In this document: piece after piece, positions 1 through 37,114 of the stretch
Layout: each line of letters starts with the position of its first letter
Numbering within the stretch: the first letter of the stretch is position 1
Origin: a virus
DNA: 37,114 nucleotides
Strand: one strand, 5' to 3'
Virus record (IMG/VR): IMGVR_UViG_3300030102_006164
Span: 6,618 to 43,731 of that record
Made by a program: the position numbers and the translations under genes
The notes under the pieces: generated by a model
What the model was told of the DNA's origin: nothing
What the model saw: only the letters and a program-made list of their open reading frames with translations
The model's database searches: none

Positions 1-1
1 A

Positions 2-130
2 TACGAATCAACGGACAATGCAGAGTCGTGGTCTAAAACTCTTGACGACATGGGGTCAACAAACGCTACAGGTGGTGTCAGTGGTGATGACTCAATCGCG
101 GTGACATGCGATGTGTTCGGCCCACTGTAA
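2..130 (+). CDS. C-terminal end of an unidentified protein (partial)
   Basis: Only the last 42 codons lie in the window; the frame is open from the left edge to TAA at 128-130. The visible residues are rich in Ser, Thr, Gly and Asp (for example DDMGSTNATGGVSGDD), like the beta-rich virion proteins next to it. It is followed by a candidate late promoter and the large fibre-like gene, so it is probably another virion component. No family can be named from this much sequence. Confidence 0.6.
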   Translation, partial: YESTDNAESWSKTLDDMGSTNATGGVSGDDSIAVTCDVFGPL

Positions 131-147
131 TTTAAACCAAGTGCGAA

Positions 148-160
148 CTAATTACTGTAT
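148..160 (+). promoter_or_regulatory. Candidate phage late promoter (CTAATTACTGTAT)
   Basis: This AT-rich element lies 18 bases before the ATG of the fibre-like gene and matches the motif CTA-N-TTA-N-TATAA found upstream of eight other virion-region genes. It is nearly identical over its first half to the site at 8353. Promoter function is inferred from recurrence and position. Confidence 0.5.
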
Positions 161-177
161 GAACAAAAGGGTATAGT

Positions 178-3063
178 ATGTCTAGTGGTAAATTAGCCGG
201 CACTCAATTTAGAAACGAGTTTATTAAATCTCTCAATATCCTCGCCCCCCGTATTGCAGCGGCGATTGAACGTTACGGGTCAGACCCACTAATTGTTGAT
301 AGTTTAAAGATCAACAATCAACTGACTGCTAACAGTGCCACATTTAGTGCAGGGGTCCAGTTTGACAGCACCCTTACACTCAAGGATATAGGCACTCATG
401 CTGACACACCTGCGAGTGGTTTTGGTGTAATTTATGTCAACGGTGATGTGCCCTATTTTAAAACAGATGGCGGAACAGCAACTTCAATGATTGGTGGAGG
501 TGGTGGATCTCCGGGCGGCTCAGACACACAGGTTCAATATAATAATGGCGGATCGTTTGGGGGCGTGGCTAGCTTAACGTTTGATGATAGTAGTGGTCAC
601 TTAACAATCATTGACGATAAGAAGCTACAATTTGGAACCAACAACGATGCATCTTTTGAGTATGACGAGGATGGCACCAATACTCTGCTATACGCCGGCG
701 CACATCTGAGAATTTCTGATGATGTTAAATTAGAGTTTGGAACAGGCGGTGATGCTTTTTTCTTTTATGATGAAGCCTCAACTGATAAATTACTTTATGG
801 TGGTGCTACTTTACAAATCGATGATGATACAAAATTAGAATTTGGACAAGGTGGTGACGCATCGTTTGAGTATGATGAAAACGGCACTGACAGATTACTT
901 TACACTGGGGCCGGATTAAGAATTACAGATGATGTTAAATTAGAGTTCGGAACCGGCGGAGACGCAACCATCGAATACGATGAAGATGGGGACGACGTGT
1001 TATTAATCAATGGGGCACAAACTAAATTTACCGTTGCAGGCGTTGAAATTGAAAATGGTTCAAGCACGAACAGATCTGCCTTAACTATTGATAACAACGA
1101 TACAGACCGGTTTGCCCTTGATATCGACGCAGCCAACATCAACCAAGACGTAATTAATGTTGCAGCCGACGCTGTAACCACAGCCTTTGTGATGGATGTC
1201 ACAGCCGACGCTCTTACAACAGGCGGCATCCTAAACCTTGTTTCTAATTCGTCTGACAACAGTGCAAGATCCCTTGTTTTTGTTCATAATGACCATGCAA
1301 GCGCGACCGGTACAGCGTGCGTTAGAATTGTACAGGACGCACCTTCAACAACAGCTCTTAGAATTGAGAGCGACAATACAGAAACCAATTTTGGCCCTAT
1401 CGTGGTTCTTGACCGCCAGAATGACACAGTTTCAGATGGTATGGGCGTTGGTCTTATAAACTTTGAAGGTCAAGATGATGCCGGTGCAGGCGTAGGTTAC
1501 GCAAGGATTTCTGCTGAAGCCTCTGATGTATCTGACGGCGCGGGCAAAGGCAAACTCATTTTACGAGTCCAGCAAAATGTTACTACCACGGAGCCTAACG
1601 CTGTTGAAGAAATTATGTCACTAGACGGAGGAAATGCTAGCACTGGTCCGTCCGTTGTTATCAATGACCAAGGCTATGACGTTGACTTCCGTGTTGAATC
1701 AAGTGGTGAAACCCACATGCTGTTTGTTGACGGAGGAAACAACCGAGTCAGCATCGGTGATTCTACTAACATCCCATTAGCAACACTAGAAGTTGCAAAT
1801 GCAAGTGATGCTGGTGTTTCACTTGTCCTACTGGACTCAAACGACACAGACCAGAGAGCACTTCAAATTAGTGCAGCCAACATCGACGCAGACGTAATCG
1901 ATATTGCAGCCGACGCTCTAACCACAGCTAATGTAATGGACGTTACAGCAGATGGACTTACAACAGGAGCTATTCTAAACCTTGTTTCTGATTCGTCGGA
2001 CAATACTGCTAGATCGCTTGTCAATATCATCAATGATCACGCTTCGGCCACCAACGTAACTTGCCTTACAGTTCGCAACGATAGCAGCATGGCAGACAAC
2101 GTTCCAACCGTGCTAATTCACGATGCTGGCGATATGGCAAATGACGGACACGCAACCCTTGAATTAAGGTATGAGGGCTCTTCCGCTGGCAGGCAGGCGT
2201 CCCTAGAATTTAACCAAGCAACAGGCAATTCTACTGACGATGACGATCTTGGTCAGATACTTGTGACTGCTCTTGACAGTGCTGACAACAAAGATGATTA
2301 TTGCATGATTAACTTCATGTCTTCTGATAGGACTAGTGGTGATGAAGGTGGTCTGATTGAGTTTAAGGTAGCCGCAGGTGGAACGCTGGGCACCGCCGCA
2401 CTGAAAACACTTTTCACCATCGGCGGCGAAGACGTTGCAAATACGGTGGCTCCAGCCGTCGTTGTTAACGAAGCAGGTATCAATTGCGACTTCCGTGTTG
2501 AATCAGACGGCAACGCTAACATGCTCACGGTTTCCGGCGCCAAAAACTCCGTGGCCGTCGGCGCCGATGCAACGTTACACATGGATGGCTTCTCTGTTGT
2601 AGATGATTTTCAAGCGACAACTTTTGAGAATACATTTGCAGATGGTGAGTATGGTAGTTCACAAATTTTAAGATATTCACCCGGAGCGGCCGAAACTTTA
2701 GCATCAGGACAATTATTTTTCTTACACACAGATGGCACTTGGAATCAGACTGATGCGGACGCTGTGGCAACTGGGGCAACACAAATGCTTGGTATAGGAT
2801 TAGGTGGCTCATCTCGAACTGTTGGGTGTTTAATACGGGGCTACATTCGTATCCCATCTACAGAGATACTAAATGCACCAAACGCTGGGGCAGCATCTGG
2901 GCTGCCACTCTTTGTTTCAACAACAGCCGGTCATCTCGACTTTACCGCTCCATCTGGGAACGGTGACTTTGTTAGGGTCGTTGGGTACGCAATTGATGAC
3001 GACAGTTCAGATATTCTTATTTACTTTGATCCAGACAAGACACATGTGGAGATTACAGCGTAA
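178..3063 (+). CDS. Large repetitive tail-fibre-like virion protein
   Basis: A 961-residue acidic protein very rich in Asp, Gly, Ala, Ser and Thr, typical of trimeric beta-rich phage fibres. Residues about 140-285 hold four units of about 35 residues with the core DDVKLEFGTGGDA-EYDE. Two larger modules are duplicated: a region of about 85 residues containing VMDVTADALTTGGILNLVS (near residues 300-390 and 550-635), and DFRVES-G---ML-V-G--N-V (near 500 and 770). The last 140 residues (LASGQLFFLHTDGTW...GDFVRVVGYA) resemble a C-terminal domain common on virion proteins of aquatic phages. The ATG has AAAGGG six bases upstream. Its stop overlaps the next start (TAATG), so the methyltransferase is co-translated. 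Host binding is the likely role but the exact part of the virion is not proven. Confidence 0.75.
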   Translation: MSSGKLAGTQFRNEFIKSLNILAPRIAAAIERYGSDPLIVDSLKINNQLTANSATFSAGVQFDSTLTLKDIGTHADTPASGFGVIYVNGDVPYFKTDGGTATSMIGGGGGSPGGSDTQVQYNNGGSFGGVASLTFDDSSGHLTIIDDKKLQFGTNNDASFEYDEDGTNTLLYAGAHLRISDDVKLEFGTGGDAFFFYDEASTDKLLYGGATLQIDDDTKLEFGQGGDASFEYDENGTDRLLYTGAGLRITDDVKLEFGTGGDATIEYDEDGDDVLLINGAQTKFTVAGVEIENGSSTNRSALTIDNNDTDRFALDIDAANINQDVINVAADAVTTAFVMDVTADALTTGGILNLVSNSSDNSARSLVFVHNDHASATGTACVRIVQDAPSTTALRIESDNTETNFGPIVVLDRQNDTVSDGMGVGLINFEGQDDAGAGVGYARISAEASDVSDGAGKGKLILRVQQNVTTTEPNAVEEIMSLDGGNASTGPSVVINDQGYDVDFRVESSGETHMLFVDGGNNRVSIGDSTNIPLATLEVANASDAGVSLVLLDSNDTDQRALQISAANIDADVIDIAADALTTANVMDVTADGLTTGAILNLVSDSSDNTARSLVNIINDHASATNVTCLTVRNDSSMADNVPTVLIHDAGDMANDGHATLELRYEGSSAGRQASLEFNQATGNSTDDDDLGQILVTALDSADNKDDYCMINFMSSDRTSGDEGGLIEFKVAAGGTLGTAALKTLFTIGGEDVANTVAPAVVVNEAGINCDFRVESDGNANMLTVSGAKNSVAVGADATLHMDGFSVVDDFQATTFENTFADGEYGSSQILRYSPGAAETLASGQLFFLHTDGTWNQTDADAVATGATQMLGIGLGGSSRTVGCLIRGYIRIPSTEILNAPNAGAASGLPLFVSTTAGHLDFTAPSGNGDFVRVVGYAIDDDSSDILIYFDPDKTHVEITA

Positions 3064-3641
3064 TGTCGCTTAAGTTTGAACAGCAAAACCTAATCTTTAC
3101 AGATACAGCTATTACAGTGGAGGATAATCTTGACAATTCACACAGTAATCAGGAAGTCATGGGCTCATGGGAAGACCCACTAATGAAGCGACACGCAGAG
3201 GTGGTTTGTGAAAACGGGGGAGATATATTGGAGATTGGATTTGGCATGGGCATATCTGCCAATTACATTCAACAACAGAACCCTGATTCCCACACAATAA
3301 TTGAAAGTCACCCTCAAGTGATAGAAAAATTAAAAGTTTGGGCAGATGACAAACCAAATGTAATTGTTGTCGAGGGTCACTGGCATGATGTAACAGGTAG
3401 TTTGGGTATATACGATGGGATATTTTATGACACTTTTGGCGACAAGAAGCTCGCTGAATTTAAAGATGTCTGCAATCAATTAACAAAATCTGGAAGTATT
3501 ATAACGTTTTGGAATCATTATGGGGTAATGGAGCGCGACAACGCATATGGATTTATTGATAATGTTAGTTATGAAGAAATTAAAGTAGAAGACCCCTATT
3601 CATCCGGCGCAAAATATTATTTACCAAAGGTGGTGGTGTAG
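3063..3641 (+). CDS. Guanidinoacetate/arginine N-methyltransferase-like SAM enzyme
   Basis: A 192-residue class I SAM-dependent methyltransferase whose motifs follow guanidinoacetate N-methyltransferase (GAMT) in order: VMGSWEDPLM (32-41; GAMT has VMERWETPYM), SAM loop EIGFGMG (57-63), acidic strand end IIES (79-82), EGHWHDV (104-110), DGIFYDTF (118-125) and a C-terminal YYLPKV. Glu37 and Asp123 align with the GAMT acidic residues that hold the guanidino group, from memory of the rat enzyme. It lacks part of the long GAMT N-terminus. It starts inside the stop codon of the fibre gene and its stop overlaps the next GTG start, so it belongs to the fibre operon. The substrate is unknown; an arginine side chain of a virion protein or a host guanidino compound are possibilities. 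The family call is firm, the substrate is not. Confidence 0.78.
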   Translation: MSLKFEQQNLIFTDTAITVEDNLDNSHSNQEVMGSWEDPLMKRHAEVVCENGGDILEIGFGMGISANYIQQQNPDSHTIIESHPQVIEKLKVWADDKPNVIVVEGHWHDVTGSLGIYDGIFYDTFGDKKLAEFKDVCNQLTKSGSIITFWNHYGVMERDNAYGFIDNVSYEEIKVEDPYSSGAKYYLPKVVV

Positions 3642-4360
3642 TGCCAACCATTGCATGTTCTAGCACCAGTGGTATCATCCGAGAGGCAGACGCAGATTTT
3701 GCCGACGCCAGAGACGGTAATGGGTCGATTTCTACATTCGTAGACCTATCAGACACTGATGACCTTATTATTGCGTCTTTATCCAGAGGCAACCATTTTA
3801 TGTTTAGAGGCTTTTATGCTTTTGATACTTCAAGCATCACATCAACCGTTGCTAGCGCGACTCTAGATGTTAATATTAATAGGCTTACTGATACTGACGG
3901 CGGCGGTGTAACAGGTATTCTTGTAAAGGGTACAAAGCCAGATCTATCGAATAATATTGTAGCCGCAGACTTTACATCTGCTCCGGGCTGCACAGCCGCC
4001 CAATCAGGAGCTTCGTATGCTTCAACAGCCACGGCGTACTCAAGTGCTTTCACGGTAACCGGAACAGGCGCACTATCAATAACGCTTAATTCTACAGCGT
4101 TGACTGATATGGTAAACAATAATGTTTTCAATATTACTATATTTAACCATGATCATGATTTTACCAATAACGCACCCGCTAGTGGCGACGCCCAAAACCG
4201 CTTTGATATTGACGGAAGAACAGGGCCTACACCTCTTGTTTTAAATTTTACCCTAGCGACGGGCTACACACACAACGTCTTAGGCGTAGCTGCTGCAAAC
4301 ATTGCAAAGGTTGATGGAGTCGCCACAGCAAACATTGCTAAAATCAATGGTGTTGATTAA
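3641..4360 (+). CDS. Beta-sandwich virion protein with short C-terminal repeats
   Basis: A 239-residue protein starting at GTG, overlapping the preceding TAG by one base (TAGTG) with GGTGG upstream. Residues 45-200 resemble the DNRLRE-type beta-sandwich found in surface proteins: MFRGFYAFDTSSI followed by ASATLDVNI. The last 30 residues are two copies of a 12-residue repeat, GVAAANIAKVDG and GVATANIAKING. Such repeats are frequent on virion proteins of aquatic phages. Position at the end of the fibre cluster suggests a fibre tip, adhesin or decoration component. No catalytic residues are apparent. Confidence 0.6.
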   Translation: MPTIACSSTSGIIREADADFADARDGNGSISTFVDLSDTDDLIIASLSRGNHFMFRGFYAFDTSSITSTVASATLDVNINRLTDTDGGGVTGILVKGTKPDLSNNIVAADFTSAPGCTAAQSGASYASTATAYSSAFTVTGTGALSITLNSTALTDMVNNNVFNITIFNHDHDFTNNAPASGDAQNRFDIDGRTGPTPLVLNFTLATGYTHNVLGVAAANIAKVDGVATANIAKINGVD

Positions 4361-4371
4361 TTTGTAGCATA

Positions 4372-4384
4372 CTACTTATTATTA
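4372..4384 (+). promoter_or_regulatory. Candidate phage late promoter (CTACTTATTATTA)
   Basis: It lies in the short gap between the beta-sandwich gene and the bS21 gene, 23 bases before the GTG start. It matches the shared CTA-N-TTA-N-TA motif, less perfectly at its 3' half. If real, bS21 is made together with the virion proteins. Confidence 0.42.
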
Positions 4385-4407
4385 CACAAGTCACAAATGG
4401 AGTAATT

Positions 4408-4707
4408 GTGAGCAATAGAAATTATAGGAACCATAGAGGACGTTCCAACAATCGTAATCGTAGAGAAAGATACATTCCCCCGCGCGTTGGAAAAAGATCT
4501 AGTAATCTAACAGTGGTGCCAAGGCACAACGAACCAATTGAAAGAGCAATTAAAAGATTTATCAAAAAATGCAAGAAGATGAAAATCATCGAGCAGTATA
4601 GAGAAAGAACAGATTACTACGAAAAACCATCTGTTGCCAGAAGAAAAAAAGCCATTCGCCGCAAGAGAGCCATACAAAAGGCCAATAAGGCAAACGCAAA
4701 CAGATAG
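4408..4707 (+). CDS. rpsU: Phage-encoded small ribosomal subunit protein bS21
   Basis: A 99-residue, strongly basic protein. Residues 34-95 follow bS21: LTVVPRHNEPIERAIKRF (the family's V-NEP---AL-RF), KKCKKMKIIEQYRER, then YYEKPSVARRKK and a Lys/Arg-rich helical tail. Cellular bS21 is about 70 residues; here a basic Asn/Arg-rich extension of about 33 residues precedes the core. bS21 sits at the mRNA exit of the 30S subunit near the anti-SD helix and aids initiation; viral bS21 genes are known from aquatic phages. The GTG start has GGAG (4399-4402) five bases upstream. It lies between the fibre genes and the scaffold/capsid genes with candidate late promoters on both sides, so it is probably expressed late. 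Confidence 0.88.
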   Translation: MSNRNYRNHRGRSNNRNRRERYIPPRVGKRSSNLTVVPRHNEPIERAIKRFIKKCKKMKIIEQYRERTDYYEKPSVARRKKAIRRKRAIQKANKANANR

Positions 4708-4745
4708 TCATTTTTAAATTAACAGGATTTTGTCTTTTCTACATA

Positions 4746-4757
4746 CTATTTAAATGT
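4746..4757 (+). promoter_or_regulatory. Candidate phage late promoter (CTATTTAAATGT)
   Basis: It lies 37 bases before the scaffold start and shares CTATTTA and AAATGT with the sites at 7797 and 11154. It is enclosed by a 6-bp inverted repeat, CTACAT (4739-4744) and ATGTAG (4754-4759), which may be chance or a binding site. It would serve the scaffold and capsid genes, since no promoter-like motif lies between those two. Confidence 0.5.
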
Positions 4758-4794
4758 AGGCAAAAGAGAATATTTTCTTGCAAGGAAAACCAAT

Positions 4795-5847
4795 ATGTCA
4801 ACAATGTTAGAACAAGCTTTAGTAGACGCGGCTGCACTGAAAGAAGCAGCCCTTAAAAACGCAGAGACTGCAATTCTTGAAAGATATGCAGCAGATGTTA
4901 AAAGCACAATGGATTCGCTTCTTTCTGAAGAGGAGCATCTCGATATGGGAATGGGGATGGAGCCTGAAGATTCCGAAGACGAGATCCCTGATGCCGCGAC
5001 GGCAGGCGAAAAGTTGTGCCCATGCCCAGACGATGACGAGGTAAAAACTTACACCTTTAATCTTAACGATCTACGCAATACTCTTGATAAATTAACCGAC
5101 GAAGAAGAGGGTGAACCACAAGACTCAGAGATGCTTGCTGTAGACGCCGGCGCCGAACTCGAAGAAGAGATGGAATTGCAAGAAGATTTAGAATTGGACG
5201 AGGAATTACTTTTTGAGTATCCTGAAGAGAATCTTGAAGAGCAAGAAGTTAACGAAGAAGAAATTCTCCCAGAAGATATCGATATTGAAAGTCTGGTTGA
5301 GGAAGTTATCGTTGATCTCGCCGGAGACGAATTAACTGGCTGGGCAGGTCGCCCAAGGTCAGATGTTGATTACGCCAAAGATATTAGATTAGCACGGGCT
5401 GCTGCTACCGAGGCCAAAGAGCAAAACGAAAAGCTCAAAGCGGCACTCGAAGAACTCGCAGAGTCAAGCAAGGCCGTAGCTAATGAAAACCAACTTCTCA
5501 AGCAAACACTTGAGACGATGAAAGAGAAGCTTGAAGAAGTGAATCTTTCAAATGCAAAACTACTTTACATGAATCGGACATTGAATAGTCCCTCCCTGAA
5601 TGAGCGGCAAAGATCTAAAATTGTCGAATCTATTCAGAATTCTGATTCAGTTGAAGAAGCGAAGGTAATTTTTGAAACCCTTCAAAGCGCAGTGGGCTCC
5701 TCCAAGAGAAAGCCAGAATCATTACGCGAAGCTATCAAGAGACCTTCTATTTCCGTGCCAAGCAGAAAAAACAAATCTTCACAACGTGATACGATTGTGA
5801 GGGAGCGTTTCCAACGCTTAGCTGGAATTTCCAAAACTGATACATAA
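4795..5847 (+). CDS. Prohead scaffold/core protein, gp22-like
   Basis: A 350-residue protein placed immediately before the major capsid gene, the position of the scaffold in T4-like phages. Residues 1-40 are a helix rich in Ala and Glu; 40-185 are extremely acidic with long Glu/Asp runs; about 192-264 form a predicted coiled coil (EAKEQNEKLKAALEEL); the C-terminus is basic and ends RFQRLAGI, a motif seen at the ends of several T4-like core proteins. High charge and coiled coil are typical of cleavable internal scaffolds. AAGGA lies eight bases before the ATG. An odd CPCP motif follows the acidic section. The assignment rests on composition and synteny, not on a clear sequence signature. Confidence 0.68.
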   Translation: MSTMLEQALVDAAALKEAALKNAETAILERYAADVKSTMDSLLSEEEHLDMGMGMEPEDSEDEIPDAATAGEKLCPCPDDDEVKTYTFNLNDLRNTLDKLTDEEEGEPQDSEMLAVDAGAELEEEMELQEDLELDEELLFEYPEENLEEQEVNEEEILPEDIDIESLVEEVIVDLAGDELTGWAGRPRSDVDYAKDIRLARAAATEAKEQNEKLKAALEELAESSKAVANENQLLKQTLETMKEKLEEVNLSNAKLLYMNRTLNSPSLNERQRSKIVESIQNSDSVEEAKVIFETLQSAVGSSKRKPESLREAIKRPSISVPSRKNKSSQRDTIVRERFQRLAGISKTDT

Positions 5848-5864
5848 TCTAAAATCATACTAAA

Positions 5865-5875
5865 AAGGAGGTGAT
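5865..5875 (+). promoter_or_regulatory. Full-length Shine-Dalgarno site of the capsid gene
   Basis: AAGGAGGTGAT is an uninterrupted 11-base complement of the usual 3' end of bacterial 16S rRNA (ATCACCTCCTT as DNA). It sets the start at ATG 5880 rather than the in-frame GTG at 5871, which lies inside the SD itself. No other gene in the window has so long a match. Confidence 0.85.
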
Positions 5876-5879
5876 AATA

Positions 5880-7718
5880 ATGTCAGTATTAGATAAATTA
5901 ACAGAGGGGATCGTATCTCGCGATCTCCGACAAGAAGGCGACGCTCTTCTCTCCAAGTGGGAAAAGACCGGTCTTCTTGAAGGCCTCGACGCCGATCATG
6001 AGCGTCAAGGCATGGCACGCTTGCTTGAAAACCAAGCTGCTCAGCTTCTTAAAGAGGCTTCCTCTATGTCTGGTGGAAACGTCGAAGGCTTTGCTTCCGT
6101 CGCATTCCCACTTGTCCGTAGAGTTTTCGGTGGTCTTTTGGCCAACGATGTTGTTTCGGTTCAGCCAATGAGCTTGCCTTCGGGTCTCATTTTCTTCCTT
6201 GACTTTACCTTTAATAGCGCACGCGCCGGCCAAGAGGCAGGTGATGGCTTAGGTTCGGTCTATGGTGGAAGCAAGACTGGTCAGGCAATCACTGGTGGTG
6301 TTAACCTTGGGTACGAAGGTGTTAACGCATCGTCGGCCAACATGAGTGCTGTTGACCTTGAGCGTGGTTTCTACAACCTCGCGACTGGTTACTCTGCTCC
6401 TACTGGCTCTGAAGTCCTTGGCAACATCAACGAGTCAGATGCTCACGTTGCAACGATTGACCTCACCCCCGGTACAATTACCGAGGCTCAAAAGAAGCTT
6501 CTTAGCTACGACCCTGATGTTCTTGGTCTTGGCGCCGATCACGAAGCACTTGTTGGTAAGATCGCTCTTTCCAACATCGAGACTTCAACCGAGTTGCTGA
6601 ACAAGGCGATGCCCGTTGCTGTGCAAATCGACCTTAATGGCTCAGAGTCCGGCCTCAATCAAGCTAGTTTGGTTCGTCGTCTAACCACTCTTGGTTCTTC
6701 TGCTAACCACCCTAATGAGGCTGCTTGGGACGGAACCCAGACGCACTTGTACTTCGTTTACGTTGCACAAGATGCCGATATTCCTACTAAGGCTGCTGGC
6801 GATGATGTGTTCTCGCATGTCCCAACCATTAAGTTCCCGCTTGCGGATAACTTTGGTGGAATTGCTACCGCTGATGATGGTGGACAGAACGCTGTTGGTG
6901 TTGTACGAGCCACGACCGAGTGGGGTCTTGAGGACGAAGCATTCATCCCTGAGATCGACATCAAGGTGGACAGCATTGCTGTTACCGCAGTCACTCGTAA
7001 GCTCAAGGCTAAGTGGACTCCCGAGTTGGGTCAAGACCTTAACGCCTACCACAACCTCGATGCTGAGGTTGAGTTGACTTCGATTCTCTCCGAGCAAATT
7101 GCTCTTGAGATCGATCGTGAGATCATTAACGATCTTATTCAGAACGCAACTGCTGGTACGCTTTACTGGTCGCGCTCACCCGGTCTGTTCGTAAACCGCG
7201 AGACTGGTGCTGAGATTGGTGCAACTTCGGCTGCTCCAGACTTCACCGGAACTGTTTCCGAGTGGTACGAGACCCTTATCGAGACCATCAATGATGTGTC
7301 TGCTAGAATCCACCGTAAGACTCTGCGGGGAGGAGCCAACTTTATTATCTGCTCGCCAGAGGTTGCTTCTATCCTTGAGTTCACCAGCGGATTCCGCGCA
7401 AGCATCACCGTTGATTCCGATACCGGATCCATCGGCGCTGTTAGAACCGGCTCGATCTCCAAGAAGTTCGACGTTTACGTCGATCCTTACTTCCCACGTC
7501 AGGTTATCCTCGTTGGTCGTAAGGGTGGTAGCTTCCTTGAGAGCGGCTATGTCTACGCTCCATATGTGCCACTGCAAGTCACACCTACTATCTTTGGTGT
7601 CGAGGACTTCGTGCCCCGTAAGGGTGTCATGACTCGCTACGCCAAGAAGATGGTCCGTGGTGATATGTACGGTCTTGTCATCTGTCGCGGCCTCGTCGGA
7701 GAGTCAGGCGCTAGCTGA
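5880..7718 (+). CDS. Major capsid protein, T4 gp23-like
   Basis: A 612-residue protein. The N-terminal third matches gp23 proteins: RQGMARLLENQAAQLLKE, then VRRVFGGLLANDVVSVQPM (T4: MVRRAIPNLIAFDICGVQPM) followed by LPSGLIFFLDF (T4: SPTGQVFALR). The C-terminal part has the conserved PYVPLQVTPTIFG region and a GVMTRYAKKM stretch that also fits gp23. The segment before about residue 65 could be a cleaved propeptide, as in T4, but no protease site can be fixed by eye. The gene follows the scaffold, has a perfect SD and ends at a strong terminator. Codon use is distinctive: Lys is almost always AAG and many residues use C-ending codons, unlike neighbouring genes, as expected for the most abundant virion protein. 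Confidence 0.92.
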   Translation: MSVLDKLTEGIVSRDLRQEGDALLSKWEKTGLLEGLDADHERQGMARLLENQAAQLLKEASSMSGGNVEGFASVAFPLVRRVFGGLLANDVVSVQPMSLPSGLIFFLDFTFNSARAGQEAGDGLGSVYGGSKTGQAITGGVNLGYEGVNASSANMSAVDLERGFYNLATGYSAPTGSEVLGNINESDAHVATIDLTPGTITEAQKKLLSYDPDVLGLGADHEALVGKIALSNIETSTELLNKAMPVAVQIDLNGSESGLNQASLVRRLTTLGSSANHPNEAAWDGTQTHLYFVYVAQDADIPTKAAGDDVFSHVPTIKFPLADNFGGIATADDGGQNAVGVVRATTEWGLEDEAFIPEIDIKVDSIAVTAVTRKLKAKWTPELGQDLNAYHNLDAEVELTSILSEQIALEIDREIINDLIQNATAGTLYWSRSPGLFVNRETGAEIGATSAAPDFTGTVSEWYETLIETINDVSARIHRKTLRGGANFIICSPEVASILEFTSGFRASITVDSDTGSIGAVRTGSISKKFDVYVDPYFPRQVILVGRKGGSFLESGYVYAPYVPLQVTPTIFGVEDFVPRKGVMTRYAKKMVRGDMYGLVICRGLVGESGAS

Positions 7719-7744
7719 TAATTAAACGGTCTTACTAAGACTGT

Positions 7745-7776
7745 AACCCCGCCTTGAAAAAGGCGGGGTTTTTTTT
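7745..7776 (+). terminator. Rho-independent terminator after the capsid gene
   Basis: A perfect 11-bp stem, AACCCCGCCTT (7745-7755) and AAGGCGGGGTT (7760-7770), closes on a GAAA tetraloop and runs into eight T residues (7769-7776). It is the strongest terminator in the window and separates the scaffold/capsid unit from the next gene. Confidence 0.93.
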
Positions 7777-7796
7777 CCTTTTAGATCTCGGAGATA

Positions 7797-7810
7797 CTAT
7801 TTATAAATGT
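7797..7810 (+). promoter_or_regulatory. Candidate phage late promoter (CTATTTATAAATGT)
   Basis: The best match to the shared motif, directly after the capsid terminator and 49 bases before the next ATG. It contains TATAAAT, close to the T4 late promoter TATAAATA. It nearly equals the site at 11154. Confidence 0.58.
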
Positions 7811-7859
7811 AATCGAGGGCAAATAGGCCCACAAGACTATAATAATAGGAGATATAATT

Positions 7860-8285
7860 ATGGCTAAATCAGGAAGAGCATTTGCCGATAGAAAGAAGAT
7901 TGAAGATCTTGATGGTGCTAAGACCGTAGAGGTCGCAGATTGTGGTACCATTTTCATGGTCACAGACACAGGAGACGCAGGTTATACAGTTACGCTACCT
8001 TCGCCAGCAGCAGCGGGTAAAGGTTGGTGGGCAAAGTTTGTTGTAAATTCTGCCACGCTCGCAGGCAACGCTGGTGATGACGTATTATTCTCTACTGATG
8101 ATAATACAGATGCAATCTGTGTACATATTGACATCAACGACGCCCTTAGCGCAGATGTCGCAGCTGACACCGTTGCGTTTGATCACACCGCTATCAAGGG
8201 AACTCATGTAACTTGGTGGACTGATGGTTCTACTTGGTTCGTAGAGGGCGCAGGCGGCAATGGAATGATTCTAGTTACAACGTAG
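7860..8285 (+). CDS. Small virion protein, possible capsid decoration protein
   Basis: A 141-residue, Ala/Asp/Thr-rich, predicted beta-strand protein with no Cys-rich or catalytic motif. Its sequence (TVTLPSPAAAGKGWWAKFVV, then GTHVTWWTDGSTWFVEG) resembles small beta-structured modules on phage heads and fibres. It stands alone between two terminators with its own candidate late promoter and a good SD (AGGAG). A monocistronic, strongly expressed gene next to the capsid gene suggests a decoration or cement protein, but this is inferred from context only. Confidence 0.5.
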   Translation: MAKSGRAFADRKKIEDLDGAKTVEVADCGTIFMVTDTGDAGYTVTLPSPAAAGKGWWAKFVVNSATLAGNAGDDVLFSTDDNTDAICVHIDINDALSADVAADTVAFDHTAIKGTHVTWWTDGSTWFVEGAGGNGMILVTT

Positions 8286-8311
8286 TAAGTCATTCACATT
8301 CATTAATAAAG

Positions 8312-8339
8312 CCCCCTTCCTTCATTGGTTGGGGGTTTT
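8312..8339 (+). terminator. Rho-independent terminator after the 141-residue gene
   Basis: CCCCC (8312-8316) pairs with GGGGG (8331-8335), with an inner CC/GG pair after a TT/TT mismatch, followed by TTTT. It is less perfect than the capsid terminator but well placed 26 bases after a stop codon. Confidence 0.75.
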
Positions 8340-8352
8340 GTTGTATGCGGAA

Positions 8353-8367
8353 CTAATTACTATAAAC
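8353..8367 (+). promoter_or_regulatory. Candidate phage late promoter (CTAATTACTATAAAC)
   Basis: It lies directly after the preceding terminator and 14 bases before the gp13-like start. It shares GAACTAATTACT with the site at 148 (with one intervening base difference upstream) and contains TATAAA. Confidence 0.55.
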
Positions 8368-8381
8368 AGGAGACCTAATGC

Positions 8382-9710
8382 ATGTCCTTTCCTCAATTGA
8401 CGCCAAGCAGCAACACTAGCGCTGTTGTTCTTCCATCTACTGGTAGCTCCGCTGATGTAAAAGCAGCACTCCCATTTGCGGTATACGATACCTCTGATTT
8501 CAAAGAGGGAGCAGCAGCACAGGTTGCCTATACTTTTAAGAAACTTGGCGGTGACGTACTAGACATTGAACTTAAGGCAGATAATGTATATGCTGCTTAC
8601 GAGGAGGCATGCCTAGAGTATTCCTACCAAATTAATATTCATCAAGCTAAGAACGTTCTATCAGATCTATTGGGGATGGCAACTGGTACATTCAATCATC
8701 TGGGTGAACACCAAACTGGTAGTAACCAAGATTCTGTTTCTGGATCTTTGGTTAACCTTAAGTACCCTAGATACAAATTTACATATGCTCAGCGTGTCGC
8801 AGACGGACTGGCTGAGGAAGCTGGCGTTGGTGGTAATCTGATAGAATATTCGGCATCTTTCAATGTTGTGGCCGGCCAGCAAGACTACGACTTGCAAACA
8901 ATTATATCTGGTAACTCGATTGATATTAACGCCGAAACAAAAAGCGCCGTCCCGTATGGCACAGGTAGTATTGAGAAATCGCCGGGAACATTAACTCCAA
9001 ATCAGCAAGATAGAATGAATCGTAAATTTAAAATTCGTAGGGTCTATTATAAAACGCCGGCGTCAGTATGGAGATTTTATGGATACTATGGAGGTCTGAA
9101 TGTTGTTGGTAATTTAAACTACTATGGTCAATTTGCGGACGATACAACTTTTGAGATTATCCCGTCTTGGCACAATAAGTTACAAGCCATGGCCTATGAA
9201 GACCACCTATACACTCGCCTATCTCACTACTCTTACGAAATTGAAAATAATAAGTTAAGACTGTATCCGATTCCACAAGCCGAAATTCCTGCAACATTCT
9301 GGGTGACATTTACTATGCATCGCGACGCATGGGAAGAAGACTCAGATAGAAAGTCTGGCGTCAGTGGTATCAATAACATGAATACCTTGCCGTTCCCGAA
9401 TGTGCCATATAAAAATATTAACTCTATCGGTAAGCAATGGATCCGACGTTATGCTCTTGCATTGACCAAAGAAATACTAGGTCAGGTTCGTGGTAAATTT
9501 GCATCCCTGCCTATCCCCGGTGAGTCTGTGACACTTAATGCTTCTGATCTGTTATCACAGGCCAGAGAGGAACAAACATCTCTTAAGGAGGAGTTGAAAA
9601 CAGTATTAGATCAAATGACCTACAGGGCTCTTGCTGAACAAGATGCAGCCATGGTCGGGGCTATTGATACTGTGTATCAAGAGATACCACTACCTATTTT
9701 CCAAGGATAA
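8382..9710 (+). CDS. Neck protein, T4 gp13-like
   Basis: A 442-residue protein. Two regions match T4 gp13: near residues 50-100, FKKLGGDVLDIELKADNVY (T4: LRRLGAPIINVELTPDQIY), and the C-terminal region KQWIRRYALALTKEILGQVR then PGESVTLNASDLLSQAREE with LKEEL (T4: NRWVKDYATALAKELNGQI and PGGVTVDGQRLIEEARLEK). gp13 joins the portal vertex to the tail. It is longer than T4 gp13 (309 residues), with a longer Tyr-rich middle. It heads the gp13-gp14-gp15 series in T4 order. An out-of-frame ATG lies four bases upstream; the SD AGGAG (8368-8372) could serve either, and the long frame is chosen. Confidence 0.82.
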   Translation: MSFPQLTPSSNTSAVVLPSTGSSADVKAALPFAVYDTSDFKEGAAAQVAYTFKKLGGDVLDIELKADNVYAAYEEACLEYSYQINIHQAKNVLSDLLGMATGTFNHLGEHQTGSNQDSVSGSLVNLKYPRYKFTYAQRVADGLAEEAGVGGNLIEYSASFNVVAGQQDYDLQTIISGNSIDINAETKSAVPYGTGSIEKSPGTLTPNQQDRMNRKFKIRRVYYKTPASVWRFYGYYGGLNVVGNLNYYGQFADDTTFEIIPSWHNKLQAMAYEDHLYTRLSHYSYEIENNKLRLYPIPQAEIPATFWVTFTMHRDAWEEDSDRKSGVSGINNMNTLPFPNVPYKNINSIGKQWIRRYALALTKEILGQVRGKFASLPIPGESVTLNASDLLSQAREEQTSLKEELKTVLDQMTYRALAEQDAAMVGAIDTVYQEIPLPIFQG

Positions 9711-9715
9711 GCTGA

Positions 9716-10213
9716 ATGTCTGAAAACAATAAAAAATGGAAACAGCCCAATCAGCCACCGCCACCTCTGTTTATCGGACAGAAGGAACGTGATCTTGTAA
9801 AACAAGTCAACGACGAGCTTATTGAGCGAGTTATTGGCCAACAAGTAATTTACTACCCTATCGATATAGATCGAACGAATTACCACCCCCTGTATGGTGA
9901 GGCAATTGTTAAAACATTCTTGCCGCCAATCAGAGTCTTTGCGCTTGTTGAATATGAGGGTATCCAAACAAAATTTGATACAAACATTGGGCTTGACAAA
10001 GAAGCATCAATTACGGTACACTTTCACAAGCGTAGATTAACAGAGGATCAAGATTTATTTGTGCGAGAAGGTGATTTCGTATTATACGGCGATATATACT
10101 ATGAGATTACAATTTTATCAGAGCCCAGACAAATATTTGGCCAAGTGGATCATAAGATTGAAATATCTGCTAAATGCGTGAGAGCAAGAGAGGGTTTATT
10201 CGATGGGACGTAG
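9716..10213 (+). CDS. Neck protein, T4 gp14-like
   Basis: A 165-residue protein with the T4 gp14 pattern: YYPIDIDRTNYHPLYGEAIV (T4: YYVPREYVSPDLIFGEDL), a middle EYEG then NIGLDKEASITVHF (T4: SNFGLQVQDEVTLSI), and REGDFVLYGDIYYEI (T4: KEGDLIYFPMDNSLFEI) followed by IFGQ. It starts with a Pro-rich, probably flexible N-terminus. It is shorter than T4 gp14 (256). It starts five bases after gp13 and overlaps gp15 by 11 bases, so the three are translationally linked. It probably completes the neck for tail attachment. Confidence 0.8.
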   Translation: MSENNKKWKQPNQPPPPLFIGQKERDLVKQVNDELIERVIGQQVIYYPIDIDRTNYHPLYGEAIVKTFLPPIRVFALVEYEGIQTKFDTNIGLDKEASITVHFHKRRLTEDQDLFVREGDFVLYGDIYYEITILSEPRQIFGQVDHKIEISAKCVRAREGLFDGT

Positions 10214-11129
10214 CGATTACGACAGAAACTATACCGAGGTTAAAGACGCCGATGGTAACCTGAAAGAAATTGTATTTATGCCATCCACCATCGAAACCAT
10301 CGACACAGCTTTTTACAATTGGGTCAATGAAACAATTAATCCGTCAACAACCACCAACAAAGGCTTTAAAAAGGTTCCTGTTATCTGGATCTCCGCCGAA
10401 CGGGCGTTTCAGATCAAAGCTGATCAAGACTTGCGAGATAAGAACGGTGTGGTTAAATTACCACTAATGATTGTTAACAGAACGGAAGTATCCAAAGATC
10501 CTTCGTTTAAGGGTGTGGCATGGGCTCATATCCCAAATATCAATGATGGCCTTCGAGCCCCACGCGGTGGAGCACTAACAGTAGCTAGAAGAATCAATCA
10601 AGAAAAGACATCTAATTTTGTTAACGCCGATTCAAAAAGAAAATTTTCAACTCTTAGCTCCGCAACGTCAGGTCATGGCCAAGAAAACTTTCCTTTTAGT
10701 AATCCCGGCAAGGTTGTGTACGAAACCGCAACCATGCCCATCCCTGTATATGTATCGGTCAACTACGAGCTTACTGTGCGAACAAATTATCAACAACAAC
10801 TAAATCAGATTGCCACACCTTTTATCACGCGCACAGGTCAGATTAATAATTTCTTTATAAGTCATGAAGGGCATCGTTTTGAAGGGTTTATCCAAAATGA
10901 TTTTATCCAGTCGATGGATGTGACGGGTGATCAGGAAAGTTCATACGAAGCAAAAATTAATTTTAGAATCTTGGGTTATCTACTCGGCGGCGGCATAAAC
11001 GATGAGCAACCAAAGATAGCTTTTAGAGAAAACGCAGTTCAAATTAGAATACCAAGAGAGCGCGTGATTGTGGGTGACAAACCTGAGCGCAACACCTTAC
11101 GCGGTCTCAAATCTTTTTATAAAGACTAA
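10203..11129 (+). CDS. Tail sheath stabiliser/completion protein, T4 gp15-like
   Basis: A 308-residue protein matching T4 gp15 in order: KVPVIWISAERAFQIK (T4: RVPITYASKEHFMMK), PLMIVNRTEV, YELTVRTNYQQQLNQI (T4: YELSIFTRYEDDMFQI) and a region with ESSYEAKINFRILGYL (T4: RRIEWSLTFEVNGWM). gp15 caps the tail tube and sheath at the head-proximal end. The start overlaps the gp14 gene by 11 bases. The gene is followed by a candidate late promoter and the sheath gene. T4 gp15 is 272 residues, similar in size. Confidence 0.83.
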   Translation: MGRSDYDRNYTEVKDADGNLKEIVFMPSTIETIDTAFYNWVNETINPSTTTNKGFKKVPVIWISAERAFQIKADQDLRDKNGVVKLPLMIVNRTEVSKDPSFKGVAWAHIPNINDGLRAPRGGALTVARRINQEKTSNFVNADSKRKFSTLSSATSGHGQENFPFSNPGKVVYETATMPIPVYVSVNYELTVRTNYQQQLNQIATPFITRTGQINNFFISHEGHRFEGFIQNDFIQSMDVTGDQESSYEAKINFRILGYLLGGGINDEQPKIAFRENAVQIRIPRERVIVGDKPERNTLRGLKSFYKD

Positions 11130-11153
11130 TTTGGACTTTAGCCTTTACAAATA

Positions 11154-11167
11154 CTATTTATAATGTG
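11154..11167 (+). promoter_or_regulatory. Candidate phage late promoter (CTATTTATAATGTG)
   Basis: It lies 61 bases before the sheath start and differs from the site at 7797 mainly by one missing A. Flanking ATA (upstream) is also shared. It would drive the sheath gene independently of gp13-15. Confidence 0.57.
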
Positions 11168-11228
11168 AAAGGCTAAATAACGCAAGAGCTTTATATCATC
11201 GAGAATAAGGACAATAGGAGAGCCATAA

Positions 11229-14200
11229 ATGTCATCAGAATTAGCAAGAAAGTTTAGATTTGTATCACCGGGAATCTTCCTTAGAGAGGTTGATAACTCT
11301 CAGCTACCCAGATTACCGGATGCAGTCGGCCCAACAATTATCGGCCGATACAATTATGGTCCTGCAATGCGACCCTTTAAAGTTAACTCATTAGCAGAGT
11401 TTGTCGAGGTTTACGGCAATCCAATCCCCGGTGCTTCATCAGGTGATGTCTGGCGCGAGGGTAACAAGACCGGCCCAACCTACGCTGCTTACGCGGCCTT
11501 TGCTTGGTTAAATTCAGGTGTTGCTCCCGCAAACATCGTGCGTCTTCTCGGAGACGAGCATGATCAGAATGATGGCACCGTGCTTGCTCAAGCTGGTTGG
11601 ACGACTACCGACCCATCCAGTACAGGAACTGCTCGTAGTCCTGACGCATACGGAAGCGCCGCAGTGACTAACTTAGATCAAAACGGCGGTGCATACGGCC
11701 TTTGGATCATTCCATCGGGCTCTGACTTGAACAACGCTAAGGGTACGACCCTCGGCACTGGTTCGTTGGCAGCAATTTGGTATATGAGAAAAGGTGCTGT
11801 GATCTTGAGAGGAAAGCAAGTTTCGCACCGATTGCAGTCGGAATTGACTGAAGTAACTGGTGCAGCAGTTATGATTCACTCTGAAGACTCAAACTATACT
11901 TTCCAAGCAGAGATTTTAGATACTACTGCGCCACACTCTAAGTTGTATACCACTAAGTTTAACTTTGATCGCAACTCAGAAAACTATATTCGTAAAGTAT
12001 TCAACACCGACCCAATTTTAACTAACAGAAGCATTGTTGATTCAACCACCGTTACCGAAGGTAGGGGCAATTATTTCCTCGGTGAAACTTTCGAAAGTAA
12101 CCTGTTCAATGTTCTTGGCGCCTCAACTGATTCTTACGGTATGATTTTGCCAATCTCCTCGGGCTCTGGAATGACTGATGGTTCCGGTAGTATCAGTGTT
12201 GGGTATGAAGATCACCTTGAGGGCTTTAAGAACCCGCAAACTGGATGGTTCTTCTCGCAAGATCTTGGCACCACGCCTGCTCATTACGCTGCGGAGCGAA
12301 TGACAAAATTATTCAAGTTCCACGGTCTCGATGGAGGCGAGTGGTTACAAAATAACATCAAGATTTCAATCGCTGATATTCGTGCCCCGACAAGCTTGGC
12401 CAACCCGTATGGTACCTTTACCATTCAGATTCGCCGCGCTTCTGACTCCGATAACGTGCCAGTTATCTTGGAACAATTTACCGAGTGCGACCTTAACCCA
12501 GCGTCCTCTAACTTTGTCGCTGCCAAGGTTGGCGACATGTTTATGGAATTTGATTATAACACAAATCGACTTAGAGAATATGGACAGTACCGAAATCAAT
12601 CTAGTTTTGTCCGTATTGAGATGAACCCATCTGTTGAAAATGGAACAGCCGATCCAGAGCTTCTGCCTTTCGGTGTCTTTGGTCCTGTTCGTCCAACATC
12701 GTGGCGCGTTCGCTCAAATGATGGAGATGATGACCCAGCACGGACAACCGTTGTCTTGAGGACAGATATTACACCAGAGGCTGGTGTTAGCGCGCGCGCC
12801 ACACTAGCTGACACTTCACGCGGAGGCTCCTTTATTGCTCTTGGTAGTGATACGGCTGGTAACGTGGCTGCGCACTTTGACCCTGCTGGGACTACCGCAA
12901 TTGCTTTCGGAGAAGATCCTAATTCAACTCGCGCCAACGGATCAGGGCAAGCTAAGGCCACCAACTCTTATACCAATGCAACGTACCGATATACCGCATC
13001 GTATGAGTTCCCGAAAACACTGATCAGAGTTTCTGCATCTGCTGGCAATATTGGTGATCCTAAAGATGCTTACTTCGGTCTGCAAACTGGTAAGTCACTC
13101 ACTGATATTACTTTTGACCCCGGATATCCTGATTACTTGCGTCGCTTGCCTACCGGCTTTGGCCAAGTTGATACAATCAACGGACCACCAGCAGATCGTG
13201 AGTATTCTTGGACTTTCTCTTTGGACGATCTTAGAACTGTTAATTTCTCAGCGGCCGCGTCAGCAACATTCACATTTACTGATAAGACGAATGAGGAGAC
13301 AACAATTACTCTTACAGACTTTGAAGGCACTTCTATAACCTTTGAGGTTGACCAAGCTGGTGATGGTCTAGCCGTCGCCGGTTCGGGCAACACGCTTTTG
13401 ACTGGATTTGCAAACAGCGCAGTAGGTATCGCCACGGGTCTGACGAATTTTGTCAACGCCTCAGTCTTGAAGATCACCGCTGTTCGCGATGGTGCTAAGG
13501 TTACACTAACCCAAGACAGCGCCGGCTCAAGAGGAAATACACAAATTGTCCTCAGTGATACAACCAACTGGTTGGCTAATACCGACCCGGATGTGCCTTC
13601 CGCATTCACGGGTGGTACAGATACACTTGAGAAAACCGCTCACTTCGCATCTGGTTCTAGAAGGCGAGTTGAGTCCTTGACTGCACTGAGTGCTTCTAAC
13701 GGTGGATACAAGGTTATCCTTGATGAAGGTTTCGATCGCTTCACGTCGCCTCTGTACGGCGGCTTTGATGGCTTTGATATTTACGAAGCAGAGCCACTTC
13801 GAAACTCAGCAATTAGTGCGACAGATAACCAGTTCTCTAATTATGCATTTAATACTGTCAAGAGAGCTATCGATACTGTGGCAGATCCAGAGTTCGTTGA
13901 AACAAACCTTATGGTCGTGCCCGGCGTAACCAACAAGAATCTCACTAAGCTTCTTCTTGATACGGCAGAGGCCCGCGCCGATGCACTCGCTATCATTGAC
14001 ATTGAAGATGTGTACACGCCATTTACTGAGAACACACAGTCCTACAAGGATCGTGTTGGCAGCGTTAACACTGCTATCACTTCGTTGCGTAATAGGGACC
14101 TTGATACAAGCTACGGTGCTACCTATTACCCATGGGTGCAAATTAGAGATCCTAATACTTCTAAGCTTGTTTGGGTGCCACCATCCGTGGCTGCACTTGG

Positions 14201-14753
14201 AACTTTTGGATCTTCCGAGGCTAAGTCCGAACTTTGGTTCGCGCCTGCTGGGTTCACCCGAGGCGGCTTGAGCGACGGTGCTGCTGGCTTGCCAGTTGTA
14301 AACATCACCGAGCGCGTTGTTCGCAAGGACCGTGACAAGCTTTACACTGCAAAGATTAACCCGATTGCACAATTCCCAGCAGAGGGTATCGTAATCTTCG
14401 GTCAGAAGACCCTTCAGATTACACCATCTGCTCTTGATAGAATTAACGTTCGCCGTCTGCTTATCTTCCTCAAGAAGGAAGTTTCTAGATTCGCTGCAAC
14501 GATTCTATTCGATCAAAACGTGCAAGCCACTTGGACTCGGTTCGTGAACAAGGTCGATCCATTCCTCGCGAGTGTTCAGACCAGACTCGGACTTACAGAT
14601 TACAAGATCGTGCTAGATGACACTACTACAACTGCTGATCTGATTGATAGAAACATTCTTTACGCTAAGATCTTCTTGAAGCCAGCCAGAGCAATTGAGT
14701 ACATCGCAATTGACTTTGTAATCACAAGAACTGGAGCATCGTTCGACGATTAA
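11229..14753 (+). CDS. Tail sheath protein, T4 gp18-like, enlarged
   Basis: An 1174-residue contractile sheath protein. The N-terminus SPGIFLREVDNSQLPRLPDA and IIGRYNYGPAMRPFKV is typical of gp18, and the C-terminus (about 950-1174) has the conserved core KINPIAQFPAEGIVIFGQKT, INVRRLLIFLKKEV and FDQN. It is almost twice T4 gp18 (659 residues). The extra length lies in the middle: one module at about 678-793 (FTDKTNEETTITLTDFEG through FTGGTD) resembles a compact beta module inserted into many phage virion proteins, and would face outward in a sheath. AGGAG sits eight bases before the ATG. No frameshift is visible. Confidence 0.92.
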   Translation: MSSELARKFRFVSPGIFLREVDNSQLPRLPDAVGPTIIGRYNYGPAMRPFKVNSLAEFVEVYGNPIPGASSGDVWREGNKTGPTYAAYAAFAWLNSGVAPANIVRLLGDEHDQNDGTVLAQAGWTTTDPSSTGTARSPDAYGSAAVTNLDQNGGAYGLWIIPSGSDLNNAKGTTLGTGSLAAIWYMRKGAVILRGKQVSHRLQSELTEVTGAAVMIHSEDSNYTFQAEILDTTAPHSKLYTTKFNFDRNSENYIRKVFNTDPILTNRSIVDSTTVTEGRGNYFLGETFESNLFNVLGASTDSYGMILPISSGSGMTDGSGSISVGYEDHLEGFKNPQTGWFFSQDLGTTPAHYAAERMTKLFKFHGLDGGEWLQNNIKISIADIRAPTSLANPYGTFTIQIRRASDSDNVPVILEQFTECDLNPASSNFVAAKVGDMFMEFDYNTNRLREYGQYRNQSSFVRIEMNPSVENGTADPELLPFGVFGPVRPTSWRVRSNDGDDDPARTTVVLRTDITPEAGVSARATLADTSRGGSFIALGSDTAGNVAAHFDPAGTTAIAFGEDPNSTRANGSGQAKATNSYTNATYRYTASYEFPKTLIRVSASAGNIGDPKDAYFGLQTGKSLTDITFDPGYPDYLRRLPTGFGQVDTINGPPADREYSWTFSLDDLRTVNFSAAASATFTFTDKTNEETTITLTDFEGTSITFEVDQAGDGLAVAGSGNTLLTGFANSAVGIATGLTNFVNASVLKITAVRDGAKVTLTQDSAGSRGNTQIVLSDTTNWLANTDPDVPSAFTGGTDTLEKTAHFASGSRRRVESLTALSASNGGYKVILDEGFDRFTSPLYGGFDGFDIYEAEPLRNSAISATDNQFSNYAFNTVKRAIDTVADPEFVETNLMVVPGVTNKNLTKLLLDTAEARADALAIIDIEDVYTPFTENTQSYKDRVGSVNTAITSLRNRDLDTSYGATYYPWVQIRDPNTSKLVWVPPSVAALGTFGSSEAKSELWFAPAGFTRGGLSDGAAGLPVVNITERVVRKDRDKLYTAKINPIAQFPAEGIVIFGQKTLQITPSALDRINVRRLLIFLKKEVSRFAATILFDQNVQATWTRFVNKVDPFLASVQTRLGLTDYKIVLDDTTTTADLIDRNILYAKIFLKPARAIEYIAIDFVITRTGASFDD

Positions 14754-14760
14754 CGAAAAC

Positions 14761-14779
14761 GGGGTGGTTTTTCCACCCC
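14761..14779 (+). other. Hairpin between sheath and tube genes
   Basis: GGGGTGG (14761-14767) and CCACCCC (14773-14779) form a 7-bp stem with a TTTTT loop. No T run follows on the + strand, but read on the - strand the stem is followed by GTTTT. It may trim or stabilise mRNA or attenuate sheath readthrough; the function is open. Confidence 0.55.
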
Positions 14780-14784
14780 ACCCA

Positions 14785-14797
14785 CTATATATTATAG
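14785..14797 (+). promoter_or_regulatory. Weak candidate late promoter (CTATATATTATAG)
   Basis: The least typical member of the motif set (CTATATA instead of CTANTTA), 23 bases before the tube start. Its position, directly after a hairpin and before a highly expressed gene, supports it more than its sequence. Confidence 0.35.
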
Positions 14798-14820
14798 TAG
14801 AGTATAAGGAGTAATACTTA

Positions 14821-15390
14821 ATGCCATTCTGGACAGACAGCACGGGACAAGACCCAAAAAGAAATTATAGATTCCTTGTGACCATCGGTAACATGCCAGA
14901 TGGCGCAACTTGGTACGCAAAGAGCGTAACGAAGCCGGCTTTTGAAATCAGTAACGCCGAGCACGCTTTCCTAAACCATACATTTTACTATCCCGGCCGC
15001 GTAACGTGGCAGCCTGTAGAGGTGGTTCTGGTTGACCCTGTGTCTCCTGACGCATTAGCCAATATTCTTTCGATCATTCAAGGTTCGGGCTATAAGCCAC
15101 CTGCTAACTTTACAGAGACCACCACAATTAGCAAGTCTAGTGCAGTTAGTTCATTGGGCGGTGTTGTTATTCAAGTGATCCAAGCCGATGGATCAATCCT
15201 TGAGAACTGGACCCTTAACGGAGCGTTTATCACTAACGTGTCTTATGATGGTCTGGCATATGAGGATGATGGTATCTCCACTATTACTTTGAGCTTCCGT
15301 TATGACTGGGCAGACTGTGTGACCGCTAATCCTGCAACCGGCGTTTCCGGCGGGCCAGCCAACGACTTCTTCAAGCTGAACCCAGCTTAA
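14821..15390 (+). CDS. Tail tube protein, T4 gp19-like
   Basis: A 189-residue protein. It begins with DPKRNYRFLVTIGNMPDG, WYAKSVTKPAFEI and then HTFYYPGRVTWQPVEVVLVD, the pattern of gp19-type tube proteins (small beta barrel, tube-forming hexamers). It ends in LSFRYDWADC and a Gly/Pro tail. Length is close to T4 gp19 (163). It follows the sheath gene, as in T4. AAGGAG lies nine bases before the ATG. The call is secure on sequence and synteny. Confidence 0.88.
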   Translation: MPFWTDSTGQDPKRNYRFLVTIGNMPDGATWYAKSVTKPAFEISNAEHAFLNHTFYYPGRVTWQPVEVVLVDPVSPDALANILSIIQGSGYKPPANFTETTTISKSSAVSSLGGVVIQVIQADGSILENWTLNGAFITNVSYDGLAYEDDGISTITLSFRYDWADCVTANPATGVSGGPANDFFKLNPA

Positions 15391-15415
15391 TTAGAAAACC
15401 AATTTGAGGTGAAAT

Positions 15416-16264
15416 TTGAGTAGAAATAATCAAGAGCGTCTTGGTGCTCCAAAGAGTGCAGCCCCTGCACCGCCAATCGCTCAGACTGGAGAATCCTTCT
15501 CGTTTGCAACGCCAACAGAATTTGTTGACTTGCCGACAGGGGGGAAGTATTACCCAGAGGGGCATCCTCTGCATGGCCAAGATAGCGTAGAGATTCGCTA
15601 TATGACCGCAAAGGATGAAGATATCCTGTCTTCAACAACCTTGTTAAAAAAGGGAATTGCACTTGACAGGCTATTGCAGAGTGTGTTAGTGGATCGTTCA
15701 ATCGATATTAACACTTTATACATTGGCGATAAGAATGCAATTCTTGTTGCAGCCAGAGTTACCGGGTATGGTGAAGCCTACAACGCAAGAACGTCTTGCC
15801 CTTCTTGTAGATCTGTCGTAAATTTTGAGTATGATCTGTCACAACTCGGTGTTAGGAAAGGCGAGAAGTGGGGCGATTATGCAATTAGGCGGCACGTCGA
15901 TGATAGATTTATTATCACGCTTCCACATTCAAAGGTTGATGTTGAGGTCCGTCTTTTGACTAGTAAGGACGAAGATTATCTTTCCCAGTTACGCGATAAC
16001 AAGAAAAAGAAAAAATTACCAGAGTCAAACTTGACAGATCAGCTTCGCATGATTGTGTGTTCTGTTAACGGCCATGCTGATCCAAAATCCTTGCAGGCCT
16101 TTGTTGAGGGCTTGCCTGCTAGAGATTCTAGGTATCTAAGAACAGCATATGAGTTGATAGTGCCAAATGTTAACATGTCACAGGAATTTAGTTGTGAATC
16201 CTGTGGACATGCTCAGGAGGTGACAGTGCCCTTATCGGCCGACTTTTTTTGGCCTGACCGATGA
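15416..16264 (+). CDS. Baseplate assembly protein, T4 gp26-like (T4_baseplate family)
   Basis: A 282-residue protein starting at TTG with SD GAGGTGA (15406-15412). Features: PTEFVDLPTGGKYYPEGHPL near the N-terminus; MTAKDEDILSS; two Cys pairs, C128-PS-C131 and C260-ES-C263, which could hold zinc; and a C-terminus FFWPDR. This is the pattern of the T4_baseplate family (gp26-type hub assembly protein). It lies between tube and tape-measure genes, where other tailed phages carry tail-assembly chaperones. The coding sequence ends over a run of seven T residues (16244-16250), which may matter for expression of the next gene. Confidence 0.72.
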   Translation: MSRNNQERLGAPKSAAPAPPIAQTGESFSFATPTEFVDLPTGGKYYPEGHPLHGQDSVEIRYMTAKDEDILSSTTLLKKGIALDRLLQSVLVDRSIDINTLYIGDKNAILVAARVTGYGEAYNARTSCPSCRSVVNFEYDLSQLGVRKGEKWGDYAIRRHVDDRFIITLPHSKVDVEVRLLTSKDEDYLSQLRDNKKKKKLPESNLTDQLRMIVCSVNGHADPKSLQAFVEGLPARDSRYLRTAYELIVPNVNMSQEFSCESCGHAQEVTVPLSADFFWPDR

Positions 16265-16268
16265 GTAC

Positions 16269-16490
16269 ATGGCTAATGTCTATGAAGAATTCTTTCTTTT
16301 AAAATACCATGGCGGATGGAGTTTTTCCGAAGCTTACAATTTACCAGTCGTCTTGAGAAGATGGTTTCTTGACCGCTTAGCAAAGCAAATTAAAACTGAA
16401 AACGAAGCTAGGAAAAAGGCAAACGGCAAAAACACTTATGACGTTGGAACCGGGCCAGATCCGGGCATGCCGATGATGCCAAAACGGTGA
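16269..16490 (+). CDS. Small tail/baseplate assembly protein, gp51-like
   Basis: A 73-residue protein with the core EEFFLLKYHGGWSFSEAYNLPVVLRRWFLDRL, seen in small proteins that follow gp26-like genes in T4-like phages and resembling chaperone-like proteins of contractile tails (quoted here as FLLKYHGGWSFSEAYNLP and RRWFLDRLAKQ). It starts four bases after the preceding stop but has no clear SD. Its frame is open upstream across the T run to 16224 and reads GLTDEY before the ATG, so translation by coupling or by frameshift from the previous gene are both possible. The C-terminus is Lys/Pro/Gly-rich and ends before a terminator. Confidence 0.66.
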   Translation: MANVYEEFFLLKYHGGWSFSEAYNLPVVLRRWFLDRLAKQIKTENEARKKANGKNTYDVGTGPDPGMPMMPKR

Positions 16491-16531
16491 ATAAAGGCTG
16501 AAGTGGAAAGACTTCAGCCTTATTTGTTTTT
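16491..16531 (+). terminator. Rho-independent terminator before the 114-residue gene
   Basis: AAGGCTGAAGT (16494-16504) and ACTTCAGCCTT (16511-16521) form a perfect 11-bp stem with a GGAAAG loop, followed by ATTTGTTTTT. It closes the tube/gp26/gp51 unit. Confidence 0.9.
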
Positions 16532-16536
16532 GTAAA

Positions 16537-16550
16537 CTAATTAATATATG
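16537..16550 (+). promoter_or_regulatory. Candidate phage late promoter (CTAATTAATATATG)
   Basis: Directly downstream of a terminator and 17 bases before the next ATG; AACTAATTA is shared with the sites at 148 and 8353. It would drive the 114-residue gene and the tape measure. Confidence 0.52.
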
Positions 16551-16567
16551 ATAAGGGAGGCTACTCT

Positions 16568-16912
16568 ATGCAAGATCTTAACGAGGATAAACTACAAGAA
16601 GTTGTAATTGATTTTAATGAGATGCGCTCGTCTGAGCTAAATGAAAGTTTTTATAATGCACTGGGAGCAAAAATCCGTTTGGCCATCGATGCAACCTTTG
16701 GGTACGGATTCTTCCCATCTAGATTGAGAATTAATGGCACAGAACGTGAAGCAAGGGCTTTCGTGAACGCTCTAAAGTCAGAAGCCAAATATGTAAAGGC
16801 TGCTAAAGATTACGGACTTACTAATCCAAGAACTTTTAAATTTAAGAATAAATTAACAACAGCGGTAAAAGGTTTTGAAAAGGCAACTGGACTTAAGTGG
16901 CCGTTTAAATAG
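16568..16912 (+). CDS. Conserved-looking hypothetical protein in tail cluster
   Basis: A 114-residue protein, not recognised. It is soluble, mixed charge, with a probable helical C-terminal half (EREARAFVNALKSEAKYVKA) and a central GYGFFPSRLRI. GGGAGG lies seven bases before the ATG. The stop is followed after nine bases by the tape-measure gene, whose SD (AGGAG) overlaps this gene's stop codon, so the two are probably made together. A role in tail assembly is suggested by position only. Confidence 0.6.
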   Translation: MQDLNEDKLQEVVIDFNEMRSSELNESFYNALGAKIRLAIDATFGYGFFPSRLRINGTEREARAFVNALKSEAKYVKAAKDYGLTNPRTFKFKNKLTTAVKGFEKATGLKWPFK

Positions 16913-16921
16913 GAGTTTTAA

Positions 16922-18946
16922 ATGGCGAGTAAAGAAGAAAAGCAATATCGAAACCTACAACTAGCCGCTCAACAAGCGGCTGACGCCGTTCGTAATCTAG
17001 AAAGTGGCACCGAAGCCCACAGGATAGCCACGCTTCGGAGCCAAGAGGCCACACAAGCATCAATTCAAGCTGAATTGGCAATGAGGTCAGCGAGAAACGA
17101 GAGCGCAGCAGCCTTAGCGGATACACGCGCTCGTCTTGACGAAGCCACAGCAGCACTTGAAGCAAACAAGCGCATGATCGAGCTGGCAGCTAAACAGGCC
17201 GAGGCAGGTCAGTCAACATTTAACAACTTGGCCGGCTCAATTGGCCTTATGAGCACTGAAGCTGCCCAGTCAAATACAACTCTTAATATGTTCACCAAGA
17301 ATGGCCTCAAGGGTCTTGCAAAGGGTGTCGCAGATGTATTAAAACCAATGAACCTTTTGCAGTCAATTTTTACGTTGACTCTGGAAAGCTCGCAGCGGTT
17401 GGCCACGGCGCTTGACGATACAACTTCTTCTTTGAACATGACCACTGGCTTGGGCGACGAATTTAAAGATAGTATTGTGACCCTTCAGCCACAAGTAAAC
17501 AAGCTTGGAGTCACAGTTCAAGATCTGGGTGAGGCTTTTGGCGGCTTGGGTACGTCGCTTGGAACGTTCACAAACTTAAGCCAAGAAACTCAAACAACCA
17601 TAGGCCGCGGCGCCGCAGTTCTAGAGAAATTTGGACAATCGGCCGAAACCACTGGCGCAAATATTGGTATTATGACAGCCACGATGGGTGTATCTGCGGA
17701 GACCGCTTTGAATTTACAAGCGGGCTTGCTTAATATGGCTGCTGACAATGAGATCGCAACTGGTCAAATGATGCAAGATTTTGCAGCAACTGCGGACTCA
17801 TTGGCTGCTTTTGGAAACGAGTCGGTTGACGTGTTCGCTGATTTGGCCATGGCTGCTAAACAAAGCAACATGCAGGTATCCCAGTTGTTGGGAATTGCCG
17901 CAAACTTTGATACTTTTGACAGCGCCACAGAATCGGTCGGTAGGCTTAATGCACTCCTTGGTGGACCCTTCCTGAACAGTTTAGAGATGGTTATGGTAAC
18001 GGACCCAACAGAAAGAATAAGAATGTTATCTGACGCCTTAAACTCCACTGGTAGATCATTCCAAGATATGTCGTATTATGAAAGCAAGGCTATTGCGGAC
18101 GCCGCTGGCCTAGCAAGTGTTGGTGATTTGGCTAAGGTTATGAGTGGTAATTTTGAGGGATTAGCTGGCAACATCGGTCAAAGTGCAGAGGAGCTAGAAA
18201 GAGTAGAAAATATGAGGGCTGACTTTATGAGTCTGACCGAAAAACTCCAAACTTTATTAATGGAATTTGCCTTTCCATTCTTGGACCCACTTGTGCAGGG
18301 ATTGAAAAAGGTAGTAGATTTCGTCCAGAAACTTTCTCCAGAGACCAAAAAAGCAATTGCAATGATGGCAGCTTTTGCCGTTGCCGGAAAGCTTGTTAAG
18401 TCATTTATGAGTGACACAGCCGATGAGTCTGAGAGACTGGCCGGCGAAGGTGCCGGCGGGGGTGGTGGTATTAGTAGCTTTATGAAAGATATGGCCGTGA
18501 ATATCGCCATTCTCGGTGGCGCCATTGTACTCGCTGAGCCGGCATTCAAAATTTTATCTGCATTCGGTTCAAAACTGGGTGATCTGTTTAGTGGGTTCGG
18601 TGATGTGGGTGATACACTACAGGGAATTCAGGGCGTTGGGACTTCAGATTTTGCCAAAACAGCACAGGGGATCAGGTCTATTAATAGCGCCATCGGTGAA
18701 CTTGATACTGAAAAAGCAGTCGCAATATCAACTGTTTTTGATTCTGCGGGCATGGGTGCTGTTGACGCAATTAACGCTGGCTCAGTTTCGGCTGTATCTC
18801 AAAGCGCAGCAGCATCAGCAGGTGCCATGTCAGTAACGGCACCCGTTCAAATTCATAGTAAGATAGTTATGAATGATAGAGAATTTGGCTCGGCCGTGTC
18901 CGATGCAAATGTTGTTTTACAACTAGCAGATGCAGCAATTAGCTAG
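16922..18946 (+). CDS. Tail tape-measure protein
   Basis: A 674-residue protein with tape-measure features: an Ala/Glu/Gln-rich coiled coil at about 5-105, a long helical and Gly/Ala-rich middle (LSQETQTTIGRGAAVLEKFG, MGVSAETALNLQAGLL), and two hydrophobic segments near 477-495 and 523-545. It ends with a Ser/Ala-rich stretch. It lies after the tube and chaperone-like genes, as expected. T4's counterpart gp29 is 590 residues and, by that rule, the tail should be somewhat longer than T4's. It has no peptidase motif that I can see. Confidence 0.82.
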   Translation: MASKEEKQYRNLQLAAQQAADAVRNLESGTEAHRIATLRSQEATQASIQAELAMRSARNESAAALADTRARLDEATAALEANKRMIELAAKQAEAGQSTFNNLAGSIGLMSTEAAQSNTTLNMFTKNGLKGLAKGVADVLKPMNLLQSIFTLTLESSQRLATALDDTTSSLNMTTGLGDEFKDSIVTLQPQVNKLGVTVQDLGEAFGGLGTSLGTFTNLSQETQTTIGRGAAVLEKFGQSAETTGANIGIMTATMGVSAETALNLQAGLLNMAADNEIATGQMMQDFAATADSLAAFGNESVDVFADLAMAAKQSNMQVSQLLGIAANFDTFDSATESVGRLNALLGGPFLNSLEMVMVTDPTERIRMLSDALNSTGRSFQDMSYYESKAIADAAGLASVGDLAKVMSGNFEGLAGNIGQSAEELERVENMRADFMSLTEKLQTLLMEFAFPFLDPLVQGLKKVVDFVQKLSPETKKAIAMMAAFAVAGKLVKSFMSDTADESERLAGEGAGGGGGISSFMKDMAVNIAILGGAIVLAEPAFKILSAFGSKLGDLFSGFGDVGDTLQGIQGVGTSDFAKTAQGIRSINSAIGELDTEKAVAISTVFDSAGMGAVDAINAGSVSAVSQSAAASAGAMSVTAPVQIHSKIVMNDREFGSAVSDANVVLQLADAAIS

Positions 18947-18974
18947 TCACTAGGTTAATAAAACAATTTTAGTT

Positions 18975-18987
18975 CTACTTATAAGTG
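18975..18987 (+). promoter_or_regulatory. Candidate phage late promoter (CTACTTATAAGTG)
   Basis: It lies 12 bases before the ATG at 19000 and overlaps the SD by one base, so its transcript would start close to the coding region. The core ACTTATAAGT is palindromic. It matches CTA-N-TTA followed by TAA. Confidence 0.45.
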
Positions 18988-18999
18988 GAGGGTTGCACC

Positions 19000-19869
19000 A
19001 TGGGCTTGTTCGGAAAGAAAAATAAAGGCAAAGATGGTCAAAACGAAGAGGGCTCAGAGACAGTCACCACTAACGAGGGTGACGAGAAGGGCGGGTTTTT
19101 CAGTGGACTTTTTACTAACGGATCCCAAGGGCGCCCAGCATTTCCTGTGGACCACAGTGATGGTTACGCACAAAAGGGATATACACTATCTTTCCTGCAC
19201 TTGCCATCTGGCCAAGAGCATCAGTTCAAAGCTTTTCTAACACAATTCTCTGATAGCTTTAGCTCTGAATTTTCAAATCAGCCAGCATACGGTAGAATGG
19301 ACCCTATCTATACTTTCCAACAGACAACAAGACAACTTCAGGTTGGGTTTGCAATACCCGCTTTTAGTATAGAAGAGGCAAAGTCTAATTTGGCTAAAGT
19401 TGGACAACTAGCAAGAAAACTCTATCCATCGTATAGTGGCGGCGATCCAAGTAACGCGAGTAGCTTAGCAAGGGCGCCACTGATGCGATTACGATTCGCT
19501 AATTTAATTAGGGCAAACCAGAGTCCAACTCTTGGGTTATTAGGCAAAGTATCAGGGTTTACCTTTACGCCAAATTTAGAACATGGGTTTTTTGACTTGC
19601 CAAATTTCTTATACCCAAAAACAATCGACGTATCCTTCTCGTTTGACCCATTGCATGAAACGGTGATGGGGTGGACGCCAGCTTCCGACGGCGAGCCAAC
19701 TTTCGGCTCGCAACCTGATTTCGTGATTGGCACAACTTCTACAGCCGATGTCTACAATAATTTTCCTTACGTCGGCCAAGCGCGCGGAGTCATCGGTCCA
19801 CTGGGAGTCGATGAGGGCGGCGCCGATCCCGACGAGGACGAGGCCAACGCTGCTGAAACGTTGGATTAA
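19000..19869 (+). CDS. Baseplate tube-cap/initiator-like protein (gp48/gp54-type)
   Basis: A 289-residue protein. The ATG at 19000 is preferred to an in-frame GTG at 18985 because GGAGGG (18987-18992) lies seven bases before it. The first 45 residues are charged and flexible. The central region has FLHLPSGQEHQFKAFLTQFS, YTFQQTTRQLQVGFAIPAF and LMRLRFANLI; the C-terminal part has FTFTPNLEHGFF and IDVSFSFDPLHET, a pattern typical of tube-like beta-barrel proteins of baseplate hubs. It follows the tape measure and precedes a LysM protein, which fits gp48/gp54. The acidic tail is unusual. The exact T4 counterpart is uncertain. Confidence 0.55.
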   Translation: MGLFGKKNKGKDGQNEEGSETVTTNEGDEKGGFFSGLFTNGSQGRPAFPVDHSDGYAQKGYTLSFLHLPSGQEHQFKAFLTQFSDSFSSEFSNQPAYGRMDPIYTFQQTTRQLQVGFAIPAFSIEEAKSNLAKVGQLARKLYPSYSGGDPSNASSLARAPLMRLRFANLIRANQSPTLGLLGKVSGFTFTPNLEHGFFDLPNFLYPKTIDVSFSFDPLHETVMGWTPASDGEPTFGSQPDFVIGTTSTADVYNNFPYVGQARGVIGPLGVDEGGADPDEDEANAAETLD

Positions 19870-19896
19870 CAATCATAACAACAAGGAAATAAAAAA

Positions 19897-20238
19897 GTGC
19901 CAAATAGATATATTGGAAGAAGAGTTTTAAAAAATGATGCCGAAACTTATGAAGACATAGTATCTGACAGAGGTGTTCCCTTTGTTAGCCACTACAAGAC
20001 TCCTAGACTACGACACCCAACGGTGGCCGAACGCCAAAACCTAACAAGAATTAGACATGTATGGAAGTCAGGCGACAGATATTGGAAGCTTGCAACAGAA
20101 AATTATGGCAATCCAAAGTATTGGTGGGTTATCGCATGGTATAATAAAAAACCAGTTGAAAGCATGGCAAAGGCAGGTGACATTATAATTATACCTCAGC
20201 CACTTGAGACTGTATTAGAATATATTAAATATGTATGA
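19897..20238 (+). CDS. LysM-domain baseplate protein, T4 gp53-like
   Basis: A 113-residue protein. Residues 55-101 form a LysM-like domain: VWKSGDRYWKLATENYGNPK, YWWVIAWYN and GDIIIIPQPL. In T4, wedge protein gp53 has such a LysM domain, and LysM modules are general parts of contractile-tail baseplates. It is shorter than T4 gp53 (196). The start is GTG at 19897 with AAGGA nine bases upstream. It lies between tube-cap-like and hub-like genes, as expected for a baseplate part. Confidence 0.75.
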   Translation: MPNRYIGRRVLKNDAETYEDIVSDRGVPFVSHYKTPRLRHPTVAERQNLTRIRHVWKSGDRYWKLATENYGNPKYWWVIAWYNKKPVESMAKAGDIIIIPQPLETVLEYIKYV

Positions 20239-20251
20239 GATGATATAAACA

Positions 20252-23119
20252 ATGTCGGATGAATCAAAAACCCCTGAAGATAACGACTTTCCAGAGTCGC
20301 CAACGTTTAATGAAGACCCCTTAAGTTTGGAATTAAATGCGGCCACTCAAGAGGTGGCGGACGCTGACGCAGAAACCGCTAATTTAATTGAAAGCACAGC
20401 AGATCTCGCTGAACTAAGAGAGAAAACGTTCTACGACTATGTAAAGTTTGGGCTCGCGCTGGGTCCGTTTCGTGGCTTATCCCTCACGGCCGCAATTGCG
20501 GAACAGCCTACCAAAGCGTTCGTTAGCACTGCTGCTGAGGAAGGTGTTGGTACAGCATCAATAGAAGCGCTTGGTGGCGTCGTTGAGGATGACACAGCAG
20601 AACAGCTAGCAACGGCTAGTGCTATTCGAGGTGATAAGCAGTGTTATTTAACTTATCATATGAAGTATTTAGCCGAACTGCATCGCAAGACTATGTTGGG
20701 TAGCGATATTGATGAGTTTGATTTATCGGCGCTCGAAACAGAAGATTTTCCAAGTTTTGCATACAAAAAAACACAGATATTAGACTCTCCGACCGGTAAG
20801 ATCTCTGAGCTTATGCCTAAGCTGCGCCTACGTCCCGGCACCGAGACGCTTTTAGACGCCACAACCGCACAGTTAGCTAATTTAGTTCCAATGATTAAAT
20901 TGTACAAGAACGTATACGAAGAGGCTGATGTTTATGAGGTGCCATTCAATTTTTTAAATCATGACCGCAGCGGTGACGGAATTTTAGGCGAAGCATCCCG
21001 ATCTGGTGTTGGGATAAAATCTTTTGACTGGCAGTATATTTCAGGCAATCCCGACACAATTAAAAAGGATATTACAGCTAAATTAGTTTTATTTTTTCAG
21101 AGCTTTGATGAGCTAATTAAGCAAAGAAGTGCTACAGTAACTACATCAAAAGGCGAGACTAAGAGCGTAACATATTCATATCTAGATCTTGTTGTTAACC
21201 CAAAGCGTAGAGAACCAGATACAAATCCAGTTAATGTCTCTGAGGATGCCAGCCTGCAAGATGGCGTGGCCGCCGCCGAAGGCGCATTTGATCAGTATGA
21301 CAGTACAGATTATGAAATTAAAGCGTCGGTAGGCTGGGCAAAGCCTCGTACTTTGGGCAGTGAATTGGGTAATCTTGGAGATGCTCTTAGTTATAACAGA
21401 ACGAATTTATTCTTACATCTAGTAGATCATGATTTCAATATTAATCAAGACGGAACATTCGAGCTGTCGATATCATACCGATCTAGATTGGAGGGTATTC
21501 TTGAGAGTCCCAAGTCAAATATTTTGTTTTGTGATGCAGATATTATCAACAATTCTTACTCGTTTAAATTAATGATTGATCGCGAAAAGGAAATAGAGAG
21601 GCTGACTTCTGAAGATAAGTGTGGCGAAAACAAGAAGCAGTTGGAAGAGGAAAAGAGAAAATTAGTACAGATCCAAGATTTGCTTCGTCTAGAAACTTAT
21701 AAGTTTATAATATTAAATATGCTAGAGCCCCAGAGGTGGTATGGTTCCGTAATTGGAGGCAGATTTACATCGGATCAAAACATTGAACAAAGACTAATAT
21801 ACTCTATGCTAGTGGATCCTGATATCTATGCTGATTTTGCTAATAGCGGATTGATGCCCGATGCTGGGAAAACACTCGACGCTGGCCAGATTAGCACCAC
21901 AAGCATGAGATTCGCAGTCCCAGACAATCCAAAGAAAACTAGCGAGGCCAACATAAAAAACGGGGAACTTATATACCAGCCTGCAAATCCAGATGAGGTA
22001 ATAATTAACTTTTTCTATCTTGGGGACTTAATTGATATGTTGGCCACAACTGTTTTCGATAACGAAAAGTATCAAGCCTTACCTGATAGCATTCGCAAAA
22101 AATATTCATTCAATACAGCAGAGGTTAAAAACTTAAGATTCTTGCTCGGCCCTATGCAGTTTAGGGATCCGGCAACGAACGAAATAGTTAATGCAAACAT
22201 TGCAGATATACCAATCGCAGTCGATACTTTCACAAATTTTTTCCATGAGAAAGTTATTAAGCAGCAGTTGACGGTATACAATTTCAAGTCCTTTATAAAG
22301 GATCTAATTCATGGACTAGCAAGGAAAGCATTAGGGGAGGATTGTTTCGATGGTATTGAGCAAATAAATAGCTCTATGCGAAGTTCGTACATCTCGGTCC
22401 CAGTGAAGAAAACCGCTGGAGGTATCGTAGACCCAATACTAGCTAAGTCTGATAATACGGACGGTGGCTTTACTGAGCTAACTGCTAGAGTGGACATGGA
22501 TACAATTAACAACCGAAATGTGCTTTTTGACTATACTGGCTACGAGAGCAGTAAAAATGTGGATGAACACATGCATTATGTTGTCCTGCATATGCAATCA
22601 GCCGCTGGTTTGGTTTACCCCGGTCTGAAAATCGCACAAAGTCCCCAGACAGATGGATTAACACCTAAGCAAAGAGACCTTGATAGAGGAATTAAGCATC
22701 TTTTTATTGGTCGCGACCGCGGTCTAGTATTAAGTGTGAGCTTTTCCAAAACTAACGAGCCTTTTTTGAGGCAAGCTCGACTAGAAAACGCCGGCACATA
22801 TGATCCAATTTTACAATTGTCTGACGTTTATGAAGCAAATATAGAATTAATGGGAAACACGTTCTTTTATCCGGGCTCACCGTTGTATCTCAACCCGTTT
22901 GGGCTAGCCGGCGGCGGCGAAGCTCTAGGGGTACCTCATAGTCGCGGCTCGATTTCTAATATCATGGGACTAGGGGGATATCATATTGTAACTCATGTGT
23001 CTAGCTATATAGAATCAGGAAATTATAAGACCAGCATCAGGGCTAGGTTCATGTCAAACGGTGATGGATATTCGGCAGATGATGTAAATAGAGAGGACGC
23101 AGGTGGTGATTGTCCATAA
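20252..23119 (+). CDS. Large baseplate hub-like structural protein
   Basis: A 955-residue protein with an acidic N-terminus (about 1-60) and no enzymatic motif seen. The C-terminal region has NTFFYPGSPLYLNPFG and then GLGGYHIVTHVSSYIESGNY with IRARF, a pattern found at the end of phage hub proteins of the gp27/gpD type. A Lys/Glu-rich helical stretch lies at about 445-490. The gene sits between the LysM protein and another unknown. The SD is weak (GAGATGAT region). It is much longer than T4 gp27 (391), suggesting fused domains. Role inferred from the C-terminal pattern and context. Confidence 0.55.
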   Translation: MSDESKTPEDNDFPESPTFNEDPLSLELNAATQEVADADAETANLIESTADLAELREKTFYDYVKFGLALGPFRGLSLTAAIAEQPTKAFVSTAAEEGVGTASIEALGGVVEDDTAEQLATASAIRGDKQCYLTYHMKYLAELHRKTMLGSDIDEFDLSALETEDFPSFAYKKTQILDSPTGKISELMPKLRLRPGTETLLDATTAQLANLVPMIKLYKNVYEEADVYEVPFNFLNHDRSGDGILGEASRSGVGIKSFDWQYISGNPDTIKKDITAKLVLFFQSFDELIKQRSATVTTSKGETKSVTYSYLDLVVNPKRREPDTNPVNVSEDASLQDGVAAAEGAFDQYDSTDYEIKASVGWAKPRTLGSELGNLGDALSYNRTNLFLHLVDHDFNINQDGTFELSISYRSRLEGILESPKSNILFCDADIINNSYSFKLMIDREKEIERLTSEDKCGENKKQLEEEKRKLVQIQDLLRLETYKFIILNMLEPQRWYGSVIGGRFTSDQNIEQRLIYSMLVDPDIYADFANSGLMPDAGKTLDAGQISTTSMRFAVPDNPKKTSEANIKNGELIYQPANPDEVIINFFYLGDLIDMLATTVFDNEKYQALPDSIRKKYSFNTAEVKNLRFLLGPMQFRDPATNEIVNANIADIPIAVDTFTNFFHEKVIKQQLTVYNFKSFIKDLIHGLARKALGEDCFDGIEQINSSMRSSYISVPVKKTAGGIVDPILAKSDNTDGGFTELTARVDMDTINNRNVLFDYTGYESSKNVDEHMHYVVLHMQSAAGLVYPGLKIAQSPQTDGLTPKQRDLDRGIKHLFIGRDRGLVLSVSFSKTNEPFLRQARLENAGTYDPILQLSDVYEANIELMGNTFFYPGSPLYLNPFGLAGGGEALGVPHSRGSISNIMGLGGYHIVTHVSSYIESGNYKTSIRARFMSNGDGYSADDVNREDAGGDCP

Positions 23120-23141
23120 TTATAATTGTGGGAGAATATAA

Positions 23142-24437
23142 ATGACAAGCAATATAAAAGGCAAGAACACTTTAAAAGCAAGAGAATTGTTTTTAAACCG
23201 ATTCGATTATAAGGTGGCAGCGTTTGCTCCACGCCAATTACTCGGATACCCATCTGCCTTAGTTCCGGCCGGCACTGCTGACTTCTGGTGGGCTGAACGT
23301 GCATTTCTAGGTCGTGTTAGCTTTGACGATGTTCTGGAGCCGGTAGAGGCGTATGTGCCATTTATGAAATCACTTAGGACCAAAAAGACATCTACGTTGG
23401 TTTTAAATTTTGTCGCTGATGCCTTTAAAGATTTTCAAGAAGAGTATTTGTTGCAAATTAGGCTTGGCCGATTAGAAGACGACGACCCACTTTTAACTGA
23501 CATTGAGGCAGCAAGGGGATACTCATCAGTAAGAGATGCTTACCGCAGCCTGCAAAGAGATTTGTATGCGTCATTTAGCGAGTATCTAAAAACCAATAAT
23601 ATAATTGACAAAATTCTGGATATCGAAGATTTTATATCTGAAATGACCTACTACTTGCTCAATATATATGATGGCCCATTTACTCGCAGTGCTTTTGTTC
23701 TTAGTCGCCATGTTGGCCCGATGTCCAGTGGGTTGTGTATTGACACTCAGCTTCTTAGTTACAGCGAAGACGAACCAAAAATAAAATTCATTAACAGCCC
23801 AAACTTTAAAAAATTTCTAAGGATAGCTAATCAGCACGGATTCTTAATAGACAAAAATATCCCTTGGCGGTTGGTTGCTGATATTCGGTCACCAAAGATG
23901 ATTGAATATGCCAAACAATATGATAGCGAGGTCGATTCACCACAAAGTATTGTTAATAAATTTTTCGTTCAAACAGCGATCGACGAAATTGAAAATTTAA
24001 AGCTGTACTTGGTTAGTCTGTATAATCAATTTGTTTCAGACAATCCGAGAGTGCTTCAAGAGGATTATCATGCGTCGGTAACAGATAGAGTGATTTATGC
24101 TAGGTCTCCAATATCTTTGCAAAAACTGAATGAGTGCTACAGCGATTGTCGCTGGCTTGATCTTTATATTCGAGTTAGGAACAAAGAAACTGGCTTAAAT
24201 TATAGTGTTCCAGCCGAGAAGGCGATCATACGAGTGGCAAAAGATATACAAAAAACACTTGACACCCGAGAGGCAATGAGTTATATTAAAATAAAGTTTT
24301 CTGGTGTTGAGTTTTACGAGGGTTCTCTGTTCCATACGACCGAGCGCCGTCGCCAAGCTAGACATGGTAAGGATAAAATGTCGCCTGAAGAGGCAATCCG
24401 AGCCAGAGCCAGAGGCATTAGGAAAGTTTTTTACTAA
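23142..24437 (+). CDS. Unidentified protein at end of tail cluster
   Basis: A 431-residue, mostly helical and aromatic-rich protein without a signal peptide or membrane segment. I recognise no enzyme signature. Notable stretches are FMKSLRTKKTSTLVLNFVAD and NIPWRLVADIRSPKMIEYAK. The C-terminus is Arg-rich (ERRRQARHGK, RARARGIRK). GGGAG lies before the ATG. It starts 22 bases after the hub-like gene and ends 13 bases before the polymerase start, so it joins virion and replication genes in one transcription unit. It may be a baseplate or internal virion protein; this is position-based. Confidence 0.65.
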   Translation: MTSNIKGKNTLKARELFLNRFDYKVAAFAPRQLLGYPSALVPAGTADFWWAERAFLGRVSFDDVLEPVEAYVPFMKSLRTKKTSTLVLNFVADAFKDFQEEYLLQIRLGRLEDDDPLLTDIEAARGYSSVRDAYRSLQRDLYASFSEYLKTNNIIDKILDIEDFISEMTYYLLNIYDGPFTRSAFVLSRHVGPMSSGLCIDTQLLSYSEDEPKIKFINSPNFKKFLRIANQHGFLIDKNIPWRLVADIRSPKMIEYAKQYDSEVDSPQSIVNKFFVQTAIDEIENLKLYLVSLYNQFVSDNPRVLQEDYHASVTDRVIYARSPISLQKLNECYSDCRWLDLYIRVRNKETGLNYSVPAEKAIIRVAKDIQKTLDTREAMSYIKIKFSGVEFYEGSLFHTTERRRQARHGKDKMSPEEAIRARARGIRKVFY

Positions 24438-24450
24438 GTCGGAGTCTAAA

Positions 24451-25638
24451 TTGTATTTTCAAACACTCGATGATAAGGGTGAATGTGTAGGGGTGTATAG
24501 TGATGGAAAACTTTACTTCGGAGAGGTCCCAGAGGGCCTCACAAGGACGTGGAAGTACGCTGAGTATTTGGAAGAAGCTGGGGTTGAGTATGCTAATCTT
24601 TACTGCGGAGGTCGGAGTCTTGGTGACGTTTGCCCTTCTTACCTGATTGACGATTGGTTGGCTGTTGAGGCGAAGCTAAAGGCCTTTTATCGCTCATTTG
24701 TGCTATCAAAAGTTAATTTAGATGAAAATTGCTTCTTTGATCTTGTCCCAAGGCCATTTTTGATGCAATACTGCGAAATTCGTAACAAAATTACCAAGTA
24801 TGTGTTCGAAAATTACGAAAAGCCACAAAATTATGATTATATGTTGGACTTGACCAAACTTTTGTCAGGCATCCGCCGCCAAAAACTTAATATCGATGTA
24901 TCAAGCTTGTCCAAGTCAGCACATTTGCCCAAATACAGACAAGCGATCAAGAAATTTTCAAGTATTGATCCATATTGTCGTTATAACATCAATGGCACAA
25001 AGACTGGAAGACTAACAACACAGAAAGCATCGTTTCCTATCATGACTATGGACAAAGATTTTCGTAGTATAGTTCGCCCAACTAATGGGTGGTTTGTTGA
25101 GCTAGACTTCAATGCCGCAGAGCTTCGCACTCTTATGGCATTAGGAGGCTCTGAGACACCCCTACAAGACATCCACGACTGGAACATGCATAATCTGTTT
25201 CCCAAGGGTACAACACGCGACGAGGCCAAACAGAGGTTCTTTTCATGGCTTTACGACGAGAACAAGACTAATCCATACCTCTCCAAGTATTACGATAGGG
25301 ATAAAGTCAGAGAATTGTATTGGAAAAACGGCTCGGTCAAGACAATGTTTGGTAAAGAGATAGTAGCAGACCGGTCGCATGCGCTAAACTACATAATTCA
25401 AAGCACAACAGCAGAGCTTGTATTACAGCAAGTAATTAAAATTAATAAATTACTTAAAAGCATGGATACGTTTATTGCTTTCACAATTCATGACAATGTT
25501 GTGCTTGACATGCCGTTTGAAGAGCGTTATAATATACCTATGCTAGTTGAAGAGTTCTCTAACACTGGGCTGGGCAAATTTTTGGTTAACGTCAAGGCTG
25601 GAACAAACTTTGGAAACCTAAGGACACTAAAATTATGA
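24451..25638 (+). CDS. Minimal family A DNA polymerase (no exonuclease domains)
   Basis: A 395-residue polymerase core. Upstream ATG starts would lie inside the previous gene; TTG 24451 with GGAG (24441-24444) six bases before fits best. Family A motifs: NINGTKTGRLTTQKASF, motif A DFNAAELR with D219, motif B R256-x3-K260-x3-F264-x3-Y268 (E. coli R754, K758, F762, Y766), LNYIIQSTTAELV, and motif C FTIHDN with D348. The residue after motif C Asp is Asn where most family A enzymes have Glu. Only 129 residues separate the two catalytic Asp residues (177 in E. coli), so the fingers are shortened. No 3'-5' or 5'-3' exonuclease domain is present. It overlaps the next gene by ATGA. It is probably the replicative enzyme; a repair role is possible. 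Confidence 0.88.
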   Translation: MYFQTLDDKGECVGVYSDGKLYFGEVPEGLTRTWKYAEYLEEAGVEYANLYCGGRSLGDVCPSYLIDDWLAVEAKLKAFYRSFVLSKVNLDENCFFDLVPRPFLMQYCEIRNKITKYVFENYEKPQNYDYMLDLTKLLSGIRRQKLNIDVSSLSKSAHLPKYRQAIKKFSSIDPYCRYNINGTKTGRLTTQKASFPIMTMDKDFRSIVRPTNGWFVELDFNAAELRTLMALGGSETPLQDIHDWNMHNLFPKGTTRDEAKQRFFSWLYDENKTNPYLSKYYDRDKVRELYWKNGSVKTMFGKEIVADRSHALNYIIQSTTAELVLQQVIKINKLLKSMDTFIAFTIHDNVVLDMPFEERYNIPMLVEEFSNTGLGKFLVNVKAGTNFGNLRTLKL

Positions 25639-26465
25639 ACATCATTGGCTTGGGAAAGGCAGGCTGCGCCATAGCAGATCACTTTGCACAATACCCTCAG
25701 TACGAAATTTATAAAATTGATGTAGGAGCATTCGGTGACCGTTGCTTTAATGTAAAGCCACAGCCCGGACCAGAGGAATATGAACACAGCGCCCCTTCAT
25801 TCAAGAAGTTTTTTAAAGGTACAAAGGGCGACACCATGCTGGTTATTGGCGGTTCGGGGGATATAACAGCGCTTTCTTTAAGAATTATGCACGAAATTAA
25901 AAGTTCTTGCAAGATCTCCGTATTATATGTGCGGCCAGACGTGGAACTCTTGAGTGAGATTAAAAAAATGCATGAGCGAGTTACTTTTGGTGTGCTTCAA
26001 GAATACGCTCGATCCGGCCAAATCGAAGGAATGTGTTTGGTCAGCAATAATTTATTAGAGAATATCCTTGACAACGTTCCGATTATGGGATACTATAAGA
26101 AACTGAATGATCTTATTGTGTCTACAATTCACATGATAAACGTTTATAAGAATTCAGACCCTGTAATGGGATCGCTCAGTGACCCCGGAGAAACAAAAAG
26201 GATTTATACAGTTGGTATCTTCGATATCGAAAATAATCAAGAAAATTTGTTTTTTCCGCTTGACAACGTGAGAGAAAAGGGTTATATTTATAGCATCAGT
26301 AAGGAAAAGCTCCAGACGGAGAGTGGCTTGCACAAGCAAATCACAAACCAGATGAAAGAAAAATTAATGGATAAAAACATGAGTGTTTCTTTTGGAGTTT
26401 TTGCTACTGACTATAACATGGATTATGGGTATGTAATCGCTTATAGTCCAATCATTCAAAGCTAG
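25635..26465 (+). CDS. Protein resembling the FtsZ/tubulin GTPase domain
   Basis: A 276-residue protein overlapping the polymerase stop (ATGA). Pieces appear in FtsZ/tubulin order: N-terminal IIGLGKAGCAIADHF (FtsZ: VIGVGGGGGNAV), MLVIGGSGDITALSLRIMHE at 68-87 (FtsZ: GGGTGTGAAPVVAEVAKE), a strand VLYVRPDVELLSEI (FtsZ: VVTKPFNFEGKK), LVSNNLLENIL at 135-145 (FtsZ: TIPNDKLLKVL), then YKKLNDLIVSTIHMINV (FtsZ: GAANDVLKGAVQGI). The tubulin signature is degenerate (GGSGDIT), and the expected T7-loop NxDxxD is not clear. It is shorter than FtsZ. It may be a divergent cytoskeletal filament protein such as those that position phage DNA, or a remnant with other function. The alignment is by eye; no search was run. 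Confidence 0.5.
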   Translation: MNIIGLGKAGCAIADHFAQYPQYEIYKIDVGAFGDRCFNVKPQPGPEEYEHSAPSFKKFFKGTKGDTMLVIGGSGDITALSLRIMHEIKSSCKISVLYVRPDVELLSEIKKMHERVTFGVLQEYARSGQIEGMCLVSNNLLENILDNVPIMGYYKKLNDLIVSTIHMINVYKNSDPVMGSLSDPGETKRIYTVGIFDIENNQENLFFPLDNVREKGYIYSISKEKLQTESGLHKQITNQMKEKLMDKNMSVSFGVFATDYNMDYGYVIAYSPIIQS

Positions 26466-26489
26466 TAGAACAGGAAATTTGCTGTTCTA
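26466..26489 (+). other. 8-bp inverted repeat upstream of the ssDNA-binding protein gene
   Basis: TAGAACAG (26466-26473) and CTGTTCTA (26482-26489) flank an 8-base loop directly after the previous stop codon. It is followed by AT-rich DNA without a T run. It could be a weak terminator, an mRNA-stabilising hairpin, or a translational control site; T4 gp32 mRNA also has leader structure. Confidence 0.6.
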
Positions 26490-26515
26490 ACTTTAATAAA
26501 ATAGGAGAAAAGAAA

Positions 26516-27268
26516 ATGGCTATTGATTTAAACAAGATGCGCTCGAAACTAGAGGCACTTCAAAACCGTGGTGAGAAAAAGGACTCCTCGTTCTGGCGCC
26601 CAGAGGATGGTGAACAAACAATTCGTATTGTTCCAACCGCTGATGGCGACCCCTTCAAGGAGTATTGGTTCCACTATAACTTGGGCAAGAACCCCGGTTT
26701 CCTTAGTCCGAAGCGTAACTTCGGCATTGACGACCCACTGAACGATTTCGTTCGACAGCTGTTCAATGATGGAACCGAGGACTCTATCAAGATGGCGAAG
26801 AACCTCATGGCCCGCCAGCGTTTCTTCGCTCCCGTGCTTGTCCGCGGAGAGGAAGAAAAGGGGGTCCGAATTTGGGGCTTCGGCAAGATGGCATATCAGG
26901 AGTTGTTGAACCTCGTTCTCAACCCCGAGTATGGCGATATCACTGATGTCGAGTCTGGCACTGATCTTGTACTCAAGTACGGAAAGCCACCGGGAGCCCA
27001 GTTCCCACAAACAACTTTGACGCCTCGTCGTCGTACATCGCCACTTTGTGACGATGCACTCGGAGGGCCTGAGAAGTGTGCGGAACTTCTGGATAGCATT
27101 CCAGAATTTGACGGACTGTTCCCGCGTAAGAGCCCAGAGGAGATCCAGACCATGCTTGATGAGTGGTTGGCTGGTGAAGACTCTGCTGGTGACGACGTTG
27201 TTAAGTACGACAGCAACAGCACAACAACTTCGGTTGACAGTGCTTTTAATGAATTGATGAACGCTTAA
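26516..27268 (+). CDS. Single-stranded DNA-binding protein, T4 gp32-like
   Basis: A 250-residue protein: basic N-terminal arm (MAIDLNKMRSKLEALQNRG), OB-fold core with FWRPEDGEQTIRIVP, WFHYNLG and NLMARQRFFAPVLV, and an acidic C-terminal tail (about 215-235, with LAGEDSAGDDVV). The arm-core-tail plan is that of gp32, used for cooperative binding and for recruiting partners. T4 gp32 has a zinc site (His/Cys); I see no matching Cys cluster here. AGGAG sits eight bases before the ATG. Codon use resembles the capsid gene (AAG for Lys), suggesting high expression. It heads the recombination/replication group. Confidence 0.85.
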   Translation: MAIDLNKMRSKLEALQNRGEKKDSSFWRPEDGEQTIRIVPTADGDPFKEYWFHYNLGKNPGFLSPKRNFGIDDPLNDFVRQLFNDGTEDSIKMAKNLMARQRFFAPVLVRGEEEKGVRIWGFGKMAYQELLNLVLNPEYGDITDVESGTDLVLKYGKPPGAQFPQTTLTPRRRTSPLCDDALGGPEKCAELLDSIPEFDGLFPRKSPEEIQTMLDEWLAGEDSAGDDVVKYDSNSTTTSVDSAFNELMNA

Positions 27269-27277
27269 GGAGAAATA

Positions 27278-27547
27278 ATGTTCAGCTTTGTAAATCGAGA
27301 CCGTGTTTACGGCGCGGTCTTTGGAATTGCCACGGTCTTTTTGCTATCTTTTGTCACAGGGTGTACAGAAGAGCAAGATTGTGAGACCACCGATGAAACG
27401 GTCACGGAGACTACAACCACCGAGACCACCGAGACAGACGAGGGCACCGACGAGGGCACTGGTTCTGAAACGGACACGGGAAGTTCGAGTGACACTGGCG
27501 AAGGCGAAACAGCCGACACTGGTGCCACGGAAGACACAGGCAGTTAA
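27278..27547 (+). CDS. Small lipoprotein with acidic Thr/Glu/Asp tail
   Basis: An 89-residue protein with a signal peptide: positive residues at 7 and 9, hydrophobic stretch 11-26, and lipobox V26-T27-G28-C29. After Cys29 the 60-residue tail has no Lys or Arg and consists almost only of Thr, Glu, Asp, Gly and Ser, with DTG repeats. Residue +2 is Thr, so no obvious inner-membrane retention signal. It has AAGGAG six bases before the ATG, and the SD overlaps the stop of the SSB gene. Phage lipoproteins often block receptor use by other phages (for example T5 Llp), but this one has no recognisable relative. Confidence 0.75.
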   Translation: MFSFVNRDRVYGAVFGIATVFLLSFVTGCTEEQDCETTDETVTETTTTETTETDEGTDEGTGSETDTGSSSDTGEGETADTGATEDTGS

Positions 27548-27561
27548 ATTGTACCCACAGG

Positions 27562-27586
27562 GAGGCACAGGGTTATCAGGTGCCTC
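27562..27586 (+). terminator. Weak hairpin, possible terminator
   Basis: GAGGCAC (27562-27568) and GTGCCTC (27580-27586) form a 7-bp stem with an 11-base loop, followed by ATACTTTT. The T run is short and interrupted, and the SD of the next gene follows at once, so partial termination or an attenuator-like role is as likely as full termination. Confidence 0.45.
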
Positions 27587-27604
27587 ATACTTTTAGGAGG
27601 AATG

Positions 27605-27799
27605 ATGAGTTTGTTAGATAAGAATAATCGAGTGTCTAATATTTTTTATGTAGGCACATTGCTATCAGTCGTGGGTTCGGTGCTGATTTGGAATTCAGAT
27701 CTTGGACCCGACCCGGCTCACGTTGAACGCCTTGCCCTATTCGTTGGGCTATGGGCTCCAACATTCATGGGCTTTTCAAATTACTATAAGGAGCAGTAA
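27605..27799 (+). CDS. Small protein with two predicted membrane segments
   Basis: A 64-residue protein starting MSLLDKN. The ATG at 27605 has AGGAGG (27595-27600) four bases before it and is preferred to the adjacent in-frame ATG at 27602, which has only one base of spacing. Two hydrophobic segments (YVGTLLSVVGSVLIW and LALFVGLWAPTFMGF) are linked by a short acidic turn; the ends are charged. It follows a lipoprotein gene and overlaps the next start by TAATG. A membrane role such as holin, antiholin or exclusion is possible, but nothing in the sequence decides it. Confidence 0.65.
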   Translation: MSLLDKNNRVSNIFYVGTLLSVVGSVLIWNSDLGPDPAHVERLALFVGLWAPTFMGFSNYYKEQ

Positions 27800-28266
27800 T
27801 GAGTTTGTATAAAAAGATTCGGTCACTTGGGGTGGAGGATGATGCCCATGTGACTTTTAGCTACGAAGAAGGGTGTGACGTTATGCATTATAACGAGACA
27901 CACATCGACACAGCTATGAGCGAGACTGGTTTCGCCTACACGTTGGCCGAGGCAATCTCAGAAGGTATCCTGTACCGTAACGGTAATAGTATTCTTGAAG
28001 AGATGCGCACCGAGGGTCTTCTTGAAGAATATGAGCGAGGCGACGGAACCTTTGTTGATTTTGTGGCTCAGGTTATTGAAGATAATCACTTTGACTTTGG
28101 GTGGATTGAACACAGCACAGAAAAGTATGACCACAAGCGTGGCTATACAACCTTGTCCGCAGAGTTCGATGTTCCAGTGTCTCAGTTGCGTCGCGAGGTA
28201 CACCCACTAATTGGCTGGCAAGCTTCGGTTCAGACACCAAATGGCTACCTGACGGTGGAACGATAA
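27799..28266 (+). CDS. Hypothetical acidic protein upstream of uvsX
   Basis: A 155-residue soluble protein, acidic, with no motif I recognise. It has many His, Tyr and Glu residues (MHYNETHIDTAM, FDFGWIEHSTEKYDHKRGY) and ends with GWQASVQTPNGYLTVER. Its ATG overlaps the preceding stop (TAATG) and has AAGGAG five bases upstream, and the UvsX start follows its stop by one base, so it belongs to the recombination operon. Role unknown. Confidence 0.65.
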   Translation: MSLYKKIRSLGVEDDAHVTFSYEEGCDVMHYNETHIDTAMSETGFAYTLAEAISEGILYRNGNSILEEMRTEGLLEEYERGDGTFVDFVAQVIEDNHFDFGWIEHSTEKYDHKRGYTTLSAEFDVPVSQLRREVHPLIGWQASVQTPNGYLTVER

Positions 28267-28267
28267 T

Positions 28268-29389
28268 ATGGCAAGAGCAAGGAAGCAGAAAGCAGGTAAA
28301 CTTTCGATCGCAGACATGCGAAAAATTATTAATAAGAAAGCAGGCGAAGAGGTGGCTCACGATCTTGCAGGCTCAAACCCTACCGAGGTCAAAGAGTGGA
28401 TCCCTACCGGCTCACGCTGGTTGAATTCAATTATCTGTCGTGGTAAATACGCTGGTATTCCAATCGGCAAGATAAGTGAGATCGCCGGGCTTTCGGCTTC
28501 CGGCAAGTCTTACATGGCGGCTCAGATCGCTGGCAACGCCCAGAAAATGGGAATTGACGTTGTTTATTTTGATTCTGAGTCCGCTGTGGACCCTGACTTC
28601 TTAGCAAACGCTGGCTGTGACATTGAGAATTTACTTTATATTCAGGCACAATCAGTTGAGTTTGTTTTAGAGACAATTGAAGAATTATTAGCTGGTAACG
28701 AAAACAGAATGCTTTTTATCTGGGATTCGCTTGCTATGACACCTGCTATCACAGATATCGAGGGTGATTTTAATCCTCTGTCTAGTATGGCTGTCAAGCC
28801 TCGAATCTTGTCAAAAGGCTTTGCAAAGTTAACTGTGCCAATTGCTAATTCGCAATCAACCTTGCTGATTCTTAATCAGCTAAAAACGAACATTACAAGT
28901 AACATCGCGGAAGCGCGTCTGGAGCCTTATTTCACCCCCGGTGGAAAGGCCGCAATCTACGCCTATTCTCTTCGCATCTGGCTGACAGCGAGACGAGGTA
29001 AGGCTAGCTATCTATATGATGACAAAGGCTTTCGTGTTGGTACTGAGGTGAAGGCGAAGATTAAGAAGTCTCGTTTTGGGTCGGATGCGCGAGAATGCAC
29101 ATTCAAAATTATGTGGGCTGGCGACGATGTAAAAATTCAAGATGAAGAGTCATGGCTTGAGGCTGTGAAGTCATCTGACTATATCTCTAATGCTGGTGCA
29201 TGGTTCACACTAAAACATGAAGACGGCTCGGAAGAAAAATTCCAATCAGCAACTTGGATGAAAAAACTGCAAGAAGATAAATTTAGAAACCGTATTTTAC
29301 AAATTATGGAAGAAGAAGTTATTTTGAAGTTTGAGAAAAAAGAGGTTGATGCTAAGGAATTTTATGACATTGACGGCGAAGACGAATAA
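28268..29389 (+). CDS. uvsX: RecA-family recombinase, UvsX-like
   Basis: A 373-residue RecA-fold ATPase. Walker A is G74-LSAS-G79-K80-S81; a Walker B-like strand is MLFIWDSLA; further markers are VVYFDSESAVDPDFLANAG and LLILNQLKTN followed by TPGGKA. It has an N-terminal basic segment and an acidic C-terminus (YDIDGEDE), as in T4 UvsX (391 residues). UvsX works with gp32 in strand exchange and recombination-dependent replication; both are near here. It is followed after 13 bases by a composite promoter/hairpin region. Confidence 0.87.
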   Translation: MARARKQKAGKLSIADMRKIINKKAGEEVAHDLAGSNPTEVKEWIPTGSRWLNSIICRGKYAGIPIGKISEIAGLSASGKSYMAAQIAGNAQKMGIDVVYFDSESAVDPDFLANAGCDIENLLYIQAQSVEFVLETIEELLAGNENRMLFIWDSLAMTPAITDIEGDFNPLSSMAVKPRILSKGFAKLTVPIANSQSTLLILNQLKTNITSNIAEARLEPYFTPGGKAAIYAYSLRIWLTARRGKASYLYDDKGFRVGTEVKAKIKKSRFGSDARECTFKIMWAGDDVKIQDEESWLEAVKSSDYISNAGAWFTLKHEDGSEEKFQSATWMKKLQEDKFRNRILQIMEEEVILKFEKKEVDAKEFYDIDGEDE

Positions 29390-29402
29390 TACAAAAAAAC
29401 GC

Positions 29403-29431
29403 TTGACATGGCCCCCTGACTGTGTTATATT
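29403..29431 (+). promoter_or_regulatory. Sigma70-like promoter of the FEN nuclease gene
   Basis: TTGACA (29403-29408), a 17-base spacer and TATATT (29426-29431). This is a full -35 and near-full -10. Expected transcription start is around 29437-29439, inside the right arm of the overlapping hairpin. Confidence 0.82.
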
Positions 29432-29452
29432 ATAACAGTCAGGGGGTTTTTT
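29412..29452 (+). terminator. Hairpin with T run, overlapping promoter and RBS
   Basis: CCCCCTGACTGT (29412-29423) pairs perfectly with ACAGTCAGGGGG (29435-29446) around an 11-base loop that contains the -10 box. Six T residues (29447-29452) follow, then the ATG at 29453. On readthrough RNA this is a terminator and also hides the SD (AGGGGG, 29441-29446); RNA from the internal promoter would lack the left arm. Confidence 0.8.
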
Positions 29453-30421
29453 ATGACACGAATACTTGTAATTGATGCGCTTAACATGTTTATTAGGAAT
29501 TACATTGTTAATCCTATGATCTCAACAAATGGTAACCCAATCGGGGGAACAGTTGGTTTTCTTAACTCAATTAAGAAACTGATGCGAGAATCTAAACCAG
29601 ATCAGGTTATTATCTGCTGGGATGGTGCTGGCGGTTCACAGAAGCGTCGCCAGACCGTAAAAGAATATAAACAAGGTCGCAAACCTTTGCGCAAGAATTA
29701 TCAGATTGAGGGGATGGATAAGCAATCTGAAAAAGAAAATATGATTTGGCAACAACGAATCCTAATGGAGATGTTGAACGAAATGCCAATTATGCAGTTG
29801 ATGCTAGACCGAGTTGAGGCTGATGACATTATTTCTATGGTTGTGAACTCGCCCAAGTTCAAGGGATGCCAAAAGGTTATCGTATCATCTGATAAAGACT
29901 TTTTGCAATTACTGAATGACGAAACAGTTCTTTATCGCCCAATCCAAAAAAAGGCTTGGACCAAGAATACAGTAATCGAAGAGTACGGTATCTCACCAGA
30001 AAACTTTGTTATCGCTAGGGCTATTGCCGGCGATAAATCAGACAATTTGGTCGGTATCCAAGGTGCCGGCCTAGCAACAATTTCAAAGCGACTTGACTTC
30101 TTGATTGAAGACAAGATGCACACTCTTACAGAAGTCCAAGACTTTTGTACAAATATCGATAGCAAGCTTAAATTTTATGAGCGTGTCGTCGAAGGCTGGG
30201 ATACAGTGGAGACAAACTATAAAGTTATGAATCTTACCCCGCCAAGCATTTCAGTTCAGGGGCGTAAAAAAATAAATTATGCGCTTGATAACTTTGAATT
30301 TGAACTGAATGCCACAGAACTGAAGCGCTGCTCTCTCGACCATGGCTTTGGTTCTTATGATTGGTCCGAGCTTATGGCTATGTTGCGAGGATTAGTCGAA
30401 AAAAACAAGCAAGTTGCTTGA
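29453..30421 (+). CDS. 5'-3' exonuclease / flap endonuclease, T4 RNase H-like
   Basis: A 322-residue PIN-like/FEN nuclease: VIDALN with D8, WDG at the second acidic cluster, RVEADDIIS and VSSDKDFLQLL for the metal site, and the helix-hairpin region AGDKSDNLVGIQGAGLATIS. Length is like T4 RNase H (305). It removes RNA primers and flaps in lagging-strand synthesis, a job needed here because the polymerase has no 5'-3' exonuclease domain. Its SD (AGGGGG) lies inside the right arm of the upstream hairpin. The last codons overlap the -35 box of the helicase promoter. Confidence 0.87.
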   Translation: MTRILVIDALNMFIRNYIVNPMISTNGNPIGGTVGFLNSIKKLMRESKPDQVIICWDGAGGSQKRRQTVKEYKQGRKPLRKNYQIEGMDKQSEKENMIWQQRILMEMLNEMPIMQLMLDRVEADDIISMVVNSPKFKGCQKVIVSSDKDFLQLLNDETVLYRPIQKKAWTKNTVIEEYGISPENFVIARAIAGDKSDNLVGIQGAGLATISKRLDFLIEDKMHTLTEVQDFCTNIDSKLKFYERVVEGWDTVETNYKVMNLTPPSISVQGRKKINYALDNFEFELNATELKRCSLDHGFGSYDWSELMAMLRGLVEKNKQVA

Positions 30422-30446
30422 CAGAACAGTCTTGATAGGCTATATT
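30418..30446 (+). promoter_or_regulatory. Sigma70-like promoter of the helicase gene
   Basis: TTGACA (30418-30423) overlaps the stop codon of the FEN gene; spacer 17; TATATT (30441-30446). It has the same two boxes as the promoter at 29403. Confidence 0.8.
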
Positions 30447-30465
30447 AATAATCTGTGGGGGTTAT

Positions 30466-31842
30466 GTGAGTAAAGAAGCGCCAAGCTTTAGCAAGTATGG
30501 TAAAGACTTCCAAGAAACTTTGTGTCAGATGATTCTTCAAGATCGTCCGTTTGCGGACCAGATCTCTGAGGTATTAGACATTAATTTCTTGGAACTTCGC
30601 TATCTGCGAGTATTTGTACAAAAAATCTTTGAGTATCGCGAGAAGTATGAAGTTCATCCAACTTACAAGACGATGATTTCCATTATTCGGGCGGACCTTG
30701 AAGATGAGAACGTTGCCACTCAACAGCAGCTTCGTAATTACTTTGCTCGTATTCACGACTCACAGGTTAGTGGTTCAGAGTATACAAAGAATATTGCACT
30801 TGATTTCTGCCGCAAGCAAAAGCTAAAGGAAGCGATGATTAAGTCGGTGCCTTTACTTGAGAAGTCATCTTTTGATGAAATTGCTAAAGTTATCAACGAT
30901 GCAATTAAAATGGGGGATCCCTCAGATTTTGGTTATGATTATCTGAAGGATTTTGAGAAAAGATTCGAGATTAAGGCTCGGAACCCCATCACTACAGGTT
31001 GGCAGGATATTGATGATCTATGCCGAGGTGGTCTTGGTAAAGGGGAACTTGGAGTTGTCATCGCTCCCACAGGCGCTGGCAAATCAATGGTCTTGGTCCA
31101 TTTAGGATCTCAGGCTGTAAAGTTGGGCAAGACTGTAGTGCATTATACTCTAGAACTATCTGACACGGTGATAGCTGGTAGATATGATTCTTGTATAACG
31201 AAAATTCCATTAAGTCAACTACACTCTTTTAAAGAAGAAATTTATGAGCAAGTGCAGGATATGGATGGAGTTTTGATTGTAAAAGAATATCCTACTAAGT
31301 CCGCATCGTCACGGTCTCTACGCACACACTTAGAGAAACTTCGTATGCGGGATATAAAACCAGATATGGTAATAATTGACTATGGAGATTTATTACGACC
31401 TATTTCTGGTAAAAGTGAGAAAAGACATGAGTTGGAATCTATTTATGAAGAGATGCGCGGACTGGCACAAGAATTTGATTGTGCAGTCTGGACAGCATCA
31501 CAAACCAACAGGTCAGGACTCAATGCAGAAGTTATCACTATGGAATCAATCTCTGAAGCTTTCAACAAATGCTTTGTATCCGACTTTATTTTTTCTTTAT
31601 CTAGAACGGTAGAGGACAAGCAAAGTAACACAGGAAGAATTTTTGTAGCTAAAAACAGAAATGGGCCTGATGGCCTCGTATTTCCAATATCTATGAACAC
31701 CGCAAATGTTCAAATTGAAGTTTTGGAACCAACAGGAGAAGAGCAATCATCCTTATCGTCTAAGGACCAGAGCGAAATCCTAAAAGAGAAATATAAGAAA
31801 TTTAGAGATAATAAAAAGAAGAAATCACAAGGAGAGCAGTAA
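30466..31842 (+). CDS. Replicative DnaB-type helicase, T4 gp41-like
   Basis: A 458-residue protein with a helical N-terminal domain (1-165) and a RecA-like ATPase: Walker A A200-PTGAG-K206-S207 (GELGVVIAPTGAGKS), VVHYTLELSD, Walker B MVIIDYGDLL, and motif H3/H4 WTASQTNRSG. Length matches T4 gp41 (475). It starts at GTG with GGGGG (30457-30461) four bases upstream. The C-terminus is Lys-rich. It should unwind the fork for the family A polymerase. No separate primase is present in the window. Confidence 0.88.
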   Translation: MSKEAPSFSKYGKDFQETLCQMILQDRPFADQISEVLDINFLELRYLRVFVQKIFEYREKYEVHPTYKTMISIIRADLEDENVATQQQLRNYFARIHDSQVSGSEYTKNIALDFCRKQKLKEAMIKSVPLLEKSSFDEIAKVINDAIKMGDPSDFGYDYLKDFEKRFEIKARNPITTGWQDIDDLCRGGLGKGELGVVIAPTGAGKSMVLVHLGSQAVKLGKTVVHYTLELSDTVIAGRYDSCITKIPLSQLHSFKEEIYEQVQDMDGVLIVKEYPTKSASSRSLRTHLEKLRMRDIKPDMVIIDYGDLLRPISGKSEKRHELESIYEEMRGLAQEFDCAVWTASQTNRSGLNAEVITMESISEAFNKCFVSDFIFSLSRTVEDKQSNTGRIFVAKNRNGPDGLVFPISMNTANVQIEVLEPTGEEQSSLSSKDQSEILKEKYKKFRDNKKKKSQGEQ

Positions 31843-33698
31843 TGGAATTATCATCAGAGATTTTGTCGGATATCACAGTACACATGAAGTATGCTAGATA
31901 CTTAGAGGACAAATATCGTCGCGAGACGTTTGAAGAATTAGTTGACCGCAATAAGTCAATGCACATCAAGAAGTTTCCTAAACTTAAGGACGACATTGAG
32001 GAAGCTTATAAATTTGTATATGAAAAAAAGGTCTTGCCATCGATGAGATCGATGCAATTCGGAGGCAAGCCCATCGAGGTAGCTCCAAACCGGGTGTTTA
32101 ACTGCGCATATATGCCGATTGACGATGTTCGTGCATTTAGCGAAACCATGTTCCTTCTTCTTGGCGGCACTGGTGTAGGGTATTCCGTGCAGACTCACCA
32201 CGTTGAGCAATTGCCAGAAATTCTTAAACCAAGCGGCAAGCGAACCTATCGTTATCTTATCTCTGACTCTATTGAGGGCTGGGCCGATGCGGTCAAAGCA
32301 CTTGTATCTTCATACTTTAAGGGCACTTCAAAAATCCGATTTGACTTCTCAGACATTCGACCAAAGGGGGCACGCTTGGTGACATCCGGCGGAAAAGCGC
32401 CCGGACCACAACCTCTCCGTGAGTGTCTTGTGAAATTGCGTGGGCTACTCGATACAAAAGAGAACGGTGACAAGCTGAGTCCCATTGAAGTTCACGACAT
32501 GATCTGCCATATCGCAGATGCCGTGCTTGCAGGCGGTATCCGCCGCGCTGCACTTATCTCTCTGTTTTCTGCTGATGATGATGAAATGATCGCTGCTAAA
32601 GCTGGAAATTGGTGGGAAACAAATCCCCAACGCGGCCGAGCCAACAATAGTGTTGTCCTGATGCGCCACATTGTCACAAAAGACTTTTTCAAAGAGTTGT
32701 GGGATCGTGTGAAGGCGAGTGGTGCAGGAGAGCCCGGCTTCTACTTTACCTTTGACAAAGACTGGGGTACCAACCCGTGTTGTGAAATTGCTTTGAGGCC
32801 ATATCAATTCTGTAATTTGACCGAGGTGAATGTTTCAAATGTTGATTCACAAGAAGAATATGAGGCTCGTGTGAAGGCAGCAGCTTTTATCGGGACACTT
32901 CAGGCGAGCTACACTGATTTTCATTATCTTCGTCCAGTATGGCAGCGCAACACTGAAAAAGACTCTTTGTTGGGTGTGTCAATGACGGGAATTGCTTCTG
33001 GCAATGTTCTTAGTCTAGATATGAAGGCCGCAGCCCGTGTTGTAAAAGAAGAAAACAAGCGCGCCGCCGAGCTTCTTGGTATACGACCAGCCGCACGAAC
33101 GACCTGTGTTAAACCGGCAGGAACCACATCATTGACCCTTGGTACATCCTCAGGAATTCATGCATGGCATAACGACCATTATATCCGCCGCATCCGCGTT
33201 GGGAAAAACGAAGCGATCTACAATTACTTGTCGCAGTACCATCCAGAATTGGTAGAAGATGAATATTTCCGACCACACGACACGGCAGTCATTTCAGCAC
33301 CCCAAAAGGCTCCCGCAGGTGCAATAACTCGTTCAGAGACTGCGCTAGAAATGCTGGAGCGAGTCAAGCGGGTAAGTGCGGAATGGGTTAAAGCTGGGCA
33401 CCGTAAGGGCCAGAATACTCACAATGTTAGTGCAACCGTGACTATCAGAGAAGAAGAGTGGGACGAGGTAGGCGAATGGATGTGGGAAAACCGAGAAACA
33501 TATAACGGTCTTTCTGTATTGCCCCACTCTGACCACACCTATAAGCAGGCACCGTTTGAAGACTGTGACGAACAGACATATAACGATATGATGAAATCAC
33601 TACTTGGGATTGATCTTACGAACGTTATAGAAATGCAAGACGACACAGACCTTCAGGGAGAATTAGCTTGTGCCGGCGGTGCATGTGAAATTAAATAA
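31842..33698 (+). CDS. Class II (adenosylcobalamin) ribonucleotide reductase, monomeric type
   Basis: A 618-residue enzyme of the Lactobacillus leichmannii RTPR type. N-terminal NCAYMPIDD gives C88; LLLGGTGVGYSVQ is a family mark; the active site is N311-P-C313-C-E315, with C324 in FCNLTEVN as the second redox Cys; the tail CAGGACEIK has C610 and C615 for re-reduction (RTPR C731/C736). The family usually has NPCGE; the second Cys (C314) is unusual. It is shorter than RTPR (739). It depends on host B12 and converts ribonucleotides to deoxyribonucleotides. ATG overlaps the helicase stop (TAATG). Confidence 0.9.
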   Translation: MELSSEILSDITVHMKYARYLEDKYRRETFEELVDRNKSMHIKKFPKLKDDIEEAYKFVYEKKVLPSMRSMQFGGKPIEVAPNRVFNCAYMPIDDVRAFSETMFLLLGGTGVGYSVQTHHVEQLPEILKPSGKRTYRYLISDSIEGWADAVKALVSSYFKGTSKIRFDFSDIRPKGARLVTSGGKAPGPQPLRECLVKLRGLLDTKENGDKLSPIEVHDMICHIADAVLAGGIRRAALISLFSADDDEMIAAKAGNWWETNPQRGRANNSVVLMRHIVTKDFFKELWDRVKASGAGEPGFYFTFDKDWGTNPCCEIALRPYQFCNLTEVNVSNVDSQEEYEARVKAAAFIGTLQASYTDFHYLRPVWQRNTEKDSLLGVSMTGIASGNVLSLDMKAAARVVKEENKRAAELLGIRPAARTTCVKPAGTTSLTLGTSSGIHAWHNDHYIRRIRVGKNEAIYNYLSQYHPELVEDEYFRPHDTAVISAPQKAPAGAITRSETALEMLERVKRVSAEWVKAGHRKGQNTHNVSATVTIREEEWDEVGEWMWENRETYNGLSVLPHSDHTYKQAPFEDCDEQTYNDMMKSLLGIDLTNVIEMQDDTDLQGELACAGGACEIK

Positions 33699-33702
33699 TT
33701 AC

Positions 33703-33731
33703 TTGACTTTTTTTATACAATAAGTTATATT
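33703..33731 (+). promoter_or_regulatory. Sigma70-like promoter of the co-chaperonin/ThyX unit
   Basis: TTGACT (33703-33708), 17 bases, TATATT (33726-33731), immediately after the RNR stop. Same -10 and extension (TATATTATAA) as at 29426. Confidence 0.78.
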
Positions 33732-33753
33732 ATAAAAATAAATGGAGTTTGCA

Positions 33754-34023
33754 ATGGTTTTAGAGCCTAAAAATAAATGGATTGAAATCGAACTTAGTTT
33801 CGACAAGAAAGAAGAAAAACAAGAGAGCATTGTTGCCCTACCTGAGGATTACCGGCCGGCTCAAAAGCCATATAAGGCAGTGTCGGTCGTATCGGATCCT
33901 GAGGCTAGTTATAAACACGGTGATGTTATCGTCGTGCCCACGCACGTTATCCAAGAGATTGAAATTAGAGATAACAAGTTTTATCTTGTAGAAAGAAATT
34001 ATATCATGGCAACAGTGAGGTAG
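33754..34023 (+). CDS. GroES/gp31-like co-chaperonin
   Basis: An 89-residue protein. GGAG (33744-33747) is six bases before ATG 33754, so this start is preferred to the in-frame ATG at 33742 that contains part of the SD. The fold marks of GroES are present: an IVALPEDY stretch where the mobile loop lies, KAVSVVSD, YKHGDVIVVPT (GroES: VGDIVIF), EIRDNKFYLVERNYIMATV (GroES: NEEVLIMSESDILAIV). T4 gp31 replaces GroES for folding gp23. A similar job for the capsid protein here is likely but is inferred. Confidence 0.7.
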   Translation: MVLEPKNKWIEIELSFDKKEEKQESIVALPEDYRPAQKPYKAVSVVSDPEASYKHGDVIVVPTHVIQEIEIRDNKFYLVERNYIMATVR

Positions 34024-34025
34024 GT

Positions 34026-34784
34026 TTGGTTGACCCAGAAGCATACAGAACCCAGCGAGAGTGGCTGGAGCAAAACAATGACAGAACAAGAAAAATACGA
34101 AAGACTATCAATATTTATGATGATGATATCGGTCGTGTTGACTATGTACAGCACATGGGTGACGACCTAACAATCGTTAACAGTGCCCGCGTTAGTTTTG
34201 GTAAACACAAGGAGTCACTAGATGAGAAAGATGAAAAACTTATTAACTACTTGGTTAAGCACCGACACACTTCGACGTTTGAGCATAACGTTGTTACGTT
34301 TCGTTTTGTGGTTCCAATGTTTGTTAGGTCTCAGCATCATCGTCATCGCACTTGGAGCTATAATGAAATTAGCCGTAGGTACACTGATGTAAACCTTCAG
34401 TTTTACCAACCAAAAGCTTTCCGAACACAGCACAAGTCTAATCGACAGGCATCAAATCCTGAAGAACTAATTAATCCTGTGATTGTCTGGGATGGTGAAA
34501 CCTGCGCTGAAGTTATCAGGGGTCACCACACAAAGTCACTAAAACTTTTTGATAAGCTCATTGAAGCAGGTGTTTGTCGAGAACAAGCTAGGGGAGTTTT
34601 GCCCCAGAACCTATACACAGAATATTATGGAACTGTTAATTTATCTAACTTACTTAAATTCATTGACCTCCGAACGCACGAAGGTGCCCAGTGGGAAATC
34701 CAAAAAGTTGCTGAGGCATGTTTGGAAATTGCTGAGGGCTTGTGGCCAGTCGCTGTTAAGTCTTATCGGAGTTCAAAGCAATGA
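34026..34784 (+). CDS. thyX: Flavin-dependent thymidylate synthase ThyX
   Basis: A 252-residue ThyX. The signature RHR-x7-S is R106-H107-R108...S116 (RHRTWSYNEISRRY). Other family marks are VNSARVSFGK, LVKHRHTSTFEHN, and ENLY-like PQNLYTEYYG with FIDLRTHEGAQWEI near the C-terminus. It makes dTMP using reduced flavin and methylene-tetrahydrofolate. The start is TTG 34026 with GAGG five bases upstream; the first 38 residues are atypical for ThyX, and no better in-frame start exists. Another ATG with a good SD at 34078 opens a different frame. ATGA links it to the next small ORF. Confidence 0.9.
   Translation: MVDPEAYRTQREWLEQNNDRTRKIRKTINIYDDDIGRVDYVQHMGDDLTIVNSARVSFGKHKESLDEKDEKLINYLVKHRHTSTFEHNVVTFRFVVPMFVRSQHHRHRTWSYNEISRRYTDVNLQFYQPKAFRTQHKSNRQASNPEELINPVIVWDGETCAEVIRGHHTKSLKLFDKLIEAGVCREQARGVLPQNLYTEYYGTVNLSNLLKFIDLRTHEGAQWEIQKVAEACLEIAEGLWPVAVKSYRSSKQ
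34078..34170 (+). CDS. Possible 30-codon ORF inside the 5' end of thyX
   Basis: ATG at 34078 has GGAG (34067-34070) seven bases upstream and opens a +1-frame ORF (MTEQEKYERLSIFMMMI...) overlapping thyX. The peptide is hydrophobic in its second half. The start context is better than that of the TTG used for thyX, but nothing else supports it. Confidence 0.22.
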   Translation: MTEQEKYERLSIFMMMISVVLTMYSTWVTT

Positions 34785-34900
34785 AAAGGACAGCAAGGCA
34801 AGAAATCATGGCCTTGTCCGCAGCAAGGTTGGTAAGAGACACAGTAATTAATGCTTGCTTTTTAGCTGGGATCATGTTATTATATTATAGTTGCTCATAG
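34781..34900 (+). CDS. Possible 39-residue membrane peptide
   Basis: ATG 34781 overlaps the thyX stop (ATGA), and the frame ends at TAG 34898-34900. The product has a basic N-terminus (MKRTARQEIM) and a hydrophobic segment (VINACFLAGIMLLYYSCS). The next gene's SD overlaps the stop and its promoter lies inside this ORF. Coupling and charge pattern support a real small membrane protein; codon evidence is minimal. Confidence 0.45.
   Translation: MKRTARQEIMALSAARLVRDTVINACFLAGIMLLYYSCS
34855..34883 (+). promoter_or_regulatory. Sigma70-like promoter of the DUF4385 gene
   Basis: TTGCTT (34855-34860), 17 bases, TATTAT (34878-34883), with the TATATTATAG sequence shared with other sites directly overlapping. 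The -35 is weak. Confidence 0.5.
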
Positions 34901-34908
34901 GAGGTATT

Positions 34909-35415
34909 TTGGGACGACTGCACGACGCTAATATCGAGACTCTTCAGATGCAAGAGTATTTTGAAAAATGGAATCCAGACATAGACTACAGAGAAAACCC
35001 TCACCTATATAATATTGGCCGCGGCCAGCAGGGTGTTCTTCTTTGCGAGCCATACAAATCAGAAATTTGCGCCCACTGGCGTTTTAAAACTCCAGCAGAA
35101 GCAGAGATATCATCCCAAAAAATTTATTCTATGTTCCTAGAGTTTGTTGAACAGGATGATTTTGTCGGCGCTGATATGGCAAAGAAATTTCTTCACATGG
35201 GATTCACCCGTGCCCGCCGCTATGCGAACCACCGCGATGGCAAGAAATATGCATCAGATGGTACAGTGTTGCCACAAGAACCGGATGCTATGACTTGCGC
35301 CAAGGCGGAATCCGCTGTAATTTTTCGAGAGATGTGGAAATTGGCCAGAGAAAACGACACCTACCTTAAAATGAAACAAGATTTTAAGAGAAGTAAAGAT
35401 GGAACAAAAAGTTAA
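34909..35415 (+). CDS. DUF4385 family protein
   Basis: A 168-residue protein; start TTG 34909 with AGGAGGT (34899-34905) four bases upstream, preferred to the in-frame TTG at 34891 that lies before the SD. It matches DUF4385: DYRENPHLYNIGRGQQGVLL, EPYKSEICAHWRFKTP, DDFVGADMAKKFL and GFTRARRYANHRDGKKY. The family occurs in bacteria and phages, function unknown; the conserved Arg/Tyr/His residues suggest nucleic-acid or nucleotide contact but this is a guess. It overlaps the next gene by 17 bases. Confidence 0.82.
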   Translation: MGRLHDANIETLQMQEYFEKWNPDIDYRENPHLYNIGRGQQGVLLCEPYKSEICAHWRFKTPAEAEISSQKIYSMFLEFVEQDDFVGADMAKKFLHMGFTRARRYANHRDGKKYASDGTVLPQEPDAMTCAKAESAVIFREMWKLARENDTYLKMKQDFKRSKDGTKS

Positions 35416-35896
35416 AGATTATATAAAAGAAGTTCTCAGTGAGAAGCGACCCGAGTTTGGGGGAAGAGCCACATGCCCGTTTGCACTACCAGAGCTTGAA
35501 TCTGGTAGGCTTATGATTGGCGAGGTGCAAGGCGAACAAGGATTATCACAACTAATAGATAAATTTCATGAATCTAATTATGATAGCGCGCTTCTTACAA
35601 TTGAGGATGACATTCCAGCACATCAAACCGATCAGTTCGAAACTTTTGTTGATAAGTTACTAAGATTCAAAGGAATGGAACAATTTAAGAGCATTTGCTT
35701 TAATCCGAATGATCCTGTATCAGTGGAGGGTTTCAACCCCAGATCTATGTCACCATGTTTTATGATAAACATAGCAAGAAGAGAAGTTCTATATAAAGCA
35801 AATAGATTGATGTATAAAACAAATTACTACGATAAATTATCAGATGAGTATTTATCTTTTTTAAGATTAGAAGGGAGAGGAAAAAATGCAAAGTGA
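35399..35896 (+). CDS. Hypothetical protein between DUF4385 and glutaredoxin genes
   Basis: A 165-residue soluble protein, not recognised with confidence. It has a CPF motif near the N-terminus (RATCPFALPE), a second Cys-rich part (SICFNPNDP, SPCFMINIARREV) and a C-terminal helix. The two regions with Cys and Phe/Asn/Pro recall small conserved bacterial proteins (DUF1415-like), but this is tentative. It overlaps DUF4385 by 17 bases and glutaredoxin by 11, so it is in a tight operon, possibly with a redox theme. Confidence 0.6.
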   Translation: MEQKVKDYIKEVLSEKRPEFGGRATCPFALPELESGRLMIGEVQGEQGLSQLIDKFHESNYDSALLTIEDDIPAHQTDQFETFVDKLLRFKGMEQFKSICFNPNDPVSVEGFNPRSMSPCFMINIARREVLYKANRLMYKTNYYDKLSDEYLSFLRLEGRGKNAK

Positions 35897-36227
35897 AGAA
35901 ACAGTTTTTAAGATGTATATCAAGGAAACCTGCCCATACTGTGTCAAGGCACGGGATTATGTAATGAAAGAGCTAGGTGCTAGCCTACATACAATTGAGG
36001 TGTCCAAAGACAGCAATTTGCGCCAAATGATTATCGAAGATACTGGCCAAACAACGGTGCCGGTAGTATTTCTTGGCAACACATTTATCGGCGGTTGCGA
36101 TGATCTGATCAAGTTTGGCCAGTCCAGCGAGGGTAGAATTCAAATCCTGCATAGAGAGGTCGATATTCTACGCGCCCAGTATAATAGAATACACCTACAG
36201 ATCGAAAAGTTGGTAAGATCGCAATGA
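35886..36227 (+). CDS. Glutaredoxin
   Basis: A 113-residue glutaredoxin: MYIKETCPYCVKARDYV with the C16-P-Y-C19 active site, QTTVPVVFLGNTFIGGCDDL with the cis-Pro (TVP) and GG-DD glutathione-binding end. The C-terminal 25 residues (HREVDILRAQYNRIHLQIEK) form a helical extension beyond the normal fold. It probably supplies electrons to the class II reductase, whose C-terminal Cys pair needs a thiol donor. GGGAGAGG precedes the ATG. Confidence 0.9.
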   Translation: MQSEETVFKMYIKETCPYCVKARDYVMKELGASLHTIEVSKDSNLRQMIIEDTGQTTVPVVFLGNTFIGGCDDLIKFGQSSEGRIQILHREVDILRAQYNRIHLQIEKLVRSQ

Positions 36228-36237
36228 TGGTGGCCTA

Positions 36238-37101
36238 GTGTCCGAGTTAGAACGACACATTTATCAAAAAGATACAATTGTCATAGGTGGTAGTTTGCAA
36301 GCGCTATTGTATGCCTATATTCATGAATTGCCAACTATTTATGTGGAAGAAAAAATTCCATTTCGTTTTGATGAAACAAAGCATGTAAATTTAGCCCATA
36401 TTGGACTTGACCCGGACCAGCCATACAGTAACAGTGAATTATGGGCAAGATTAAAGTTCTTTTTGGGTCTGGCCGGCCTTTTACCAATGTCAGACAAAGC
36501 AGCAAGTATCAGAGTAAACGACAATCAGCTATCTGTAGTGACAAAGCGTTCTAGAAATATAAAATTTAATTTTAACAAATTGGTGGTTTTTGACGATGAA
36601 GAAGTATTCGGATTACCTACGATCAAAAAGAAAACAGCGGAAAAAAGCAGAGTTCTTGATTGGGTCAACGTTCGTAGTGGATGTAGCCATAGTATATTAC
36701 ATTTGCACTCTGATGGAGAATTTGTAAAAGATATTATATTCTATCCCACCGATAGATCTGATAATAGAAATCTAAAGGATCTGGTGGCCGTGTCGTACCT
36801 TACAGAAGAGCAAATAAATGACTTTAATTACTCTGACACTATGGCAAAATTTAAAATTATTGAAATGATGAAAGACGCAGGCATTCGTGGAGCAAGAAAC
36901 GGTAGAGACGTTAACAACCCAGAGAGATTCAAGTATTACGCAATAAAAATAGAGCCTGCTCAACGAATTATTGAGAGAAACGTCACCAAGTATTACGATG
37001 CTGACGACAGGTTTGAATTTGTGTATGATACAGTGACACAATTGCTCGACAAATTAAATAAACCACAGGGCTATTTATCTAAAGTAAGCGAGGCGTTTTG
37101 A
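36238..37101 (+). CDS. Unidentified protein with Rossmann-like N-terminus
   Basis: A 287-residue protein starting at GTG, 10 bases after the glutaredoxin stop. The N-terminus DTIVIGGSLQALLYAYIHEL followed by TIYVE looks like a dinucleotide-binding beta-alpha-beta turn (GGS instead of GxGxxG). No other cofactor or catalytic motif is clear; the rest is mixed helix/strand with many Lys and Asp. It could be a flavin- or nucleotide-binding protein, or simply share the local pattern. Expression by coupling is likely. Confidence 0.6.
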   Translation: MSELERHIYQKDTIVIGGSLQALLYAYIHELPTIYVEEKIPFRFDETKHVNLAHIGLDPDQPYSNSELWARLKFFLGLAGLLPMSDKAASIRVNDNQLSVVTKRSRNIKFNFNKLVVFDDEEVFGLPTIKKKTAEKSRVLDWVNVRSGCSHSILHLHSDGEFVKDIIFYPTDRSDNRNLKDLVAVSYLTEEQINDFNYSDTMAKFKIIEMMKDAGIRGARNGRDVNNPERFKYYAIKIEPAQRIIERNVTKYYDADDRFEFVYDTVTQLLDKLNKPQGYLSKVSEAF

Positions 37102-37114
37102 ATAAGCATATGGT
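37098..37114 (+). CDS. Possible start of next gene (partial)
   Basis: TTG 37098 overlaps the preceding TGA (TTGA) and is read NKHM to the window edge. GAGG lies at 37090-37093. Overlapping starts are common in this genome, but six codons give no product information. Confidence 0.25.

Follow-up and report, generated by a model that had tools for sequence, protein, structure and literature searches.

A terminator-like hairpin built around a promoter -10 box between uvsX and downstream replication genes: a candidate insulator in uncultured T4-like phages

Background

The gap between the recombinase gene uvsX and the following 5'-3' exonuclease gene of the phage studied here is only 63 nt long, and it raises the question of what is achieved when a promoter, a hairpin and a ribosome-binding site share the same few bases. 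The gap was analyzed within a 37,114-nt stretch (hereafter the window), which comes from a 43.7-kb virus record that encodes a T4-like major head protein and a contractile tail sheath. The replication block in the window comprises gp32, uvsX, the 5'-3' exonuclease, a DnaB-type helicase and a class II ribonucleotide reductase. At 23142-25638 two open reading frames (431 and 444 aa) overlap, the second of which matches family A DNA polymerase; this polymerase gene may be split or frameshifted.

Layout and rarity of the element

A perfect 12-bp inverted repeat surrounds the -10 box of a TTGACA-N17-TATATT promoter between the two genes, arranged as follows.

28268..29389, plus strand: uvsX (RecA-family recombinase; Pfam RecA, 1.1e-31), the upstream gene whose transcripts would meet the hairpin
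29403-29408, plus strand: -35 box TTGACA, of which TTGAC is unchanged in 38 aligned relatives
29412-29423, plus strand: left arm CCCCCTGACTGT, lying wholly between -35 and -10, its pairing kept in relatives
29426-29431, plus strand: -10 box TATATT in the hairpin loop, with a 17-nt spacer in every junction element found
29435-29446, plus strand: right arm ACAGTCAGGGGG, the perfect complement of the left arm
29442-29446, plus strand: Shine-Dalgarno sequence (SD) GGGGG within the right arm, 6 nt upstream of the ATG
29447-29452, plus strand: TTTTTT, a terminator-like U tract and SD-to-start spacer, T-rich in nested junctions compared with controls
29453..30421, plus strand: 5'-3' exonuclease of the flap nuclease/RNase H type (322 aa; Pfam 5_3_exonuc_N, 8.4e-33), the downstream gene

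An earlier, sequence-only reading had pointed out the perfect repeat, the -10 box in its loop, the SD in its right arm and the six T residues, and every one of these coordinates was confirmed. The loop measures 11 nt and the -10 box carries a TGn extension. Transcription is predicted to begin 7 nt past the -10 box, at about 29438-29439, and because this position falls in the right arm the short RNA would lack the left arm. With a 12-bp stem followed immediately by TTTTTT, the hairpin has the form of an intrinsic terminator.

No other perfect 12-bp inverted repeat with a loop of 3-20 nt occurs in the window, nor did any appear in 20 dinucleotide shuffles, and the RNA fold of the element has a z-score of -4.6, with none of 200 shuffles folding equally well. 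The window holds no second copy of the arm sequence, even when two mismatches are allowed, and its other TTGACA-N17-TATATT promoters are not nested in a comparable manner. Further promoter-like sites of the type TTGACA-N17-TATATT/TATAAT are found at 24259, 25505, 26260 and 30418, three in coding sequence and one directly before the helicase gene. A TTGACT-N17-TATATT promoter at 33703-33738, upstream of an open reading frame at 33742, overlaps an AT-rich dyad (TTTTTATACAATAA/TTATATTATAAAAA), which was left out as a second nest.

The same arrangement was sought across seven related contigs totalling 700 kb, counting promoters whose -10 box is enclosed by a stem scoring at least 29. Five such strong nests were found against a shuffle mean of 0.17, one each in G001, G002, G005, G007 and the window, every one at this junction; G003 and G006 gave no strong nest at that score. 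On the minus strand of G001, at 8542 and 13029, promoters with a 6-7 bp dyad around the -10 box (e.g. CCCCAT/ATGGGG) represent a weaker form of nesting.

Distribution among relatives

Searches with the exonuclease found 59 loci and searches with UvsX a further 80, while blastn against cultured phages gave no match. Close relatives have the same nest upstream of the exonuclease gene with different arms, including CCCCCTGTTC/GAACAGGGGG and CCCTCTGATC/GATCAGGGGG, and in some loci a cytidine/deoxycytidylate deaminase gene (Pfam PF00383) lies between uvsX and the exonuclease gene, in which case the nest precedes the deaminase. At 67-70% UvsX identity the nest persists with unlike arms, among them GCCCCTATTGTG/CGCAATAGGGGC, AACCCCTGCTAG/CTAGCAGGGGTT and AGCCCTCGCTTA/TAAGCGAGGGCT. 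Where genes have been inserted between uvsX and the exonuclease gene the element remains with the downstream gene, and the gaps include some of 300-550 nt.

For a survey independent of pairing, the junction before the first deaminase or exonuclease gene downstream of uvsX was taken from each distinct locus (n = 78). A TTGAC-type promoter match was present within 110 nt at 58 junctions, and 42 of the 78 were nested, adjoining the deaminase or exonuclease start with a spacer of 17 bp every time. At least four of the 16 non-nested promoter matches sit inside uvsX, where the genes overlap. The main UvsX clade, to which the window belongs, is nested in all 37 of its rows; the nest recurs outside this clade, and on the UvsX tree its presence requires at least seven changes (gains or losses).

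Several junctions depart from the common form. The interrupted stem of L138 and the region of L121, scored as promoter-less, look by eye like broken or shifted nests. In both L121 and L122 a stem (GGGACGCC/GGCGTCCC) with promoter-like sequence inside it abuts the GTG start of the deaminase, possibly a further variant. In L050 (about 1690-1730) a hairpin (GCATGCCCC/GGGGCATG) encloses the -35 rather than the -10 box. At a junction that is nested in relatives, the -10 box of L126, L136, L114, L117 and L132 ends a few nucleotides before the exonuclease or deaminase ATG, and RNA from these promoters would, by position, have little or no leader. In Microcystis phage Mel-JY01 a terminator-like hairpin lies 3' of the RecA gene, without the TTGACA nest.

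Pairing is kept while the arms turn over

Across the 38 aligned elements nothing is invariant other than TTGAC and the TA of the -10 box. The arms fall into approximately 15 sequence families, which pair within their own element and rarely between families; they were assigned by hand from the arm sequences, automatic clustering by shared 9-mers having lumped nearly all elements. RNAalifold returned no consensus structure for the 38 MAFFT-aligned elements, because stems shift register and loops differ, and subfamily alignments and left/right chimeras were therefore used instead. In the subfamily alignments compensatory changes accompanied 3 of the 15 pairs predicted for A2 and 4 of the 15 for A4. 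Stems of 15 family representatives scored 24-37 with their own arms, whereas chimeras between representatives averaged 12 and only 2.4% of them reached the weakest own score. When all elements were compared, 8.1% of cross-family chimeras scored at least 22, in our reading chiefly owing to the core CAACA/TGTTG that some families have in common. Pairing of the arms has been retained in relatives through compensatory changes, and the loss of pairing that was earlier proposed as a way of refuting this reading was not observed. The element is asymmetric throughout, the G-rich arm and the T run always lying on the transcript side.

Terminator form and masking of the Shine-Dalgarno sequence

In 26 of 38 elements the SD lies in the right arm; in the remaining subfamilies it stands outside the stem. 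Predicted folds of the read-through RNA gave SD pairing of 0.98-1.00 in all 26 members of the former group, and folds of the short promoter RNA gave 0.13-0.82 in the same 26 (1.00 versus 0.56 for the window element). The stretch after the SD has a T fraction of 0.74 in 17 nested junctions versus 0.29 for 107 other G-run SDs of the same phages (p = 5.5e-10). Elements with the SD further downstream (L071, L084, L025, L082, L085, L023, L081, L086, L080, L100, L109 and L112) keep the hairpin and the T run, and the terminator-like form is for this reason common to all members and predicted SD masking to most. It had been suggested that RNA from uvsX would either terminate or have its SD hidden, and that RNA started in the loop would escape. 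The predicted burial of the SD and a start past the left arm agree with this; hiding of the SD does not hold as the common function, because some subfamilies carry the SD outside the hairpin. As far as the sequences indicate, what the relatives have in common is a -10 box enclosed by a terminator-like hairpin.

Loops range from 3 to 22 nt in relatives and are often larger than the 4 nt that the passages on T4 terminators give as typical (PMC2988022). The ordinary intrinsic terminators of the window have loops of 4-6 nt; two are at 7745-7770, where the loop is GAAA and the T run is long, and at 16494-16521, and a near copy of the stem of the former occurs in G001 at 75883. Some members on the deaminase side have an imperfect T run, e.g. 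GGGGCATTCTTG, and termination may be weak in these because of it.

We consider that the element is probably a self-exempting insulator, that is, a terminator which spares its own promoter while shielding the genes that follow, with hiding of the SD as a second lock in most members. Polymerase arriving from uvsX would copy both arms, and the RNA hairpin with its U tract would act as an intrinsic terminator; in any RNA that reads through, the SD would be held within the paired right arm. RNA from the promoter in the loop would begin within the right arm, lack the left arm, form no hairpin and carry the SD at its extreme 5' end. With RNA from uvsX stopped or masked and own-promoter RNA spared, the downstream unit (the deaminase where present, exonuclease, helicase and reductase) would be driven by its own promoter and therefore be uncoupled from the uvsX unit. 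Points against the insulator are the often large loops, the imperfect T run of some deaminase-side members and the need for polymerase to tolerate a C-rich arm as promoter spacer.

Alternative explanations

The insulator has to be weighed against a mainly translational device like that of the T4 genes e and I-TevI, in which read-through RNA would not be terminated but have its SD hidden, the T run being a mere spacer. The T4 precedent, the nearly complete predicted SD pairing in every member with the SD in the arm, and the imperfection of certain T runs all speak for it. We nevertheless regard it as unlikely, since the T-rich spacer is confined to nested junctions and the subfamilies with a separate SD retain hairpin and T run even though the SD is outside the stem. 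The palindrome might also be an operator for a repressor or activator covering the promoter, as the sequence-only reading had allowed for a repressor. A dyad centred on the -10 box is in the usual position for an operator, and early promoters of phage RB49 share a repeated dyad, GGGAGTA/TACTCCC, around the -10 box. An operator would be expected to keep its sequence, but here the arms turn over between near relatives while pairing is kept; moreover, the site is single, with no second arm copy in the window, and asymmetric in its G-rich arm and T run, which makes an operator very improbable.

A role of the DNA itself, as a cruciform or single-strand hairpin promoter or as a replication signal, would have comparison cases in F plasmid Frpo, the N4 hairpin promoters and an origin. 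Its occurrence once per genome, inside the replication gene cluster, would suit such a role. The promoter, however, is of the ordinary sigma70 type and the same phage also carries it free of any hairpin, stems differ in length and sequence, and GC skew shows no switch at the element in contigs of 172 and 184 kb, on which ground the idea of a replication origin was rejected; we give DNA-level structure little chance. Finally, terminator and promoter might overlap by coincidence, sharing space merely owing to a small intergenic gap, as the 63 nt in the window and the separate position of other promoters and terminators in these phages might suggest. That explanation is scarcely credible, given a nest in 37 of 37 main-clade rows that recurs elsewhere with its seven or more gains or losses, nests at the junctions with gaps of 300-550 nt, own stems scoring far above chimeras, and a fixed relation between promoter and hairpin.

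Comparison with known systems

In T4 gene e (lysozyme), soc, 49, I-TevI and Aeh1 mobE, according to the passages on these genes in PMC3014915 and PMC2988022, the SD is hidden in read-through RNA and freed by an internal promoter; in e and I-TevI the promoter is placed within or next to the hairpin's 5' strand, and promoter RNA is made without that strand. The parallel with T4 drawn earlier is apt and, for e and I-TevI, documented there: long upstream RNA folds over the SD and promoter RNA escapes, as is predicted for the present element. Compression into one hairpin is not peculiar to this locus, given these T4 promoters and a Krischvirus -10 box inside a terminator. The T4 group consists of late genes with late promoters that act as a timing switch, and the passages on it speak of no terminator tail, whereas the present hairpin ends in a U tract, its promoter is of the sigma70 type (TTGACA-N17-TATATT in the window, not a late promoter TATAAATA that would give a timing switch), and some of its subfamilies leave the SD outside the hairpin.

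PeSL (promoter-early stem-loop) cassettes of T4-type phages also combine a promoter with a terminator (Arbiol 2010; Comeau 2014, as cited in PMC4503421), and the present element resembles them in placing a sigma70-like promoter and a stem-loop terminator within one small intergenic element. It differs in that PeSLs are described as dense cassettes in shuffling regions; instead of many similar copies mediating recombination, five contigs each yielded a single strong nest, interlocked and with unlike arms in different relatives. In the RB49 sequence, the terminator of several PeSLs precedes the promoter.

A scan of 84 kb of RB49 revealed a closer geometric counterpart at 3201 on the minus strand, after gene 39, where a terminator hairpin with a 13-bp stem holds in its loop the -10 box of a TTGACA-N16-TATAAT promoter; 58 phage records contain a match to the region, and the annotation of GEC-3S (Krischvirus) likewise has promoter and terminator overlapping, with the -10 box inside the terminator. 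This Krischvirus nest differs from the present element in its gene context and in an SD outside the hairpin, and the likeness is one of geometry. Ten further RB49 promoters have a 7-10 bp dyad around the -10 box, mostly without a T run; such dyads may therefore act at the level of the DNA, which is a further point against the insulator. The early-promoter dyad GGGAGTA/TACTCCC centred on the -10 box occurs on the minus strand of RB49 NC_005066 (L179, L180), for example at 39130, 38220, 36985, 131725 and 159253, and one such dyad shows a matched change to GGGGGTA/TACCCCC.

IS10, IS50 and IS200 are protected from outside transcription in a related way, read-through RNA being silenced by folding and own-promoter RNA being translated. 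These cases differ from the present one in that they concern the ends of mobile elements, with other sequences and another purpose. No description of the exact nest was found in the literature searched, the coverage of which was partial. The T4 e/I-TevI and Krischvirus precedents mean that the architecture is not new as geometry; the distinguishing features are the triple use of an arm that holds the SD, the single fixed site and the turnover of the arms.

Conclusions

On balance we lean, with some reserve, towards a recurrent design of uncultured T4-like phages, in which one hairpin would serve as terminator, SD mask and promoter carrier and exempt its own transcript; a single copy per genome would precede the deaminase/exonuclease/helicase unit, and its arms would have been replaced time and again. 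If this is true, the element would be a compact natural insulator that packs a terminator, a promoter and a ribosome site into about 50 bases, with a built-in reason why RNA from its own promoter escapes being stopped; it would also offer a design for tight gene circuits. The many arm pairs form a ready panel for studying the limits of terminator loop size, the use of a hairpin arm as promoter spacer and the uncoupling of adjacent phage operons.
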